Shown in pieces: positions 1 through 64,000 of a stretch of DNA of 64,000 bases. The stretch's first letter is position 1. Every line of letters starts with the position of its first letter. Location: assembly GCF_014197915.1 (NCBI RefSeq), contig NZ_JACIGK010000002.1:124001-188000 (forward strand), read 5' to 3'. Under the pieces are notes generated by a model, which saw only the letters and a list, made by a program, of their open reading frames with translations, did not search any database and was not told the origin of the DNA. The stretch is from Roseospira visakhapatnamensis (GTDB lineage Bacteria; Pseudomonadota; Alphaproteobacteria; Rhodospirillales; Rhodospirillaceae). Position numbers and translations under genes: made by a program.

Positions 1-120
1 CACTGCCACAACAGCACCAAGCAGGCCGAAGAGAAGCGCGGCGGATGGGTGAGGGGCGTCGATGCCCAGGGCCAACCACTGGACCCTGACCACCCCTGGA
101 ACCGTGAGGGCGCCCGATGA
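1..120 (+). CDS. HNH endonuclease, C-terminal fragment (cut by window edge)
   Basis: Frame 1 is open from the first base to a TGA at 118-120 and gives 39 residues. They begin with a CHN motif and end in a Pro-Leu-Asp-Pro-Asp-His-Pro-Trp-Asn tail. This is the usual end of the small HNH endonucleases encoded beside phage terminases, where the Cys belongs to the zinc-binding part and the HN to the catalytic motif. These nucleases work with the terminase during DNA packaging. The stop overlaps the start of the next gene as ATGA (117-120), so the two are probably translationally coupled. The N-terminal part lies outside the window. Confidence 0.75.
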   Translation, partial: HCHNSTKQAEEKRGGWVRGVDAQGQPLDPDHPWNREGAR

Positions 121-707
121 GCCTGATCCGTGTCACCGCCCCGGCCGTGTTGCCCGTCACCGAAAGGTCGGTGTGGGACTTCCTGCGCCTGAGCCTGGGC
201 GGGGAAGTGCCACCCGACAGCGCCGACGTGCGAACCCTGATCGAGGCCGCCGCCGACACGTTGGATGGTGCCGAGGGTTGGTTGGGCCGCGCCCTGGTGA
301 CGCAAACGTGGGTCCTGCGCCTGGATGAGTTCCCGCACTCCAACATCGACCTGCCGCTGCCACCGCTGCGCACCGTGGACTCCGTGGCCTACCTGGACAC
401 CAGCGGCACCGAAACCACCCTGTCCGCCGACCGCTACCACGCGACCGGAGTTGGTGACTTCGGGCGCTTGGTCCCGGTCACGTCCTGGCCGGCGACCGCC
501 CGCCGCCCCGAGGCCGTGCGAATCACCTTCACCTGCGGTTATGGCGACGGGCCGGACGCCGTGCCCGAGCCCATAAAGGTCACGCTGCGGCAAATGGTGG
601 CGCTGACGTACGATACGCGCACCCCCATGAACATTGGCAACATTGTCAACCGATTGCCCGACATGGGCTTGGATGCGCTGGCCCGCTTCAAGGTGTGGAG
701 CTTCTGA
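117..707 (+). CDS. Phage head-tail connector protein (gp6 / phiE125 gp8 type)
   Basis: This 196-residue protein has the pattern of the phage head-tail connector family (HK97 gp6-like, phiE125 gp8 family). It opens with Pro-Val-Thr at the N-terminus, has an early helical segment with Asp and Glu residues, then a central beta-rich region with PLPPL and a Leu-Ser-Ala-Asp-Arg-Tyr motif, a Gly-Tyr-Gly near residue 140, and a C-terminal helix that ends in WSF. Such proteins form a ring under the portal at the capsid vertex. The start overlaps the HNH stop (ATGA), and the next gene begins one base after its stop. Family assignment is by overall resemblance, with moderate certainty. Confidence 0.75.
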   Translation: MSLIRVTAPAVLPVTERSVWDFLRLSLGGEVPPDSADVRTLIEAAADTLDGAEGWLGRALVTQTWVLRLDEFPHSNIDLPLPPLRTVDSVAYLDTSGTETTLSADRYHATGVGDFGRLVPVTSWPATARRPEAVRITFTCGYGDGPDAVPEPIKVTLRQMVALTYDTRTPMNIGNIVNRLPDMGLDALARFKVWSF

Positions 708-708
708 C

Positions 709-1020
709 ATGGATCCGGGCCGCTTGGATAGGCGCGTCACGATAAAGCGCGAGATCTGGACACCGCGACCGGACGGCGGCTTCGATACCGTCATGGTCGT
801 TGTTGTGACCGTCTGGGCGCATGTCCATCAGACCAGCGGCGGGGAGTTCGTCAAGGCCGACATGGTGACGGCTGAACGCCGGGCTGTGTTCACGATGCAC
901 CACCGATCCGACCTGACCACGGCTGACGTGCTGGAATGGGACGGTGTCGCCTGGAACGTCCGCGCGCTTCGGGAACTTGGGCGCCGCGAGGCCATCGAGA
1001 TTCACGCCACCAGCGAATGA
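709..1020 (+). CDS. Phage head closure / head-tail adaptor protein
   Basis: The product has 103 residues and begins with Met-Asp-Pro-Gly-Arg-Leu-Asp-Arg-Arg-Val-Thr. The LDRRVTI opening is characteristic of the SPP1 gp16-like head closure family. A central WAHV block and a C-terminal region with a WNVRAL motif fit the same family. These proteins bind the connector ring and close the filled head. I chose the ATG at 709, one base after the connector stop, because the family motif begins there; the frame is open further upstream but only across the previous gene. It belongs to the tightly packed operon 1-3151. Confidence 0.78.
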   Translation: MDPGRLDRRVTIKREIWTPRPDGGFDTVMVVVVTVWAHVHQTSGGEFVKADMVTAERRAVFTMHHRSDLTTADVLEWDGVAWNVRALRELGRREAIEIHATSE

Positions 1021-1113
1021 CCTCCAGGGGGAGTCGGGAATTTCCCTCCGGGGTCTGGGGACCGGCGGTGGGGTCAAGTGCGAGATGGGCCGGAAATTGG
1101 AGGTTTTGCAGCC

Positions 1114-1524
1114 ATGAAGGGCCGGAAGCCGAACCTGTCGGTGGTCGAGGGCGGGAAATCCGCCGGCCGGGCACCGCCGCCGCCGTCCTGGCTGGCCGAT
1201 CACGCGAAGGCCGAATGGAAGCGGGTTGCGCCGGAGCTTCACCGCCGGGACCTGCTGACCGCCGAAGCCCGCGCGACCCTGGAAAGCTATTGCATCGCTG
1301 TCGGTACCGTCCGCGAGACCGAGGAAACCTTGATCCGGGAGGGTCGCACGGTCGAAGGCGAGCGCGGCCCGGCCGTCCATCCCGCGTTCAAGGTGCAACA
1401 GGGGGCCATGCGCGAGGCCCGGCTTCTGGGCTCCGAACTGGCGTTGACGCCGCACCGCCAAGCCCTGCGAGGAAAGACCGATGACGAGACCGGCAACGGA
1501 TGGGGCGACCTGGTGGACGGTTGA
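1114..1524 (+). CDS. Phage terminase small subunit (P27 family)
   Basis: This 136-residue protein starts with Met-Lys-Gly-Arg-Lys-Pro, the usual start of P27-type small terminases. It continues with a Pro-rich linker, a PPSWLADHAKAEWKR-like segment and a C-terminal part with HPA and the Leu-Gly-Leu/Ser-Glu-Leu block typical of the family. TerS recognises phage DNA and hands it to TerL. The ATG at 1114 is preceded by a GGAGG-like sequence near 1100. The start lies 93 bases after the previous stop, the only gap in the operon. Its last 44 bases overlap the start of terL. Confidence 0.85.
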   Translation: MKGRKPNLSVVEGGKSAGRAPPPPSWLADHAKAEWKRVAPELHRRDLLTAEARATLESYCIAVGTVRETEETLIREGRTVEGERGPAVHPAFKVQQGAMREARLLGSELALTPHRQALRGKTDDETGNGWGDLVDG

Positions 1525-3151
1525 CCAATACCGGCCCGCCTGGCTGTTCGATGATAGCGACATTCCCGACCCGCACGGCAAGGGCGCCCGGGCCGTCGCG
1601 TTCGTGGAACGCCTGACCATCACCGAGGGACCGCGCGCCGGGCAACGCCTGGGCAGGGTGCTGGCCCGCTGGCAACGGCGCCTGATCCAGCGCGTCTATG
1701 GGGATATCCTGCCGGACGGCCGGCGCCGCTTCTCCGACGTGGCCGTGTGGCTTCCCCGGGGCAACGGCAAGACCACCCTCATTGCCGCGCTGGGGCTGCT
1801 GCACCTGCTGGGGCCGGAGCGCGACGCGGCCGGGCAAGTGGTGGTGGCCGCCGCCGACCGGGGACAGGCGTCCATCGGCTTCGGGCATGCGAAGCGGTAT
1901 GTCGAGGCCGACCGCACCCTGTCCCGGATCGTCCGCGCCGTCGAGTCCCAGAAGGAGCTTCATCACCCGAAATCGGGATCGGTGCTGAAGGCCATTTCCC
2001 ATGAGAGCTACACCAAGCACGGTCTCAACATCTCCCTGCTGATCGGCGATGAAATCCACGCATGGCCCGCGCATTCGGGCCGGGAACTTTGGCGCGTGCT
2101 GCGGACCAGCATGGGCAAGCGGGCCGATCCCCTGACCATCACCATTTCGACGGCTGGTGTGGGCCGGAACACGCTCGCATGGGATCGCTGGCAGCATTCC
2201 CACGCGGTGGCGAAGGGCGAGCGGGAGGACGAATCGTTCCTGCCGGTGATCTTCGCCACCCCGGATCCGCCCGAGGGCGAAGACCTCCCCTGGCAGGACG
2301 AAGACCTGTGGCACGCCCTCAACCCGGCCCTCGGTGAGTTCCTGTACCTGGACGAACTGCGCAAGCTGGCGCGTCAGGCCGCCCCGCTGCCCCACGAGGT
2401 AGAGGGCTGGCAGCAACTGCACCTGAACCGCTGGATTGACGGCAGTGTGGCCGGCTGGGTAGCGATGACGTCATGGGACCGGGGCGCCGACGCGGTGGAC
2501 CTGGACGCGCTCGAGGGCCGCCCGGCCTGGATCGGGGTTGACCTGTCCAGCACCACCGATCTGACGGCCGTGGTCCTGGCCCTGCCCGACGATGACGGCG
2601 GGGTGGACGTGGTGCCGTTCTGCTTCGTGCCGGCCGACACCATGCGCCGCCGGGCGGAGGTGGACGGGGTGCCCTATCCAACATGGGCGGACACCGGCCT
2701 TCTGACAGCCACCCCCGGCAACGTGGTGGATTACGGCGCCGTCGAAGCCTGCATCATCGGCCTGTGCGACCGGTTCGACGTCCGAGAAGTGGCGATGGAC
2801 CAGTGGAACGCCACGGGGTCGATTACCCGCCTGCAAGAAGCCGGGGTTCCGGTGACCACCCACCGTCAGGGCTTCGTGTCCATGTCGCCACCCATGAAGG
2901 ACACCGAACGCCTGATCCTGTCGGGCAAGCTGCGCCACGGCGGACACCCGGTGTTGCGCTGGTGCGTCGGCAACGTGGTCCCTGACAAGGATCCGGCCGG
3001 CAACATCAAGCCGTCAAAGGCCCGCGCGAAGGAGCGAATCGACGCCGCAACCGCGCTGATCATGGCCGTGGGCCGTGCCGTGGCTGGTGGGGACGTCGGG
3101 TCGGTTTATGACGACGAGGGCGCCCGGCCTGACGGGTTGCTGGTGCTGTAG
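1481..3151 (+). CDS. Phage terminase large subunit
   Basis: This 556-residue packaging motor has both enzymatic halves. The ATPase part has a Walker A variant, Pro-Arg-Gly-Asn-Gly-Lys-Thr-Thr (residues 92-99), and a Walker B ending in Gly-Asp-Glu (189-191). The nuclease part has three acidic residues in an RNase H-like arrangement: Asp354 (GVDLSS), Asp440 (AMDQW) and Asp521 (RIDAAT). Length and motifs are intact, so the protein should be functional. It overlaps terS by 44 bases. No portal gene follows: the next feature is a convergent small gene 8 bases away, so this is the last head gene of the element. Confidence 0.92.
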   Translation: MTRPATDGATWWTVDQYRPAWLFDDSDIPDPHGKGARAVAFVERLTITEGPRAGQRLGRVLARWQRRLIQRVYGDILPDGRRRFSDVAVWLPRGNGKTTLIAALGLLHLLGPERDAAGQVVVAAADRGQASIGFGHAKRYVEADRTLSRIVRAVESQKELHHPKSGSVLKAISHESYTKHGLNISLLIGDEIHAWPAHSGRELWRVLRTSMGKRADPLTITISTAGVGRNTLAWDRWQHSHAVAKGEREDESFLPVIFATPDPPEGEDLPWQDEDLWHALNPALGEFLYLDELRKLARQAAPLPHEVEGWQQLHLNRWIDGSVAGWVAMTSWDRGADAVDLDALEGRPAWIGVDLSSTTDLTAVVLALPDDDGGVDVVPFCFVPADTMRRRAEVDGVPYPTWADTGLLTATPGNVVDYGAVEACIIGLCDRFDVREVAMDQWNATGSITRLQEAGVPVTTHRQGFVSMSPPMKDTERLILSGKLRHGGHPVLRWCVGNVVPDKDPAGNIKPSKARAKERIDAATALIMAVGRAVAGGDVGSVYDDEGARPDGLLVL

Positions 3152-3154
3152 GAG

Positions 3155-3173
3155 GCGACCTAAACGAGGTCGC
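3155..3173. terminator. Short hairpin between convergent terL and small gene
   Basis: GCGACCT (3155-3161) and AGGTCGC (3167-3173) can form a 7-bp stem with a 5-base loop. It sits just after the terL stop and overlaps the stop of the opposing gene. No T-run follows on either strand, so termination is only a possibility. Confidence 0.3.
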
Positions 3174-3435
3174 GCTCACCATCCGCAACAGGACGCGGCT
3201 CCACCACCAAGACAACATAGTCTTCTTTATCACGAGAATTGAAAACGCGCCTTGTAACCGTCAATAGCTGGCGGTTGCGGTGGTCGTGGCGGTCTTGGCC
3301 CTGTATTACCCCTGGATCAAGAATCTCGTCCCCGACCGCAGGAACAAGGCCGCCGAACATAGATAGATCGCAATCCATTTGGCCATCTTCGACCACGCCA
3401 CCAGCGCGGGCAATGTAAAGCCGAACCTTTATCAT
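3160..3435 (-). CDS. Small hypothetical protein of the element
   Basis: The product has 91 residues with no family I can name. It starts Met-Ile-Lys-Val-Arg-Leu-Tyr-Ile and has a central VPAVGDEI block followed by a beta-rich stretch ending VVLVVEPRP. The pattern suggests a small all-beta protein. A good ribosome binding site (GGAGAGG) lies about 12 bases before the ATG. It begins 27 bases after the stop of the ribbon-helix-helix gene and on the same strand, so the two probably form an operon. A toxin-antitoxin arrangement is possible from the layout but the protein does not resemble ParE, HicA or other toxins I know. Confidence 0.55.
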   Translation of the reverse strand: MIKVRLYIARAGGVVEDGQMDCDLSMFGGLVPAVGDEILDPGVIQGQDRHDHRNRQLLTVTRRVFNSRDKEDYVVLVVEPRPVADGERDLV

Positions 3436-3462
3436 AGCTATTGCCGCCTCTCCGAGAACGCA

Positions 3463-3654
3463 TCAACCGGAAACCTGCCCGCCCTTTCCGCTATCCGCGC
3501 CGGGGCCGGGCAGATACCCCTTATCAGTCAACCACGCCCTTAGGATGCGTTCAACCAAAGACGAGACCGAACGATCATCGTCCGCCGCCGCGCGATCCAA
3601 GCCGGCTTTCACGTCATCGGAGACCCTGAAGGACAGGGCGGCGCGCTTTGCCAT
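3463..3654 (-). CDS. Ribbon-helix-helix DNA-binding protein
   Basis: This 63-residue protein has a short beta strand (Ala-Leu-Ser-Phe-Arg-Val), then two helices with Asp-Asp-Val-Lys-Ala-Gly-Leu-Asp and Ser-Val-Ser-Ser-Leu-Val-Glu, as in CopG/Arc-type repressors. Such proteins bind short repeated operators as dimers. I chose the ATG at 3654; a GTG one codon upstream is also possible. A perfect 12-bp inverted repeat flanks the divergent promoter region 3659-3722, and the left arm begins 4 bases from the start codon, which suggests self-regulation and control of the divergent gene. Confidence 0.75.
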   Translation of the reverse strand: MAKRAALSFRVSDDVKAGLDRAAADDDRSVSSLVERILRAWLTDKGYLPGPGADSGKGGQVSG

Positions 3655-3658
3655 CACA

Positions 3659-3722
3659 CATTCTCACACATTTACGTTGACGAACGAAGGTGTGTGCAGT
3701 GTACTTTGATTGTGTGAGAATG
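3659..3722. promoter_or_regulatory. Inverted-repeat operator pair in a divergent promoter
   Basis: CATTCTCACACA at 3659-3670 is the exact reverse complement of TGTGTGAGAATG at 3711-3722. The arms are separated by 40 bases, about four helical turns. They lie between the start of the ribbon-helix-helix gene and the divergent Tat-signal gene. The spacing and symmetry fit two copies of an operator for the neighbouring regulator. The binding protein is inferred. Confidence 0.6.
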
Positions 3723-3791
3723 CAAGCGCCCCGGTCAGTGCTGCAACACCAAACCGGGGCCAACCACAACCACGTGTACGGAGCAAGAGGA

Positions 3792-4349
3792 ATGGCTATC
3801 CATGAGAATATCACGGTGCCAGAGGTTGGCACCAGAACCACAACCCGCCGCGCGTTTGTCGCGACCGCCGCCGCCACCGCGACCTCGGCCGCGATTGCGG
3901 TCCCCGCTCTCGCCTGGACGCCGGGTCCCGAAGAGGACCTGACCGCGCTGTACGCCGACCTCATGGTGATGGCCGAGCGGATCCATGCCACTGGCGCCAC
4001 GCCCGCCGCCATGCGGAATCGTATGGCCGGGGACGATGGTCGACGCACGCCGGAGAACAGCGGGCATCCGCAGGCCGTTTGCGATGTCCTCAACGAGAGC
4101 ATCGCCAGGCTGTGCAAGGATGGTGGGCTGCCCGAAGCGTGGTGGCGGCGGTTCATCACGCTCGAAGATCGTTTCATGGCCATCGAGCCGCAAACCCTTC
4201 GAGGGGCCGCGCTGCAATACAGTTGGCGCCACGAGTTCGATGGCACGACCTGGGACGACGATACGGATCCGCCGGCCTGGTGGTTTCACGATCAGGTGGC
4301 CCGCGTGCGGTTCCGTGACTTCCTGCATGGGGGGCGGGGCGAGGCGTGA
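3792..4349 (+). CDS. Tat-signal hypothetical protein of the element
   Basis: The 185-residue product begins with a twin-arginine signal: Thr-Thr-Thr-Arg-Arg-Ala-Phe-Val, then an Ala-rich hydrophobic stretch ending in an Ala-X-Ala cleavage site near residue 40. The mature part is acidic and Trp-rich with no recognised domain. The frame is open back to 3690, but the ATG at 3792 places the Tat signal at the N-terminus and has an AAGAGG sequence directly before it. It is divergent from the ribbon-helix-helix gene and shares the inverted-repeat region. A Rho-independent terminator follows at 4411. Confidence 0.6.
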   Translation: MAIHENITVPEVGTRTTTRRAFVATAAATATSAAIAVPALAWTPGPEEDLTALYADLMVMAERIHATGATPAAMRNRMAGDDGRRTPENSGHPQAVCDVLNESIARLCKDGGLPEAWWRRFITLEDRFMAIEPQTLRGAALQYSWRHEFDGTTWDDDTDPPAWWFHDQVARVRFRDFLHGGRGEA

Positions 4350-4410
4350 TGGCCTGAGCGACCGGGAGGCGATGGCCTCCACCTGACCGCCGCGCCACGG
4401 TGGCGCACCG

Positions 4411-4443
4411 ACCCGCCCTCGGGGAGACCCGGGGGCGGGTTTT
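4411..4443 (+). terminator. Rho-independent terminator
   Basis: ACCCGCCC (4411-4418) pairs with GGGCGGGT (4433-4440), and a TTTT run ends at 4443. It lies 60 bases after the stop of the Tat-signal gene and probably ends its transcript. Confidence 0.7.
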
Positions 4444-4462
4444 GCATTCTGCTCCCCGGGGT

Positions 4463-4572
4463 GTTCCCCGTGTTCCCCCATGTTCCCCGACCGGGGGAAC
4501 ATGTTTTCACCAATAAGAACAAGGCTGTACCCTCTGTTCCCCGTGTTCCCCCGGGGAACAACAAGGGGGAAC
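4463..4572. repeat. Cluster of eight GTTCCCC repeats
   Basis: GTTCCCC occurs in direct orientation at 4463, 4472, 4482, 4536 and 4545, and as GGGGAAC at 4494, 4553 and 4566. The direct copies are spaced 9-10 bases apart, about one helical turn, and the groups face each other. There is no convincing gene in 4350-4711. The position, 140-250 bases from the tRNA 3' end, suits arm-type binding sites for an integrase or excisionase, or iterons for a replication protein. It does not fit the alphaproteobacterial LexA box, which needs a 7-base spacer. Confidence 0.7.
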
Positions 4573-4670
4573 CTGGAAACGGCGAGGGAACGTGCGCAGG
4601 GAAGGCGATGTCAGCGGGGCCGGCCTTCCTGAAACCGCGCCTGAAACTTCCTATGGACTTCCTGGAATAG

Positions 4671-4701
4671 AAAAACGGGCTAGCTCTTACGAGCTAACCC
4701 C
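4671..4701 (-). terminator. Rho-independent terminator of tRNA-Ala
   Basis: Read on the minus strand, GGGTTAGCTC, a GTAA loop and GAGCTAGCCC form a near-perfect 10-bp stem with one mismatch, followed by GTTTTT. It lies 11 bases beyond the CCA end of the tRNA. Confidence 0.8.
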
Positions 4702-4711
4702 TTGATTTTAT

Positions 4712-4787
4712 TGGTGGAGCCGAGGGGAATCGAACCCCTGACCTCAGCAGTGCGATTGCTGCGCTCTCCCAACTGAGCTACGGCCCC
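4712..4787 (-). tRNA. tRNA-Ala (anticodon CGC)
   Basis: The 76-base gene folds as a standard cloverleaf. The acceptor GGGGCCG pairs with CGGCTCC (one G-U). The D arm is GCTC/GAGC, the anticodon stem CAGCA/TGCTG encloses the loop ATCGCAC, giving anticodon CGC, and the T arm is AGGGG-TTCGATT-CCCCT. The discriminator is A and the CCA end is encoded. The gene is complete, and its 3' end points toward the phage-like element, so it is the likely integration target and was restored on insertion. Confidence 0.95.
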
Positions 4788-5294
4788 TTGAGGTCTGTTC
4801 GCCACCGGCCACTGGATGGTTGAGCCGGGCGGCGAAGGCCCCGGACATTGCTGCGCGCGGCGCCCAAAGTCAAGATGGGAAATCGGCGCGTCGCGACACC
4901 GGACTCCGGCTGACGCCTGTCCCCGAATCAGGTCTCGCGACACCCGCTCGTCGCCCATCGGATCGCGCCCTTGGGCGCCTCCCGAGGCGGGCTCTTGGTC
5001 CCCTCCCGATGGCCCATACCGGCGACCCTCTCGACGATCGCTCGATCCGGTGACACCGACCGGCCGAGACCGCGCCATCGTCGGTCGCGTCACCCTATCC
5101 GAACGACAAGCCGCCGGTGCGCCATGGATCGCATACGGGTGGTCGCATCGGTCGTGGGGAACCCGGCTCCCGGGACGGCTCATCGACGCCGGCGCAGCCA
5201 AGGCTTGCGCCTCCGGGCCGAACCGGTTTGAGTAGGGTGCGGGTCGGCCACGCCAACTCCGCTTCCGTCCCCTCCTGATCCCAGAGCCCTCCCC
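4788..5294. other. 507-base region without a recognised gene
   Basis: This stretch lies upstream of the tRNA (minus strand) and upstream of meaB (plus strand), so it should hold both promoters. Open frames here are short and have no recognisable composition or ribosome binding site. I see no repeat or hairpin worth naming. Confidence 0.5.
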
Positions 5295-6290
5295 ATGCCT
5301 CCTCGTTCCATGACCGCCGCCGACTATGTGGCTGGCGTGCGCTCCGGTAATCGCGCCCATCTGGGCCGCGCCATCACCCTGGTGGAAAGCCGCAATCCGA
5401 AGCACCAGGCCGTCGCCCAGGAGATGCTCCTGGCGTTGCTGCCGCACAGCGGCCGGGCCCATCGGGTGGGCATCACCGGCGTGCCCGGCGTGGGCAAGTC
5501 CACCTTCATCGAGTCCCTGGGCCGCATGCTGACGGCCCAGGGCCACAAGGTCGCGGTGCTCGCCGTGGATCCGTCGTCGTCGCGCTCCGGCGGCTCCATC
5601 CTGGGCGACAAGACCCGCATGGAGCAACTGTCCATCGATCCCAGGGCCTTCGTGCGGCCGTCGCCCTCGGGTGGTCGCCTGGGCGGGGTCAACCGGGCCA
5701 CCCGCGAGACCATGGTGGTGTGCGAGGCCGCCGGCTACGACGTGATTCTGGTCGAGACCGTGGGCGCCGGCCAGAACGAGACCGTGGTCGCCGACATGGT
5801 CGACTGCTTCCTGGTGTTGATGCTGCCCGGTGCCGGAGACGAACTCCAGGGCATCAAGAAAGGCATCCTGGAACTGGCCGACGTGATCGCCGTCAACAAG
5901 AGCGACGGCGGCAACGCCCAGAGCGCGCGCCAGGCGCAACAGCAATACCGCAACGCCGTGCGCATCCTGCAACCCCCGACCCCCGGCTGGGCGGTGCCCG
6001 TGGTCACCTGTTCGGGGCTGACGGGCGCGGGGCTGGACGACCTGTGGGCGACCCTGGACGATCACCGTCGCACGGTCACCGAGAGCGGTGAACTGGCCGA
6101 GAAGCGTCGCCGGCAGCAGACCAAGTGGATGTGGTCCATGGTCGAGGACCGGGTGCTTGACGCCATGCGCGCGCATCCGGCGGTCAAGGCGCGCTTGCCG
6201 GCCCTGATGTCGGGTATCGACGACGGTTCCATGACCGTGACACTCGCGGCCATGAAGATCCTGGAAGCCTTCGGGATCACGCCAGACTGA
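5295..6290 (+). CDS. meaB: Methylmalonyl-CoA mutase-associated GTPase MeaB
   Basis: This 331-residue G3E-family GTPase (MeaB/ArgK type) protects and reloads the B12-dependent methylmalonyl-CoA mutase in the propionyl-CoA to succinyl-CoA pathway. It shows the P-loop Gly-Val-Pro-Gly-Val-Gly-Lys-Ser-Thr (62-70), the AVDPSS segment and RPSPSGG motif of the family, ETVGAGQ (switch II region), and NKSDG (guanine specificity). The length is normal. A second in-frame ATG lies five codons downstream (Met-Thr-Ala-Ala-Asp-Tyr) and could be the true start, as no strong ribosome binding site marks either. The mutase genes are not in the window, but a valine-degradation operon that produces propionyl-CoA precursors is at 24680-27971. 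Confidence 0.93.
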   Translation: MPPRSMTAADYVAGVRSGNRAHLGRAITLVESRNPKHQAVAQEMLLALLPHSGRAHRVGITGVPGVGKSTFIESLGRMLTAQGHKVAVLAVDPSSSRSGGSILGDKTRMEQLSIDPRAFVRPSPSGGRLGGVNRATRETMVVCEAAGYDVILVETVGAGQNETVVADMVDCFLVLMLPGAGDELQGIKKGILELADVIAVNKSDGGNAQSARQAQQQYRNAVRILQPPTPGWAVPVVTCSGLTGAGLDDLWATLDDHRRTVTESGELAEKRRRQQTKWMWSMVEDRVLDAMRAHPAVKARLPALMSGIDDGSMTVTLAAMKILEAFGITPD

Positions 6291-6297
6291 CGGGAGC

Positions 6298-7323
6298 CTA
6301 TTCGCCCGTGTCCGCCCATCGGGGACACAGCGTCGCCTCCAGCGGCAGGTGATCGGAGCCCACGTCCGGTCCCACGGTCTGGGTGCCGGTGAAGGCATCG
6401 GCGCTGGGCGCCACGTAGTCGATCTGCACCCCCAAAACGGGCAGCCAGTTGGGGCGGGTGGTGGGCGGTGGAAACCCGTGATCCAGGTACCCCAACCCGG
6501 CCGTTTTCAGGAAGGCGTCGATGCGCGGGTTCCAGCGCACGCCGTTCAGGTCGGCGCCCAGGATGACCGGCCGGTCAAGCCCCGCCAGCACGTCCGCCAG
6601 CAGGGAGAGTTGCCGGTTCCGCGTCTTGTACAGCCCCTGGGTATAGGGACTGGACAGGTGCGCGGACACCAGCACCACCTCGCGGCCCTCCAGACGGGTG
6701 ACGGCGTGGATCATCCCGGAGGCCAGGAACAGGCGGTCGAAGACCGTCGTCAGTGTCGCGTCCACCGGCGACGCCACAAAGGGCAGGCGGCTCAGGATGG
6801 CCACATCGCGGCCCTCGCGCGTGACCTGATGTGGATAGTGGTGTCGCAGATGCTCCAGCATCCAGGGCCAGACGTGCCACTCGTTGTACTCCTGAAGGAA
6901 CACGACGTCGAAGGCTTCGGCTTCCAGGTAGTGGGTGAGGATCACGGGGGAATGGTTGACGCTCAGGATGTTGAGGCTGACCGCCCGCACCGGCCGCTCG
7001 CAGGGCGTCGCGGGCGTGTCGGCGAGCCCGGCGCCCACGGGCCGCGCCACCAGGGCCATGTTCACCCCGGCTAGGACGATCGCCAACACCGCCAGTCCGC
7101 GCCGCCCCCGGCTCGCCAGCCATGCCGCGAGAAGCAGCGCCAGCCCCGCCAGCAGATGGGCGGCGGACAGGATCACCTCCGACAGCCAGTAGGGCCAGAC
7201 GGTGGCCAGGGGCGGCGTGGCCACCATCACGAGGCCCGCCCAGGACACCCAGGGGCGGCGGTCGCCGGTGCCCGGCCGACGGGGCGGCGGCGCGGGCCGG
7301 CCGGGAGGCGCGTCTCTCATCAT
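6298..7323 (-). CDS. Membrane-anchored endonuclease/exonuclease/phosphatase family protein
   Basis: The protein has 341 residues. Three hydrophobic segments lie in the first 100 residues, after a Pro/Arg-rich cytoplasmic start. An EEP domain follows: SLNIL near residue 115, FLQEYNE (the metal-binding Glu), GADLNG with the catalytic Asp and Asn, and GSDHLPL near the end with the catalytic His. The EEP fold cuts phosphodiester or phosphomonoester bonds in DNA, lipids or sugar phosphates; the substrate cannot be told from sequence. It converges on meaB, with 7 bases between the stops. Confidence 0.85.
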   Translation of the reverse strand: MMRDAPPGRPAPPPRRPGTGDRRPWVSWAGLVMVATPPLATVWPYWLSEVILSAAHLLAGLALLLAAWLASRGRRGLAVLAIVLAGVNMALVARPVGAGLADTPATPCERPVRAVSLNILSVNHSPVILTHYLEAEAFDVVFLQEYNEWHVWPWMLEHLRHHYPHQVTREGRDVAILSRLPFVASPVDATLTTVFDRLFLASGMIHAVTRLEGREVVLVSAHLSSPYTQGLYKTRNRQLSLLADVLAGLDRPVILGADLNGVRWNPRIDAFLKTAGLGYLDHGFPPPTTRPNWLPVLGVQIDYVAPSADAFTGTQTVGPDVGSDHLPLEATLCPRWADTGE

Positions 7324-7381
7324 GTCCGGCGGCGCCCGCCTCGCCCGGGCCGGGTGGCGGTGCCGCGCCCGGCGGTGATGA

Positions 7382-8077
7382 TCATCGATAAAGCCACCAC
7401 ACGTCCTCGCTGGCCGCGAACACCGGCCGATAGTGCCGCACCGAGCGGGTCTCGATCACCGGGTCGATCTGGTTGTCGAGCAACAGGGTCTCGCCGGCCA
7501 GGGTGACCACCGTGACGGCGTGGCCGATACCCAGGTTCAGGTCCCGCACGGCGACGACCTTGAGCGCGTCGCCCGGAAAGCCCAGCGCGCGCAGGCTCAT
7601 GAACTTGGCGATGGCGTAGTCCTCGCAGTCGCCCGCCTTCACGAAGAACTCGCTGGGGGTCGTCCAGAAGTCCTCCCGCCCCCAATTGATGGGATCGGTA
7701 ATATACTCCCATTGGTTCACGAAGTCTTGGACCGCCTCGATCTGGGCCCGCGGCTCCCGGTCGCGGATTCGCGCGATCAAGGCGGACCATTCGGTGTGCG
7801 GACAGCCGTCGATGGGCGCGCCCGCCCCGCACGCGCTGTTTTCGCGCTCTTCCGCCTTCAGCCGCTCCAGCATGGTGGTCCATTGCGGCATCGGCGCGAA
7901 GTCCGTGTACGCCTTGCCGTCGCGGCCGAACAACCGGTCGTCGTCGGCCAACGCCGCCGGCGCGCCACACGCCAGGGTCATCGCCAGCAGCACGCCGGTG
8001 ACCCGGGCTAGGCCCGGCCGGCCGAGAGTCGCGGTCGCGGTCCCGCGGAGCGCGCTGGTCCAACGGGTTCGGTGCAT
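7382..8077 (-). CDS. LapG-type periplasmic transglutaminase-like cysteine protease
   Basis: This 231-residue protein belongs to the bacterial transglutaminase-like cysteine proteinase family (BTLCP, Pfam PF06035). It has an N-terminal signal peptide that ends near Ala-Leu-Ala-Asp (residue 45) and the catalytic triad Cys151 (AGDCEDY), His186 (GIGHAV) and Asp201 (LLDNQ). The best-known member, LapG of Pseudomonas, releases a giant surface adhesin unless it is held by the c-di-GMP receptor LapD. I chose the ATG at 8077 because it gives the signal peptide at the very N-terminus; the open frame runs further back over the divergent gene. It is divergent from a membrane receptor with a degenerate HD-GYP domain, 88 bases apart. 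Confidence 0.85.
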   Translation of the reverse strand: MHRTRWTSALRGTATATLGRPGLARVTGVLLAMTLACGAPAALADDDRLFGRDGKAYTDFAPMPQWTTMLERLKAEERENSACGAGAPIDGCPHTEWSALIARIRDREPRAQIEAVQDFVNQWEYITDPINWGREDFWTTPSEFFVKAGDCEDYAIAKFMSLRALGFPGDALKVVAVRDLNLGIGHAVTVVTLAGETLLLDNQIDPVIETRSVRHYRPVFAASEDVWWLYR

Positions 8078-8165
8078 GGCCGTGGATCGCCTGTTGCTGG
8101 TATGCTTGTCGCGCGCGATCGGACCCGATCGCCTTCGGACATGCTGGACACCAGGAGCGGGACCC

Positions 8166-10340
8166 ATGACGGCGCCCTCCGAAACGACGTCTCCGACACT
8201 CGATGCGATTGACGGTGGCGTCAAGACCAAGGTGACCGGGGCCCTGGTGCTCCTGGGCGTCCTGATGGCCGTCGGCCTGGGCGGCAGTCTCTGGTTCGCC
8301 GAGGCGGAGCGGCAGCGGGATATCCGCATCGTCCAGGCCCGCATGCGTGTGATCGCCGACAGCCGGGCCGAGGCCGTGCATGCCTGGATCCAGGCCCGCT
8401 TCGACGAACTGGGGGACCTGGCGCGCAACGAGTCCCTTCAGGTCTACACACGCGTGCTCGGCCCGCGCGACGATGGGCGGGTGTTCGACGACGACCCGGC
8501 GCTGCGTGCCTACCTGCGCACGCTGCTGACCGCCACCGCCCAGCGCGCCGGCTTCCGGCCCGCCGTTCCCGCCCATGACCTGCCGGCCAACGTCACGCCC
8601 GGCGGCGGCGCCGGCCTGGCCCTGGTGACCCCCGACGGCACGGGCATCGTCGCCTCGCCGGACATGCCGCCCATCGACGGCGCCCTGCGGGCGTTTTTGC
8701 ACAGGGTGCCCGTCGCCGACCGCGGCTTGTCTCCCCCGTATCGGGCCGCCGACGGTACCCCGGTGCTGGCCTTCGCCGTGCCCGTGCTGGCCCGGGGCGC
8801 CGACGGCGGCGGACGCCAGGTGATCGCCCGCGTGGTGGGCCTGCGGCCGTTCGGCGCCGAGGTGGCCGCCGCCCTTCGCCAGCCGGGCGACACCAGCGCG
8901 AGCGCCCACACCGCTCTCGTCCGCGCGGCGGGGGATCGCGTCCAGGTCCTGACGACGACGGCGGAGGATGGCGCGATTCTTGATGGATCGCGGGCCCTCG
9001 GCACCCCGGGTCTCGTGACCGCCGCCGCCGTGGCCGAGCCTGGAGGCTTCGTGGAGGGTGTGACCCACGCCGGGACCCCGGTGTTCGCGGTCAGCCGGGC
9101 GATTCCGGAGACGGACTGGGTCCTGGTCCACGCCCTCGACCGGGCCGAGGTCCTGGCCGCCAGCGCCACCCGCCGCGCCACCCTGCTCACCGTGCTGGTG
9201 CTGGTGGTGCTGGGCATGGGCGCGGGTGTGGTGGCGGTGTGGCGGCACGCGACCTCGGTGCGTGTCCGCGAGGCGGCGGAGCGCTACCGAGCCTCGTCAG
9301 CGCGTTTCCAGGCCATGTCCCGGTTCCTGGATGTGGTGACCGACACCCAGCCGCACGCGCTGTTCGTCACCGACGCCAACCAGACCCTGACCTTCGTCAA
9401 CCGGCGCGCGGCGGAGGTGATGGGCGCCCCCAAGGCCGATCTGACCGGCCGCGCGCTGGTGGCCATGCTCGGCCAGGACCGTGGACACGTCTACGCCGAA
9501 CTGGCGCGTGATGTGCTGACCTCCGGCCAGGATCGCACCCACACCGCCCAGTTCGACGACGGCGAGGGAGGAGGGGAGCCGGTGGTGTGGCGCTCCACCA
9601 GTTGTCGTCTGAACGGCATGGACGGCCGCGCGCCCGAGGTGCTGACCGCGATCGAGGACCGCACCGCCCTGGTGCGCGAGCGTCGCCGCCGGGAGCGCAA
9701 CACCCAGCAACTGATCGAGACCCTGGTCGGTCTGGTCGACGAACGGGATCCGGACTCCGCCCACCAGTCGCGTCATGTCACCCTGGTGGCCCGCACCATC
9801 GCCGAGGAGATGGGCCTTGACGCCCCGCTGGTGGCGGCGACCGATCAGGCCGCGCGGCTGGTGAACATCGGCAAGATCCGTGTTCCGCGCGCGCTGCTGA
9901 CCCGCCGGGGCGCGCTGTCCGACGCCGAGTTGCGGCAGGTTCGCGAAGCCCTGGACAGCGGTCCGGACATCCTGCGGGAACTCGAGTTCGATGGACCGGT
10001 GATCGAAACCCTGCGGCAGATCAACGAGCGGGTCGACGGCGGCGGTCGCCCGCTGGGTCTGTCGGGTGCCGACATCCTGCCGTCGGCCCAGGCCGTGGCG
10101 CTGGCCAACACCTTCGTGGCCCTGATCCGTCCCCGTGCCTTCCGCGCCGGTAAGTCGTTCGACGAGGCCGAGCGGATCCTGATGGGCGAGATCGACCGCC
10201 GCTTCGACCGGCGGCCCGTGCTCAGCCTGCTCAACACTCTGAACAACAAAGGGGGGCGGGACGCCTGGGCGGAGCTGGCCCGGCCGGATTCGGAGCATCT
10301 TATACCAACGGTCATTGAGAATGACCGTTGCAGTCCGTAG
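8166..10340 (+). CDS. Membrane receptor with periplasmic sensor, PAS and degenerate HD-GYP domain
   Basis: The protein has 724 residues. A membrane segment lies at about 22-44, a large periplasmic sensor region of Cache type at about 45-335, a second membrane segment near 340-362, a PAS domain around 395-500, and an HD-GYP-like domain at about 515-690. In the last, the canonical HD of LHDIGK is replaced by Val566-Asn567 (LVNIGK), and GYP is replaced by Gly-Arg-Pro (about 627-629) within a DGGG motif. It therefore lacks metal ligands needed for c-di-GMP hydrolysis and is more likely a binding or signalling domain. The ATG at 8166 begins the first protein-like segment; longer frames run into the divergent lapG-like gene. 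The final ten codons are encoded by a hairpin repeat. Confidence 0.82.
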   Translation: MTAPSETTSPTLDAIDGGVKTKVTGALVLLGVLMAVGLGGSLWFAEAERQRDIRIVQARMRVIADSRAEAVHAWIQARFDELGDLARNESLQVYTRVLGPRDDGRVFDDDPALRAYLRTLLTATAQRAGFRPAVPAHDLPANVTPGGGAGLALVTPDGTGIVASPDMPPIDGALRAFLHRVPVADRGLSPPYRAADGTPVLAFAVPVLARGADGGGRQVIARVVGLRPFGAEVAAALRQPGDTSASAHTALVRAAGDRVQVLTTTAEDGAILDGSRALGTPGLVTAAAVAEPGGFVEGVTHAGTPVFAVSRAIPETDWVLVHALDRAEVLAASATRRATLLTVLVLVVLGMGAGVVAVWRHATSVRVREAAERYRASSARFQAMSRFLDVVTDTQPHALFVTDANQTLTFVNRRAAEVMGAPKADLTGRALVAMLGQDRGHVYAELARDVLTSGQDRTHTAQFDDGEGGGEPVVWRSTSCRLNGMDGRAPEVLTAIEDRTALVRERRRRERNTQQLIETLVGLVDERDPDSAHQSRHVTLVARTIAEEMGLDAPLVAATDQAARLVNIGKIRVPRALLTRRGALSDAELRQVREALDSGPDILRELEFDGPVIETLRQINERVDGGGRPLGLSGADILPSAQAVALANTFVALIRPRAFRAGKSFDEAERILMGEIDRRFDRRPVLSLLNTLNNKGGRDAWAELARPDSEHLIPTVIENDRCSP
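10307..10329. repeat. REP-like hairpin overlapping the gene's stop region
   Basis: AACGGTCATT (10307-10316) and AATGACCGTT (10320-10329) form a perfect 10-bp stem with a GAG loop. The hairpin lies inside the last codons of the upstream gene, whose stop is at 10338-10340. It resembles a mobile extragenic palindrome that has moved into the 3' end of the gene, and it may also end transcription. No second copy was seen in this window. Confidence 0.65.
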
Positions 10341-10432
10341 CCGGCCACCCACGGCCGTATACTTGGGGTGGCCGGGTGGGGGAGCGGGCCGGTGCCGCTC
10401 GGCGGATGAGTCACACTCATCCGCCGCTGGGT

Positions 10433-11539
10433 TTACGTGAGGGGAGACCCGGCGCCGGACACCGGGACCGGCGCGCCCGCATCCGCGTCCCACCGCCACG
10501 CCGGGGCCGGCGACAGCAGGCGAAGGCCCCCCATCCAGCGGTCCAGCCCTCCCAGCGCCGCCCAGTCGGCGGCGCCGTCCAGCAGCCGGCGGCCGGTGTC
10601 GGTCATGGCCCAGGTGGCGCGGCGCTCCGGTCCTCCCTCGTCGGTGCGGACCACCGCCGGGGCCGGCCCCCGGGTCAGGCCCAGGATCACGGCGACGAAC
10701 ATGGCGTCACCCAGCGTGGGCTGGTCGTCGGTCTCCAGATAGGCCCGGAACAGCGCTCCCGTCGCCGCCGCGCCATCCCGCGCCGCCAGGGCGCGCAGGA
10801 TGCCGCGTTCGGTGACTCCCAGGCCGTCGCCGACCCAGGGCAGGTCCTGCAGCCAGCGGGTCAGGGCCGGCGACATGGTGGGCAGGCCCGGCACCGGTCC
10901 CCGGGCCAGCCGCGCCAGGGCGCGCGGCTCCGGCCGGCGCAGGGCGTCCCACACCCGCCGTCCCTGGGCCGTGAGGGTCGGCGTGACGGCCCGGCGGCGG
11001 TTCCACAGCAGGCGCAGGCGCTCGGGCGTCAACTCTCCCAGTCCTCGCACGCGCCCGACCACCGCGCCATCCCGCGCCGGATCATAGAGCACCAGCGCCA
11101 CCCGCTCGGCGAGCCCGCGTGCCCCATGCAGGGAATCCAGGACCCGCGCCAGGATCAATTGGTCGTAGGCATCGTGCTCGAACCAGAGGACGACGCGCGC
11201 ATAACGGTCCTCCGCCGCCAGTCCGGCGGCCTCGCCGGCCATGCGGGCGCGGGCCTCGGTGGGTGGCATGCCGTAGGCATCGGCGATGAAGGTCGCCCGC
11301 GTGTCCTGATACGCCCGCGCGGATCGGGTCGCGGGCACCGGTCCCTGGACCAGGGGATCGGCCACCTCCAGGAAATCGCCCTGGAAGCCGAGCGTGGCCA
11401 GCGCGTCGCGAATGTCGGAGCCGCAGCGGACATGCAGGGTCGATCTGTCGCCATCCGGCGCCGCGCGACGGGGGCCGGACCGCGCCCGGGCACCACCGGC
11501 CGTGGCCAGGGAGACGATGCCGTAGGGGGCGCTGGACAT
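10433..11539 (-). CDS. DUF1835 domain protein
   Basis: The protein has 368 residues. The N-terminal 130 residues match the DUF1835 pattern: a Leu-His-Val-Arg-Cys-Gly-Ser-Asp start, then PLVQGPVP and a Tyr-Gln-Asp-Thr-Arg segment, then WFEHDAYDQL. The C-terminal part is helical and unassigned. The biochemical role of the family is not known. I chose the ATG at 11539, 10 bases after the ftsK stop, because the conserved domain begins shortly after it; the open frame extends upstream only across ftsK. It is probably co-transcribed with ftsK. Confidence 0.75.
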   Translation of the reverse strand: MSSAPYGIVSLATAGGARARSGPRRAAPDGDRSTLHVRCGSDIRDALATLGFQGDFLEVADPLVQGPVPATRSARAYQDTRATFIADAYGMPPTEARARMAGEAAGLAAEDRYARVVLWFEHDAYDQLILARVLDSLHGARGLAERVALVLYDPARDGAVVGRVRGLGELTPERLRLLWNRRRAVTPTLTAQGRRVWDALRRPEPRALARLARGPVPGLPTMSPALTRWLQDLPWVGDGLGVTERGILRALAARDGAAATGALFRAYLETDDQPTLGDAMFVAVILGLTRGPAPAVVRTDEGGPERRATWAMTDTGRRLLDGAADWAALGGLDRWMGGLRLLSPAPAWRWDADAGAPVPVSGAGSPLT

Positions 11540-11549
11540 GCGCCGCCGA

Positions 11550-13934
11550 TCAGCCGTCGTCACCGACCATGCCGCCCGCCATGCGGCCACGCGCCAGAAT
11601 GTCCCGCTTACCCACATGGTTGGCCGCGCTGACCAGCCCCTCGGATTCCATGCGCTCGACAATGCGCGCGGATCGGTTGTAGCCGATCTGCAGGTGACGC
11701 TGAATGAAGCTCACCGAAACCTTGTTCTCGCGCAGCACCAGGGCCACCGCCTGATCGTAGAGTTCGTCGCCGGAGCCCTCGCCAAGCATGCCCTCCAGGT
11801 CCACGCCGGCGGTGCCGCCGGGGCTTCCGCCACCCGGTCCCGGGCCATCGTCTCCCACGGGCACGCCTTCCTCGTCCTCCTCGATGATCGAGTGGACGTA
11901 GTGGGGCTCGCCCTGCACCTTGAGTTCGCCGACCACCGCCTCCACCTCCCGGTCGGAGACGAAGGCGCCGTGGATACGGGTGATGCGCCCGCCGGCGGCC
12001 ATGTAGAGCATGTCGCCCTGGCCCACCAGCTGCTCGGCCCCGGCCTCGCCCAGGATGGTGCGGCTGTCGATCTTGCTGGTCACCTGGAAGCTGACCCGGG
12101 TGGGGAAGTTGGCCTTGATGGTGCCGGTGATGACGTCCACCGAGGGCCGTTGCGTGGCCATGATGAGGTGGATGCCGGCGGCCCGGGCCATCTGCGCCAG
12201 GCGCTGGATGACGGCCTCAATCTCCTTGCCGGCCACCAGCATCAGGTCGGCCATCTCGTCGACGATCACGACGATGTAGGGCAGGGTGCGCAACTCCATG
12301 GGCCGTTCCTCGAAGACCGGTTCCTTGGCCTGCCGGTCATAGCCCACCTGCACCTGGCGGGTAATGACCTCGCCGTTGGCCATGGCCTCCTTCATGCGCT
12401 GGTTGAAGCCTTCGATGCTGCGCACGCCCACCGCCGACATGGCGCGGTAGCGGCTTTCCATCTCGCGGACCGCCCACTTCATGGCCATCACGGCCTTGCC
12501 GGGGTCGGTAACCACCGGGGTCAGCAGATGCGGGATGCCGTCATAGACCGACAGCTCCAGCATCTTGGGGTCCACCATGATCAGCCGGCACTGGTCCGGC
12601 GACATGCGGCACAGCAGCGACAGGATCATGGCGTTGATGCCCACCGACTTGCCCGAGCCGGTGGTGCCGGCGATCAGCAGATGCGGCATGCGCGCCAGAT
12701 CGACGACGAAGGGGCCGCCGTCGATGGCCTTGCCCAGGGCCAGCGGCAGCTTGGCAACGCTGGCGGTGAAGGCGTCGGAGCCCAGGATCTCCCGCAGGTA
12801 CACCGTCTCGCGGGTTTCGTTGGGCAGTTCGATACCGATGACCGAACGCCCGGGAACCACCGCGATCCGGGCGGTGACCGCGCTCATGGAGCGGGCGATG
12901 TCGTCGGCCAGATTGATGACGGTGGACGACTTGGTGCCGGGGATCGGCTCCAGTTCATAGAGGGTGATCACCGGCCCCTGGTGGACCTGCATGATCTCGC
13001 CACGCACCTTGAAGTTGCGCAATACGGTTTCCAGGGCGCGCGCCCGGTCGGCCAGGGCCTGTTCATCCAGCACGCGTTCCGCGTCCTGGGGTGGGGCCTG
13101 GAACAGGTCCAGCGCGGGGGGCGCGTAGGCCACCGGCGCCCCATCCGGCGTGGCCGCCGCCATGCCGGGGGCTCCGCCGACCCGCGTATCGGCCGGCGCC
13201 GGCCAGGCGGGGTCCGCCGAGGCCTCGGGACCGGGACCGAAGGGGTCGATCGCCGTTGTATCCTCGTCCGCGCCCGCGTCCATGGGGGCCGGGACCTCCA
13301 GGGCGTCGTCGTCCTCGGCGTTCCAGTCGCCGGCTTCGAAAGATCCAATCCCGTCGATCGCGGTGTCGACGGTCTGAGGGTCGGCCATGCCGACAGGGGC
13401 TTCGGGTGCGTCTTCCGGCGCTTCAAACGCCATCGGGTCGGCGCCGGTGTCCCAACCGGACTCGTCCCCGGCTCCGGTGGCCGGGCTGTCGTCGGCCGGG
13501 GCCTCCAGATTGGTCTCGTCCCGGCAGGCCTCGTCGTCCCGCGTCTCGTCGGTGCGCTCGCCACCCGCCAGCGCCGCAACCGGGGCGGTGAACACGGGTC
13601 CCACCTGCCGGTCAGCCATGGGGCGGTCGTCGCGCTCGTCGTCGTCCTCGATCCCGGCGCGCACCGCCTGGTCCGCCCACTCCGCGCCGGCGACAAACGC
13701 GAAGGCCATGGCGGCGGCGATGCCCTCGTCCGTCTGACCGGTTCCGTAGGCCACGGTCTGGTCGGGCCGGCCGGGGTGGACCTCCACATCCCACTCAGTG
13801 GCTCCGTCCGGCCAAACATGTTCCGTCAGGCGGAAGGGCATGTTGTTCAGCGCGCACCAGAGATTGAACTCGTCGGCCGTCAGCCCATCATCATCGGCCG
13901 GATCGTTCGATGGCGAAGGTGGTGTGAGGGTCAT
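11550..13934 (-). CDS. ftsK: FtsK/SpoIIIE-type DNA translocase without membrane domain
   Basis: The 794-residue product has the complete FtsK motor: a Walker A Gly-Thr-Thr-Gly-Ser-Gly-Lys-Ser (Lys429), Walker B VVIVDEMADL, the MATQRPS motif and a C-terminal gamma winged helix (QIGYNRSARI) that reads KOPS sites. The family pumps chromosome ends through the division septum and activates XerCD. Unlike E. coli FtsK, there are no N-terminal membrane segments. The first 290 residues are a small domain with CALNNMPF and EWDVEVHPG, followed by an acidic, Pro/Ala-rich linker. I chose the ATG at 13934, since upstream codons look non-coding. A second, membrane-bound FtsK probably exists elsewhere. Confidence 0.88.
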   Translation of the reverse strand: MTLTPPSPSNDPADDDGLTADEFNLWCALNNMPFRLTEHVWPDGATEWDVEVHPGRPDQTVAYGTGQTDEGIAAAMAFAFVAGAEWADQAVRAGIEDDDERDDRPMADRQVGPVFTAPVAALAGGERTDETRDDEACRDETNLEAPADDSPATGAGDESGWDTGADPMAFEAPEDAPEAPVGMADPQTVDTAIDGIGSFEAGDWNAEDDDALEVPAPMDAGADEDTTAIDPFGPGPEASADPAWPAPADTRVGGAPGMAAATPDGAPVAYAPPALDLFQAPPQDAERVLDEQALADRARALETVLRNFKVRGEIMQVHQGPVITLYELEPIPGTKSSTVINLADDIARSMSAVTARIAVVPGRSVIGIELPNETRETVYLREILGSDAFTASVAKLPLALGKAIDGGPFVVDLARMPHLLIAGTTGSGKSVGINAMILSLLCRMSPDQCRLIMVDPKMLELSVYDGIPHLLTPVVTDPGKAVMAMKWAVREMESRYRAMSAVGVRSIEGFNQRMKEAMANGEVITRQVQVGYDRQAKEPVFEERPMELRTLPYIVVIVDEMADLMLVAGKEIEAVIQRLAQMARAAGIHLIMATQRPSVDVITGTIKANFPTRVSFQVTSKIDSRTILGEAGAEQLVGQGDMLYMAAGGRITRIHGAFVSDREVEAVVGELKVQGEPHYVHSIIEEDEEGVPVGDDGPGPGGGSPGGTAGVDLEGMLGEGSGDELYDQAVALVLRENKVSVSFIQRHLQIGYNRSARIVERMESEGLVSAANHVGKRDILARGRMAGGMVGDDG

Positions 13935-14169
13935 GGACTCATCCCTTGCTAGCTCCCGACTCCACCAACGCGCCCCGACGCTCGATCGCGCTGGCGCGGA
14001 CTCGGGACGGGCGCGGCCTCCCCTGAGGGAGCGCGACACCTTGCCACATGCTGTATAATTCGGGGCCTATTGTCCACCACCCTTTGTGGGTCAGTGGCGG
14101 CACCCGGCGCCGCTGTCCGGCGGTCGCGACACACCGCGCGCGATCAGCGCGGCGCGCGCGGCCGCGTGG

Positions 14170-14631
14170 TCAGCGCGGCAGTTCATAGGCCGCCACCAGC
14201 AGCTTGTCCACCGCGCCGTCGATGTCGAACAGCGGCAACACCAGCCGTTCCCAGGTCTGGGTCAGGCCGTCGAAGTCGGCCGTGTAGACCCGCGACGCCG
14301 GGATATGCTCGCGCACCACGCGGTCGTACTCCGCCAGCAGGATGTCGCGCGGACCGTCGGGCAGGCGGTCCAGCGACTGGCCCGCCTTGTCGTCGCCGAA
14401 CTTGCCGGCGAAAAACTGGCTGTAGAACGAATAGGTGTACGAGGCGGGGGTGCCCTCGGTTTCGTTCCCGGGCGCCACCTTGATCACCACCAGGTTGCCC
14501 ATCCAGGGCCGCAGATCGGCGGGTTCCACGTCATCGGCCATGGGGGGTGTTTCGTTTCGGCACAGCCCAAGCCAATAGTCGTACAAACCTTTCAACTTTG
14601 GGTGGCGCAAGACGAGAACCAGACTGTTCAT
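14170..14631 (-). CDS. PAS_5 domain protein
   Basis: This 153-residue single-domain protein fits the PAS_5 family (Pfam PF07310): HPKLKGLYDYWLGLCR at the start, a PADLRPWMGNL segment, and SYTYSFYSQFFAGKFGDD with a GQSLDRL block. The family is common in Rhodospirillales and is thought to be sensory, though no ligand is established. The ATG at 14631 was chosen because the conserved core begins within 15 residues; the frame continues upstream. It lies downstream of the large histidine kinase on the same strand, with a 195-base gap that contains a run of ten C residues. Confidence 0.75.
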   Translation of the reverse strand: MNSLVLVLRHPKLKGLYDYWLGLCRNETPPMADDVEPADLRPWMGNLVVIKVAPGNETEGTPASYTYSFYSQFFAGKFGDDKAGQSLDRLPDGPRDILLAEYDRVVREHIPASRVYTADFDGLTQTWERLVLPLFDIDGAVDKLLVAAYELPR

Positions 14632-14826
14632 GAGCGTTCCCAAGGGACAATGAAGCCGGCGAGCGGTGGGAGAGGGCGCCTGTTCGGCGCACGCGCGCGA
14701 CATGGCACCCCGGGGGCCAGCGGACAGGCCATGGCGCCCCCCCCCCGGGGCCTATAGCGTTACCAGCGCCGGGTCGGGCCTGACAAGAGCCATTCGGCGA
14801 CCCGACTGTCCCGGCGCCGAGTGCCG

Positions 14827-17800
14827 TCAGTCGGCCGGCGCCTCGGTGCCCCGATCCAAGTCGGGGGCCGGTTCGGCGTCGGCGTCTCCCTCGGCCAGCG
14901 TATCGGCGGTCCGAGTGTCGGTGTCGGCCATCGCGTCGGCCATGATGCAGCGTTCCCGTGGGAACCGGACCATGACCGTCGTGCCCTCGCCCTCCTTGCT
15001 GGACAGGCTGATGTCGCCGCCATGCAGGCGCATCAGCGACCGCGTGATGGGCAGGCCCAGTCCAACCCCATCCGACCGGCGCGCCAGCGAGCCGTCCACC
15101 TGTTCGAACGGCGCGAAGACCCGCTGAATGTCGCCCTGCGAGATGCCGATCCCGGTGTCGGCGACATTGATGGTCAGCCAGCGGCGCGTCAGCGCGGCGG
15201 AGACCGCGATACTGCCGCCCCCTTCGGTGAACTTGATGGCGTTGGTCAGCAGGTTGATGAGCACGCGCTTGACCCCGGTGGCGTCGGCCAGCACCAGGGG
15301 CAGGTCGGGGGGCAGGTCGAGCACGATTTCGACGCGGGCGTTCTGGGCGCGTTCGCTGACCAGGCGAATGACCGCGTCCACGGCGTGATAGAGGTTGACG
15401 GCCTCCTCATGCAGTTCGATCCGCCCGGATTCGATCTTCGACAGGTCGAGGATGTCGTTGATCAGGCTGAGAAGGTGTTGCCCGCTTTCGTGAATGATGC
15501 GGGTGTACTCCTTGTACTCGTTGTTGAGGATCTCCCCGAACAGCTCGTGTGACAGGATCTCGGAAAAGCCCAGGATCGCGTTCAACGGCGTGCGCAACTC
15601 GTGGCTCATGTTGGCCAGGAACTCGCTCTTGGCGCGGTTGGCCTCCTCGGCCATGTCCTTGGCGTTGCGCAACGAGGACTCGGCCTTCTTGATATCGTCG
15701 ATGTCGCTGAGCAGCACGAACACCCCGAGCACCGGGCCGGCGGCATCGCAGTGCGGAACCATGCTGTAGGCCGTGAAGCGATGGTCGCCACGCGCCAGTT
15801 GCAACTGCACCTCGCCCCGTTGAACGCGGCTGTCCAGGGCGCCGCGCAGGGCATCGCGGAGACGCCGATAGTTGGCGCGGCCAAGCAGCGTTTCCACCTG
15901 GGTGCCGACCACCTTGTCCTTGGTCAGACCGAAGGCATCGGCGAAGTACCGGTTGCTGAAGGTGACTTTCTGGTCTTCGTTCACGTAGGCGATCGACACC
16001 GGCACCGAGTCCGTGATCAGCCGGAGCCACTGCTCGCTTTGCATCAGCTTGTGCTGTTGCTCGCGGGTTTCGGTCTCGTCGATGAACGCCAGGATGGCGC
16101 CGTCCGTCTCTCCCTGGCTGTTGTGATGCGGCATGATCCGCATGCGGTAGACCCGCTCGTCGGTCTCGATGATCTCCTCGACGCCCTCGTCGTCGGACAC
16201 CACCGACGCCAGTTGCTCGCGCAGGTTCTTCAGCCCCAGGTGGGTCGGTATGGTGGTGATCACCTGGCCCACATCCGAGGGCAGCAGTCCGAACAGCCGC
16301 ACGGCGGGCGGCGTGAAGCGCGTGATGCGGAAGTAGCTGTCCACGACCACCATGGCGAAACCGATGTTGTCCTGAATATTGATCAGGTCCGAGTTGGCAT
16401 CGGCCAATTCGGTGGTACGGATTTGAAGTTCTTCGTTGACGGTGGTCAATTCTTCATTCGTGGATTGCAGTTCCTCGTTCGACGTTTCCAGTTCCTCGTT
16501 GGAGGACTGCAATTCCTCATTGGCCGCCTGCAACTCCTCGTTCAGCGCCTGAAGCTCCTCGTTCGAGGTCTCCAGTTCCTCCACCACGGTTTGCAGGTGT
16601 TCGCGCGTGGCGATCAGTTCCTGTTCCAGTTCGACGACCCGAAGGTCGGCCTCGCGGCGGGCGGCGGCCCCATCGACGGCGCCCTCCTCGACCACCCCGG
16701 ACACCTCGGGCACGGCGTCCTGGGATTCGAAGGACACCAGGAACAGGGCGTCGTGATCCACCGACGCCCCCATGGGCCGCACCACCACCCAGGTGTTGAC
16801 CGGTACCCGTCCGGGCGGGCGCAGCGTCTTGCGCGTGCCCTGGATGACGGTGCCCTCGTTGCGCGCCTTGTGCACCATCGCCCGGGTCTCGGTGCGCAGG
16901 TCGTGGATGACCATGCGTCCCAGGTTCATCTCGGGCTTGCCCTGGGGAATGTGCACGAAGGGCGACAGGTCGCCATGCAGGAACTGGATGTCCAGGTTCT
17001 CGTCGACCACCACGCTGGGCGGCATGGCGTTCTGCACGAAGGTCCGGATGGCCAGGGATTCCACCGTGTCCTGGTTGCGGTCCGGCGCCGGGCGCGCCGT
17101 GCCCTCGGGAAGGCGCGCGCGCAGCGAGCCGAACGGCGGCAGGGCGTGCACCATGCCGTGGGTGGCGCGCTTCTTGAATACCTTGGACGAGGGCGACTTG
17201 ACGGCGCGGAACAGTTCGGTGTTCTGGCCCAGGGACTCCGATTTTCCAAGGAACAAGTAACCGCCCGAGTTCAGGGCGTAATGAAACGTGCGCAACACCT
17301 GGTCCTGAAGGCCCGCGTCGAAGTAGATCAGCAGGTTGCGGCAACTGACCAGATCGACGCGCACGAACGGCGGGTCCTTGGCCAGGTCCTGGCGCGCGAA
17401 CACCACCATGTCGCGGATTTCCTTGCGCACCTGGAAGGCCTGGCCGATGGGTTCGAAATGCCGCTTGATGAAGCGCCGGTCCAGGGTCTCCACGGTGGTC
17501 TCGGAGTAGATGCCCCGGCGGGCATGGGACATGGCGTCCAGGTCCACGTCGGTGGCGAAGATCTGGACCTTCAGGCCGCGCGGATTGCCGCCCAGGCGGT
17601 CGGCCAGCAGCATGGCGAAGGAGTAGGCTTCCTCGCCGGTGGCGCAGCCGGGGATCCAGATGCGCAGCCCGTCGCCGGTCTGCTTGGCGGTGATGATCTC
17701 GCCCAGGACCTCGTCCACCTCGGCGAAGGCTTTCTGGTCGCGGAAGAACGACGTCACCGAGATCAGGATGTCCTTGGTGAGCAGGTTCAGTTCGTCGCGG

Positions 17801-19020
17801 TTGCGCTTGACGAACTCCAGGTAGGCATCCAGCGTTTCGATGCGATTGGCGGCCAGGCGCCGCTCCAGGCGCCGCCGGATGGTGCTGGGCTTGTATTTCG
17901 AGAAATCGATGTCGGTCCGCTCGCGGACCATCTGGAAGATCTGCCCCATGGTGTCTTCCGCGTCACCGGCGCCGTCGTCGGTCAGGGTGACGGCCCGGGG
18001 AAAGCGGATGATGGACGACAGTTCCGGGCCGATCTCGTTGGGCGCGAGGCGCAGGTCGATGCATCCGGTCTCGATGGCCGCCGAGGGCATGCCGTCGTAC
18101 TTGGCGGTCGCCGGCAACTGGGCCACGGTCAGGCCCCCATGGGCCTTGATGGCGCGCACGCCCTGGGATCCGTCGCTCCCCGTGCCCGACAGGATGACGC
18201 CGATCGCCTTCGGTCCCTTGGCCTCCGCCAGGGTCGAGAAAAACACGTCCACCGAGGGCTTGGGACCGTGCGGCGCCGACGGCTCCTTCAGCAGCAGGCG
18301 GCCGCTTTGCAGGCGCAGGTCCTTGTTCGGCGGGCAGATGTGGACCGTGTTGGCCTCCAGCGGCGCGCCGTACTCGATCTCCTTGATGCGCAGGTTGGTC
18401 TCGCGACTCAACAACTGCACCAACATGCTGCGGTACTGGGGCGCCATGTGCTGGACGATGACGTAGGACATGTTGGATTGCGTGGGCAGGTTGGCCACGA
18501 ACGGCCGCAACGCCTCCAGGCCGCCGGCCGAGGCGCCGACGCCGACCACCACCATGGCGGTGTCGTCATCCTCGGCGTCTCCGCTCTTGGCCTCGCCATC
18601 CGCGTCGGGGTCGCCGGCCTCGCCCGGCCAGGCGTCCGGGGGCGGGCCCGCGTCTTCCGTGACGGCCTTCGCGGGCCGCGCGTCGCCGATGTCCTCGCCC
18701 GTGGGCGCGTCCGGACGTGACGTGGCGCCCCCCGTCCTGGTGGTGTCGTCGACCTGACTGCTCGTCATGGAGTCGTCGGACGGCGTGACGGGGGGAGAGG
18801 CATCAGAGGTCGGATCGGCCGAAGGCACCATTGCGTCCCCGCTTCCGTGGTCAAGCGCGTCGTCACGTCCATCGTCCTGTCGGTCATCGCGTTCGGTCGG
18901 GGCGTCCGTGACGGCGTCCGCCTTGCCCGGCCCATTCGTGATCCGCCCGTCCTTACCCGGCCCATCGTCGATGGGCCGGGCGTCGTCGTCGGTCTCGGAG
19001 ATTTTCGAGTCGATGGTCAT
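14827..19020 (-). CDS. CheB-CheR-PAS-histidine kinase fusion protein
   Basis: This is a 1397-residue chemotaxis-type signalling fusion. After about 155 disordered acidic residues come a CheB methylesterase domain (GVGASAGGLEAL with the catalytic Ser, IVQHMAP with His, GTGSDGSQG with Asp), a CheR methyltransferase domain with PGCATGEEAYS for SAM binding, and a seven-residue-periodic coiled coil made of repeated Glu-Glu-Leu units around 805-880. Two PAS domains follow, then HisKA (FLANMSHELRTPLNA) and an HATPase domain (NLLTNAIKF, DTGIGIS, GVGLGLP). Such proteins link methylation-like chemistry to phosphorelays, often in adhesion or gas sensing. No receiver domain is attached. The ATG at 19020 follows a GGGGGCGG sequence; another in-frame ATG is at 19047. 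Confidence 0.92.
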   Translation of the reverse strand: MTIDSKISETDDDARPIDDGPGKDGRITNGPGKADAVTDAPTERDDRQDDGRDDALDHGSGDAMVPSADPTSDASPPVTPSDDSMTSSQVDDTTRTGGATSRPDAPTGEDIGDARPAKAVTEDAGPPPDAWPGEAGDPDADGEAKSGDAEDDDTAMVVVGVGASAGGLEALRPFVANLPTQSNMSYVIVQHMAPQYRSMLVQLLSRETNLRIKEIEYGAPLEANTVHICPPNKDLRLQSGRLLLKEPSAPHGPKPSVDVFFSTLAEAKGPKAIGVILSGTGSDGSQGVRAIKAHGGLTVAQLPATAKYDGMPSAAIETGCIDLRLAPNEIGPELSSIIRFPRAVTLTDDGAGDAEDTMGQIFQMVRERTDIDFSKYKPSTIRRRLERRLAANRIETLDAYLEFVKRNRDELNLLTKDILISVTSFFRDQKAFAEVDEVLGEIITAKQTGDGLRIWIPGCATGEEAYSFAMLLADRLGGNPRGLKVQIFATDVDLDAMSHARRGIYSETTVETLDRRFIKRHFEPIGQAFQVRKEIRDMVVFARQDLAKDPPFVRVDLVSCRNLLIYFDAGLQDQVLRTFHYALNSGGYLFLGKSESLGQNTELFRAVKSPSSKVFKKRATHGMVHALPPFGSLRARLPEGTARPAPDRNQDTVESLAIRTFVQNAMPPSVVVDENLDIQFLHGDLSPFVHIPQGKPEMNLGRMVIHDLRTETRAMVHKARNEGTVIQGTRKTLRPPGRVPVNTWVVVRPMGASVDHDALFLVSFESQDAVPEVSGVVEEGAVDGAAARREADLRVVELEQELIATREHLQTVVEELETSNEELQALNEELQAANEELQSSNEELETSNEELQSTNEELTTVNEELQIRTTELADANSDLINIQDNIGFAMVVVDSYFRITRFTPPAVRLFGLLPSDVGQVITTIPTHLGLKNLREQLASVVSDDEGVEEIIETDERVYRMRIMPHHNSQGETDGAILAFIDETETREQQHKLMQSEQWLRLITDSVPVSIAYVNEDQKVTFSNRYFADAFGLTKDKVVGTQVETLLGRANYRRLRDALRGALDSRVQRGEVQLQLARGDHRFTAYSMVPHCDAAGPVLGVFVLLSDIDDIKKAESSLRNAKDMAEEANRAKSEFLANMSHELRTPLNAILGFSEILSHELFGEILNNEYKEYTRIIHESGQHLLSLINDILDLSKIESGRIELHEEAVNLYHAVDAVIRLVSERAQNARVEIVLDLPPDLPLVLADATGVKRVLINLLTNAIKFTEGGGSIAVSAALTRRWLTINVADTGIGISQGDIQRVFAPFEQVDGSLARRSDGVGLGLPITRSLMRLHGGDISLSSKEGEGTTVMVRFPRERCIMADAMADTDTRTADTLAEGDADAEPAPDLDRGTEAPAD

Positions 19021-19481
19021 GCCGCCCCCGTCCTGGCCCACGGCCACATCAGCGGCAGTGCCTCGTTCACCGGGCCGTCCGGCGCCGGCACCCGCGACCT
19101 GATCCGTCGCGACACACCCCGTATTCCGCGTCGTTCATAGTCCGGTCCGCGCGCTCCCGACGAGGCAACCCCCGGTGCGTCACACCCGGACCATGCGCGG
19201 GAGAACCACCCCCCGCCAGACGGCACAAAAACAACCTCGCCGACCCCGACAACCCGAGGACGACGCGATCGATCCGCGCCCCTATCCTGCCTACATACGC
19301 GTTTCCTCCGCCCGTTTGAAGAGCGTTTCGTGCCATTCCGGGGCGCGCCGTCGCGGCGCCACCCTTCCATGCCCGCCCGACGGCGATCGGGCGGTTGGAT
19401 GCGCCGCGAGGCTTCCGTCCGGGAAGGCGACGGCGTACAGTCATAGGGCATCGGCAGTCGATAGCAACGCGACAAAACGGC
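19021..19481. other. Divergent intergenic region
   Basis: These 461 bases separate the CheB-CheR kinase and the divergent 210-residue protein gene, so they should carry both promoters. Open frames here lack ribosome binding sites and domain-like composition. I see no repeat or strong hairpin. Confidence 0.5.
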
Positions 19482-20114
19482 ATGCAACAGCTCAACGAAG
19501 ACGACAGGGTGCGGACCGGCACGAGCCGGCAACAGGCCGAGGTTCGCCAACAGCGGCGACTCACGGCCGTCGGCCGGCAGACGGAAGAACTGAGCGAGTT
19601 CCTGGAGTCCCTGGGCAACAGGATCGAATCCCTTCAGGCGTCCAACACCATCCTTGAGGGGACCCTGGATCATCCCCCGCGCTTCATGGACTATGCCCGG
19701 ACCCGCAACCTGACGTCGGAGTGCCTGGCGTTCCTGATCGTCATCGAGCGACGGGTGGACAACCTGCCCGAGGACATTCGGGGCCCGTTTCGCGACATAC
19801 TGGATCAGCGGACCGTCTCGCTGTGGAGCAGCCTGTTGGAATGCTCGCTGACGTTCTTGCGCGCGATTTCCGAGGAAGAGCACCTACCGCTTGGATCCCG
19901 CGAGGTGTTCCTCCGGGAAATCAAGACCCTGTACGATGCCCACGGCATCCTGTCGCGGCCCGAGTTCGAGGACAGACTCCCCCCGGATCTCCTGACGCGA
20001 CAGCGCTCGGCCGAGCGTATCCTCAACGAGATCATCGATCGCGCCCCCCGCCTTCTTGATCTGGGACGACCGCAACCGGAAGAGCCGGCCGGGGAAATCT
20101 GGACAGGGCGATAA
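19482..20114 (+). CDS. Helical hypothetical protein, divergent from the kinase fusion
   Basis: The product has 210 residues and no family I recognise. The first 75 residues are Gln/Arg/Glu-rich with heptad spacing ([28 protein letters not shown]) and probably form a coiled coil. The rest is helical and acidic, with a [22 protein letters not shown] segment in part and an [16 protein letters not shown] tail. The ATG at 19482 is preferred over a start 29 codons upstream, since the upstream residues are Arg-rich and unstructured. Divergent placement beside a signalling fusion suggests a partner or target, but that is only inferred from context. Confidence 0.65.
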
Positions 20115-20165
20115 GGGGATCTCCTGCCTGAGACCGGCGAGGATGCCGAGACAGGAGGACCTTTT

Positions 20166-20740
20166 GTGGCGAGACGACCGCGCCGCCGCCTTGAATACAT
20201 GCGGCACCGCGGAGCGGTGCCGGGGCGCACCGGCCTTCAAGGCGACAGTGGCTCTTGCGGCCATCAAGGGGGAGAAGACGCTGGCCGAGTTGGCGCCGCG
20301 GTTCGACGGTCACCCGAACCAGATCACGGCGTGGCGCGCCCAGCTTCTGGAAGGGGCCACGGGGGTGTTCGGTGACCCGGCGCCGGGCGGCTCCGGCCCG
20401 GCCGTGGACGTCAAGGAGCCGCACGCGAAGATCGGCCCGTTGATGCTGGACCGCGACCATACTCTGCCGGTGATGCGCCAGGCCGAGATGCTGGGGATCA
20501 GCCGGAGTGGCCTGTGCTATCGCCCTCGGCCGGTTTCGGAGGCGGACCTGGCGCTGATGCACCGGATCGACGCGCTGCATCGGGACATGCTGGTGGCGGA
20601 AGGCTTCATGGTCGGCCGCGACACGGTGGTGACGCTGATGCGCCGGATGGGCATGGAGGCGCTTTACCGCCGGCCGCATTCTTCCTTGGGCGGCCCACTC
20701 ACGGCAGGCGATCCATGTGTGGACGGCCCCACTTAAAATC
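20166..20740 (+). pseudogene. IS3-family transposase remnant (orfA frameshifted, orfB core deleted)
   Basis: An orfA-like start (Met-Ala-Arg-Arg-Pro-Arg-Arg, GTG at 20166) is in one frame, and the rest of OrfA ([19 protein letters not shown], then HPNQI) is in another, so orfA is frameshifted. OrfB follows with [21 protein letters not shown] and YRRP, but the reading jumps straight to HSSLGG, which in intact OrfB lies near the C-terminus. The whole DDE catalytic core, several hundred bases, is missing at about 20668-20680. Short homology between the RRP-encoding ends could have mediated the deletion. The element is dead. Its right end is probably within 20740-20800. Confidence 0.8.
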
Positions 20741-20851
20741 CACCGAACGCTGTCTCGACGACTCCGGCCACCTCTGTCTGTGTCGTGTCGCAACGACCAG
20801 TTTGTCAGACCGTCTCGTTGTCCGCCTCTCCCCGCTTGTCCGTGATGAACC

Positions 20852-20879
20852 AAAAAAAGTCCGGGGCACGAGGCCCCGG
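20852..20879 (-). terminator. Rho-independent terminator after amtB
   Basis: On the minus strand, CCGGGGC and GCCCCGG form a 7-bp stem with a 5-base loop, followed by AC and seven T residues. It lies about 104 bases past the amtB stop. Confidence 0.8.
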
Positions 20880-20923
20880 GGTCACGGTGGAGGACGGACC
20901 GCCCGCATGGGATCGGGCCGGGT

Positions 20924-20964
20924 CCCGGGTGGGAGGGCCGGGATGGCCGCCCCTCCCACCCGGG
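20924..20964 (-). terminator. Long hairpin just after amtB
   Basis: CCCGGGTGGGAGGG (20924-20937) is the exact complement of CCCTCCCACCCGGG (20951-20964), a 14-bp stem with a 13-base loop. It sits 18 bases past the amtB stop. No T-run follows, so it may protect the mRNA 3' end, with the true terminator at 20852-20879. Confidence 0.6.
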
Positions 20965-20982
20965 GTCGCGCGCGGAACCGGC

Positions 20983-22368
20983 TCAGATCGCCTGGGAGCC
21001 ACGCCCGAACTCGGGATAGGCCTCCATGCCCAGTTCGGCCTTGTCGAGACCCAGGGCCTCTTCCTCGGGACTCACCCGGATGCCCATGGTCATCTTAAGA
21101 ACCAGCCAGAACACCAGGCTGGCGGCGAAGACGAAGACACCGATGGAGACGATGCCCAGAGCCTGCGCCCCGAAGTTGGTGTCGCCGTTGGTCAAGGGAA
21201 CCGCCATCGTCCCCCAGATGCCACATACCAGGTGCACCGGGATGGCGCCGACCACATCGTCGATCTTCAGCTTGTCGAGCAGCGGTACGCTCATCACCAC
21301 CAGTGCCCCGCCGATGCCGCCGATCAGGATGGCCATGAGGGGCGAGGGCGCCAGCGGTTCGGCGGTGATGGCCACCAGTCCTCCCAGGGCGCCGTTCAGG
21401 GCCATGGTCAGGTCCACCTTGCCGTAGACCACCTGGGTCAGGATCATCGCCACGACCACGCCGGCGGCGGCGGCCAGGTTGGTATTCAGGTAGATGGTGG
21501 CGATGTCGGTGACGTTGGAGGCGCTGTCCATGGCCAGTTGCGAGCCGCCGTTGAACCCGAACCAGCCCAGCCACAGGATGAAGGTGCCCAGCGTGGCCAG
21601 CGGCAGGTTCGCGCCCGGCATGGGATGCACGCGCCCGTCGGGACCGAACTTGCCGGCGCGCGCGCCCAGCAGGATGGCGCCGGCGAGGGCCGCCCAGCCG
21701 CCCACGGAATGCACCAGGGTGGAGCCGGCGAAGTCGCTGAAGCCGGCCTCGGACAACCAGCCACCGCCCCACACCCAGGCGCCCTGGATGGGGTAGATCA
21801 CGGCGGTCAGCACCACCGCGAAGGCCAGGAACGGCCACAGCTTGATGCGCTCGGCCAGGGTACCGGAGACGATCGAGACCGCCGTCGCCACGAAGGCCAT
21901 CTGGAAGAACCAGTCGGACGCCGCCGCATAGCCGCCGGCATCGCCGGTGAACGTGCCGTCCGCGCTCAGCGGATCCTCGGCGCTCCAGGGACCGGGGATG
22001 CCGAAGAAGCCGCCATCCACACCATTGTACATCAGATTGTAGCCGATCACGTAGAACGTGAGGCCGCTGATGGAGTACAGGGCGATGTTCTTGGTCAGCT
22101 GCATGGTGGTGTTCTTGGTGCGCACCAGGCCGCTTTCCAGCATGGCGAAGCCGGTGGTCATGAACACCACCAGAAGGCCATGGATCAGAAAGGAGAACGA
22201 GTTGAAGATATAGGCGGTTTCGGCGGACACCGGCAGGACGGGCGCGACCTCGGTGACGGCCTCGGCGGCCTCCTGGGCCAGCGCCGGGCCGCCCGTCGCG
22301 CCCAGGATGGCCAGCGTGACGGCGCCGGCCAGGGTGGCCAGCGAGACGGTGGATGTGCTGCGGATCAT
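20983..22368 (-). CDS. amtB: Ammonium transporter AmtB
   Basis: This 461-residue inner-membrane ammonium channel begins with a cleavable signal peptide (Ala-Leu-Ala-Gln near residue 33). It has eleven predicted membrane segments and family signatures: FNSFSFLIHGLLVVFMT, the DFAGSTLVHS motif in TM5 (conserved Asp and His), and GLVAITAE. The ATG at 22368 follows an AGGA sequence. It lies 13 bases after glnK, the classic glnK-amtB operon in which GlnK plugs the channel when nitrogen is plentiful. Expression should depend on the sigma-54 promoter upstream of glnK. A terminator follows. Confidence 0.95.
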   Translation of the reverse strand: MIRSTSTVSLATLAGAVTLAILGATGGPALAQEAAEAVTEVAPVLPVSAETAYIFNSFSFLIHGLLVVFMTTGFAMLESGLVRTKNTTMQLTKNIALYSISGLTFYVIGYNLMYNGVDGGFFGIPGPWSAEDPLSADGTFTGDAGGYAAASDWFFQMAFVATAVSIVSGTLAERIKLWPFLAFAVVLTAVIYPIQGAWVWGGGWLSEAGFSDFAGSTLVHSVGGWAALAGAILLGARAGKFGPDGRVHPMPGANLPLATLGTFILWLGWFGFNGGSQLAMDSASNVTDIATIYLNTNLAAAAGVVVAMILTQVVYGKVDLTMALNGALGGLVAITAEPLAPSPLMAILIGGIGGALVVMSVPLLDKLKIDDVVGAIPVHLVCGIWGTMAVPLTNGDTNFGAQALGIVSIGVFVFAASLVFWLVLKMTMGIRVSPEEEALGLDKAELGMEAYPEFGRGSQAI

Positions 22369-22381
22369 GATCACGGTCCTC

Positions 22382-22807
<426 letters not shown>

Positions 22808-22810
22808 TTA

Positions 22811-22826
22811 TTCAAGCCCTGTGCCA
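22811..22826 (-). promoter_or_regulatory. Sigma-54 promoter of glnK-amtB
   Basis: Read on the minus strand the site is TGGCAC, 5 bases, TTGAA. This matches the sigma-54 -24/-12 consensus (TGGCAC-N5-TTGCA/T) except for one base in the -12 element. It lies about 90 bases before the glnK ATG. A TGGTGC half-site around 22831 may be part of an NtrC binding site, though I cannot see a full palindrome. Confidence 0.75.
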
Positions 22827-23003
22827 GTCATGGTGCGGTGCGAAGAACCCGAATATTTTCAGGGCGTTAATGGTCGCGGACGGGGAGTGACCGGAGCCGG
22901 AACCCAGGCGTCAAGGGGGCCGGTGATTAAAAAAAAGGCGTTACGGCGCGCGTCTGGTCAGTAATTGTGCTTGAAGGCAGGCTAATGCGCGGATTGGGTG
23001 AGG
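22827..23003. other. Intergenic, possible NtrC region
   Basis: No gene is seen here. The part next to the sigma-54 site would hold any enhancer elements for glnK-amtB. An A9 run is present at 22930. Confidence 0.4.
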
Positions 23004-23137
23004 TTATATGTCATCGCTGTCTTTTGCGATTGGCATGGCGGTCTGATCCTCACCGAGGGGGCGATGGTTTCCAGGGTCATGGTGCGGGCGCGCTGGACGG
23101 CCCACGTGTCGTTCTGCTCCAGCAGGATGGCGCCACG
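23004..23137 (-). pseudogene. IS256-family transposase C-terminal scrap
   Basis: On the minus strand one frame encodes AILLEQNDTWAVQRAR followed by TMTLETIAP, which resembles the C-terminal end of IS256/Mutator transposases. After ETIAP the sequence continues as LGEDQTAMPIAK only in another frame, so a frameshift is present. The homology seems to cover about 45 codons; I could not extend it upstream. No intact transposase or terminal repeats are visible. Confidence 0.55.
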
Positions 23138-23482
23138 GGAGGCGTGCCGTGACACGCAAACCCAACCAGGCTCTATCCCATTGTTCGACCGGAAAAGCGG
23201 CCATCCCTCCGTCCCGACCTGCCCATCACCCAGGGCCTGTTGATATTCGGGGCACGGCCACGGTTGAGACGAAGACGGCCCGGTCCAGGATAGCCGAAGG
23301 TCACCGCGCGAAGCGCGGCGCGGCCTTGACGGAGCCGGAGGCGACGGCACCCTGTCCAAGGTCGGACGGGGCCCGCCGAAAAAGGTCGCGCGGACACGGG
23401 ACCTGGACAACGACCTTGACAAACACCATGTCCCGTCCGGTGGGCACTGCCTCAAGATGTGGTTCTGGGACCGGAGACCCGA
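23138..23482. other. Intergenic region without a recognised gene
   Basis: The open frames here are Arg/Ser/Pro-rich and have no start signals. Part of it may be older IS debris. I see no domain. Confidence 0.4.
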
Positions 23483-23588
23483 TTAGAGCAAATCCCGAGC
23501 GATCCGAACCGGATCGCGACGACGATTTGCTTTAAAAACAAAAACGTAGAGCGTTCTGGGTGAGTCCAAAATCACGCAACACGCTCTA
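23483..23588. repeat. 106-bp intergenic repeat, copy 1
   Basis: This stretch is repeated at 38032-38137 with only one internal substitution (C here, T there). It begins TTAGAGC and ends GCTCTAA, so it has inverted ends. It contains two nested hairpins: AGCAAATC...GATTTGCT enclosing GCGATCCG-AAC-CGGATCGC, then TAGAGCG...CGCTCTA. It does not code for protein. It looks like a MITE-like or REP-type mobile element. Confidence 0.85.
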
Positions 23589-23908
23589 AGGCGCTGGGAT
23601 GACGGTCGTGGCCGTGGTGGCCGCCTCGTCGCAAACGCATTCATCATAGTCTGAACACATTCACTCAATATTTTGATATATCTTCATATTAAGTCATCGA
23701 CGGAGAGTGTGTAGGCGGGGCATCGCGGCGCCCATGCCGTCAGCGCCTGTGACGTCGGTCACTGCGGATCACGAAAACGCCGAGAATTCAACGCCTTGAA
23801 AAATGGCACTTCGTGCCGTAAGATTGTGTTCATGAAGAGCCTCTCGTCTCGGCCGAAAAACGAAATTGTCGTGTCCCGACGTGGCGCATGGAAGACAGGA
23901 GGATTGTC
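23589..23908. other. Intergenic region with an AT-rich pocket
   Basis: Bases 23637-23697 are strikingly AT-rich compared with the surrounding sequence and probably form promoter DNA or a binding site for a nucleoid protein. No gene is seen before the small membrane protein at 23909. Confidence 0.4.
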
Positions 23909-24127
23909 ATGACCATGGAACGATGCTCGACAGGGCAGCATCTCGGTGCGGTGCTGGCTCTGGTCGGTCTCAGTCTGGTCCTCCAAGCCGGACTGGACAT
24001 GGGACGCATGGTCTCCCACACCCCATTGTGGAGCGGGAGCCCAGACCAAACCGTCGCCTACTACATCGCGGCGCCCGCCTCCGAGGACTGGGGGCAGACC
24101 GTCCTGAAGCTGAACGGCATGCCGTAA
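23909..24127 (+). CDS. Small single-pass membrane protein
   Basis: This 72-residue protein has a near-perfect ribosome binding site (AGGAGG) seven bases before the ATG. One hydrophobic segment (about residues 13-30: GAVLALVGLSLVLQAGL) is followed by a short polar tail rich in Trp, Asp and Tyr. No family is recognised. It stands alone, with gene-free flanks of several hundred bases. The strong start signal and the membrane segment make it a better candidate than the other short frames here. Confidence 0.6.
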   Translation: MTMERCSTGQHLGAVLALVGLSLVLQAGLDMGRMVSHTPLWSGSPDQTVAYYIAAPASEDWGQTVLKLNGMP

Positions 24128-24679
24128 CGCGCCGCCCGTCCTGGTGGCGGGGCCGGTGAGGGCGGCGGTCCCTCGGTCGTTGTACGAGATCGGGGTCGGG
24201 GATCCGAAAGGACGCCCGGCCCTTTGTCGTGCGCGCCGGTGAAAACCGCAGGGGCGTTCGGGAGGTGATCGTCCCATGGCAAACGGGTGGCGCGTGGGTG
24301 CGGCCCGATGCCGATCCCCCAGGACGGCTTGCGGATGGGGGCCGGCGACACCGCGTGTCGCGACACGGCGGCGGTGCCCGGACGGCCGATTCGGCCCACG
24401 CCGGCCGCCTTGCCCGCCATCCCGCGATCGCGACACCCGCGTTCAGCGCCCTCGCGCACAGGGTCGGGGGCCTTAGCCGTGGCCGCGATCCAGCCTGCCG
24501 CTACGTCAACCGGAGGGATCAACGGGTGCGTGGCGATGCCGCCGCACGGCCACCACGCGGGCGTTTGCAGGCCCCCGATCCTGCCCCTATCATCCTCGGC
24601 CGGTCGCGGTGTGACGCCGCGAGATAGGGGCGCGCCGGACGCGCCAAACGAACAAAATCGTACGGGAGGATGGTGCCGC
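24128..24679. other. 552-base region without a recognised gene
   Basis: Several overlapping frames cross this GC-rich stretch on both strands, as expected by chance at this composition. None has a ribosome binding site or domain. It should include the promoter of the acyl-CoA dehydrogenase operon. Confidence 0.45.
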
Positions 24680-25819
24680 ATGGATTTCAACCTGAGCGAG
24701 GAGCAGGTTCAGTTCCAGGATGTGGCCCGCGAGTTCGCGGCCAACGAGATGGCCCCGCACGCGGACCGCTGGGACGAGGAGAAGATCTTCCCCGAAGAGA
24801 CCCTGCGCAAGGCGGCCGACCTGGGCTTCGCCGGGATCTACGTGGGCGAGGACGTGGGAGGATCCGGCCTGGGGCGGCTGGATGCCACGGTGATCATCGA
24901 GGAACTGGCGGTCGCCTGCCCGTCCACGACCGCCTATCTGTCGATCCACAACATGGCGACCTGGATGATCGACCGCTTCGGCGACGACGAGCAGCGCCAC
25001 CGGTTCCTGCCCCGCATGTGCACCATGGAGCATTTCGGGAGCTACTGTCTGACAGAGCCGGGTGCCGGGTCCGATGCGGCCTCCCTGAAGACCCGGGCCG
25101 AGGCGGAGGGCGACACCTACGTGCTCACCGGCGAAAAGGCGTTCATCAGCGGCGGGGGCCGCTCCGACATCTATGTGGTCATGGCCCGCACCGGCGAGGC
25201 CGGCGCCAAGGGCATTTCCACCTTCGTGGTCGAGGCCGGGACGCCGGGCCTGTCCTATGGCAAGCAGGAACGCAAACTGGGCTGGAACAGCCAGCCCACG
25301 TCGGCCCTGGTGCTTCAGGAATGCCGGGTGCCGGCCGCCAACCGCCTGGGACGGGAGGGTGATGGCTTCAAGGTCGCCATGATGGGTCTGGATGGCGGGC
25401 GGCTGAACATCGGCGCCTGCTCGCTGGGCGGGGCGCGCGGCGCCATGGAGGCGGCCCTGGCCTATACCCGGGACCGTCGGCAGTTCGGGCGGGCCATCGC
25501 CGATTTCCAGGCCACGCAGTTCAAGCTCGCCGACATGGCCACCGACCTGGAGGCCGCCCGCCTGCTGCTGCACAAGGCGGCGGCGGCGCTGGATGCCGGC
25601 GACCCCCGGGCGACCTCGCTCTGCGCCATGGCCAAGCGCTTGGCCACCGACGTGGGCTTCGCGGTGTGCGATGAAGCCTTGCAGCTCCATGGGGGCTACG
25701 GATACATCCGGGAGTATCCCATCGAACGCATCTTGCGGGATCTGCGCGTGCACCGAATCCTGGAAGGCACCAACGAGATCATGCGCGTCATCATTGCCCG
25801 GCGGCTGCTGGCCGGGTGA
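24680..25819 (+). CDS. Acyl-CoA dehydrogenase, probably isobutyryl-CoA dehydrogenase
   Basis: This 379-residue flavoenzyme has the family motifs: LTEPGAGSD, the FISGGG loop, RRQFGRAI and a C-terminal [16 protein letters not shown] followed by ILEGTNEI. The likely catalytic base is Glu362 in EGT. It removes two hydrogens from an acyl-CoA and passes the electrons to ETF. Its place directly before 3-hydroxyisobutyryl-CoA hydrolase and mmsB points to isobutyryl-CoA, an intermediate of valine breakdown. A GGGAGGA sequence lies about 12 bases before the ATG. The substrate is inferred from context. Confidence 0.9.
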
Positions 25820-25881
25820 GGGCGGCCAGCGCGGGACGCCATGACGGGTGGGCACGGGACGGACGGAACGGGAACGCCACG

Positions 25882-26961
25882 ATGAACGATGAGCCGGAAA
25901 TCCTCTTCGAGGCCGAGGACGGCATGGGCCGCATTCTGCTGAACCGGCCCAAGGCCCTGAATGCCCTGACGCTGGGGAAAATTCGTGAGATGGACGCGAC
26001 GCTGCGGCGCTGGGCCGACAGCGCGACTGTCAAGATGGTGCTGATCGAGGGCGCCGGGGACAAGGCCTTCTGCGCCGGGGGCGACATCCGCGCCCTGGCC
26101 GAGGCCGCCCGGGTCGACGACCAGGAGACGATCCGCTCCTTCTTCTCGGAGGAGTACGCGCTCGACCGGTTGATCCGCACCTTTCCCAAGCCCTACGTGG
26201 CCGTTCTGAACGGCATCACCATGGGGGGCGGCGTGGGGATTTCCCTTCACGGCAGCCATCGCGTGGCCACCGAGAACACCCTGTTCGCCATGCCCGAGAC
26301 CGGTATCGGGCTGTTCCCGGACGTCGGTGGCACCTATGCCCTGCCGCGCCTGCCGGGGCACATCGGGACTTACCTGGGACTGACCGGCGCGCGCCTCGGC
26401 CCCGCCGATTGCCTGTATGCGGAGGTGGCGACCCACCATGTTCCCACGGAGCGCCTGCCGGAGTTCGAGGCGGCCTTGCGTGACGCGGCCCGCAACGCCG
26501 TTTCCAACGAAGAGGTGGTCCAGGCCCTCACAGACGTCATGGATCTGTATCACGACCACCTGGAGGACCCGCCGCTGGAGGTCCATCGCGAGGCCATCGA
26601 CGAGGCGTTCGGTCGGGATACCGTCGAGGAGATCCTGGAGACCCTGGACGCCATGGACACCGCGTGGGGCAAGGAGACGGCGGCGGTGTTGCGCACCAAG
26701 TCACCCACGTCCCTGAAGGTCAGTCTGCGGCAGATGCGGGCCGGCCTCCGGCTGGACTTCGACCGCGCCATGCAACTGGAGTACCGGCTGGCGCGCCGGT
26801 TCCTGAGGGCGCCGGACTTCCAGGAGGGCGTGCGGGCGGTGATCGTGGACAAGGATCAGGCGCCGCGCTGGTCTCCGGCCACCCTGGAGGCGGTCACCGA
26901 GGAGCGGGTGCGCGCCTGGTTCGCGCCGCTTGATGACGAACCGGACCTGTCGTTCCGCTGA
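25882..26961 (+). CDS. 3-hydroxyisobutyryl-CoA hydrolase
   Basis: The protein has 359 residues in the crotonase fold, with the longer C-terminal extension typical of HIBYL-CoA hydrolases rather than enoyl-CoA hydratases. The oxyanion-hole motifs are FCAGGDIRAL and GITMGGGVG, and the catalytic Glu lies in AMPETGIGLFPDVGG. It hydrolyses 3-hydroxyisobutyryl-CoA to the free acid, the step before MmsB in valine breakdown. The ATG at 25882 begins the conserved domain; the open frame extends 22 codons upstream. It lies 62 bases after the dehydrogenase. Confidence 0.92.
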   Translation: MNDEPEILFEAEDGMGRILLNRPKALNALTLGKIREMDATLRRWADSATVKMVLIEGAGDKAFCAGGDIRALAEAARVDDQETIRSFFSEEYALDRLIRTFPKPYVAVLNGITMGGGVGISLHGSHRVATENTLFAMPETGIGLFPDVGGTYALPRLPGHIGTYLGLTGARLGPADCLYAEVATHHVPTERLPEFEAALRDAARNAVSNEEVVQALTDVMDLYHDHLEDPPLEVHREAIDEAFGRDTVEEILETLDAMDTAWGKETAAVLRTKSPTSLKVSLRQMRAGLRLDFDRAMQLEYRLARRFLRAPDFQEGVRAVIVDKDQAPRWSPATLEAVTEERVRAWFAPLDDEPDLSFR

Positions 26962-27074
26962 GGAACGCCGGCCCGCGCCGGCCCGCCCGCGTGTCGCGGC
27001 ACGCGGACCGGAACGCAAAACATGAAACACCAAGGACCCCAACCGGGTCCGCAAGAGAGGGAGGATACCAACCC

Positions 27075-27971
27075 ATGGCCACCATCGCCTTCATCGGCCT
27101 CGGCAACATGGGCGGGCCGATGCTCGCCAATCTGATCAAGGCCGGGCACGGGGCGCATGCCTTCGATCTGTCCGAGAACGCCCTGGTCCGCGCCGAGGCC
27201 GCCGGCGCCACCCGCGCCGCCTCGGTGGCGGCGGCCGCCGGCGCCGCCGACGTGGTGGTCACCATGCTGCCGGCCGGCCAGCATGTGCGCGCCGTCTACA
27301 TGGACGAGGCCACCGGGATCATCGGCGCGGCGCGGCCGGGGGCGCTGCTCATCGACTGCTCGACCATCGACGTGGACAGCGCCCGCGCCGTGGCTGGCGC
27401 CGCCACCGACGCCGGCCTGCGCATGGTGGATGCTCCGGTGTCCGGCGGTGTGGGGGGCGCCGAGGCCGGCACCCTCACCTTCATGGTGGGCGGTCCCGAC
27501 GACGCGGTGGAGGCCGCGCGCCCCATCCTGGACTGCATGGGCAAGGCCGTGGTGCACGCCGGGGGACCGGGCACCGGGCAGGCGGCCAAGATCTGCAACA
27601 ACATGATGCTGGGCATACAGATGGTGTCGGTGTGCGAAGCCTTCATGCTGGCCAAGCGCCTGGGGCTCGACGCCCAGAAGCTGTTCGATGTCAGCTCCAA
27701 GGCATCGGGGCAGTGCTGGTCGCTGACCACCTACTGCCCGGTTCCGGGACCGGTGCCCACCAGTCCGGCGAACCGGGACTACCAGGCCGGTTTCGCCGCC
27801 GCCATGATGCTCAAGGATCTGAAGCTGGCCCAGCAGGCGGCCGCCAGCAGCGGCGCCGCCACGCCCATGGGGAGCATGGCCGAAAGCCTGTACGCGTTGT
27901 TCTGCAACCAGGGCGACGCCGGGGCGCTGGACTTCTCCGGCATCATCCGGATGATCGACGGTCAGTCGTAG
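27075..27971 (+). CDS. mmsB: 3-hydroxyisobutyrate dehydrogenase
   Basis: This 298-residue beta-hydroxyacid dehydrogenase has an N-terminal NAD-binding GLGNMG motif (residues 8-13), the substrate motif APVSGGVGGAEAGTL, and the catalytic lysine Lys172 in AAKICNNM. It oxidises 3-hydroxyisobutyrate to methylmalonate semialdehyde. A GGGAGG ribosome binding site precedes the ATG at 27075. It completes the three-gene valine module, whose product leads to propionyl-CoA and hence to the MeaB-linked mutase. Confidence 0.95.
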   Translation: MATIAFIGLGNMGGPMLANLIKAGHGAHAFDLSENALVRAEAAGATRAASVAAAAGAADVVVTMLPAGQHVRAVYMDEATGIIGAARPGALLIDCSTIDVDSARAVAGAATDAGLRMVDAPVSGGVGGAEAGTLTFMVGGPDDAVEAARPILDCMGKAVVHAGGPGTGQAAKICNNMMLGIQMVSVCEAFMLAKRLGLDAQKLFDVSSKASGQCWSLTTYCPVPGPVPTSPANRDYQAGFAAAMMLKDLKLAQQAAASSGAATPMGSMAESLYALFCNQGDAGALDFSGIIRMIDGQS

Positions 27972-28189
27972 GGCCGGATTGCCAGGGCATGGCATCACCC
28001 CGGGCGTCGCGGGGGATGGCGCCATCCCATCGGCGGCGCGGACGTCCGCGATCGGTGTCACGGACCGCCGGTGGCGGTGCGCCGCCCGCCGTGGCATTCT
28101 GTGACCAAGGCGCCGGCCGAGCTTGGTGTGTGGCGCCGCCGGACCCCAAGGTGTATCCCCGTGACCATATCAACAGGGGGAGCCAACCC

Positions 28190-28411
28190 ATGAGCAGGCA
28201 GCGCGGCCAACCATCCCGTGAGGTGTTGTTCGAGTTGCTGTACGATCGCTCCGTCGTGCGGGTCTCGGCCATCGATCCGGCCACCAACACGGAAGTGCGC
28301 ATGGTGGGCGACCCGCGCCTGCCGGAGATCACCCTCAAGCGCGCCGCCTTGCGGAAGCTGCAATACGTCCTGAACCGTGACCGGAGCAAGACACCGGGGC
28401 GCCGGGCCTGA
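28190..28411 (+). CDS. DUF6898 family small protein
   Basis: The 73-residue product has the sequence pattern of DUF6898: a REVLFELLYDRSVVRVSAIDP block, then TEVRMVGDP and a TLKRAALRKLQYVL helix. The family occurs in Rhodospirillales and has no known function. The ATG at 28190 follows AGGGGGAG. It is 218 bases after mmsB, possibly with its own promoter. Confidence 0.75.
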   Translation: MSRQRGQPSREVLFELLYDRSVVRVSAIDPATNTEVRMVGDPRLPEITLKRAALRKLQYVLNRDRSKTPGRRA

Positions 28412-28517
28412 GCGTCCGCTATGCGGCGAAGACGCCCCCAAACCGGCGGTCGCGGCCTGGGCTTCGGGGGGGACCTCCGCACACGGCGGGACCCGCCCTC
28501 TCCATCCGGCTCTCATG

Positions 28518-28555
28518 AAAACAACCGTCCGTCACGAATGGACGAACGGTTGTTT
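28518..28555. terminator. Bidirectional terminator between convergent genes
   Basis: AAACAACCGT (28518-28527) and ACGGTTGTTT (28546-28555) form a perfect 10-bp stem, with the inner GTCC/GGAC bases able to extend it. It lies between the convergent DUF6898 and mucR genes, so it could end both transcripts. Confidence 0.6.
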
Positions 28556-28702
28556 CAGCGCGTATCCGAACCACCCTGACGCCTGCCACCGCCAGCATGC
28601 GTATGGGTGGTCGGGACGTACCACGATGCGATCGTCTTGGTCTTCAGGCCAAGCCCCCGGGACCGTCTGTCGAACGGCCGGTGCTGGTCGCCGTCCGGGC
28701 TG

Positions 28703-29134
28703 TCAGGCCCCGGCGGCGCCGGACTTGCGTCCCAGGCCGATCTTCTTGGCGAACTCAGAGCGTTGCGCGGCATAGTTCGGCGCTACCATGGGGTAGTCGG
28801 CGGACAGCCCCCACTTCGCCCGGTATTCGTCGGGTGTCATGTTGTAGTTGGTGCGCAAGTGCCGCTTCAGCATCTTGAGCTTCTTTCCGTCCTCAAGGCA
28901 GATGATGTGATCCGGGAACACCGACTTGCGGATGGGCACGGCTGGCTTCTGGGCCTCCGCCTTGACCTCGGCCTGCGCCTGACCAAGCCCATTGAGTGAT
29001 CCGTAGACGGTGTGGATCAGTTCGGGAATTTGCCCGGCGGGCAGCGGGTTGTTGCCCACGTAGGCGGTCACGATGTTGACCGCGAGCTTCAGCATCTCGT
29101 CTCGGGGCATCGCCGTGGCTGGATCGTCTGTCAT
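28703..29134 (-). CDS. Ros/MucR family transcriptional regulator with altered zinc site
   Basis: This 143-residue regulator matches Ros/MucR along its whole length: VNIVTAYVGNN at the N-terminus (oligomerisation), KSVFPDHIICLEDGKKLKMLKRH, MTPDEYRAKWGL and DYPMVAPNYA. In Agrobacterium Ros the zinc is held by Cys79, Cys82, His92 and His97. Here Cys79 and His92 remain, but position 82 is Asp and 97 is Tyr. Related proteins in rhizobia with replaced ligands still bind DNA. The ATG at 29134 gives the standard length. The gene is preceded by an AT-rich region that could be its own operator, as MucR often regulates itself. Confidence 0.9.
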   Translation of the reverse strand: MTDDPATAMPRDEMLKLAVNIVTAYVGNNPLPAGQIPELIHTVYGSLNGLGQAQAEVKAEAQKPAVPIRKSVFPDHIICLEDGKKLKMLKRHLRTNYNMTPDEYRAKWGLSADYPMVAPNYAAQRSEFAKKIGLGRKSGAAGA

Positions 29135-29789
29135 GCTTGCTGCTCTTCCCTCTCGATTGATGGCCGGTTCACGACACCGGTGAAACACGGGGCAATGACT
29201 GCCTTGGTCGAGTCTTGTTGGCCCATCATCGGACGTCCGCAGTCAGACGACGGACACCCCGGTTTCAAGCGCTGTCCCACTGGCCTCGAAACTAGTTAGC
29301 ATCTGTGAAATATTCAATACTCTACCTGTTCATCAAGCACAATATTGATTACGAGGGCGCCGCGCCGTCCGCGCCCTACCCAGAGGCAACGCACGGGTAA
29401 GCGTTACGACGATTCGTCGATCATGGCCCGACGCTCGGCCGACACTCGGTATTTGTCGGCTCGTGACATCAGCCAACGTGCGAGTCGTCCGTGGCGGATT
29501 TGCGCGTTTTCCCCATCCGTTGAGCCTATGATCGCCGGGTCTCCCGGAACCTTATGGGGACGGTCCGACTCACGTATGACCCAGCCTGGCGGACGCCGGG
29601 GGGCGTCGATGGCAGCCTTGGTGTTGTGGTGGTATTCCCCGCCGACATGTGGTACCGAACACCCGAGACGGTGGGCAGGTCCACACGTCGTGCGGTCGAG
29701 TCGTCGTCGTCGAGACCCGGACGAGGCCCGACCTGCGGGGCATCGCCGGTGACGCCCTCCAAGACTCGACACAATGCGAGAGGTCGATC
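29135..29789. other. 655-base region upstream of mucR and rpiB
   Basis: Bases 29285-29352 are AT-rich with TATTC/AATATTG-type inverted sequences and are a plausible MucR operator and promoter. A minus-strand frame at 29404-29772 has some protein-like composition (PGWVIRESDRPHKVPGDP, RHGRLARWLMSRADKYRV) but no convincing start signal or family, so I do not call it a gene. Confidence 0.4.
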
Positions 29790-30239
29790 GTGACGCAATC
29801 CCTTGTAGCCCTGGCTTCCGATCATGGGGCCGTCGAGTTGCGGACCCTGTTGCGCGCGCATGTCGAGGGGCGCGGCCTGGCGACCCTGGACCTGGGCGCC
29901 GACGGATCGGAGTCCGTGGACTATCCGGATTACGCCGGGCATCTGGCCCAAGCCCTGCGTGACGGTCGGGCCAGCCATGGCATCCTGTTATGCGGCACGG
30001 GCATCGGCATCTCCATCGCCATCAACCGGTATCCCTTCATCCGCGCCGCCCTGGTGCATGACGTGACGGGCGCGCGCCTGTGCCGGGAGCACAACGACGC
30101 CAACGTCCTCGTGCTCGGCGGGCGGACCACCGGGCCGGCGGTGGCCCTTGAGTGCGTCGACGCCTTCCTGAACACGCCGTTCGAGGGCGGGCGTCACGAA
30201 CGCCGCGTCACCAAGCTGGGGGCCATGCCGTCGCTGTGA
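29790..30239 (+). CDS. rpiB: Ribose-5-phosphate isomerase B
   Basis: This 149-residue RpiB/LacAB-type isomerase interconverts ribose-5-phosphate and ribulose-5-phosphate. It shows the SDHGAVELR start, the conserved DYPDYA and the [15 protein letters not shown] motif, with the active-site Cys. The start is a GTG at 29790, chosen because the domain begins at once. Frames extend upstream without family resemblance. It precedes glyA on the same strand, a neighbourhood common in Rhodospirillales. Confidence 0.92.
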
Positions 30240-30399
30240 CGACACCGGCGGCGGGGACGCCATCGCCGCGGTCGGCCGACGGGCGCGGCGCGTCGCGCGC
30301 CGGCCCCGTCGTGGACCGGTGCTGTCTCGTGCCGGGCCGGTCGCCGGTCGGGCGCGTCGCGTTTCGAGCCTCTCACAGGCCATTCATAGGGAGTCATCC

Positions 30400-31683
30400 G
30401 TGACCGAGACCACTGCCTTCTTTTCCGCCGCGCTGGCGGACGCCGATCCCGACGTGGCGGCCTCCGTCCGCCGGGAACTGGTTCGCCAGCAGGACCAGAT
30501 TGAACTGATCGCCTCCGAGAACATCGTGTCGCGGGCGGTGCTGGAGGCCGCCGGCTCGGTGTTGACCAACAAGTACGCGGAAGGCTACCCGGGGCGGCGG
30601 TACTATGGCGGGTGCGAGTTCGTGGACGAGGCCGAGGCCCTGGCCATCGATCGCGCCAAGCGGCTGTTCGACTGTACCTTCGCCAATGTGCAGCCGCATT
30701 CCGGCGCTCAGGCCAACGGCGCGGTGATGCTGGCCCTGTGCAAGCCGGGCGACACCATCCTGGGCATGTCGTTGGCGGCCGGCGGCCACCTGACCCACGG
30801 CGCCGCCCCGGCGCAGTCCGGCAAGTGGTTCAACGCCATCCAGTACGGCGTTCGCAAGCAGGATGGACGCATCGACTTCGACGAGGTCGACTCCCTAGCC
30901 AAGGCGCACAGGCCGAAGCTGATCATCGCCGGCGGTTCGGCCTATCCCCGCGAGATCGATTTTGAGCGGTTCCGGGCCATCGCCGATGCCGTGGGCGCGC
31001 TGCTGATGGTCGACATGGCCCACTTCGCGGGTCTGGTGGCCGCCAAGCTGCACCCGAGCCCGCTGCCGCATGCTCATGTGGTGACCACCACCACCCACAA
31101 GACCTTGCGGGGGCCGCGTGGCGGGTTGATCCTGTCCAACGATCCGGACCTGGGCAAGAAGATCAACTCGGCCGTTTTCCCCGGCCTCCAGGGCGGCCCG
31201 CTGATGCACATCATCGCCGCCAAGGCTGTGGCCTTCGGCGAGGCGTTGCAGCCGTCGTTCGTGGACTATGCCCGTCGGGTCAAGGACAACGCCCGGGCGC
31301 TGGGCGACACCCTGCTGAAGAACGGCCTGGATCTGGTGGCCGGCGGGACCGACACGCATCTGGTGCTGGTGGATCTGCGTCCCAAGGGCCTGACCGGCAC
31401 CATCGCCGAGGCGGCCATGGAACGCGCCGGCATGACCTGCAACAAGAACGGCATTCCCTTTGATCCGGAGAAGCCGATGGTGACCTCGGGGGTGCGGCTG
31501 GGCTCTCCGGCGGCCACCACGCGTGGTTTCGGCACGGCGGAGTTCACCCAGGTGGGCGAGATGATCGCCGAGGTTCTGGACGGCCTGGCCGCCAACCGCG
31601 ACGACAACGGCGCCGTCGAGGGCGCGGTTCGGGATCGGGTGCGGGCGCTGTGCGCGCGGTTCCCGATCTATCAGACGCTTTAG
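30400..31683 (+). CDS. glyA: Serine hydroxymethyltransferase
   Basis: This 427-residue PLP enzyme converts serine and tetrahydrofolate to glycine and methylene-tetrahydrofolate. Family motifs include [24 protein letters not shown], and the PLP-lysine Lys234 in [14 protein letters not shown]. The start is a GTG at 30400 (Val-Thr-Glu-Thr), with a GGGAG sequence seven bases before it. An in-frame upstream start is possible but would add unrelated residues. I see no glycine riboswitch before it. Confidence 0.97.
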
Positions 31684-31768
31684 GCACGGTCAGACGCCTC
31701 GTTGACGGTGGTGGTGGTGTGGGGCGTCGTCTGGTGACGGCGCCCAAGACAAAGGGAGGGCTCGGCCC

Positions 31769-32227
31769 ATGCGCTGTCCGTTTTGCGGGCACATGGACAC
31801 CCAGGTGAAGGACTCGCGCCCGACCGAGGACGGTGGAGCCATCCGGCGGCGGCGGTTCTGCCCGTCCTGCCAATCGCGCTTCACCACCTTCGAACGGGTG
31901 CAGTTGCGGGACCTGGTGATCGTCAAGAAGAACGGGCAGCGGGCACCCTTCGAGCGGGACAAGTTGGCCCGGTCGGTACACATCGCCTGCCGCAAGCGCC
32001 CCATCGACAGCGAACGCATCGAGCGGGTGGTGAACGGCATCCAGCGGCGTCTGGAAAGCTCCGGCGAGACCGAGATCCCCTCCAACACGGTGGGCGAGAT
32101 GGTCATGGAGGCGTTGTCGACGCTCGATCCCGTGGCTTATGTGCGGTTCGCATCGGTGTACAAAAACTTCCGTGAAGCCAAGGATTTCGAGACATTTGTT
32201 GAGAAATTAGGTGGAGACGACTACTAG
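31769..32227 (+). CDS. nrdR: Transcriptional repressor NrdR
   Basis: This 152-residue repressor of ribonucleotide reductase genes has a zinc ribbon with Cys3, Cys6, Cys31 and Cys34, then an ATP-cone domain ([31 protein letters not shown]). It binds NrdR boxes when the dATP/ATP state is high. It sits between glyA and ribD, a conserved arrangement, and its end overlaps the ribD start by 17 bases. Confidence 0.97.
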
Positions 32228-33371
32228 CTCGGTCTCGTGGACCGTCGCGGACCGGGGGCACATGGCCGCCGCCCTGGCCCTGGCCCGGCGCGGTCTCGGC
32301 CGGGTGTGGCCCAACCCGGCGGTGGGTTGTGTGCTGGTGCAGGCCGACGCCGAGGGAGATGAGGTGGTCGGCCGGGGCTGGACCCAGCCGGGCGGCCGTC
32401 CCCACGCCGAGGTGGAGGCCCTGGTCCGCGCCGGGGAGCGGGCCCGGGGGGCCACCGCCTATGTCACCCTGGAACCCTGTTCCCATCACGGTCAGACCCC
32501 TCCCTGCGCCGACGCCCTGGTGACGGCCGGAGTGGCGCGGGTGGTGGTCGCCCTGACCGATCCCGATCCGCGCGTGGCCGGACGCGGGCTGGCGCGCCTG
32601 CGGGCGGCCGGGGTCCGGGTGGATGAGGGCTTGCGGAGCGAGGAGGCCCGCCTCGTCACCGCCGGCTTCCTGTCGCGGGTCACGGCCGGGCGTTCGCTGG
32701 TGACGGTCAAGGCCGCCACCACGCTGGACGGGCGCATCGCCACCGCCGCCGGTGAAAGCCGCTGGATCACCGGTCCGCGCGCCCGCGCCCTGGGTCACCG
32801 CCTGCGGGCCACCCATGATGCCATCGCCGTGGGTATCGGGACCGCCCTGGTCGATGATCCGATGCTCGATTGCCGGCTGCCGGGCCTGGAGGACCGCTCG
32901 CCGGTGCGGGTGGTGTTCGACGGTGCCCTGCGTCTGCCGATCGGAAGCCGCCTGGCCGCCAGCGCCGATCGGCGACCCGTGTGGCTGCTGTGCCGCGCGG
33001 CCGATCTGGAAACCGCCGAGGGCCGCGCGCGACGCGATCGTCTGGAGGGGCGGGGCGTCCGTGTGCTGCCGGTGCCCGCCGACACGGCGGGGCGGGTGGA
33101 TCCCCGGGCGGCGCTTCAGGCGCTGGGAGACGCGGGTCTGACCCGCCTGCTGGTCGAGGGGGGCGGGCGGCTGATCGGCGCTTTGCTGGCGGCCGATGTG
33201 GTGGACCACCTGGCGTGGATGCAGGCACCGCGCGTGCTCGGCGATGGGGCGCGGCCGGGGGTCGCGGGCTTCGGGGTTGACCGGCTGGCGGATTGCGCCA
33301 ATTTTGCTCCCCTGGATTGGATGCCCATCGGCCCCGACATGGTGTTGTGGGCGCGTCGGGTCGGCGACTGA
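32211..33371 (+). CDS. ribD: Bifunctional riboflavin biosynthesis protein RibD
   Basis: This 386-residue protein has two enzymatic halves. The N-terminal deaminase has the zinc ligands His65 (with Glu67 of HAE), Cys90 and Cys99 ([11 protein letters not shown]). The C-terminal reductase contains [14 protein letters not shown] and a [14 protein letters not shown] segment. It carries out steps two and three from the GTP-derived pyrimidine to the ribityl compound. The start is a GTG at 32211 that overlaps nrdR; an ATG at 32262 (Met-Ala-Ala-Ala-Leu) is a possible alternative. Confidence 0.95.
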
Positions 33372-33448
33372 CGTCCGAGTCTCCCTTCTCTGGGGTCTTG
33401 GCGTCCCTGGTCGCCGGTCCATCACCTTGAGTAGGAGCCCCACGGCGT

Positions 33449-34039
33449 ATGTTCACCGGCATTGTCACCGACCTGGGCCGGGTGCGGCGGATCGAGCGAT
33501 CCGGCGATACCAAGTTCACCCTCGAAACCCGCTACGATACGGCCACCATTCCCCTGGGGGCGTCGATCGCCCACAACGGATGCTGCCTGACGGTGATCGA
33601 GACCGGGCCGGACTGCTTCACGGTGCAGGCGTCCAAGGAAACCCTGACCGTCACCACCCTCAGCGACTGGGGGGAGGGCACGCGGGTGAACCTGGAACGG
33701 GCCCTGGCGGTCGGGGACGAACTGGGGGGCCATATCGTCTCCGGGCACGTGGACGGCATCGCCCGGGTGACCGGCCGCCGGGAGGAGGGCGAGTCGATCC
33801 GGTTCACCTTCGCCGTGCCCGACGCGCTCAAGGGCTTCATCGCGCCCAAGGGCTCGGTGGCGCTGGACGGCGTGTCGCTGACCATCAACGGCGTGGAAGA
33901 CGACCGGTTCGACGTCAATATCATTCCGCATACGGCCGAGGTCACCACGTTCGGCGGTCTGACCGTGGGGGACCGGGTGAACATGGAAATCGACATGCTG
34001 GCGCGCTACGTGGCGCGGTTGCTTGAGGTGAAGGAGTAG
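33449..34039 (+). CDS. ribE: Riboflavin synthase alpha chain
   Basis: This 196-residue enzyme joins two lumazine molecules to riboflavin. It begins with the invariant Met-Phe-Thr-Gly-Ile-Val and has two lumazine-binding repeats (NGCCLTV in the first; GHVDG between; [11 protein letters not shown] in the second). Its length is typical. It lies 77 bases after ribD, and the ribB homologue starts 5 bases after it. No FMN riboswitch is seen in the gap. Confidence 0.96.
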
Positions 34040-34044
34040 GCCCC

Positions 34045-35196
34045 GTGGGGAGTCCGGACCAGATCGAAACCACCCACACGACCTTCGGCACCTTCCTCTC
34101 CGCGCCCGAGGAGATCATCGACGACGCCCGCAACGGCCGCATGTTCATCCTGGTGGACGACGAGGACCGGGAGAACGAGGGCGATCTTGTGATTCCGGCC
34201 CAGATGGCCACGCCCGACGCCATCAACTTCATGGCCAAGTTCGGCCGGGGGCTCATCTGCCTGGCGCTGACGGGGGATCGCTGCCGGGATCTGGCGTTGC
34301 CGCTGATGCCGCAGCAGAACAGCTCGCGCCACGGCACCGCCTTCACCTATTCCATCGAGGCCAAGGACGGCGTCACCACGGGCATCTCCGCCTCGGACCG
34401 GGCGCATACCGTCGCCGTGGCCATCGACCCGTCCAAGGGCAAGGACGACATCGCCACGCCCGGGCATGTCTTTCCCCTGATGGCCCGCGACGGCGGCGTG
34501 CTGGTGCGCGCCGGCCACACCGAGGCGGCGGTGGACGTGGCCCGGCTGGCGGGCCTGATCCCGGCCGGCGTGATCTGCGAGATCATGAACGATGACGGCT
34601 CCATGGCCCGCATGCCGGACCTGGTGCGTTTCGCCCAGTATCACAACCTCAAGGTCGGCACCATCGCCGACCTGATCGCCCATCGGCGGCGCACGGAGCG
34701 GATCGTGCGTCGCGAGATCGAGATGGATTTCGTCTCCCAGTACGGCGGCGACTGGCGCATGGTGGTGTACGTCAACACCGTCGCCTATGCCGAGCACATC
34801 GCCCTGGTCAAGGGGCGCATCGATCCGCAGACTCCGACCCTGGTGCGCATGCACGCGCTGAACGTGCTGGACGACGTGCTGCACGACGCCGAAAGCGGCA
34901 AGGGCGATGACCTGCACCAGGCCATGGACAGCATCGCCGCCCATGGCACCGGGGTGATCGTGCTGATCCGCGAGCCGCACCAGACGGCGCTCAGCAGCCG
35001 CGTCCGCGCCCACCTGGAGGGCCATGGCGACGCCAACCGGCTGGTGGACTATGGGGTTGGCGCGCAGATCCTGCTGGATCTCGGCGTGCGGGACATGATC
35101 CTGCTGTCCAACACCCACCGTACGATCATTGCCCTTGACGGCTATGGTCTGAGCGTGGTTGAGCAAAGGCCGATTCCCCCGCTCAAGGAGTCCTGA
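34045..35196 (+). CDS. ribB: DHBP synthase RibB fused to a degenerate GTP cyclohydrolase II domain (RibBX-like)
   Basis: The 383-residue protein has an intact N-terminal 3,4-dihydroxy-2-butanone-4-phosphate synthase domain (DRENEGD 41-47, [28 protein letters not shown]). The C-terminal 175 residues follow the GTP cyclohydrolase II fold, but the zinc-binding CLTGD...RCDCG motif is replaced by [12 protein letters not shown], and the catalytic QEGRGIG motif is absent. It should not have cyclohydrolase activity. Such fusions have been described as RibBX. The start is a GTG 5 bases after ribE. A separate ribA must supply the first pathway step from elsewhere. Confidence 0.93.
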
Positions 35197-35198
35197 GC

Positions 35199-35654
35199 AT
35201 GGTTGATGGCGCGCGCATCCTGATCGTCGAGGCGCGATTCTACGACGACATCGCCGATAACCTGGTGCGCGGCGCGGTGCGTGACCTGACGGCCCGGGGG
35301 GCGGGCTACAAGCGGATCATCGTACCCGGGATCCTCGAAATCCCCTCGGTGATGCGCTATGCCATCCGGGCCATGGAGCTGCGCGCCACCGACCATCGCT
35401 ATTCGGGCTACGTGCTGTTGGGCTGCGCCATCCGGGGCGAGACCGACCATTACGAGCATGTCTGTCGCGAGGCCATGGGGGGGGTGAACCGGCTCGCGCT
35501 CGATTACTCGCTGGCCGTGGGCAATGCCATCCTCACCTGCGGGACGCGGGCACAGGCGATGGACCGGGCCAGTCCGGACGGCAAGAACATCGGCGGGATG
35601 GCCGCGCGGGCCTGCCTGCGCATGATCGAGATCAAGAAGGAAATGGGCCTCTGA
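35199..35654 (+). CDS. ribH: Lumazine synthase
   Basis: This 151-residue 6,7-dimethyl-8-ribityllumazine synthase condenses the RibD-pathway product with the RibB product. Motifs include VEARFYDDIADNL, PGILEIPSVMRYA, and RGETDHYEHVCREA, with the catalytic His. It starts 2 bases after the ribB stop and ends before nusB. It normally forms pentamers or capsids of 60 subunits. Confidence 0.95.
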   Translation: MVDGARILIVEARFYDDIADNLVRGAVRDLTARGAGYKRIIVPGILEIPSVMRYAIRAMELRATDHRYSGYVLLGCAIRGETDHYEHVCREAMGGVNRLALDYSLAVGNAILTCGTRAQAMDRASPDGKNIGGMAARACLRMIEIKKEMGL

Positions 35655-35707
35655 CTCCTCTGGAGATCGGCCCGTCATGACAACCCACATTTGGAAGATC
35701 TCTTGGC

Positions 35708-36217
35708 ATGAGCACGAGTGCCCGGCGCCGTAGCGCCGCGCGGCTGGCGGCGGTCCAGACCCTGTATGCGACGGACTCCGGGGGCGGCGACCTGGGCGTG
35801 GTGTTGCGCGACGTCCTGGAAGGGCGGCTGGCCGGCGAGGCGCTGGTGGATATCCCCGACCCCGACGGGGTGCTGGAACCGCGCGAGGTGCATGAGACGC
35901 TGGTGCCGGTGGACACCGATCTGCTCATTCGTCTGGCGCGCGGCGCGGATGCCGAACGCGGGCGTCTGGACGAGATCATCGACGCCAGCCTGTCCGGGGA
36001 CTGGGTCGCCAATCGGCTGGAGCACGTCTTGCGCGCCATCCTGCGGGTGGCGGTCTACGAACTGACCGAGATCTCTGATATCCCGCCCCGGGTCAGCATC
36101 AGCGAATACGTGGATCTGGCGCGGGCCTTTTATGAGGGGCCGGAGGTCAAGCTGGTGAATGCCGTGCTGGATCGGATCGGGCGGCAGGTGCACCCCGATG
36201 CCTTCGCGGGGCGATGA
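35708..36217 (+). CDS. nusB: Transcription antitermination factor NusB
   Basis: The 169-residue product is the helical NusB factor, which with NusE (S10) binds boxA RNA in rRNA antitermination. It begins with ARRRSAARLAAVQTLYA and ends with the family's WVANRLEHVLRAIL and SISEYVDLARAFY segments. The place between ribH and thiL is the usual one. Confidence 0.95.
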   Translation: MSTSARRRSAARLAAVQTLYATDSGGGDLGVVLRDVLEGRLAGEALVDIPDPDGVLEPREVHETLVPVDTDLLIRLARGADAERGRLDEIIDASLSGDWVANRLEHVLRAILRVAVYELTEISDIPPRVSISEYVDLARAFYEGPEVKLVNAVLDRIGRQVHPDAFAGR

Positions 36218-36302
36218 TCGTCGTCCCCAGGGGGATCGCGGCGCGGATGGGGGGCACGGTGGATCCCTCCGCCGGTGAGCTTTGGAGAAGGGCGGGGACG
36301 CC

Positions 36303-37334
36303 ATGACCGTAGCGCGGACAGAAGGCACGCGGCGTGGCGAGTTCGACCTGATCAACAGCCTGTTCGCGCCGTTGGCGCGGCGTCATCCGGCGGCTCTCAA
36401 CCTGGCCGATGACGCCGCCGTGTTGCCGCCGCCGGAAGGCGGCCAGCACACCGTGGTCAGCATGGACACGCTGGTGTCCGGTGTCCATTTCCTGCCCGAC
36501 GATCCGGCCGACCTGGTGGCCCGCAAGGCGATGCGGGTGAACCTGTCGGACATGGCGGCCATGGGCGCGCGGCCGCTGGGGGTGTTCCTGTCCGTGGCGC
36601 TGTCCCCGGCGGAGGGGGACGCCTGGATGGACCGGTTCACCCGGGGGCTGGAGCAGGACCTCGGCGCCTTCGACGTGGGTCTGCTGGGGGGCGACACCGT
36701 GGCCACGCCCGGGCCGGCCACCTTCAGCATCACCATTCTGGGGACCGTGCCGCCGGGAACCCACCTGTCGCGTGGCGGCGGACGCCCCGGGGATCACCTG
36801 TGGGTATCGGGAACCATTGGCGATAGTGCCTTGGGTCTCAGGGCGTTGCAGGGAGATCTTGCGTTTCTTGACGAGGACGCGAGGGCGTCTCTCGCCGACC
36901 GCTACCGCCTGCCGTGCCCCCGGGTGGCCCTGGGCATCGGCTTGCGCGGCCTGGCGACCGCCGCCCTCGACATCTCCGACGGGCTGTCCGCCGATCTGGC
37001 GCATCTGTGCCGGGCGTCCGGATGCGCGGCCCGGGTCTCGGGACCGGCGGTGCCGCTGTCCGCTCCGGCGCGGGACTGTGTGAGCGCCGACCCAACGTGG
37101 CTGGACGTGGTCCTGGGCGGCGGCGACGACTACGAACTGGTGTTCGCCGCCCCGCCCGGCCGCGATGCGGCGATCCGCGCGCTGGGGGACCGGCTGAACA
37201 TTCCCGTGACGCGGGTGGGCGCGTTGGTCCCGGCCGCTCCCGAGGCCCCCGACACCCCCTTGGTGTGGGTGCTGGACGGGAACGGGGCGCCGTTGACCCT
37301 GGCCGCCACAGGGTATAGGCATCGCTGGGAGTAA
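36303..37334 (+). CDS. thiL: Thiamine-monophosphate kinase
   Basis: This 343-residue kinase makes thiamine diphosphate. It shows GEFDLIN near the start, DDAAVL, STDTLV-like MDTLVSGVHF, NLSDMAAMGARP, GGDTV and DISDGLSADL, all family motifs. The ATG at 36303 follows a GGCGGGG sequence; a TTG seven codons upstream is also in frame. It lies 85 bases after nusB and continues the conserved block. Confidence 0.94.
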   Translation: MTVARTEGTRRGEFDLINSLFAPLARRHPAALNLADDAAVLPPPEGGQHTVVSMDTLVSGVHFLPDDPADLVARKAMRVNLSDMAAMGARPLGVFLSVALSPAEGDAWMDRFTRGLEQDLGAFDVGLLGGDTVATPGPATFSITILGTVPPGTHLSRGGGRPGDHLWVSGTIGDSALGLRALQGDLAFLDEDARASLADRYRLPCPRVALGIGLRGLATAALDISDGLSADLAHLCRASGCAARVSGPAVPLSAPARDCVSADPTWLDVVLGGGDDYELVFAAPPGRDAAIRALGDRLNIPVTRVGALVPAAPEAPDTPLVWVLDGNGAPLTLAATGYRHRWE

Positions 37335-37390
37335 GATCCCCACGCGTCGGTCCCTCCGGGGGGCGCTGGGCAACCAGGAGGGGTGACCCC

Positions 37391-37891
37391 ATGAAGGGCC
37401 TGATCATCGTCTTCCTGATTATCCTGCTGGTGGGCGGAGTGGGTGGCGGCCTGACGGCCTTCGGCGTGATTCCCGACGTGCTGGGCGTCAAACCCCTGCT
37501 GGCCGGGCTGATGGGATCGCCCGCGCCTCCCGAGGAGGAGGTCGCCGCCGTGCCCGAGCCGGCGCCGGTGGATCATGGTCCGGAACCCCAGTTCCTGCGC
37601 GTGCCGCAGATGGCCGTGCCCGTCCTGCGCCAGGGTGTGACACCGAAGCACATCCTGCTGTCGTTGCGCCTGCATGTGAGTCCGGACCAGATGGCCGACG
37701 TGCGGCGGGACATGCCGCGCCTTCAGGACGCCTATGTGACGGCGCTCCTGAAAACCCTGCCCGATATCATGGACCGGTCGGGACGACTCGATCTCGCGTC
37801 CATCAAGGCCGTGCTCAATGCGGTGAGCGACCGGGCCATCGGTCCGGACAAGGTGCACGATGTCCTGATTGAAGGTGCGTTCGAACGCTGA
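37391..37891 (+). CDS. FliL-like membrane protein
   Basis: This 166-residue protein has one N-terminal membrane segment (residues 3-23, Ile/Leu/Val/Gly-rich), a Pro/Glu-rich linker, and a C-terminal domain with PQMAVPVLRQG and PRLQDAYVTALL, resembling FliL of the flagellar stator complex. No flagellar genes are nearby, so a flagellar role is uncertain. It may act in another envelope complex. It is last in the riboflavin-nusB-thiL block. Confidence 0.65.
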   Translation: MKGLIIVFLIILLVGGVGGGLTAFGVIPDVLGVKPLLAGLMGSPAPPEEEVAAVPEPAPVDHGPEPQFLRVPQMAVPVLRQGVTPKHILLSLRLHVSPDQMADVRRDMPRLQDAYVTALLKTLPDIMDRSGRLDLASIKAVLNAVSDRAIGPDKVHDVLIEGAFER

Positions 37892-38271
37892 CCCCAGTCC
37901 ATGGGTGGTGTCGTTCCGCGTCCATCCCCCTCGTTCGGCTAGGACTGGTCCCAATGCCCGCATCGGTGCGCGGGGCAAACCGTTGCCTGCCTCCGGGTCT
38001 TCTGGCAGGCTCCCTCAGGCGTAACAAAAGCTTAGAGCAAATCCCGAGCGATCCGAACCGGATCGCGACGACGATTTGCTTTAAAAACAAAAACGTAGAG
38101 CGTTTTGGGTGAGTCCAAAATCACGCAACACGCTCTAGGGAAACGCGGGACGGGACGAAGCTGGGGCTCGGGGGGAAGGCGGGACGCGGGCCGACCCGTG
38201 CGAGGGATCCCGCGAACGACCCCGGCGTTCGATCAGACGGTTAACTCGCTGACTGAAGGACGGAACACAAG
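37892..38271. other. 380-base gap before hppA
   Basis: Bases 38032-38137 hold copy 2 of the 106-bp repeat. The rest contains no recognised gene. The hppA promoter should lie between the repeat and 38271. Confidence 0.5.
38032..38137. repeat. 106-bp intergenic repeat, copy 2
   Basis: It is near-identical to 23483-23588 (one internal substitution) and in the same orientation. It starts TTAGAGC and ends GCTCTAG, with the same two nested hairpins. It lies 135 bases before the hppA start. Confidence 0.85.
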
Positions 38272-40389
<2,118 letters not shown>

Positions 40390-40463
40390 CTGCGTCCCCC
40401 CGGACGGGGGCCTCTCCAGAGGCGCTCCGTCCGGCCGTGGCGTGGCTTGGGCCGCAAGAGAAA

Positions 40464-40491
40464 TGGCGCGCCGGGGAGACCCGGCGCGCCA
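40464..40491. terminator. Bidirectional terminator between hppA and the binding protein
   Basis: TGGCGCGCCGGG and CCCGGCGCGCCA form a perfect 12-bp stem with a GAGA loop. T-rich sequence follows on the minus strand (ATTTCTCTT) and weakly on the plus strand. It lies between convergent genes. Confidence 0.75.
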
Positions 40492-40548
40492 GTCTTGACT
40501 CCGGCCGGTCCCGCGTCGTTGGCGGACCGGCGTGACAGAAGACGCAGG

Positions 40549-41766
40549 CTACATGGCCTTCGGTTCGAACACGGTGATGGTCTCGAACTGGCCGTCCTGG
40601 ATTTCCCACAGCTCGAAGGTGCCCGCCACGTCGCCATGGGTGTCGAAGTTCTGGGACCCGGCGGCGCCCTCGTAGTCGATGTCGGTGCCGGCGGCCAGCA
40701 GCTCCATCGCCTTGGCGAACTGGCCGGGGCCGACCTTCTCGCCGGGCGGGTTGGCCACGTCCCGCAGGGCATCGCGCACCGCTACCGGATCGGTCGAGCC
40801 CGCCTTCAGCGCGGCCAGCGACAGCAGGTGGACGGCATCGTAGGCCGTGTCGTGGTATGGCTTCTCGGAGGTCGCGCCGTACTCGGCCTTCCAGGCGTCC
40901 TGGAAGTGCTTGCCGCCCTCGGTTTCCAGGGCCTTGGCGGTGGTGCCGAAGGTCCCGTTCAGGTACTCGGCGCCCAGCGCCTCCACCAGCTCCGGCGCCT
41001 TCAGGCCATCGGTGAAGATGAACTTGCCGAACAGGCCGCCTTCCAGCGATTGCCGCAGGATGGTCTGGCCGCTTTCCGGATAGGCGATCAGGACCAGGTG
41101 TTCCGCGTCCCCGTCCGCGGCGGCCTTCAACTCGCCCCGGTAGGACGCCTGGTTTTTCTCGAAGCCCACCGACTGGGTCACGGTGCCGCCCATGGCCTCG
41201 AACGCGGCCTGGAAGGCGTCGGCCAGCCCTTTTCCGTAGTCGTTGTTGACGTACATGATGGCCGCGGCCTCGATGCCGCGTTCGCTCGTCACCTGCGCCA
41301 GCGCCGCGCCCTGGCCGGCGTCGGACGGCACGGTGCGGAACAGGAAGTCGTTGTCCTCCAGGCCGGTGATCACCGGCGACGTCGAGGCGCCCGAGATCTG
41401 CGGCACGCCGACCACGGCGGACACGGACTGGGCGATGGGGATGGTCACGCCCGACGACAGGGCGCCGACAAGGCCGCTGACCTTTTCGATGGACACCAAT
41501 TTCTGGGCCGCGTCCACGCCGGACTGAGGCGCGGTCTGGGTGTCGCCGACGACCACCGTGATGTTGCCGCCGGCGGCGTTGATTTCCTTCTCGGCCAGGC
41601 GCACCCCGTTGAGGGTGGTCTCGCCATAGGCCTGGAGGTCGCCCGTCATCGGAATGATGGCGCCGATCTTCATGTCCTGGGCGTGCGCAGCCGAGGTCAG
41701 CGCGATGGCGGTCGCGGTGGCCAGGCCGGCGACCGGGATGAGGGTCTTCATTGTGCGCGTGGTCAT
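40549..41766 (-). CDS. Branched-chain amino acid ABC transporter substrate-binding protein
   Basis: This 405-residue periplasmic protein belongs to the LivJ/LivK type I family. It has a signal peptide that ends Ala-His-Ala-Gln near residue 30, then [16 protein letters not shown], the start of the ligand-binding fold. Later blocks include [11 protein letters not shown] and [13 protein letters not shown]. It should bind Leu/Ile/Val or a related amino acid. The permease and ATPase genes are not adjacent, so it is an orphan here. The ATG at 41766 follows an AGGGAAA sequence. Confidence 0.9.
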
Positions 41767-42125
41767 GATGCTGTTTCCCTGTTGTGACTGTCGTTGGCAC
41801 ACGTCGCGGGATCCGCGCGCGGGCTTGCCGTCCTGCATGGTCGCACCGCGCGCCCGGCGACGGGTAAGGGGCTCCGCTCCAAACGGTGGACGGACGAGCA
41901 TAGGGAAGGCGGCCCCGCCTTGACAATCCGGTGCGCGCGTCCGGCGCGGGTCCAGCGGCCGGTTCGCGCGACAGGCGGGGGCCATGGCGCCGTGCCGGGA
42001 CCGGCGCCCCACGGCGCCAAACCCTCGCGTGACTGTGGGCGCAATCTGGTGTAAGCCCGGGTCCCATCGCGACTCCCGACAGTTCGGCCCGCTTCCCCTC
42101 CGCCATGCCTTGAGACGGACACCCC
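41767..42125. other. Divergent intergenic region (359 bases)
   Basis: This lies between the divergent binding-protein gene and typA. It must contain both promoters. Short frames cross it, but none looks like a gene, and I see no notable repeat. Confidence 0.5.
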
Positions 42126-43961
<1,836 letters not shown>

Positions 43962-44161
43962 GGGCGACGATCGCCCGACCGGGACGACCGGACGCGTCGG
44001 CGGCCGGACCGCCCGACACCATGGCCCGCCCGTCTTGCATCCGGCCGGCAAGCTGGTGATGATGGGGACCCAACGGCGGGCCTCGGCCCGTGCCCCGGGG
44101 CGCGGTTCCCGCGCCTCGCCGCCTTGCCGCTCGTTGCCGTTTCATCCGTTTTGGCCCGCTC

Positions 44162-44782
44162 ATGGACCTGCCACCGCTCATCAAGGGGACTCTCATCGGC
44201 TTCGCCATCGCCGCGCCCGTCGGGCCGGTGGGGATTTTGTGTATCCGCCGCGCTCTGGCCGATGGCCGCATGGCGGCCTTCGTGGCCGGCCTGGGGGCGG
44301 CGGTGGCCGATACCCTCTATGGCGCCGTGGCCGCCTGGGGCCTGACCCTGGTCACCAATTTCCTGACCAATCACCGCACCTTGCTGAGCGTGGTCGGGGG
44401 CGTGTTCCTGGTGTATCTGGGGGTCCGCACCATGCGGGCCCGATCGCAGATGCTGCCGACGCCGGACACGCATATCGGCCTGATGCGCGACTTTCTGTCG
44501 ACGTTTCTCATCACGCTGACCAACCCGGCCACCATCCTGGCCTTCATGGCGGTGTTCGCCTCCATCACGGCGGTCCAGATGCGCAGCCCCGTGTCCCTGG
44601 ACACCAACCTGCTGATTCTGGGGGTGTTCATCGGCTCGGCGGCGTGGTGGGGCCTGCTGTCGGCGGTGGCGGGGGCGGTGCGGTCGCACTTCACGCCGAT
44701 GTGGCTGCGCTGGTTGAACCGGGGGTCAGGCGCGGTGCTGGTGCTGTTCGGGGTCGGCGTGCTGGTGAGCGCGGTGGTGTAA
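44162..44782 (+). CDS. LysE family exporter
   Basis: The 206-residue protein has six hydrophobic segments. It begins with LIKGTLIGFAIAAPVGPVG, the LysE/RhtB signature near the N-terminus, and has LTNPATILAFMAVF in the middle. The family exports amino acids or related small molecules; the substrate is unknown. The ATG at 44162 begins the conserved region. The last 11 bases (CGCGGTGGTGT before the stop) are shared with the GNAT gene and form the duplication junction. Confidence 0.88.
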   Translation: MDLPPLIKGTLIGFAIAAPVGPVGILCIRRALADGRMAAFVAGLGAAVADTLYGAVAAWGLTLVTNFLTNHRTLLSVVGGVFLVYLGVRTMRARSQMLPTPDTHIGLMRDFLSTFLITLTNPATILAFMAVFASITAVQMRSPVSLDTNLLILGVFIGSAAWWGLLSAVAGAVRSHFTPMWLRWLNRGSGAVLVLFGVGVLVSAVV

Positions 44783-45897
44783 CCCCCCGCGCCCGACCAG
44801 GGAGGCCGCCGCCGCTATTCCCGCCAGTACTCGGGCCGGTCGAGGGCGTCGGCACAGCACACCCGACCCGCGACGGTCCCGATGACGCCGTCCCGCAGCG
44901 CCCGCACCATCCACGCCCCGGCGTCTTTCTCGGGGATGGGGTAGGGGGCCTCGAACCCCAGCCGTCCCGCCGGCACGAATCCTCGGCGCGGGTAGTAGCC
45001 CGGGTGTCCCAGCACGAACACCAGGTCCACGCCGTCCCGCGCGAGACGGCCCAGTCCCTCGTCGATCAGGGCCTGACCGACGCCGCGCCCCTGCGCGTCG
45101 GGCTCCACGGCCAGGGGCGCGAGCAGGCGGGCGCTGACCGGAGGCTCGGCGCCGGCCAGCGGCGCCGCCGTGAACAGGATATGACCCACGGCCCGGTCGT
45201 CGATCACGGCCAGCAGGGACAGGCGGGGGGCGGCGCTCGGATCGCCGAGGAGGTCGCGCGTCAGATGGGCTTCGTCCTCCTCGCCGAACGCATGGCGATG
45301 GATGGCGAGCACGGTGTCCAGATCGGACGCGGTGGTGTAACCCCCCCGCGCCCGACCAGGGAGGCCGCCGCCGCTATTCCCGCCAGTACTCGGGCCGGTC
45401 GAGGGCGTCGGCACAGCACACCCGACCCGCGACGGTCCCGATGACGCCGTCCCGCAGCGCCCGCACCATCCACGCCCCGGCGTCTTTCTCGGGGATGGGG
45501 TAGGGGGCCTCGAACCCCAGCCGTCCCGCCGGCACGAATCCTCGGCGCGGGTAGTAGCCCGGGTGTCCCAGCACGAACACCAGGTCCACGCCGGCCCGCG
45601 CGAGACGGCCCAGTCCCTTGTCGATCAGGGCCTGACCGACACCGCGCCCCTGCGCGTCGGGCTCCACGGCCAGGGGCGCGAGCAGGCGGGCGCTGACCGG
45701 AGGCTCGGCGCCGGCCAGCGGCGCCGCCGTGAACAGGATATGACCCACGGCCCGGTCGTCGATCACGGCCAGCAGCGACAGACGGGGGGCGGCGCTCGGA
45801 TCGCCGAGGAGGTCGCGCGTCAGATGGGCTTCGTCCTCCTCGCCGAACGCATGGCGATGGATGGCGAGCACGGTGTCCAGATCGGACGCGGTGGTGT
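44770..45897. repeat. Tandem direct duplication of 558-559 bases
   Basis: 44771-45328 and 45329-45887 are nearly identical, differing by five substitutions and one C in a C-run. Each unit carries a nearly whole GNAT gene on the minus strand. CGCGGTGGTGT occurs at 44770, 45328 and 45887. The first is the end of the lysE-like gene and the last is in the 5' end of the GNAT gene, so the duplication probably arose by recombination between these 11-bp matches. Confidence 0.92.
44815..45414 (-). CDS. GNAT N-acetyltransferase, duplicated copy with replaced N-terminus
   Basis: From Thr-Thr-Ala-Ser-Asp onward this is the same protein as the next gene, with two residue changes (Glu for Lys and Asp for Ala in IDEGLGRLARDGVD). 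The duplication junction cut off its own start, Met-Leu-Phe-Arg-Asp, and its ribosome binding site. The frame now runs back into the end of the neighbouring copy and gives a Gly/Pro-rich 30-residue leader from an ATG at 45414. Acetyl-CoA binding residues (QGRGVGQAL) are intact. Whether it is translated is unclear; it may be a young pseudogene. Confidence 0.6.
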   Translation of the reverse strand: MPTPSTGPSTGGNSGGGLPGRARGGYTTASDLDTVLAIHRHAFGEEDEAHLTRDLLGDPSAAPRLSLLAVIDDRAVGHILFTAAPLAGAEPPVSARLLAPLAVEPDAQGRGVGQALIDEGLGRLARDGVDLVFVLGHPGYYPRRGFVPAGRLGFEAPYPIPEKDAGAWMVRALRDGVIGTVAGRVCCADALDRPEYWRE

Positions 45898-45910
45898 CGC
45901 GAAACAACAT
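45374..45910 (-). CDS. GNAT family N-acetyltransferase
   Basis: The 178-residue protein is a YhbS-like GNAT enzyme. It begins Met-Leu-Phe-Arg-Asp-Thr-Thr-Ala-Ser-Asp, has HILFTAAPL in the core, LAVEPDAQGRGVGQALI for acetyl-CoA binding, and VLGHPGYYPRRGF, the YhbS signature. It transfers an acetyl group to an unknown amine. This copy kept the original start region. The third GNAT gene lies 89 bases upstream. Confidence 0.85.
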   Translation of the reverse strand: MLFRDTTASDLDTVLAIHRHAFGEEDEAHLTRDLLGDPSAAPRLSLLAVIDDRAVGHILFTAAPLAGAEPPVSARLLAPLAVEPDAQGRGVGQALIDKGLGRLARAGVDLVFVLGHPGYYPRRGFVPAGRLGFEAPYPIPEKDAGAWMVRALRDGVIGTVAGRVCCADALDRPEYWRE

Positions 45911-45999
45911 GTCTTTGCCTTGATTCTGGGATGACAGGGGGGGCGCGGCGCCGGCTCGCGCGGGGGTCCGTCCCGCGCGCGACCGACACCGCGCCAGGG

Positions 46000-46548
46000 T
46001 CATGCTCCCTGGTACTCAGGGCGGTGGAAGGTCTCCGCCCAGCGCACGCCGCCGGAGACCGCGCCGATGAGCCCGTCCCGCAACGCCACCACCATCCAGG
46101 CGTCGGCGAACTCGGGCGGGATGGGCACCGGGGCCTCGAACCCCAGAGGCCCCGCCGGCTGGAACCCGAACCGGGGGTAGTAGGGCGGGTGCCCCACCAA
46201 GAAGACCAGGTCGACCCCGGCCTGGGTCAGGCGGGCCAGGCCGGCCCGGGTCAAGGCGTCGCCGATCCCGTGTCTCTGGACGTCCGGCTCCACCGCCAGC
46301 GGCGCGAGGACGCTCACGGTGACGTGCGGGGCACCGTCCAGGCTGGCGGCGGTGAACAGGATGTGGCCGAGGGCGGACGGTCCCTCGAGCCGATCCTCAT
46401 CGAGGGCCAGCAGCGACAGCCGGGGGGCCGCGCTCGGGTCGCGCAACAGGTCCCGGGTCAGATGGGCTTCCATGTCCCGCCCGAAGGCGCGGCGCTGGAT
46501 GCCGAGGAGCGTGGAACGGTCGGTTTCGGTGGTTTCACGAATCAACAC
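46000..46548 (-). CDS. GNAT family N-acetyltransferase (paralogue)
   Basis: The 182-residue YhbS-like protein is a clear paralogue of the two GNAT genes that follow it (shared EAHLTRDLL.DPSAAPRLSLLA and LVGHPPYYPRFGF) but well diverged. The acetyl-CoA motif is VQRHGIGDAL. It uses a GTG at 46548, with AAAAGGA eight bases upstream; the next possible start upstream adds Arg-rich residues. It was the likely source or sister of an older duplication. Confidence 0.82.
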   Translation of the reverse strand: MLIRETTETDRSTLLGIQRRAFGRDMEAHLTRDLLRDPSAAPRLSLLALDEDRLEGPSALGHILFTAASLDGAPHVTVSVLAPLAVEPDVQRHGIGDALTRAGLARLTQAGVDLVFLVGHPPYYPRFGFQPAGPLGFEAPVPIPPEFADAWMVVALRDGLIGAVSGGVRWAETFHRPEYQGA

Positions 46549-46669
46549 GATCGTTGTCCTTTTCTTGGGGGAGGACCCCGGGCGGACGCGGCCGCGACGC
46601 ATATCGCCGACACCGCGATCCGCCTCCGCCCGCCGTGTGTCGTGGCGCGGGCGGCGGGGTCGGGAGGTG

Positions 46670-46927
46670 TCAGCGGTTGTCGGGTTGAGCGCGCACGGCC
46701 ACGCGTCCCAATCGGGAGAGCCGATAGGGGCGTCCGTTGACCGATGCGATCAGACGCTTGGCTTTCAGTTTTCGGAAGACCGTCAGGTCACAGTCGCGAA
46801 GCCCGTATCCCTCGCGCGTGAAGCACGTGACATGGACAATGCGGCCGGAGGCGTCGCGGTCATGGCGGATCAGGCCGCCTTGAGCCAGCGCGTGCAAGAC
46901 GCGCTGCTCGATTCTTGAGATATTCAT
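46670..46927 (-). CDS. yjhX: YjhX family protein
   Basis: This 85-residue protein is close to YjhX along its length: Met-Asn-Ile-Ser-Arg-Ile-Glu-Gln-Arg at the start, [39 protein letters not shown] and the end VRAQPDNR. The family is annotated as a toxin-like protein in E. coli, with weak experimental support. It is a single gene here with no obvious antitoxin partner. Confidence 0.88.
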
Positions 46928-47145
46928 GGGAGGGAACTCGCGGACAAGTCAACCGCGCACGACACAGCCCTCGCGCGGCACCGCGCGCGCGAAGACTCGT
47001 ATCAATGCAAGATGACAGTCCTTGCCGAGGCAAGGCGCTCAGCGGCGCGCCGCAAGCTCCAACATACAACACCCATGATGAGAGGCGGAGACTCCTCCGC
47101 GACGGCCGGAGCATAGGCGCGGGCCGGGCGCGACGTCAACAGGCT

Positions 47146-48162
47146 CTACACCGCCGCGGTCATCGTCAGTCTGACCACCAGCACCAGACCCACCAGGAGC
47201 GCGGTGGCGGCGCACGCGTGGACGTAGAGTCGCAAGGCGCGGCGGATGTCGGTGGGTCCCAGGCGGGCGCGGCCATGACCCACCCACGGCTCGGCGGTGG
47301 TCCGGCCGTGATACTGGCGCGGCCCGGACAAGGCGATGTCCAGCGCCCCGGCCATGGCCGCTTCCGGCCAGCCGGCGTTGGGCGAGCGATGACGGCGCGC
47401 GTCGGCCCGCACGATCGTCCAGGCGGCGCGCGGGTCGGCCCCCTTGAGGGCGGCGGCGGCGGCGATGATCAGGACGCCGGACAGCCGCGCCGGTACGACG
47501 TTGGCGATGTCGTCCAGCCGGGCCGAGGCCCAGCCGAAGTCCCGATGCCGTTCGGTGCGATGGCCGATCATGGAGTCCAGGGTGTTGATCATCTTGTAGG
47601 CCAGCAGACCCGGCAGCCCGAACACCATGTACCAGAAGACCGGGGCGACCACGCCGTCGGAAAAATTCTCGGCCAGGGACTCCACGGCGGCCCGGCAGAC
47701 GCCCGGCTGATCCAGGGCGTCCGGATCGCGCCCCACCACCATCCGCACCGCCTGTCGGCCGGCGGCCAGCCCCCCGGTTTCCAACCCCCGGGCCACGTCC
47801 GCCACGTGGTCGTGCAGGCTCTTCTGAGCCAGCAGCACCGAGATCAGCAGCAGTTCCACCACCCAGCCGCCGGGCGCGGTGAGCGAGAACCACTGCACCG
47901 CGATGCCCACCAGCGCGGCGGCGGCGGTCAGGCCCAGGGCGGCGACCATGCCCCGGATCCGGCGGTCCCGGGCCGAGCGATGCGGCCGGTTCAGGCGGCC
48001 ATCGGCCTCGCCGATGGCATGGCCCATGATCACCACGGGGTGCGGCAGGATCCGGAACAGGGGGCCGAATTCGCCCAGGTAGGCGTCGATGAGCATCGCC
48101 CCCAGCAACAGCAGCAGGGGGTCGAACAGGGCGGTCGCGCCGGTGTCGAACAGGCTGATCAT
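47146..48162 (-). CDS. cbiB: Adenosylcobinamide-phosphate synthase
   Basis: This 338-residue membrane enzyme of cobalamin synthesis attaches the aminopropanol arm to adenosylcobyrate. It shows LLLGAMLIDAYLGEF near the start, HPVVIMG, the AVESLAENFSDGVVAPVFWY motif, YKMINTLDSMIGH and RNAGWPEAAMAGAL-like SPNAGWPEAAMAGAL. There are several membrane segments. The ATG at 48162 begins the hydrophobic start; the frame runs further upstream without family resemblance. I see no cobalamin riboswitch in the 170 bases before it. Confidence 0.93.
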   Translation of the reverse strand: MISLFDTGATALFDPLLLLLGAMLIDAYLGEFGPLFRILPHPVVIMGHAIGEADGRLNRPHRSARDRRIRGMVAALGLTAAAALVGIAVQWFSLTAPGGWVVELLLISVLLAQKSLHDHVADVARGLETGGLAAGRQAVRMVVGRDPDALDQPGVCRAAVESLAENFSDGVVAPVFWYMVFGLPGLLAYKMINTLDSMIGHRTERHRDFGWASARLDDIANVVPARLSGVLIIAAAAALKGADPRAAWTIVRADARRHRSPNAGWPEAAMAGALDIALSGPRQYHGRTTAEPWVGHGRARLGPTDIRRALRLYVHACAATALLVGLVLVVRLTMTAAV

Positions 48163-48302
48163 GGCGGCGCCGTTGTTCCATGCCGGGCCGTCCGGGGCAA
48201 GGGACAACCTGTCCAGGGCGCCCCACGGGCGATCGCGACCCAGCCGGCCCGGAGCCCCGCCTCGCCGCGCCAGGGTCGGGCGCGGCGAGGCGATCGGACT
48301 CC

Positions 48303-48338
48303 GTCCCGTCTTTAACCTCAGTCCCGTCTTTAACCTCA
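48303..48338. repeat. 18-bp tandem repeat at the DUF4139 gene end
   Basis: GTCCCGTCTTTAACCTCA occurs twice in a row, 48303-48320 and 48321-48338. The second unit contains the stop codon of the DUF4139 gene on the minus strand. Confidence 0.8.
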
Positions 48339-49769
48339 GTACTGCGTCCGCACCGTGTAGCTCAGGGTCACCTCGCCGCTGGCCGGAACCGGGACCGTCC
48401 ACACCACGCGACGGGCGGTCACCCGCTCGTGGTCGGCGGACTCGTCGAGGATCGCCCAGTCGCCCGGGAGAGTGGCCTCCACGCGGACCTCAATGTCCCG
48501 ATCGGGCTTGCCGTTGAGCAGGGTCACGGTGTGATCGGTCTCCACCAGGCGATCCCCCAGGCGCCGGTAGGCGGTGCGCCGTCGCTCGGCGGTGACGTCG
48601 AAGTCCTCGCCCAGGGTCAGGATGGCCTCGCCGCCCACTGCCAGGTGGTCGATGCGGTCGGCCCCCAGGAAGCGGGGCCCGCCATCCGGTCCGGCCTGGT
48701 AGACCCGCACGACGCCGGCCGGCAGGGGCACGCCCAGGCCGGTGTCGGTGGTGTTGGTCAACACCAGGTGACGCGAGGCATGCACCGGCGTGTCCTCGGC
48801 GCCCGGATCCACGTAAAGCCCCGGATGAGGAACCGCCGGAACCACATGACGCGCGGTGACCGCGATGTCCGGGGCGTGCGCCAGGGCCACCTGCCGTGTC
48901 TGGCGGTGGGCCAGGGTCACCGGGCGCTTCAGGGGATAGAAGTGCTGCCCGCCCTGGGCCTCGGCCTTGGGCGCCGGTGCCATGCTCGCGGCCATCTCCA
49001 TGTCGGCGCGCATTATGCCCCGTCCGCCGAACTGGTCGTCATGGGACGCGACGGCGACCTGCCCGGCGGCCAGCGTCAGCGCGGCGTCGGTGAAGGTCCG
49101 GCCGCTGGTGTTGGTCAGGGTCGCCCAGCCGGCCAGATCGGCGCCGTCCATGGCGGCGGTCACGTCCAGGGTGTAGTCGGCGCTCCAGCCCAGGCCGCCG
49201 GCCAGATAGGTGAGCGCCAGGGAGCGCGGACCGGCGGTCTCCGTCTCGACCGAGGCCAGCAGCGTGGGCGAGGGACGCAGGCCCTCGGGCAGGCTGTCCA
49301 ACACGACATCGCCGGGCAGGCCGATGCGGATGGCGCCGTCCATTTCCAGGACCACGTCCTCGGTCACCGACAGCACCGTGGCGGTGGCGCGTCGCGGCGG
49401 CGCGTCGGCGCCCTGGTCGGCCACCAGAAGGCCGATCTCCCGGCCCACCGACAGTTCCAACAGGCGGCGCAGATTGGGGACATCGGCGGCCAGACTGCGT
49501 TCCAGCACCAGCATCGAGGCGCCGTCATCGGCCGGCGCCAAACGGACCGAGGTCGCGTCGGCGGTGCCCGGTACCTCGGGGAAGGCCAGGTCGCTCTCGC
49601 CGGCCGGCAGCGTCACGGCGCGGGTCTCGCGCACCAGGGCGGTGTGGTTGCCATGGATGGTGAGCGCCACGGACCCGGGACCGCCTGGCGGCACGGCGAT
49701 CTCGGCGGCGAACGCCGGGCTCGCGGCCAGCAGGGCGGCCGCGGTGGACAGCAGCAGGCGACGGGGCAT
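48336..49769 (-). CDS. DUF4139 domain secreted protein
   Basis: The 477-residue protein has a signal peptide ending Ala-Phe-Ala-Ala (about residue 22). The N-terminal part has LTIHGNHTALVRETRAVTLP, and the central and C-terminal parts match DUF4139: GLGWSADYTLDV, LTNTSGRTFTDAALTLAAG, and the LVETDHTVTLLNGKPD segment. This family of exported beta-rich proteins has no known enzymatic role. It is upstream of cbiB on the same strand. Confidence 0.85.
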   Translation of the reverse strand: MPRRLLLSTAAALLAASPAFAAEIAVPPGGPGSVALTIHGNHTALVRETRAVTLPAGESDLAFPEVPGTADATSVRLAPADDGASMLVLERSLAADVPNLRRLLELSVGREIGLLVADQGADAPPRRATATVLSVTEDVVLEMDGAIRIGLPGDVVLDSLPEGLRPSPTLLASVETETAGPRSLALTYLAGGLGWSADYTLDVTAAMDGADLAGWATLTNTSGRTFTDAALTLAAGQVAVASHDDQFGGRGIMRADMEMAASMAPAPKAEAQGGQHFYPLKRPVTLAHRQTRQVALAHAPDIAVTARHVVPAVPHPGLYVDPGAEDTPVHASRHLVLTNTTDTGLGVPLPAGVVRVYQAGPDGGPRFLGADRIDHLAVGGEAILTLGEDFDVTAERRRTAYRRLGDRLVETDHTVTLLNGKPDRDIEVRVEATLPGDWAILDESADHERVTARRVVWTVPVPASGEVTLSYTVRTQY

Positions 49770-49915
49770 GGCACGGTCTCCTCTTTAAACACGATTGTGA
49801 ACACTATGACGGGTCGGGTTCGATGGGGGACCCTGCCGCCGCATCATGGCCGTCCCGTGGCGGGCATGGTACCGTCGGCGCCCTCGATCCTTAGTCACAC
49901 AGGCACCGCCGGCCC

Positions 49916-52135
49916 ATGACCGCCGCCGACTCGTCTCCCCGTCCCCTGTTTTCCTGGCGCAAGTATTGGGCGCATCGCTTCGGTGTCGCGCCGGTCCTGC
50001 CCATGACCCGCGCCGAGATGGAGGCGCTGGGCTGGGACGCCTGCGACATCCTGCTGGTGAGCGGCGATGCCTATGTGGACCATCCCAGCTTCGGCATGGC
50101 CATCGTCGGTCGCCTGCTGGAGGCCCAGGGTTTCCGCGTCGGTCTGCTGGCCCAACCGGACTGGACCAGCGCCACGCCCTTCAAGACCCTGGGCCGGCCC
50201 ACCCTGTTCATCGGCATCACCGCCGGCAACATGGACAGCATGGTCAACCGCTACACCGCCGACCGGCGGCTGCGGCATAACGACAGCTACACGCCCGGGG
50301 ACGAGGGCGGGCGGCGGCCGGATCGCGCGGTGACCGTCTACGCCCAGCGCTGCCGCGAGGCGTTCAAGGACGTGCCCCTGGTGATCGGCGGGATCGAGGC
50401 GTCGTTGCGCCGGGTGGCGCATTATGACTACTGGAGCGACACCGTGCGCCGCTCCGTGCTGCTGGACAGCCGCGCCGACCTGCTGGTGTTCGGCAACGGC
50501 GAGCGGGCCATCGCCGAGATCGCCCACCGCGCCGCCCGGGGCGAGCATCCGCGCGCCATGACCGACATCCGGGGCACGGCTTTGGTGCGCGACGGTGTGC
50601 CCGAGGGCTGGGCGGTCAAGGACTCCGGCACCATCGACACGCCGGGGCCGGTCCAGGCACCGCCCAACCCCTACGCCGATAGCGGGGACCGGGACGGCCG
50701 CGCGCCCGGCCTGTGTCAGGATGGGGGGCCGGCGACTCCGGCGGAACCGGCCGCGGCACCAAGGCCGGACGAAACCCGCGCACCCGATACCGGCAACCGG
50801 GGAACCGTCGTCCGCCTGCCCTCCTACGAGGCCGTGAAGGCCGATCCGGTGCTCTACGCCCATGCCTCCCGGGTGCTGCACCTGGAAAGCAATCCCGGCA
50901 ACGCCCGCGCCCTCGTCCAGGCCCATGGCGATAAGGTGGTGTGGATCAACCCGCCGCCCATCCCCCTGACCACGGCGGAGATGGACGCGGTCTACGATCT
51001 GCCCTTCGCCCGGGCGCCGCATCCGGCCTATGACGGCCAGCGCATCCCGGCCTGGGAGATGATCCGCTTTTCCGTGACCATCATGCGCGGCTGTTTCGGG
51101 GGGTGCACCTTCTGCTCCATCACCGAGCACGAGGGCCGCGTGATCCAGAACCGCTCCCAGGGGTCCATCCTGAGCGAGATCGAGCGGGTGCGGGACAAGA
51201 CCGAGGGCTTCACCGGCGTCATCTCCGACCTGGGCGGGCCGACGGCCAACATGTACCGGCTGGCCTGCAAGGATCCGGCGATCCAGCGGGTCTGCCGGCG
51301 CCTGTCCTGCGTCTATCCCGCCATCTGCAAGAGCCTGAACACCGATCATTCGGCGCTGGTGGCGCTGTACCGGGCCGCGCGGACCGTGCCCGGGGTGAAG
51401 AAGATCACCATCGCCTCGGGCCTGCGCTACGATCTGGCGGTGCACGCGCCGGCCTATGTGAAGGAGCTGGTGACCCATCACGTGGGCGGCTACCTGAAGA
51501 TCGCGCCGGAGCATACCGAACCCGGGCCGCTGTCCAGGATGATGAAGCCGGGCATCGGCACCTACGACCGCTTCAAGGCGCTGTTCGACCGGTTCTCGCG
51601 GGACGCCGGCAAGGAGCAGTACCTGATCCCCTACTTCATCGCCGCGCATCCGGGAACCACGGACGCGGACATGATGAACCTGGCGCTGTGGCTAAAGGCC
51701 AATGGCTTTCGCGCCGATCAGGTGCAGGCGTTCCTGCCGTCGCCCATGGCGCTGGCGACGGCGATGTACCATTCGGGACGCAATCCGCTGGCCCCGGTGC
51801 GGCGCCAGGGCGAGGCCGTTGTCGTGGCTCGGGGTCTGCGCCAACGCCGGCTGCACAAGGCGTTCCTGCGCTACCACGATCCGGAAAACTGGCCGCTGCT
51901 GCGCGAGGCGCTGAAGGCCCTGGGCCGCGCCGACCTGATCGGCCCGGGCAAGCGCCGGCTGGTGCCGGCCGGTCAGCCGCCCGGCACCGGGCGTGGCGGC
52001 GGCGAGGGGGGGCGAGCCGGCCGCAAAAAAGGCCGCCAGGTCATCCTGACCCAGCATGCCCGGGACCATGCGGCGTCCGTCCGCTCGCCGCGACGGACCG
52101 CGCGAGGGCGCGGGCCGGGGACCAACAGACCCTAG
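49916..52135 (+). CDS. YgiQ family radical SAM protein
   Basis: This 739-residue protein has an N-terminal UPF0313 region ([24 protein letters not shown]), a radical SAM core with a [4Fe-4S] motif Cys393-X3-Cys397-X2-Cys400 ([12 protein letters not shown]), and a C-terminal extension. A Pro/Ala/Asp-rich insert of about 60 residues lies at 243-300. The reaction of YgiQ is unknown. Its stop codon overlaps that of gloB at the palindrome CTAG (52132-52135). Confidence 0.93.
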
Positions 52136-52914
52136 AACCGGTCCTTGCGTTCCCGCACCTCGGTGAACACGGCGACCGGGTCGCTTGCCGACAGCCCCAG
52201 GCGCGCGGCCAGGGCCGGGTCGTCGGCGCGCAGGAACGGGTTGGCCGCCATCTCGTCGCCAAGGATCGAGGGCACCGTCGGTGTGTTCCGGGCGCGCAGG
52301 CGAGCCACCTCCTCGGCGCGTCCCCGCAGCGACGGGTTGTCGGGGTCCACGGTCAGGGCGAAGCGGATGTTGGCCTCGGTGTACTCATGGGCACAGTAGA
52401 CCCGGGTGGTCGGCGGCAGCGCCCGCAGCTTGCCGAGCGAGGCCCACATCTGCGCCGGCGAGCCCTCGAACAGGCGGCCGCAGCCGATGGAGAAGAGGGT
52501 GTCACCGCAGAACAGCGCACCGGAGTCGGGTGTCGCGTCGGCGAACCAGAAGGCAATGTGGCCGCTGGTATGGCCGGGCACCTCGATCACCCGGGCCGCC
52601 TGTTCGCCCAGACGGATGGTGTCACCCTCGACCACGCCGTGATCCAGACCGGGGATGCGCCGGGCGTCCTTGCGGTTGCCCACGACCTGGGCGCCGGTGC
52701 GGTCCTTGATCGTCTGGTTGCCGCCGGTGTGGTCATGGTGATGATGGGTGTTGAGGATGGCGGTCAGGCGCCAGCCCCGGTCCTCCAGCACCGCCAGCAC
52801 CGGCTCGGCCACGGCCGGATCGATCACGGCGGTCTCGCCGCTGTCCGGCTCATGCGCCACGTGGACGTAGTTGTCGCCAAGCACGGGTACCGAAACAATG
52901 ATCAGGTCCGCCAT
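52132..52914 (-). CDS. gloB: Hydroxyacylglutathione hydrolase (glyoxalase II)
   Basis: This 260-residue metallo-beta-lactamase-fold enzyme hydrolyses S-lactoylglutathione in methylglyoxal detoxification. The metal motif is His57-X-His59-X-Asp61-His62, with further ligands in GHTSGH, CGDTLF, and the C-terminal CAHEYT. The ATG at 52914 has a perfect GGAGG six bases upstream. It is divergent from the methyltransferase gene, a common pairing in alphaproteobacteria. Confidence 0.95.
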
Positions 52915-53032
52915 GATATCCTCCGTTGGCCGGGCCATGCCCGGGACGTGAGCCGCCCGCCGGCCGTTCCCCCGACGCCGCGTGTGAACCGTGGGGGCGA
53001 CGAACCTTTCGGACCATGCTAGCCTATCGCTT

Positions 53033-53833
53033 ATGCGCGCGGATGTGATCGATCTTCGGAACTTTTATGAGACGCCCCTGGGTGACATGGCCCGGCGGGT
53101 GATCGCGCGTCGCGTGCGTGCGTTCTGGCCCGATGTGCGGAGCGACCGCGTGGTGGGTCTGGGCTACGCCGTGCCCTATCTGGCGCCCTTCCAGGGCGAG
53201 GCCGAGCGGGTCTTGGCCTTCATGCCCTCGGCGCAGGGCGTGCTGCGCTGGCCGGCCGAGGGGCGCAACCTGGTGGCCATGGCCGAGGAGACCGAATTGC
53301 CGCTGCCGGATCGCTCGGTGGATCGGGTCCTTCTGGTGCATGGGCTGGAGGGCCTGGACCATACCACGGCGGCCCTGCGGGAAATCTGGCGGGTCCTGAC
53401 CGATTCCGGGCGTCTGCTGATGGTGGTGCCGAACCGGCGCGGCCTGTGGTCCCATCTTGAGCGCAGCCCCTTCGCCAGCGGCCGGCCCTATTCCAGCAGT
53501 CAGTTGGAAACCCTGTTGCGGGCCAATCTGTTCGCCCCCGGGGACCGGGCCGCCGCCCTGTTCGCGCCGCCCACCCGCTCCGGCGTGGTGCGGTCGGCGG
53601 CGCCGGTCTGGGAGCGGTTGGGGGGGCGTTGGTTTCCGGGCTTCTCCGGCGTCCTGCTGGTGGAGGCCAGCAAGCAGATCCACGCCCTGCCGATGAGTCG
53701 CGAGCCGCGCCGCGCCCGCCTGCGTACGCCGGTTGTGGTGACGTTTCCCGGCTTGCGGCCGGGCGCCACCGCCGCCGAGCGCCGTGGCCATGCACCCGAC
53801 GACACCCCCCGGCGGATCCTTGACGCGCGCTAA
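53033..53833 (+). CDS. Class I SAM-dependent methyltransferase
   Basis: This 266-residue protein has a Rossmann-like fold of methyltransferase type 11. VVGLGYAVPYL is the SAM motif I, ELPLPDRSVDRVLLVHGLE marks the motif-II area, and LREIWRVLTDSGRLLMVVPN follows. The substrate is unknown. The ATG at 53033 is 14 codons inside the open frame; it fits the usual start (Met-Arg-Ala-Asp-Val-Ile-Asp-Leu) of relatives that sit next to gloB. Confidence 0.85.
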   Translation: MRADVIDLRNFYETPLGDMARRVIARRVRAFWPDVRSDRVVGLGYAVPYLAPFQGEAERVLAFMPSAQGVLRWPAEGRNLVAMAEETELPLPDRSVDRVLLVHGLEGLDHTTAALREIWRVLTDSGRLLMVVPNRRGLWSHLERSPFASGRPYSSSQLETLLRANLFAPGDRAAALFAPPTRSGVVRSAAPVWERLGGRWFPGFSGVLLVEASKQIHALPMSREPRRARLRTPVVVTFPGLRPGATAAERRGHAPDDTPRRILDAR

Positions 53834-54918
53834 TCCCAGGACATGCGGCCGCGCTGGTAGCGGATCTGCTTCTCCTTGCGTACCCGCAGGGTCTCCGGCG
53901 GCTTGCGTCCGGGCTCCTGAAGCTTGGTCATCATCACCCATTCATCGACCGGCATGTAGCGCGGTCCCAGGAACCGGTAGGTGGCGGCCATGAGGTCCTC
54001 CAGCGATCGGCCCGGTTGCATGGGGTGATCCAGCCAGGCGGTCAGCAGATCCTCCCACACAACAAGCCGCACGCGCAAATCGTCCCGATGCGTGTGCAGG
54101 TAGGTCTTGACCATGTCCAGGTTCCGCAGCGCCGCCATGATCTCGCCGGTCTGGGCGTCCACGGTCTCGAAGGCGCGGGTGAAGTCCTCCACGGCGAGGT
54201 TGAACAACCGCAGCAAGGAGTGGGCCGTGGCCAGCATCGAATGTTCGTTTGCATAGATGGTACGCAAGTCCTGCGCCTTCAGGTACGCCCGCTTTATGGC
54301 GTTGAACTCGTCGCGCAGGGCCTCAATGTACGCCAGATCGTTGGACAGGTCACGCAACAGGTCCGTCACCTGTTCCTTCGATGACAGCATCAGCGCGTTG
54401 GCGGCCTCGCCGAAGGCTTCGTTCACCCGCCGCCGGAAGGTGGGATCGCCCGCCACCTGCATGAGTTCGTCGGGGTTGGTGATTACGTGCTCGTCACCGG
54501 ACAGCCAGCCCAGGACCTGCATGGACAGGCGGTGGTAGGCGATCTGCCGGTGCTTGTCCTTGGGCTCCCAGGATGCGTCGCCGGTCAGCACCTCGCGCGG
54601 GATCGGATCACCCAGACGCAGGCCCTTGACGAACTTCAGGCCCTTGGCCAACAGGGCGAGCATGCGGCCGTCGGGGCTGTCGCTGGCGATGGCGAACTCC
54701 TTGCGCACGCCTTCCAATGGCAGACTGACCACTTCATCGCCCAGGCTGACCATGGCCACGGGCTGCTGGGTGGCCTGATCCAACTGGAAGTGAATGTCGT
54801 CCACCTTGCGGAAGAACACGTGTTCGAAGGTCACCGTCGCCGCGCCGCCAAACGCGGTCGCGGGCAGCGGCGCGTCGGCCGTGGCGGGGGTGGTGCTGGG
54901 CGCCGTGGCGTCGGTCAT
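53830..54918 (-). CDS. Conserved hypothetical protein
   Basis: The 362-residue product has no family I can name. After a Thr/Ala/Pro-rich start, residues 28-120 look beta-rich (TVTFEHVFFRKVDDIHFQLD, MVSLGDEVVSLPLEG). The middle, about 150-290, is long helical with Leu repeats (TDLLRDLSNDLAYIEALRDEF) and likely coiled coil. The C-terminus has WVMMTKLQEP and a basic tail. Its stop overlaps the methyltransferase stop by 4 bases. I believe similar proteins occur in other Rhodospirillales, but this was not searched. Confidence 0.75.
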   Translation of the reverse strand: MTDATAPSTTPATADAPLPATAFGGAATVTFEHVFFRKVDDIHFQLDQATQQPVAMVSLGDEVVSLPLEGVRKEFAIASDSPDGRMLALLAKGLKFVKGLRLGDPIPREVLTGDASWEPKDKHRQIAYHRLSMQVLGWLSGDEHVITNPDELMQVAGDPTFRRRVNEAFGEAANALMLSSKEQVTDLLRDLSNDLAYIEALRDEFNAIKRAYLKAQDLRTIYANEHSMLATAHSLLRLFNLAVEDFTRAFETVDAQTGEIMAALRNLDMVKTYLHTHRDDLRVRLVVWEDLLTAWLDHPMQPGRSLEDLMAATYRFLGPRYMPVDEWVMMTKLQEPGRKPPETLRVRKEKQIRYQRGRMSWD

Positions 54919-55083
54919 GCGCGGGTCCGCTCGACAGCAGGAACGAGCAAGAGGGGTGAGGTGCTCCCGAAGACGGTCTCGGGTGGAGCCGACCCCATAT
55001 TGCCACAGACCGGGGGCGTGGCAACCGCTGTCTCCGGTCCCGTCTCCGGCACCGAGGCGGCGGCGCCGTCCCGTGACGGCCGG

Positions 55084-55296
55084 TCAGCGCGCGTGCGTTC
55101 GCGGGGCCGCCGGGTCGAGGGCCAGCCGCATGGCCTCGTCCAGAACCTCGGGATCGCCGATGTGGTTGGCCAGGAGCAGGATCAGCCGGGCATTGACGCG
55201 GCGGCTGCCGGCGAGGTCCAGGTCGCGGTGCAGGGCGATGAGTCGCTCGTAGAAGCCGTCCGGGTCGGGCAGGTTGGGCTGGATGGTCAGCGGCAT
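55084..55296 (-). CDS. DUF2783 domain protein
   Basis: The 70-residue protein has LPDPDGFYERLIALHRDL and NARLILLLANHIGDPEVL, the DUF2783 pattern. These small proteins are typically encoded next to FAD-dependent hydroxylases, as here, and may be accessory subunits. I prefer the ATG at 55296; another is at 55311. It lies 55 bases after the monooxygenase on the same strand. Confidence 0.8.
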   Translation of the reverse strand: MPLTIQPNLPDPDGFYERLIALHRDLDLAGSRRVNARLILLLANHIGDPEVLDEAMRLALDPAAPRTHAR

Positions 55297-55351
55297 GGCG
55301 GCGGTCCCCATGGAAGCGGGCAGGGCGAGGGCGGGCGTCCCGGTCGAGGCA

Positions 55352-57004
55352 TCAGGCGCGGGCGATGGCCCGGTCGCGGGCGGTGGCCAGCCGGGCGGGG
55401 TCGGGGCCGCGCCAGCGGCCGGCGATCACCTGGTCCGGGCGCACCAGGACCGTGGTGCCGGCCGTGGCGTCGTAGCGCTCATGGGCCAGGCCGGCGCCGT
55501 CCACCAGGTCGCCCGCGCGACGGCCGACCGTCACCACGTGGATCGGCACGTCCTGGGCGGCGAGGGCGGCCATGGTCCCGGTGTGGTCCGGCGGCGGTGC
55601 CGTCTCCTCCCCCAGGAACAGCAGGGCGACGAAGCGATCCCCCAGGTGCCGCAGCAGCCAGTCCGGCGCTCCCTCGGCGGTCACCGGAGCGTCGGCGGCA
55701 TTGGTGCCGGGGGGCGGGGCGCCGGTGAAGGGCTCGGTGTCCGCTGTGTTGAGGGACGACCCCGTGTATGGCGTCGGTCGCGACAGCCGGCCCGAGTTGA
55801 CCAGCGGCCGGGCGAAGGGCAGATGCTCGGCCAGGTCCAGGGTGGCGTCGCGGAAGGCGCGGGACACGGTGCTCTTGGGAGAGATGAAGTCGGTGGAGCG
55901 GGTGGAGGTGAGCAGGTTCTCCCGCGCCGCCAGCACCCGTTCCTCGCTGTAGCTGTCCAGCAGGCGCTCGGGCGCCTGGCCGCGCAGCACCAGGGCCAGC
56001 TTCCAGATCAGGTTGTCCACGTCCTGGATGCCGGTGTTGGCGCCGCGCGCGCCGAAGGGCGAGACCTGATGCGCCGCGTCGCCGGCGAACAGCACCCGGC
56101 CGTGGCGGAAGTCCTCCAGCCGGCGGCAGGCGAATTGATAGACCGAGACCCACTCCAGGTCGAACGCCGTGTCCTCGCCCAGCATGCGCTTGAGGCGCGG
56201 GATCACACGTTCCGGCCGCTTTTCCTGTTCGGGGTCGGCTTCCATGCCGAGCTGGAAGTCGATGCGCCAGACGTTGTCCGCCTGCATGTGCAGCAGGACC
56301 GACTGCCCGCGATGAAACGGCGGGTCGAACCAGAACCAGCGCTCGGCGGGGAAGTCGGCCTTCATGACCACGTCGGTGATCAGGAACCGGTCCTGGAACG
56401 CCTGGCCGGCGAAGGGAAGGTCCAGGGCCTCGCGGATGTCCGACCGGGCGCCGTCGCAGGCGATCGCCCAGTCGGCCTCCATGTCGAAGAACCCGTCCGG
56501 GGTCTCGACGGTCAGGCGCACATGATCCCCGGCCGGCGTGATGTCGGCCACCTGGTGTTTCCAGCGCAGGTCCACCCGGTCGTCGAAGCCGTGGGCGTGG
56601 TCGATCAGGTATTCTTCCAGGTAGTACTGCTGAAGATTGATGAAGGCCGGCATGCGGTGCCCGTCCTCGGGCAGCAGGTCGAACTGGTAGATCAGCCGGT
56701 CGTGCCGGAACACCTTGCCGTTTTTCCAGATCACGCCCTTGTCGAGCAGGCGCTGGGCACAGCCCAGGCGGTCCCAGATCTCCAGGGGCCGCTTGGCGTA
56801 GCAGACGGCGCGTGAGCCGACCGAGACGGTGGAGTTGTCGTCCAGCACCACCACCGGCACGCCATGGTGGGCGCAGTCCAGCGCGGCGGTCAGCCCCACC
56901 GGTCCGGCGCCGACCACCACGACGGGGTGGCGGACGCGCCGGCCGGTGCGCTGCTCCTCGGACGGGACGTAGGGAAACTCCGGATATGCGTAGGTGCTCA
57001 ACAT
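55352..57004 (-). CDS. FAD-dependent aromatic monooxygenase (MhpA-like)
   Basis: This 550-residue flavoprotein hydroxylase has the FAD-binding GAGPVGL (32-38), a GSRAVCYAKRPLEI segment, DGARSDIR in the substrate-pocket region and GDAAHQVSPFGARGANTG for FAD binding. It resembles 3-(3-hydroxyphenyl)propionate hydroxylase and other PheA/TfdB-type enzymes. The length fits. The ATG at 57004 is chosen because upstream residues are Arg/Pro-rich. It is followed by DUF2783, the usual partner. No ring-cleavage genes are adjacent, so the substrate is unknown. Confidence 0.88.
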   Translation of the reverse strand: MLSTYAYPEFPYVPSEEQRTGRRVRHPVVVVGAGPVGLTAALDCAHHGVPVVVLDDNSTVSVGSRAVCYAKRPLEIWDRLGCAQRLLDKGVIWKNGKVFRHDRLIYQFDLLPEDGHRMPAFINLQQYYLEEYLIDHAHGFDDRVDLRWKHQVADITPAGDHVRLTVETPDGFFDMEADWAIACDGARSDIREALDLPFAGQAFQDRFLITDVVMKADFPAERWFWFDPPFHRGQSVLLHMQADNVWRIDFQLGMEADPEQEKRPERVIPRLKRMLGEDTAFDLEWVSVYQFACRRLEDFRHGRVLFAGDAAHQVSPFGARGANTGIQDVDNLIWKLALVLRGQAPERLLDSYSEERVLAARENLLTSTRSTDFISPKSTVSRAFRDATLDLAEHLPFARPLVNSGRLSRPTPYTGSSLNTADTEPFTGAPPPGTNAADAPVTAEGAPDWLLRHLGDRFVALLFLGEETAPPPDHTGTMAALAAQDVPIHVVTVGRRAGDLVDGAGLAHERYDATAGTTVLVRPDQVIAGRWRGPDPARLATARDRAIARA

Positions 57005-57166
57005 GGCCGCCGACCTCCCCGGGGATCGCCGCGTCCGGCCCGGCGGGGGGCCGCGCGGTGATCGTTTAGTTTCATTTGTTACCGTCCAGGGGATCCTACG
57101 GAGCGGGGCGGCCGGCGACAAGGCAAAGGTCGACGAGGGGGGGCTGGCGAGGGCGGGGGGCGCGGC

Positions 57167-58276
57167 CTACCCCTCCAGGCAGGCGCGCAGGGAGTCGGCC
57201 AGACCCCGGATCAGCCGCTCGTAGAAATCGGGTCCCGCCGGCAGGTCGGCGCCCAGCGGGTCCAGCACGCCGGCGCGGGCCTCGGTGCCCTCGACCACCA
57301 CGCGCACCAGGCGGGGCTCGAACTGCGGTTCGGCGAACACGCAGACCGCCCCCTGGTCCCGAAGGCGATCGCGGATGTCGGCCAGACGCGCGGCGCCGGG
57401 GCTGGTCTCCGGGCTGACGACGACCGAGCCCACGGCGCGCACGCCGAAGCGGTGTTCGAAGTACTGGTAGGCATCGTGGAAGACGACGAAGGGGACGTCG
57501 GCGACCGGCGCCAGCTCCGCCGACAGATCGGCGACCAGGGTGTCCAGGCGGGCGATCGTCGCGGCCGCGTTGGCGCGGTAGGTCTCGGCGTGGGTGGGGT
57601 CGGCCTCGGCCAGGGTGTCGGCGATGGCGGCGACCATCACCCGCGCGTTGACCGGGTCCAGCCAGAGGTGGGGATCGGCCCGGTCCGCCGGGGGGGCGGC
57701 CTCATGGTCGTGGTCGTGGTGGTGGTCGTCGTCGTGCGTGGCTGCGTGGTCGTGACCGTGATCGTGGGTGTCGTGCGTGGCCGCGTGATCGTGACCGTGA
57801 TCGTGGGTGTCGTGCGTGGCCGCGTGATCGTGGTCGTGGTCGTGGTCGTGGTCGTGGCCGTGGACATGCTTTTCGAATGGCCCGCCCAGGCGCATCGGCA
57901 GCCGGGTGAGGCCGTCCAGCGTTTCCAGGCGCAGGCTTGCCGCCGTATCCCCCAGGGTCTCGACGGGGCCGACCAGGAACCGCTCCAGGGTGGGGCCGAC
58001 CCAGACGACGACGTCGGCCGACTCCAGCGCCGCCGCGTCGGACGGACGCAGGCTGGCGGTGTGCGGCGAGGCCCCCCCCTTGACGATCAGGTGGGGGGTG
58101 CCGACGTCCCCCATCACGGCGGCCACCAGGGCATGGATGGGCTTGATGGAGGCCACCACGCCGATGGGGTCGGCCGCGCGCGAGGGCGCGGCGCCGAAGG
58201 CCAGCGCGCCGCAGACCGCGCCGGCGGTCAGGACCATGCGGGCGCCCATCCGGCGCCAGGACCCGGGGGTGTTCAT
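57167..58276 (-). CDS. znuA: Zinc ABC transporter substrate-binding protein
   Basis: This 369-residue periplasmic zinc-binding protein has a signal peptide ending Ser-Arg-Ala-Ala, zinc ligands His48 (SIKPIHAL), His203 (DPHLWLDP) and His near PFVVFHDAYQY, and the typical His-rich loop at 137-191. The loop contains two perfect 13-residue repeats (HAATHDTHDHGHD) and the start of a third. The ATG at 58276 follows AAGGAGA. It is divergent from znuCB-zur and shares the Zur box. Confidence 0.95.
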   Translation of the reverse strand: MNTPGSWRRMGARMVLTAGAVCGALAFGAAPSRAADPIGVVASIKPIHALVAAVMGDVGTPHLIVKGGASPHTASLRPSDAAALESADVVVWVGPTLERFLVGPVETLGDTAASLRLETLDGLTRLPMRLGGPFEKHVHGHDHDHDHDHDHAATHDTHDHGHDHAATHDTHDHGHDHAATHDDDHHHDHDHEAAPPADRADPHLWLDPVNARVMVAAIADTLAEADPTHAETYRANAAATIARLDTLVADLSAELAPVADVPFVVFHDAYQYFEHRFGVRAVGSVVVSPETSPGAARLADIRDRLRDQGAVCVFAEPQFEPRLVRVVVEGTEARAGVLDPLGADLPAGPDFYERLIRGLADSLRACLEG

Positions 58277-58334
58277 GGGTCGTCTCCTTGAACGAGGGGG
58301 AACAGGGCGCGTGCAAACGCCCGACGGCGGAACC

Positions 58335-58355
58335 GTTATATTATAACATAACATT
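58335..58355. promoter_or_regulatory. Zur box in the znuA/znuC divergent promoter
   Basis: GTTATATTATAAC (58335-58347) is a perfect 13-base palindrome, followed by ATAACATT, so the whole reads like the Zur operator of proteobacteria (around GTTATANTATAAC). It lies 59 bases before the znuA start and 130 bases before the znuC start. Zur-Zn should repress both directions. Confidence 0.88.
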
Positions 58356-58476
58356 TCCCTGTCGGCTTCAATGGGTGTATGACCGACCAAAGCCCAGGTG
58401 CGCCCCGCGCGGGCCCGATCGGCTTGGACCGCCCGCTGCGTCCAGGCCTCCCCTTTTCGAGAGGATCGCTCGCCGC

Positions 58477-59292
58477 ATGCTCCGCACGCGCTCCCAGTCC
58501 CGGTCTATCTCGACCGCCGGTCCGGCCACGTCCCTGGTCGAGGCGCATGGCCTCGGCGTCCACCGCGATGGCCGCTGGCTGGTGCGGGACATCGACCTGA
58601 CCGTGAACCGGGGCGAGATCGTCACCCTCATCGGCCCCAACGGATCGGGCAAGAGCACCACCGCCAAGGCCATCATCGGCGTGATCAAGCCCGACGTGGG
58701 GTCCATCCGCCGGGCGTCCGGCTTGCGCATCGGCTATGTGCCCCAGGCGCTGTCCATCGACCGGACCCTGCCGCTGACCGTCCACCGGCTGCTGACGCTG
58801 ACCGCCCGCCACGACAGGACGGCGGTCGAGGGTGCGCTGGAGGCGGTGGGCGTTCCGCACCTGCGGCGGGTCCCGGTGCACGACCTGTCGGGGGGAGAGT
58901 TCCAGCGGGCGCTGCTGGCCCGCGCGCTGCTGCGGGCGCCGGACCTGCTGGTCCTGGACGAGCCGGTTCAGGGCGTGGACTTCCCCGGCGAACTGGCGCT
59001 GTACGGCCTGATCCAGGATATCCGCGATCGCCACGGCTGCGGGGTGCTGCTGATATCCCACGACCTGCACGTGGTGATGGCGGCCACGGACACGGTCATC
59101 TGCCTGAACGGCAGCGTGTCGTGCCGGGGATCGCCGCAGGCCGTGGTCGCCGACCCGGCCTACGCCAGCCTGTTCGGCGCGGCGGCGGCCGAGACCCTGG
59201 CCGTCTACCGCCACCGTCACGGGGGCGGGCCCGCCGGTCATGCGCACGACCACGACCACGACCACGACCACGATCATCACCGGGATCCGTGA
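58477..59292 (+). CDS. znuC: Zinc ABC transporter ATP-binding protein
   Basis: This 271-residue ATPase has Walker A GPNGSGKST, the signature LSGGEFQRALLARALL, Walker B LLVLDEPVQGVD, and the H-loop LLISHDLH. The C-terminus carries a His/Asp-rich tail (alternating His-Asp) that probably binds zinc. I chose the ATG at 58477, with GAGAGGA about 13 bases upstream; the longer frame from 58288 would place the Zur box inside the gene. It is the first gene of znuC-znuB-zur. Confidence 0.94.
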   Translation: MLRTRSQSRSISTAGPATSLVEAHGLGVHRDGRWLVRDIDLTVNRGEIVTLIGPNGSGKSTTAKAIIGVIKPDVGSIRRASGLRIGYVPQALSIDRTLPLTVHRLLTLTARHDRTAVEGALEAVGVPHLRRVPVHDLSGGEFQRALLARALLRAPDLLVLDEPVQGVDFPGELALYGLIQDIRDRHGCGVLLISHDLHVVMAATDTVICLNGSVSCRGSPQAVVADPAYASLFGAAAAETLAVYRHRHGGGPAGHAHDHDHDHDHDHHRDP

Positions 59293-59313
59293 CGCCCGGG
59301 CCCCGCATCGGAC

Positions 59314-60144
59314 ATGTCCCCGCCCATGCTTGACGATTTCTTTTCCCGCGCCCTCATCGCCGGGGTCGGCCTGGCCCTGATCACCGGTCCGCTGGGCTGC
59401 TTCGTGGTCTGGCGGCGCATGGCCTATTTCGGCGCCACCATGGCCCACTCGGCGCTGTTGGGCGCGGCCCTGGCCCTGTTCCTGCGGATCGAGCCGATGA
59501 GTGGCGTGTTCCTGGTGGCCACGCTGGTGGCCGGGGCGCTGATGCTGCTGGAGCGCATCGGTGGCCTGTCCTCGGATACGCTGCTGGGCATCCTGGCGCA
59601 TGCCGCGCTGGCGATCGGGCTGGTCGCCGTGGCGGCCATGCCCTGGGTGCGGGTGGACCTGATGGGCTTCCTGTTCGGCGACATCCTGGCGGTCTCCAGG
59701 ACCGACATCGCCATCATCTTCGCCAGCGGCGTGGTCATCCTGGGCTTGCTGGCCTGGTCGTGGCGGTCGCTGCTGGCCGCCACCGTGAACGAGGAACTGG
59801 CCCGGGCCGAGGGCCTGGGGCCGACCCGGGCGCGCGTGCTGTTCATGCTGCTGCTGGCGACGGTGATCGCCATCGCCATGAAGCTGGTGGGCATCCTGTT
59901 GATCACCGCGCTGCTGATCATCCCGGCGGCCACGGCCCGGCGGCTGGCGGGGGGACCGGAAGCCATGGCGGTGGTGGCCTCGCTGGTCGGGGCGGTGGCG
60001 GTGGTGCTGGGGCTGGGCGGATCCCTGACCCTGGACACGCCGTCCGGGCCGTCGATCGTGATGGCGGCGTTCCTGTTGTTCCTGGCGAGCCTGTTGCCGA
60101 TGGCCTGGCGGCGTGGATCGGCGCCGCCGGACGCGGGGTCGTGA
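59314..60144 (+). CDS. znuB: Zinc ABC transporter permease
   Basis: This 276-residue membrane protein has about eight hydrophobic segments and the ABC-3 family features: GCFVVWRRMAYFGATMAHSALLG near the start, and EELARAEGL before a run of membrane segments with LVGILLITALLIIPAATAR. It starts 21 bases after znuC and ends 3 bases before zur. A second possible ATG lies at 59326. Confidence 0.94.
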   Translation: MSPPMLDDFFSRALIAGVGLALITGPLGCFVVWRRMAYFGATMAHSALLGAALALFLRIEPMSGVFLVATLVAGALMLLERIGGLSSDTLLGILAHAALAIGLVAVAAMPWVRVDLMGFLFGDILAVSRTDIAIIFASGVVILGLLAWSWRSLLAATVNEELARAEGLGPTRARVLFMLLLATVIAIAMKLVGILLITALLIIPAATARRLAGGPEAMAVVASLVGAVAVVLGLGGSLTLDTPSGPSIVMAAFLLFLASLLPMAWRRGSAPPDAGS

Positions 60145-60147
60145 GCC

Positions 60148-60603
60148 ATGGCGGGGTCGGAACCACCGCCACCCCTGTCACCGGCCCTGACCCGCAACCA
60201 GGGGCTGGTGCTGGACCTGTTGCGGACCGTCGGGGAGCCCCTGGGCGCCTATGCCATCCTGGACCGGTTGCGGAGCCAGGGTCTGCGGGCGCCGGCCCAG
60301 GTGTATCGGGCGCTCGACCGGCTGGCCGCGCTCGGGCTGGTGCATCGCCTGGAGACCCGGAACGCCTTCGTCGCCTGCACCCGGGGCGCTCATCCGCCAC
60401 AGGTCACGGTGTTCGTGCTGTGTGACCGTTGCGGCGCGGCGCGGGAACTCGCCGACGATGGCCACACCGCGGCGCTGGCCGCCCTGGCCCGTCGCGCCGG
60501 GTTCCAGGTGCTGGGCGGGCGGATCGAATTGCGGGGCCTGTGCGGCCGCTGCGGGCGCATGGCGGCCTCGGAGTCTCCGGACGACGAGGACCCCGGTCCC
60601 TGA
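60148..60603 (+). CDS. zur: Zinc uptake regulator Zur (Fur family)
   Basis: This 151-residue Fur-family repressor has a winged-helix N-terminus (LGAYAILDRLRSQGLRAPAQVYRALDRL), the HPPQVTVFVLC dimer region, and two CXXC pairs (CDRC, CGRC) for structural zinc. It lies directly after znuB in the same operon, which fits Zur rather than Fur. It should bind the palindrome at 58335 and so regulate itself. Confidence 0.93.
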   Translation: MAGSEPPPPLSPALTRNQGLVLDLLRTVGEPLGAYAILDRLRSQGLRAPAQVYRALDRLAALGLVHRLETRNAFVACTRGAHPPQVTVFVLCDRCGAARELADDGHTAALAALARRAGFQVLGGRIELRGLCGRCGRMAASESPDDEDPGP

Positions 60604-60803
60604 TCGGACGCGGCGTGTCGTCGGCCCCGGATCCTGCCGTCGGGTTGCGTTTGAGCAATTACAGGCCGGCCCAAATGGCGGAAGAATAGCGTCGGCGTCC
60701 CGTGGTAGCGGTGGCCGGCCGAACCCCCCGTGTCCGGTGCGGGGTGCCGTGCCCGTGACCCCGGGCGCATTGGGATTCGGCATTCCGCGCTGGAGTCACG
60801 GTC

Positions 60804-61211
60804 ATGGGTGAAACCCTGCGGGCGGCCCTGGTAGAGGCCCTCGATGATGAATATCGGGCCGAGGCGATGTACGAGGCGGCGATCGCCGCCTTCGGTCCGG
60901 TGCGGCCGTTCGTGCAGGTTCAAGAGGCCGAACGGCGGCACGCCGACACGCTGCTGCAAGTGTTTGAGCGCTATGGCATCGACCCGCCTCCCAACCGGTG
61001 GCGCGGACGCCTCACCCGGCCGACCGACGTGGGGGAGGCCTGTCGCGCCGCCATGGTCGCCGAACGCGATACGATGGCGATGTATGACCGTCTGATCGAC
61101 GTCGTCGAGGAGGAGGATGTCCTGGCCGTGTTCCGGTCGCTCCGGCAGGCGTCCCAGGTGCGGCATTTGCCCGCTTGCGAGTGCGCGGAGGTCGGCGAGG
61201 CCGGTGCGTGA
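60804..61211 (+). CDS. DUF2202-like four-helix protein
   Basis: The 135-residue protein is helical with ferritin-like spacing: DEYRAEAMYEA with Glu and Tyr near residues 15-22, EAERRHADTL with Glu and His near 46-50, then RDTMAMYD and a last helix. It probably forms a di-iron or similar four-helix bundle as in DUF2202 proteins. Function is unknown. The C-terminus has two Cys residues (Cys-Glu-Cys-Ala). The ATG at 60804 is the first start in the frame. Confidence 0.65.
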   Translation: MGETLRAALVEALDDEYRAEAMYEAAIAAFGPVRPFVQVQEAERRHADTLLQVFERYGIDPPPNRWRGRLTRPTDVGEACRAAMVAERDTMAMYDRLIDVVEEEDVLAVFRSLRQASQVRHLPACECAEVGEAGA

Positions 61212-61298
61212 CGCCCGTGCCTATCCATGTGGTCCTGATCAGTGGGTCCCGTCTGTCCCGGCCGTCCGGACCGACACCGAGATAAGGAGAGCCGTCCC

Positions 61299-61919
61299 AT
61301 GACTCGATCCATGACTCGACCGTGCATCCATGCCCTGGCCCTGGCCGTCGGCCTGGGCCTGAGTTTGGCCGCCGCGCCGTCGCTGGCCGCCGACGTGCCC
61401 GAGAAGGCGTCGGCCCAGGTCAAGTCCGGCCTCTATGTCACCGCGCTGGAAGCCTGGGATCTGATGCGGGCCGAACCCGATGCCGTCGTCCTGGTGGACA
61501 CCCGCGATCCGGTCGAGGTGATGTTCACCGGCTTCGCGTCGGAGACCGACATTCATGTGCCCTACAAGATCGCCGATCCCACCGCCCTGAATCCCGACAA
61601 GGGCGTCTGGCACATGCGGCTGAACCCGGCGTTCGCCGATGCCGTCGAGGCTCGCCTGAACGCCCTGGAGGCCGACAAGGGCACCACCAAGGTGATCTTC
61701 ATGTGCCGCTCGGGCAGCACGCGAAGCGCGCCGGCCGCCGACCTGCTCCATGATCGCGGCTGGACGCAGACTTACACCATGGTGGACGGGTTCGAGGGCG
61801 GGAAGCGCAAGGATGGCGCGTCGGCGGGGGTGCGCGACGTCGATGGCTGGCGCAACAGCGGCTTGCCTTGGGGCTACACGCTGCCTGAAGGCATCGTGTA
61901 CATGAGCGACGGACAATGA
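61299..61919 (+). CDS. Secreted rhodanese-like protein
   Basis: This 206-residue protein has a signal peptide (Ala-Pro-Ser-Leu-Ala-Ala near residue 30) and a rhodanese domain with the active-site Cys in FMCRSGSTRSA. It may move sulfane sulfur in the periplasm. AAGGAGA lies before the ATG at 61299. It is upstream of SQR and DUF5368 on the same strand, so it is probably part of sulfide oxidation. Confidence 0.88.
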   Translation: MTRSMTRPCIHALALAVGLGLSLAAAPSLAADVPEKASAQVKSGLYVTALEAWDLMRAEPDAVVLVDTRDPVEVMFTGFASETDIHVPYKIADPTALNPDKGVWHMRLNPAFADAVEARLNALEADKGTTKVIFMCRSGSTRSAPAADLLHDRGWTQTYTMVDGFEGGKRKDGASAGVRDVDGWRNSGLPWGYTLPEGIVYMSDGQ

Positions 61920-62049
61920 TGCAGCCATAGGCCGGGGGCGGCCGTCGCACGCGGTGGAGTCCGCGCCGGCAGGGTCCGGTTGGGCCTGTCGATGTCTGTT
62001 GTCGTGTCCCACGAGCCCGCGCCGGGACACGGTTCCCGACATGTTGTGT

Positions 62050-62065
62050 ATTAGAATAATCTGAT
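62050..62065. promoter_or_regulatory. Imperfect palindrome upstream of the SQR gene
   Basis: ATTAGAATAATCTGAT is an imperfect palindrome (13 of 16 positions symmetric) in an AT-rich spot, 95 bases before the SQR start. A repressor of the BigR/SqrR type is a plausible binder, since these control sulfide genes. The exact SqrR consensus is not matched, so this is tentative. Confidence 0.4.
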
Positions 62066-62160
62066 ATATAAGGATCCCAGAAGGGCGGCGCCGTCGACGC
62101 CGCGTGATCACGCTTGAGAACAAGAACAAACAAGGCTTGGAACCAAGGGAGGAACGACGG

Positions 62161-63543
62161 ATGGACAAGGACACGACCCGGGCACCCATGGAGGCGCCGG
62201 CCGACGATGACGCGGCGCTGGCCCGGCGCGGCCTGGACCGCCGCACCCTGCTCAAGTTGAGCGCCGCCGGAGCCGCCCTGGCGACCGGCGCGACGGCGGT
62301 CGTGCCTTCGGCCCGGGCTCAGAACGCGGTGCGCACCAAGGCCCGTATCGTCATCGCCGGGGCCGGTGCCGCGGGCTTGTCCATGGCTTCACGCCTGGCG
62401 CGCCGCCTGGAGGGGGCGACCATCACCCTCATCGACGCCCGCAGGCGCCACTTGTACCAGCCGGGGTTCACCCTGGTGGCCGCCGGCCTGAAGTCCCAGG
62501 ACTATCCCATCTCGCGCACCGCCGACTACATCGCCTCGGGCGTTGAGTGGATTGAGGAGGGCGTGGCGGAATTCGATCCCGACGCCAACCAGGTGGTCAC
62601 CGAAAGCGGCCGCGCCGTGCCCTATGACTACCTCGTCGTCGCCGCCGGCATCGACCTCGACTACGACTCCCTGGACGGCATGGAGGTGAGCCGGGTGGGC
62701 CGGGATGGCCTGGGCAGTCACTATGGCGGTCCCGAGGCCGCGCACGCCACCTGGGAGTCGCTGTCCCACTTCCTGGCCACCGGCGGGACCGGTCTGTTCA
62801 TGCGCCCGGCCACCGAGATGAAGTGCGCCGGCGCGCCCCTGAAATACACCTTCCTGGCCGACGACCGCCTGCGCGACCGGGGCCGGCGAGAGGACTCCCA
62901 GATCATCTACGCCGCGCATTCCAAGTCGCTGTTCAGCGTGCCCATCGTTGCCGAGAAGGTGCGCATGCTGTTCGAGGACCGGGGCTTCGACACGCGCTAC
63001 GAACACGTCATGACCGGGATCGATCTGGGCCGCAAGGAAGCAACCTTCGCCACGCCCGACGGGCCCAAACAGATCAGCTACGACTTCATCAACGTCATTC
63101 CGCCCATGCGTGCCGCCGCTGCCGTCCGCGACAGCGCGCTTCCCTGGCAGGAGGGGCCGTTCGCCGCCGACGGCTGGGTGGAGGCCGACAAGCATACCCT
63201 GCGTCATCCCCGCTTCCCCAACGTGTTCGCGGTCGGTGACGTCGCCGGTGTGCCCAAGGGCAAGACGGCGGCCAGCGTCAAGTGGCAGGTGCCGGTCGCG
63301 GCCGATCACCTGGTGGCCCAACTCGACGGCAAGGACAGCGATGCCGTTTACGATGGTTACACCTCGTGCCCGCTGATCACCCAGATGGGCCGCGCCATGC
63401 TGGTGGAGTTCGACTATCGCAACAACCTGACGCCCTCCTTCCCGGGCGTGGTGGCGCCGCTGGAGGAACTGTGGATCAGCTGGGTGATGAAGACCATCGC
63501 CCTCAAGCCCACCTACATCGCCATGCTGCGCGGCGAGGCATGA
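62161..63543 (+). CDS. Sulfide:quinone oxidoreductase-like flavoprotein with Tat signal
   Basis: This 460-residue FAD protein has a Tat signal (LDRRTLLKLSAAG near 22-34), then the FAD motif GAGAAGLSMA, and YDYLVVAAGIDLDYDSL. Conserved cysteines at Cys222 (MKCAGAP) and Cys403 (TSCPLIT) match the SQR/FCSD pair that carries the sulfur bridge. The C-terminal helices would attach it to the membrane. It should oxidise sulfide and pass electrons to quinone or cytochrome. GGGAGGA precedes the ATG at 62161. Confidence 0.9.
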   Translation: MDKDTTRAPMEAPADDDAALARRGLDRRTLLKLSAAGAALATGATAVVPSARAQNAVRTKARIVIAGAGAAGLSMASRLARRLEGATITLIDARRRHLYQPGFTLVAAGLKSQDYPISRTADYIASGVEWIEEGVAEFDPDANQVVTESGRAVPYDYLVVAAGIDLDYDSLDGMEVSRVGRDGLGSHYGGPEAAHATWESLSHFLATGGTGLFMRPATEMKCAGAPLKYTFLADDRLRDRGRREDSQIIYAAHSKSLFSVPIVAEKVRMLFEDRGFDTRYEHVMTGIDLGRKEATFATPDGPKQISYDFINVIPPMRAAAAVRDSALPWQEGPFAADGWVEADKHTLRHPRFPNVFAVGDVAGVPKGKTAASVKWQVPVAADHLVAQLDGKDSDAVYDGYTSCPLITQMGRAMLVEFDYRNNLTPSFPGVVAPLEELWISWVMKTIALKPTYIAMLRGEA

Positions 63544-63596
63544 CCGGCGCCGTCCGGACCGAATGAAGAAAGCACAACGGGGAGGAGACCCAGACC

Positions 63597-63980
63597 ATGC
63601 AAGGCTTCGACATCGCCGTGTTCGTATCGGTGTTTCTGGAAATGATGGGCGGTATTCTGTGGGTGCTGCTGGCGCTGGCCGTCATGGGTATCGCCGGCTT
63701 CGTCATGGTGCTGCTGCGTGAGCGGACCCTGGTCAGCCGCCGCCTGCTGCGCTGCCAGGCCATGGGCCTGCTGGGTGGCGTCGGCGCCCTGGTGCTGATG
63801 GCCTGGGTCACCATGTCCGGCTTCACCGATGCCGGCGGTCCGGTGGACTGGTTGCTGATCGGCATCATTTTCGGAACGGGGTTGATGGGGACCACCATCC
63901 TGACCTATGCCGCGTGGGGCCTGATCGACGTGATGACCGGACGGAGTCCGGCGTCCGCGCGGGCGCCTCACGTCGCCTGA
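63597..63980 (+). CDS. DUF5368 family membrane protein
   Basis: This 127-residue protein has three predicted membrane segments and the DUF5368 pattern (AVFVSVFLEMMGGILWVLLAL at the start, a basic middle RERTLVSRR, and WLLIGIIFGTGLMGTTIL). Members often sit beside sulfide or FCSD-type flavoproteins, as here, and may anchor or pass electrons. It starts 53 bases after SQR with GGGGAGGA upstream. The window ends 20 bases after it. Confidence 0.8.
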   Translation: MQGFDIAVFVSVFLEMMGGILWVLLALAVMGIAGFVMVLLRERTLVSRRLLRCQAMGLLGGVGALVLMAWVTMSGFTDAGGPVDWLLIGIIFGTGLMGTTILTYAAWGLIDVMTGRSPASARAPHVA

Positions 63981-64000
63981 TCGCGCGGGTCGCCCGGGCG

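Follow-up and report, generated by a model that had tools for sequence, protein, structure and literature searches.

A divergent gene pair of Roseospira visakhapatnamensis, contained in a window of 64,000 nucleotides (the whole stretch of DNA that was analyzed), probably encodes a switch of the DvhD-DvhG type, in which c-di-GMP would gate the release of a periplasmic protease. A sequence-only reading of the window had proposed that the receptor of this pair replaces LapD by means of an inactive HD-GYP domain. The proposal is supported in part, by the conserved pairing, the fold, and the closest known relatives of the proteins, but not as a new idea, as DvhD of Desulfovibrio vulgaris is a published case of a functional LapD substitute, controlling the protease DvhG (PMC13090378, available text). 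The published study concerns one sulfate reducer, and no account of the system outside Desulfovibrio was found among the literature matches listed; the available text of PMC9756655 contains nothing on the DvhD/DvhG family. The observations new here are the conservation of the pair, the grouping of the receptor with those of Chromatiaceae, the decay of two periplasmic patches in receptors without LapG, and the presence of adhesin or phosphatase genes as neighbors. The LapD replacement is spread over Alphaproteobacteria and purple sulfur Gammaproteobacteria, with transfer between them probable, and the many pairs available from purple and marine bacteria, most of them named, provide comparative power. 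The word Alphaproteobacteria is absent from the available main text of PMC13090378; some of this taxonomic spread may already have been noticed by its authors, who present a class-level figure.

In the proposed mechanism, the receptor, which is probably dimeric, would read cytoplasmic c-di-GMP through a catalytically dead HD-GYP domain located behind a PAS domain. High c-di-GMP would change the shape of the receptor through the membrane, and the dCache domain would then hold the LapG-type protease, probably via a helix termed alpha1' and a second patch. As c-di-GMP falls, the protease would be let go and would cut at an AA-G site within a surface protein; this protein is most likely an adhesin, the cleavage of which would release the cell from the surface. 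At the sequence level, the scheme draws on the dead motifs, domain order, intact triad, conserved pairing, and patch decay in one LapG-less lineage, together with a predicted fold.

The LapG-type protease

The protease gene (7382..8077, minus strand) encodes a LapG/DvhG-like periplasmic cysteine protease of 231 residues that belongs to the BTLCP family (PF06035, Peptidase_C93) by profile and alignment, with a score of 58.1 bits against a cut-off of 27. The intact catalytic triad described in the sequence-only reading is confirmed: Cys151 in the Asp150-Cys151-Glu152 motif (codon 7625..7627), His186 (7520..7522), and Asp201 (7475..7477), all on the minus strand, show no variation across all 25 aligned relatives, and the same holds for Asp150, Glu152, and Asp136. 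The N-terminus carries a hydrophobic stretch at residues 26-44 ending in Ala-Leu-Ala, judged by eye to be a signal peptide. Most DvhG orthologs have signal peptides, and the Hildenborough DvhG differs from the window protease in being membrane-anchored (PMC13090378, available text). The LapG equivalog model NF045674 gives 83.8 bits, below its cut-off of 320, and the protease is therefore classified only as a LapG/DvhG-like BTLCP protein. Its closest sequence match in the PDB, 4fgo (E 1.2e-22), is listed only as 'Periplasmic protein' and is taken here to be Legionella LapG.

Architecture of the receptor

The DvhD-like receptor gene begins at an ATG at position 8166 (8166..10340, plus strand), with an 88-bp divergent spacer (8078..8165) between the two genes. 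A scan of positions 7300-10600 for promoter and terminator consensus sequences returned nothing, and the spacer shows no sigma-70-like site by consensus. The 724-residue product consists of a first membrane helix (residues 27-45; 8244..8300), a periplasmic dCache-type domain (46-338; 8301..9179), a second membrane helix (340-358; 9183..9239), a PAS domain (393-503; 9342..9674; PAS_4, PF08448, 2.5e-11), and a degenerate HD-GYP domain (520-682; 9723..10211; HD_5, PF13487, 1.9e-25), all on the plus strand. Two hydropathy peaks bracket a periplasmic part of approximately 293 residues, in agreement with the divergently encoded membrane protein with a large periplasmic sensor noted earlier, although the PAS domain and the dCache fold of the sensor had been overlooked.

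The closest PDB fold to the model of the periplasmic domain (pLDDT 87.9) is DvhD 9rc2, which ranks first in both Foldseek (E 1.1e-9) and VIA-align 2 (Z 20.1, rmsd 3.3 over 247 residues); the dCache fold is common, and many domains of chemoreceptors and kinases also reach Z values of 16-18. The likeness of this domain to DvhD is one of fold only, as a periplasmic profile matched no DvhD sequence in the PDB; its three matches, all cystathionine gamma-synthases with E of at least 0.24, were taken as chance. By sequence, the nearest solved structures are those of the PAS/HD-GYP part of DvhD (9RC0/9RBZ), and 9rc0 is the best PDB match to the receptor at E 1.5e-29, or 5.6e-66 with a family profile, which makes DvhD the closest PDB match for both halves. 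The codes 9RC0, 9RBZ, and 9RC2 are named as DvhD structures in the available text of PMC13090378.

DvhD (from the DVU1020-DVU1019 pair) contains the periplasmic dCache, PAS, and degenerate HD-GYP domains in the same order and is likewise paired with a BTLCP protease with Cys-His-Asp intact, but the window genes differ in being divergent. The LapD-LapG system of Pseudomonas fluorescens follows the same logic, as its BTLCP protease is linked through the membrane to a receptor for c-di-GMP whose enzyme domains are dead; DvhD/DvhG is reported to have been reconstituted in P. fluorescens Pf0-1 lacking lapD and lapG. In contrast, LapD combines HAMP, GGDEF, and EAL with a LapD/MoxY periplasmic domain, and the Pfam matches of the window receptor include none of these.

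Conservation and movement of the gene pair

The adjacency of PF06035 and the HD-GYP-variant receptor is conserved in relatives, a check that the sequence-only reading had named. In 61 of the 80 named loci, LapG is the divergent neighbor of the receptor, including L141, in which LapG is a fragment, while six of the 19 loci without an adjacent LapG end less than 700 bp upstream of the receptor. The genomes of 60 relatives, a sample that overlaps the named loci at least at L106, L107, L119, L120, L134, L137, L153, L160, L163, L167, and L172, comprise 23 with both genes, 4 with PF06035 alone, 1 with the receptor alone, and 32 with neither (Fisher p = 1.6e-11, uncorrected for kinship). In the tree, the window receptor groups with receptors of the purple sulfur Chromatiaceae, and horizontal movement of the receptor is therefore probable. 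The tree excludes L042, L047, L060, L061, L123, L171, L179, pieces shorter than 165 residues, and identical rows, with the 111 rows kept reduced to 100. The R. visakhapatnamensis genome (G000) contains a second, shortened receptor on contig C18, which is sister to another shortened paralog on contig C142 of genome G005.

Substrate and neighboring genes

An adhesin with a LapG cleavage motif, the search for which was a further check named in the sequence-only reading, is present near the pair in some relatives but was not found in the genome of R. visakhapatnamensis, where a search of the 99-contig assembly for an adhesin with a retention module and a TAAG site gave none. Four matches to the retention module (NF033682) fall below the cut-off; the three that were translated are FecR-like or unclear rather than adhesins, and the fourth, on contig C56, lies outside this set. 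The FecR-type adhesin profile has two matches, the better one in a FecR-domain protein of 251 residues. The type I secretion (T1SS) exporter profile TIGR03375 has 78 matches with none over the cut-off, and a 1411-residue protein near the best of these on contig C29 contains RTX repeats and DUF4114 without TAAG. The four large RTX-type proteins found (contigs C29, C59, and C21) have no [TAP]AAG, and inspection by eye of the reading frames between 5000 and 13500 revealed no adhesin or T1SS gene. In relatives, a FecR-like N-terminus with TAAG occurs near the pair at L077, L087, and L140, and other loci harbor a calcineurin-like phosphatase; the adhesin-like neighbors were called by amino-acid composition only, and several are cut by contig ends.

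This distribution gives some room, at rather low probability, to a reading in which the protease is under the control of the receptor yet acts, in this purple-bacterial branch, on an envelope target other than an adhesin. The FecR-type adhesin profile is unmatched in G002, G003, and G004, the matches listed for G000, G001, and G005 cover the FecR part only, and the two-partner secretion family PF05860 is found in none of the six genomes of the genus (one of the 12 genomes searched has it). Furthermore, the stretch covered lacks any adhesin-like frame at 20 phosphatase-bearing loci. A precedent is HvyA of the alphaproteobacterium Caulobacter, a BTLCP cysteine protease that requires its Cys-His-Asp triad and controls the capsule; it is described as being regulated mainly through cell-cycle-dependent abundance (PMC4241560, available text). 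However, HvyA, which acts on capsulation, is likened to the window protease by description and not by sequence, and draft assemblies may lack adhesin genes, which are long and repetitive. The protease itself is nearest to 4fgo, presumably a LapG. Moreover, in D. vulgaris and in Pseudomonas, LapG proteases act on adhesins (PMC13090378, available text). An extended version, regarded as similarly doubtful, would have the switch of this branch uncoupled from large FecR/RTX adhesins and gating a non-adhesin envelope substrate, with a PPP-like phosphatase gained as a third gene and lost again here, and with LapG docked via alpha1' and the ANV..G.AGLAL patch.

Candidate LapG-docking patches

The way in which DvhD restrains its protease is described as unknown in the available text of PMC13090378, in which an AlphaFold 3 model points to helix alpha1'. 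The model and a patch comparison of the window receptor highlight residues 85-98 (NxSxQxY; 8418..8459, plus strand) as a candidate docking element. This first patch forms a short helix (model residues 44-53) beyond the point at which the first long helix is interrupted, and its chain position suggests that it corresponds to alpha1' of DvhD. The second patch, residues 130-154 (ANV..G.AGLAL; 8553..8627, plus strand), is lost together with the first in Allochromatium.

Asn88, Ser90, and Tyr94 are kept in 60 of 61 receptors with a divergent LapG (at L147 nothing aligns there). There are exceptions to the patch: L071 has an adjacent LapG, yet Ala at position 90, and the receptor of the L164 genome retains the Asn and Tyr although no LapG was found in that genome. 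In three Allochromatium receptors without LapG, from genomes with no close LapG, these three residues are lost and both periplasmic patches have decayed, while other segments stay within the range of relatives. The shortened paralog in the R. visakhapatnamensis genome also lacks both patches. Among 670 alignment segments compared for decay in Allochromatium, residues 141-154 rank first and the alpha1' segment second, a comparison that represents few events, as the three Allochromatium species probably share one loss and the two shortened paralogs are sisters. Alignment A4 leaves out L139, L151, L153, and L167 because of their length and L115, L147, L171, and L175 by choice. The decay of the two patches where LapG is missing hints that they mark the LapG-docking face, and the Allochromatium receptors provide a natural experiment that names residues to mutate.

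The same comparisons bear on the improbable alternative that the two genes are merely neighbors, with the receptor serving another output through sensing by its PAS or dCache domain and having no control over the protease. Receptors occur without an adjacent LapG at the 19 loci mentioned above (six of which are cut off), and this genome has the second receptor on C18 but a single PF06035 match, the protease beside the window receptor on contig C2. The conserved divergent pairing and the patch decay in Allochromatium argue against this alternative, as does the finding that all eight genomes whose receptors have Asn-Ser-Tyr but no adjacent LapG match LapG at another site, in one case over only 50 residues at a contig end, where the protease may serve these or other receptors.

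Loss of catalytic residues in the HD-GYP domain

Alignment with DvhD and a catalytic HD-GYP domain reveals Val566-Asn567 in place of His-Asp (9861..9866, plus strand), Gly627-Arg628-Pro629 in place of Gly-Tyr-Pro (10044..10052, plus strand), Ile619-Asn620-Glu621 at the HHE motif, and Asn648 for the aspartate of the late AD motif. The metal-ligand positions that were checked, namely the histidine and aspartate of HD, both histidines of HHE, the aspartate of AD, and the histidine of GHS, are all replaced. The absence of catalytic residues, first noted from the Val-Asn and Gly-Arg-Pro substitutions, survives re-alignment: an alignment with 19 relatives restores no catalytic site, and HD is kept in none of the 20 rows. 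The constancy of Asn567 across the 80 named loci was not used as evidence, since the loci were chosen partly by the degenerate-HD pattern. It is most improbable that the domain is still a phosphodiesterase and thus an enzyme rather than a receptor, as the GK of HDxGK and the glutamate of HHE are retained but the metal ligands checked are replaced, several of them likewise in DvhD, which did not hydrolyze c-di-GMP in vitro (PMC13090378, available text).

The preferred reading of a c-di-GMP receptor was compared with DvhD at the level of the binding site, using 11 contact residues named for DvhD (PMC13090378, available text) and placed by hand on the receptor alignment. Counting residues only, four are identical in the receptor (L584, R657, E675, and P574), three are conservatively replaced (L653, F659, and R527), and four are changed (Y523 to D530, K582 to L589, Y621 to R628, and R569 to A576). 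The HD-GYP domain of DvhD falls on the side of the window family, apart from four catalytic domains (SH-aLRT 99), in a tree with only these four outgroup rows and long branches. In addition to several of the c-di-GMP contacts, the HD motif itself differs, being Ser-Gln in DvhD and Val-Asn in the window receptor. Two relatives (L100:461-2548 and L104:6586-9144) share the Ser-Gln of DvhD; unlike the window receptor, they keep the GYP and late AD motifs, lack the Asn-Ser-Tyr patch, and form a separate clade.

A LapG-type protease beside a degenerate HD-GYP receptor

On the minus strand, the gene at 7382-8077 encodes a 231-residue protease that matches the Peptidase_C93/BTLCP family well above cut-off. 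The closest sequence with a solved structure is 4fgo (E 1.2e-22), which we take to be Legionella LapG. Cys151, His186, and Asp201, together with D150 and E152, are invariant in an alignment of 25 sequences. D150 and E152 match the calcium-site positions that PMC13090378 names for DvhG, the protease of the Desulfovibrio vulgaris DvhD-DvhG pair. On the plus strand, 88 bp away and divergent from the protease gene, the receptor gene (8166-10340) encodes 724 residues comprising two membrane helices, a periplasmic domain, a PAS domain, and an HD-GYP domain. The sequence-only reading had described this HD-GYP domain as degenerate; alignment bears out the altered motifs, and re-alignment of the receptor with 19 relatives did not rescue them. 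The observation as a whole, a LapG-type protease beside a degenerate HD-GYP receptor, is confirmed.

Kinship with DvhD

By sequence, the solved structures closest to the receptor are the DvhD PAS/HD-GYP entries 9rc0 (E 1.5e-29; 5.6e-66 with a family profile) and 9rbz, codes that the data section of PMC13090378 assigns to DvhD. A model of the receptor's periplasmic domain, built on 73 sequences, has a mean pLDDT of 87.9. The DvhD periplasmic domain ranks first against this model in a Foldseek search of 350,542 chains and is again the top match by VIA-align 2 (Z 20.1), with other dCache domains close behind in the fold comparison; a sequence profile of the receptor's periplasmic domain did not retrieve it. 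A tree built from 100 HD-GYP domains groups the window family with DvhD and a Ser-Gln-type family, apart from four catalytic domains; this outgroup is small and the branches are long. Members of the related family at loci L100:461-2548 and L104:6586-9144 carry Ser-Gln for HD, as does DvhD, and keep GYP.

According to PMC13090378, DvhD binds c-di-GMP with no hydrolysis detected, and the LapG-like DvhG is under its control in a reconstituted system. Of 11 DvhD contacts to c-di-GMP, the window receptor has four identical, three conservative, and four changed; as the pocket is only partly conserved, ligand binding by the window receptor is likely rather than certain. Given the likeness to DvhD and the published behavior of that pair, the earlier suggestion of a LapD substitute is in essence the DvhD-DvhG system seen in a new organism: the mechanism is supported and the kind of system is already known. 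The most useful new lead from the window pair is a proposed docking patch on the receptor.

Conservation and neighboring genes

Among 60 relatives, PF06035 is present in 27, the receptor (E 1e-30) in 24, and both in 23. In 17 of the 23 genomes that have both, the genes are divergent neighbors; in the other six they sit on different contigs. Of 163 loci that were confirmed in GTDB genomes, the best 80 include 61 in which a LapG match divergently adjoins the receptor (60 by a stricter spacing rule; the 61 include locus L141, whose LapG is only a fragment), and six of the 19 loci lacking one end less than 700 bp upstream of the receptor. Adjacency of the pair is conserved.

Two layouts surround the pair, with either an adhesin-like frame or a calcineurin-like phosphoesterase downstream of the receptor. 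The former, called by an amino-acid composition rule, occurs in 18 of the best 80 of 163 loci. Near the pair at L077, L087, and L140, an N-terminus that can be read carries a FecR-like domain and, after it, TAAG, which PMC13090378 gives as the LapG consensus; L077 and L140 are closely related, at 78% identity. The phosphoesterase gene lies 3' of the receptor in the same direction in 21 of the best 80 of 163 loci (20 by strict spacing), directly downstream at L107:10072-10953, L135:9992-10915, and 19 further loci. Its product is a PF00149 match with a resemblance to ApaH and PPP phosphatases, and it reaches the cut-off of no NCBIfam model. No adhesin-like frame was found in the flanking stretch examined at the 20 strict-spacing loci. 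By tree kinship the window belongs to the phosphoesterase group; the gene is absent at this place downstream of the window receptor, and one distant copy (44%) lies on contig C4 of the same genome. A second, more distant LapG-like gene, ~6 kb away and sharing the strand of the first, occurs at L162, L173, L174, L177, L180, L182, and L184, mostly in Sneathiella.

In the window's own genome, no retention-module adhesin was recognized, the inspected FecR-type matches lie in short proteins, a two-partner adhesin search found none, and [TAP]AAG is absent from four RTX-type proteins on contigs C29, C59, and C21. On C29 (L222:5346-13896), ABC transporter and HlyD-type genes adjoin the gene for an acidic protein of 1411 aa, possibly a secreted surface protein, which carries DUF4114 as well as RTX and GGGDTGGET repeats. 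An RTX protein of 2550 aa encoded on contig C59 (L225:212-7864) combines subtilase, P-domain, and cadherin-like domains.

A proposed docking patch

Among the matches listed, the receptor's closest relatives outside its own genus are in the purple sulfur Chromatiaceae (44-52% identity), with Alphaproteobacteria and unplaced bins at 35-40%. One tree clade joins 15 rows from the window's group and Chromatiaceae (SH-aLRT 100), so the receptor has probably spread by horizontal transfer. The protease is also present at six of nine Chromatiaceae loci; the three without it are Allochromatium.

An AlphaFold 3-based proposal for DvhD, made in PMC13090378, has dCache helix alpha1' meeting the protease. 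The first helix of the periplasmic model built here is interrupted at residues 42-43 (model numbering), where the segment is N88-x-S90-x-Q92-x-Y94 in receptor numbering. The N, S, and Y are kept in 60 of the 61 loci with an adjoining LapG; at L147 nothing aligns there, and position 90 is Ala in L071, which bears LapG and is not among the 80. Over residues 85-98, Allochromatium humboldtianum, palmeri, and warmingii share 14-36% identity with three Chromatiaceae that carry LapG; the other eight rows in the comparison reach 50-79%. The Allochromatium first helix, remaining periplasmic part, PAS, and HD-GYP fall within the range of those eight rows. When 670 windows, each 14 residues long, were scanned, identity dropped markedly in two places, at residues 130-154 and 84-97. 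A genome-wide LapG profile has no match in two of the three Allochromatium genomes and one distant partial match (116 bits) in the third.

Where a receptor with N-S-Y lacks an adjoining LapG, a LapG match occurs elsewhere in eight of eight genomes, a count of presence rather than of pairing; one of these matches spans just 50 residues and lies at the end of a contig. The genome of L164 keeps N and Y, with S replaced by T, and has no LapG-profile match, which argues against a strict rule linking patch and LapG. The N-S-Y segment is wholly deleted in a receptor paralogue on contig C18 of the window's genome, far from that genome's sole PF06035 gene, and in its sister in the relative G005. Loss of the patch accompanying loss of LapG would mark a docking face, a case that is suggestive rather than proven since the losses are perhaps just two independent events.

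The C18 paralogue and a terminal repeat

The C18 receptor (L038:8672-10546) is 51% identical over residues 243-708 and has lost a large share of the periplasmic domain's first part; contig C18 has no PF06035 gene. The last codons of the window receptor are covered by an interspersed repeat of about 145 bp (10296-10440) that contains a 12-nt inverted repeat (10400-10426). Across the genome the interspersed repeat has 73 matches, of which many are partial or overlapping. Pieces of it also occur where the C18 paralogue frame starts.
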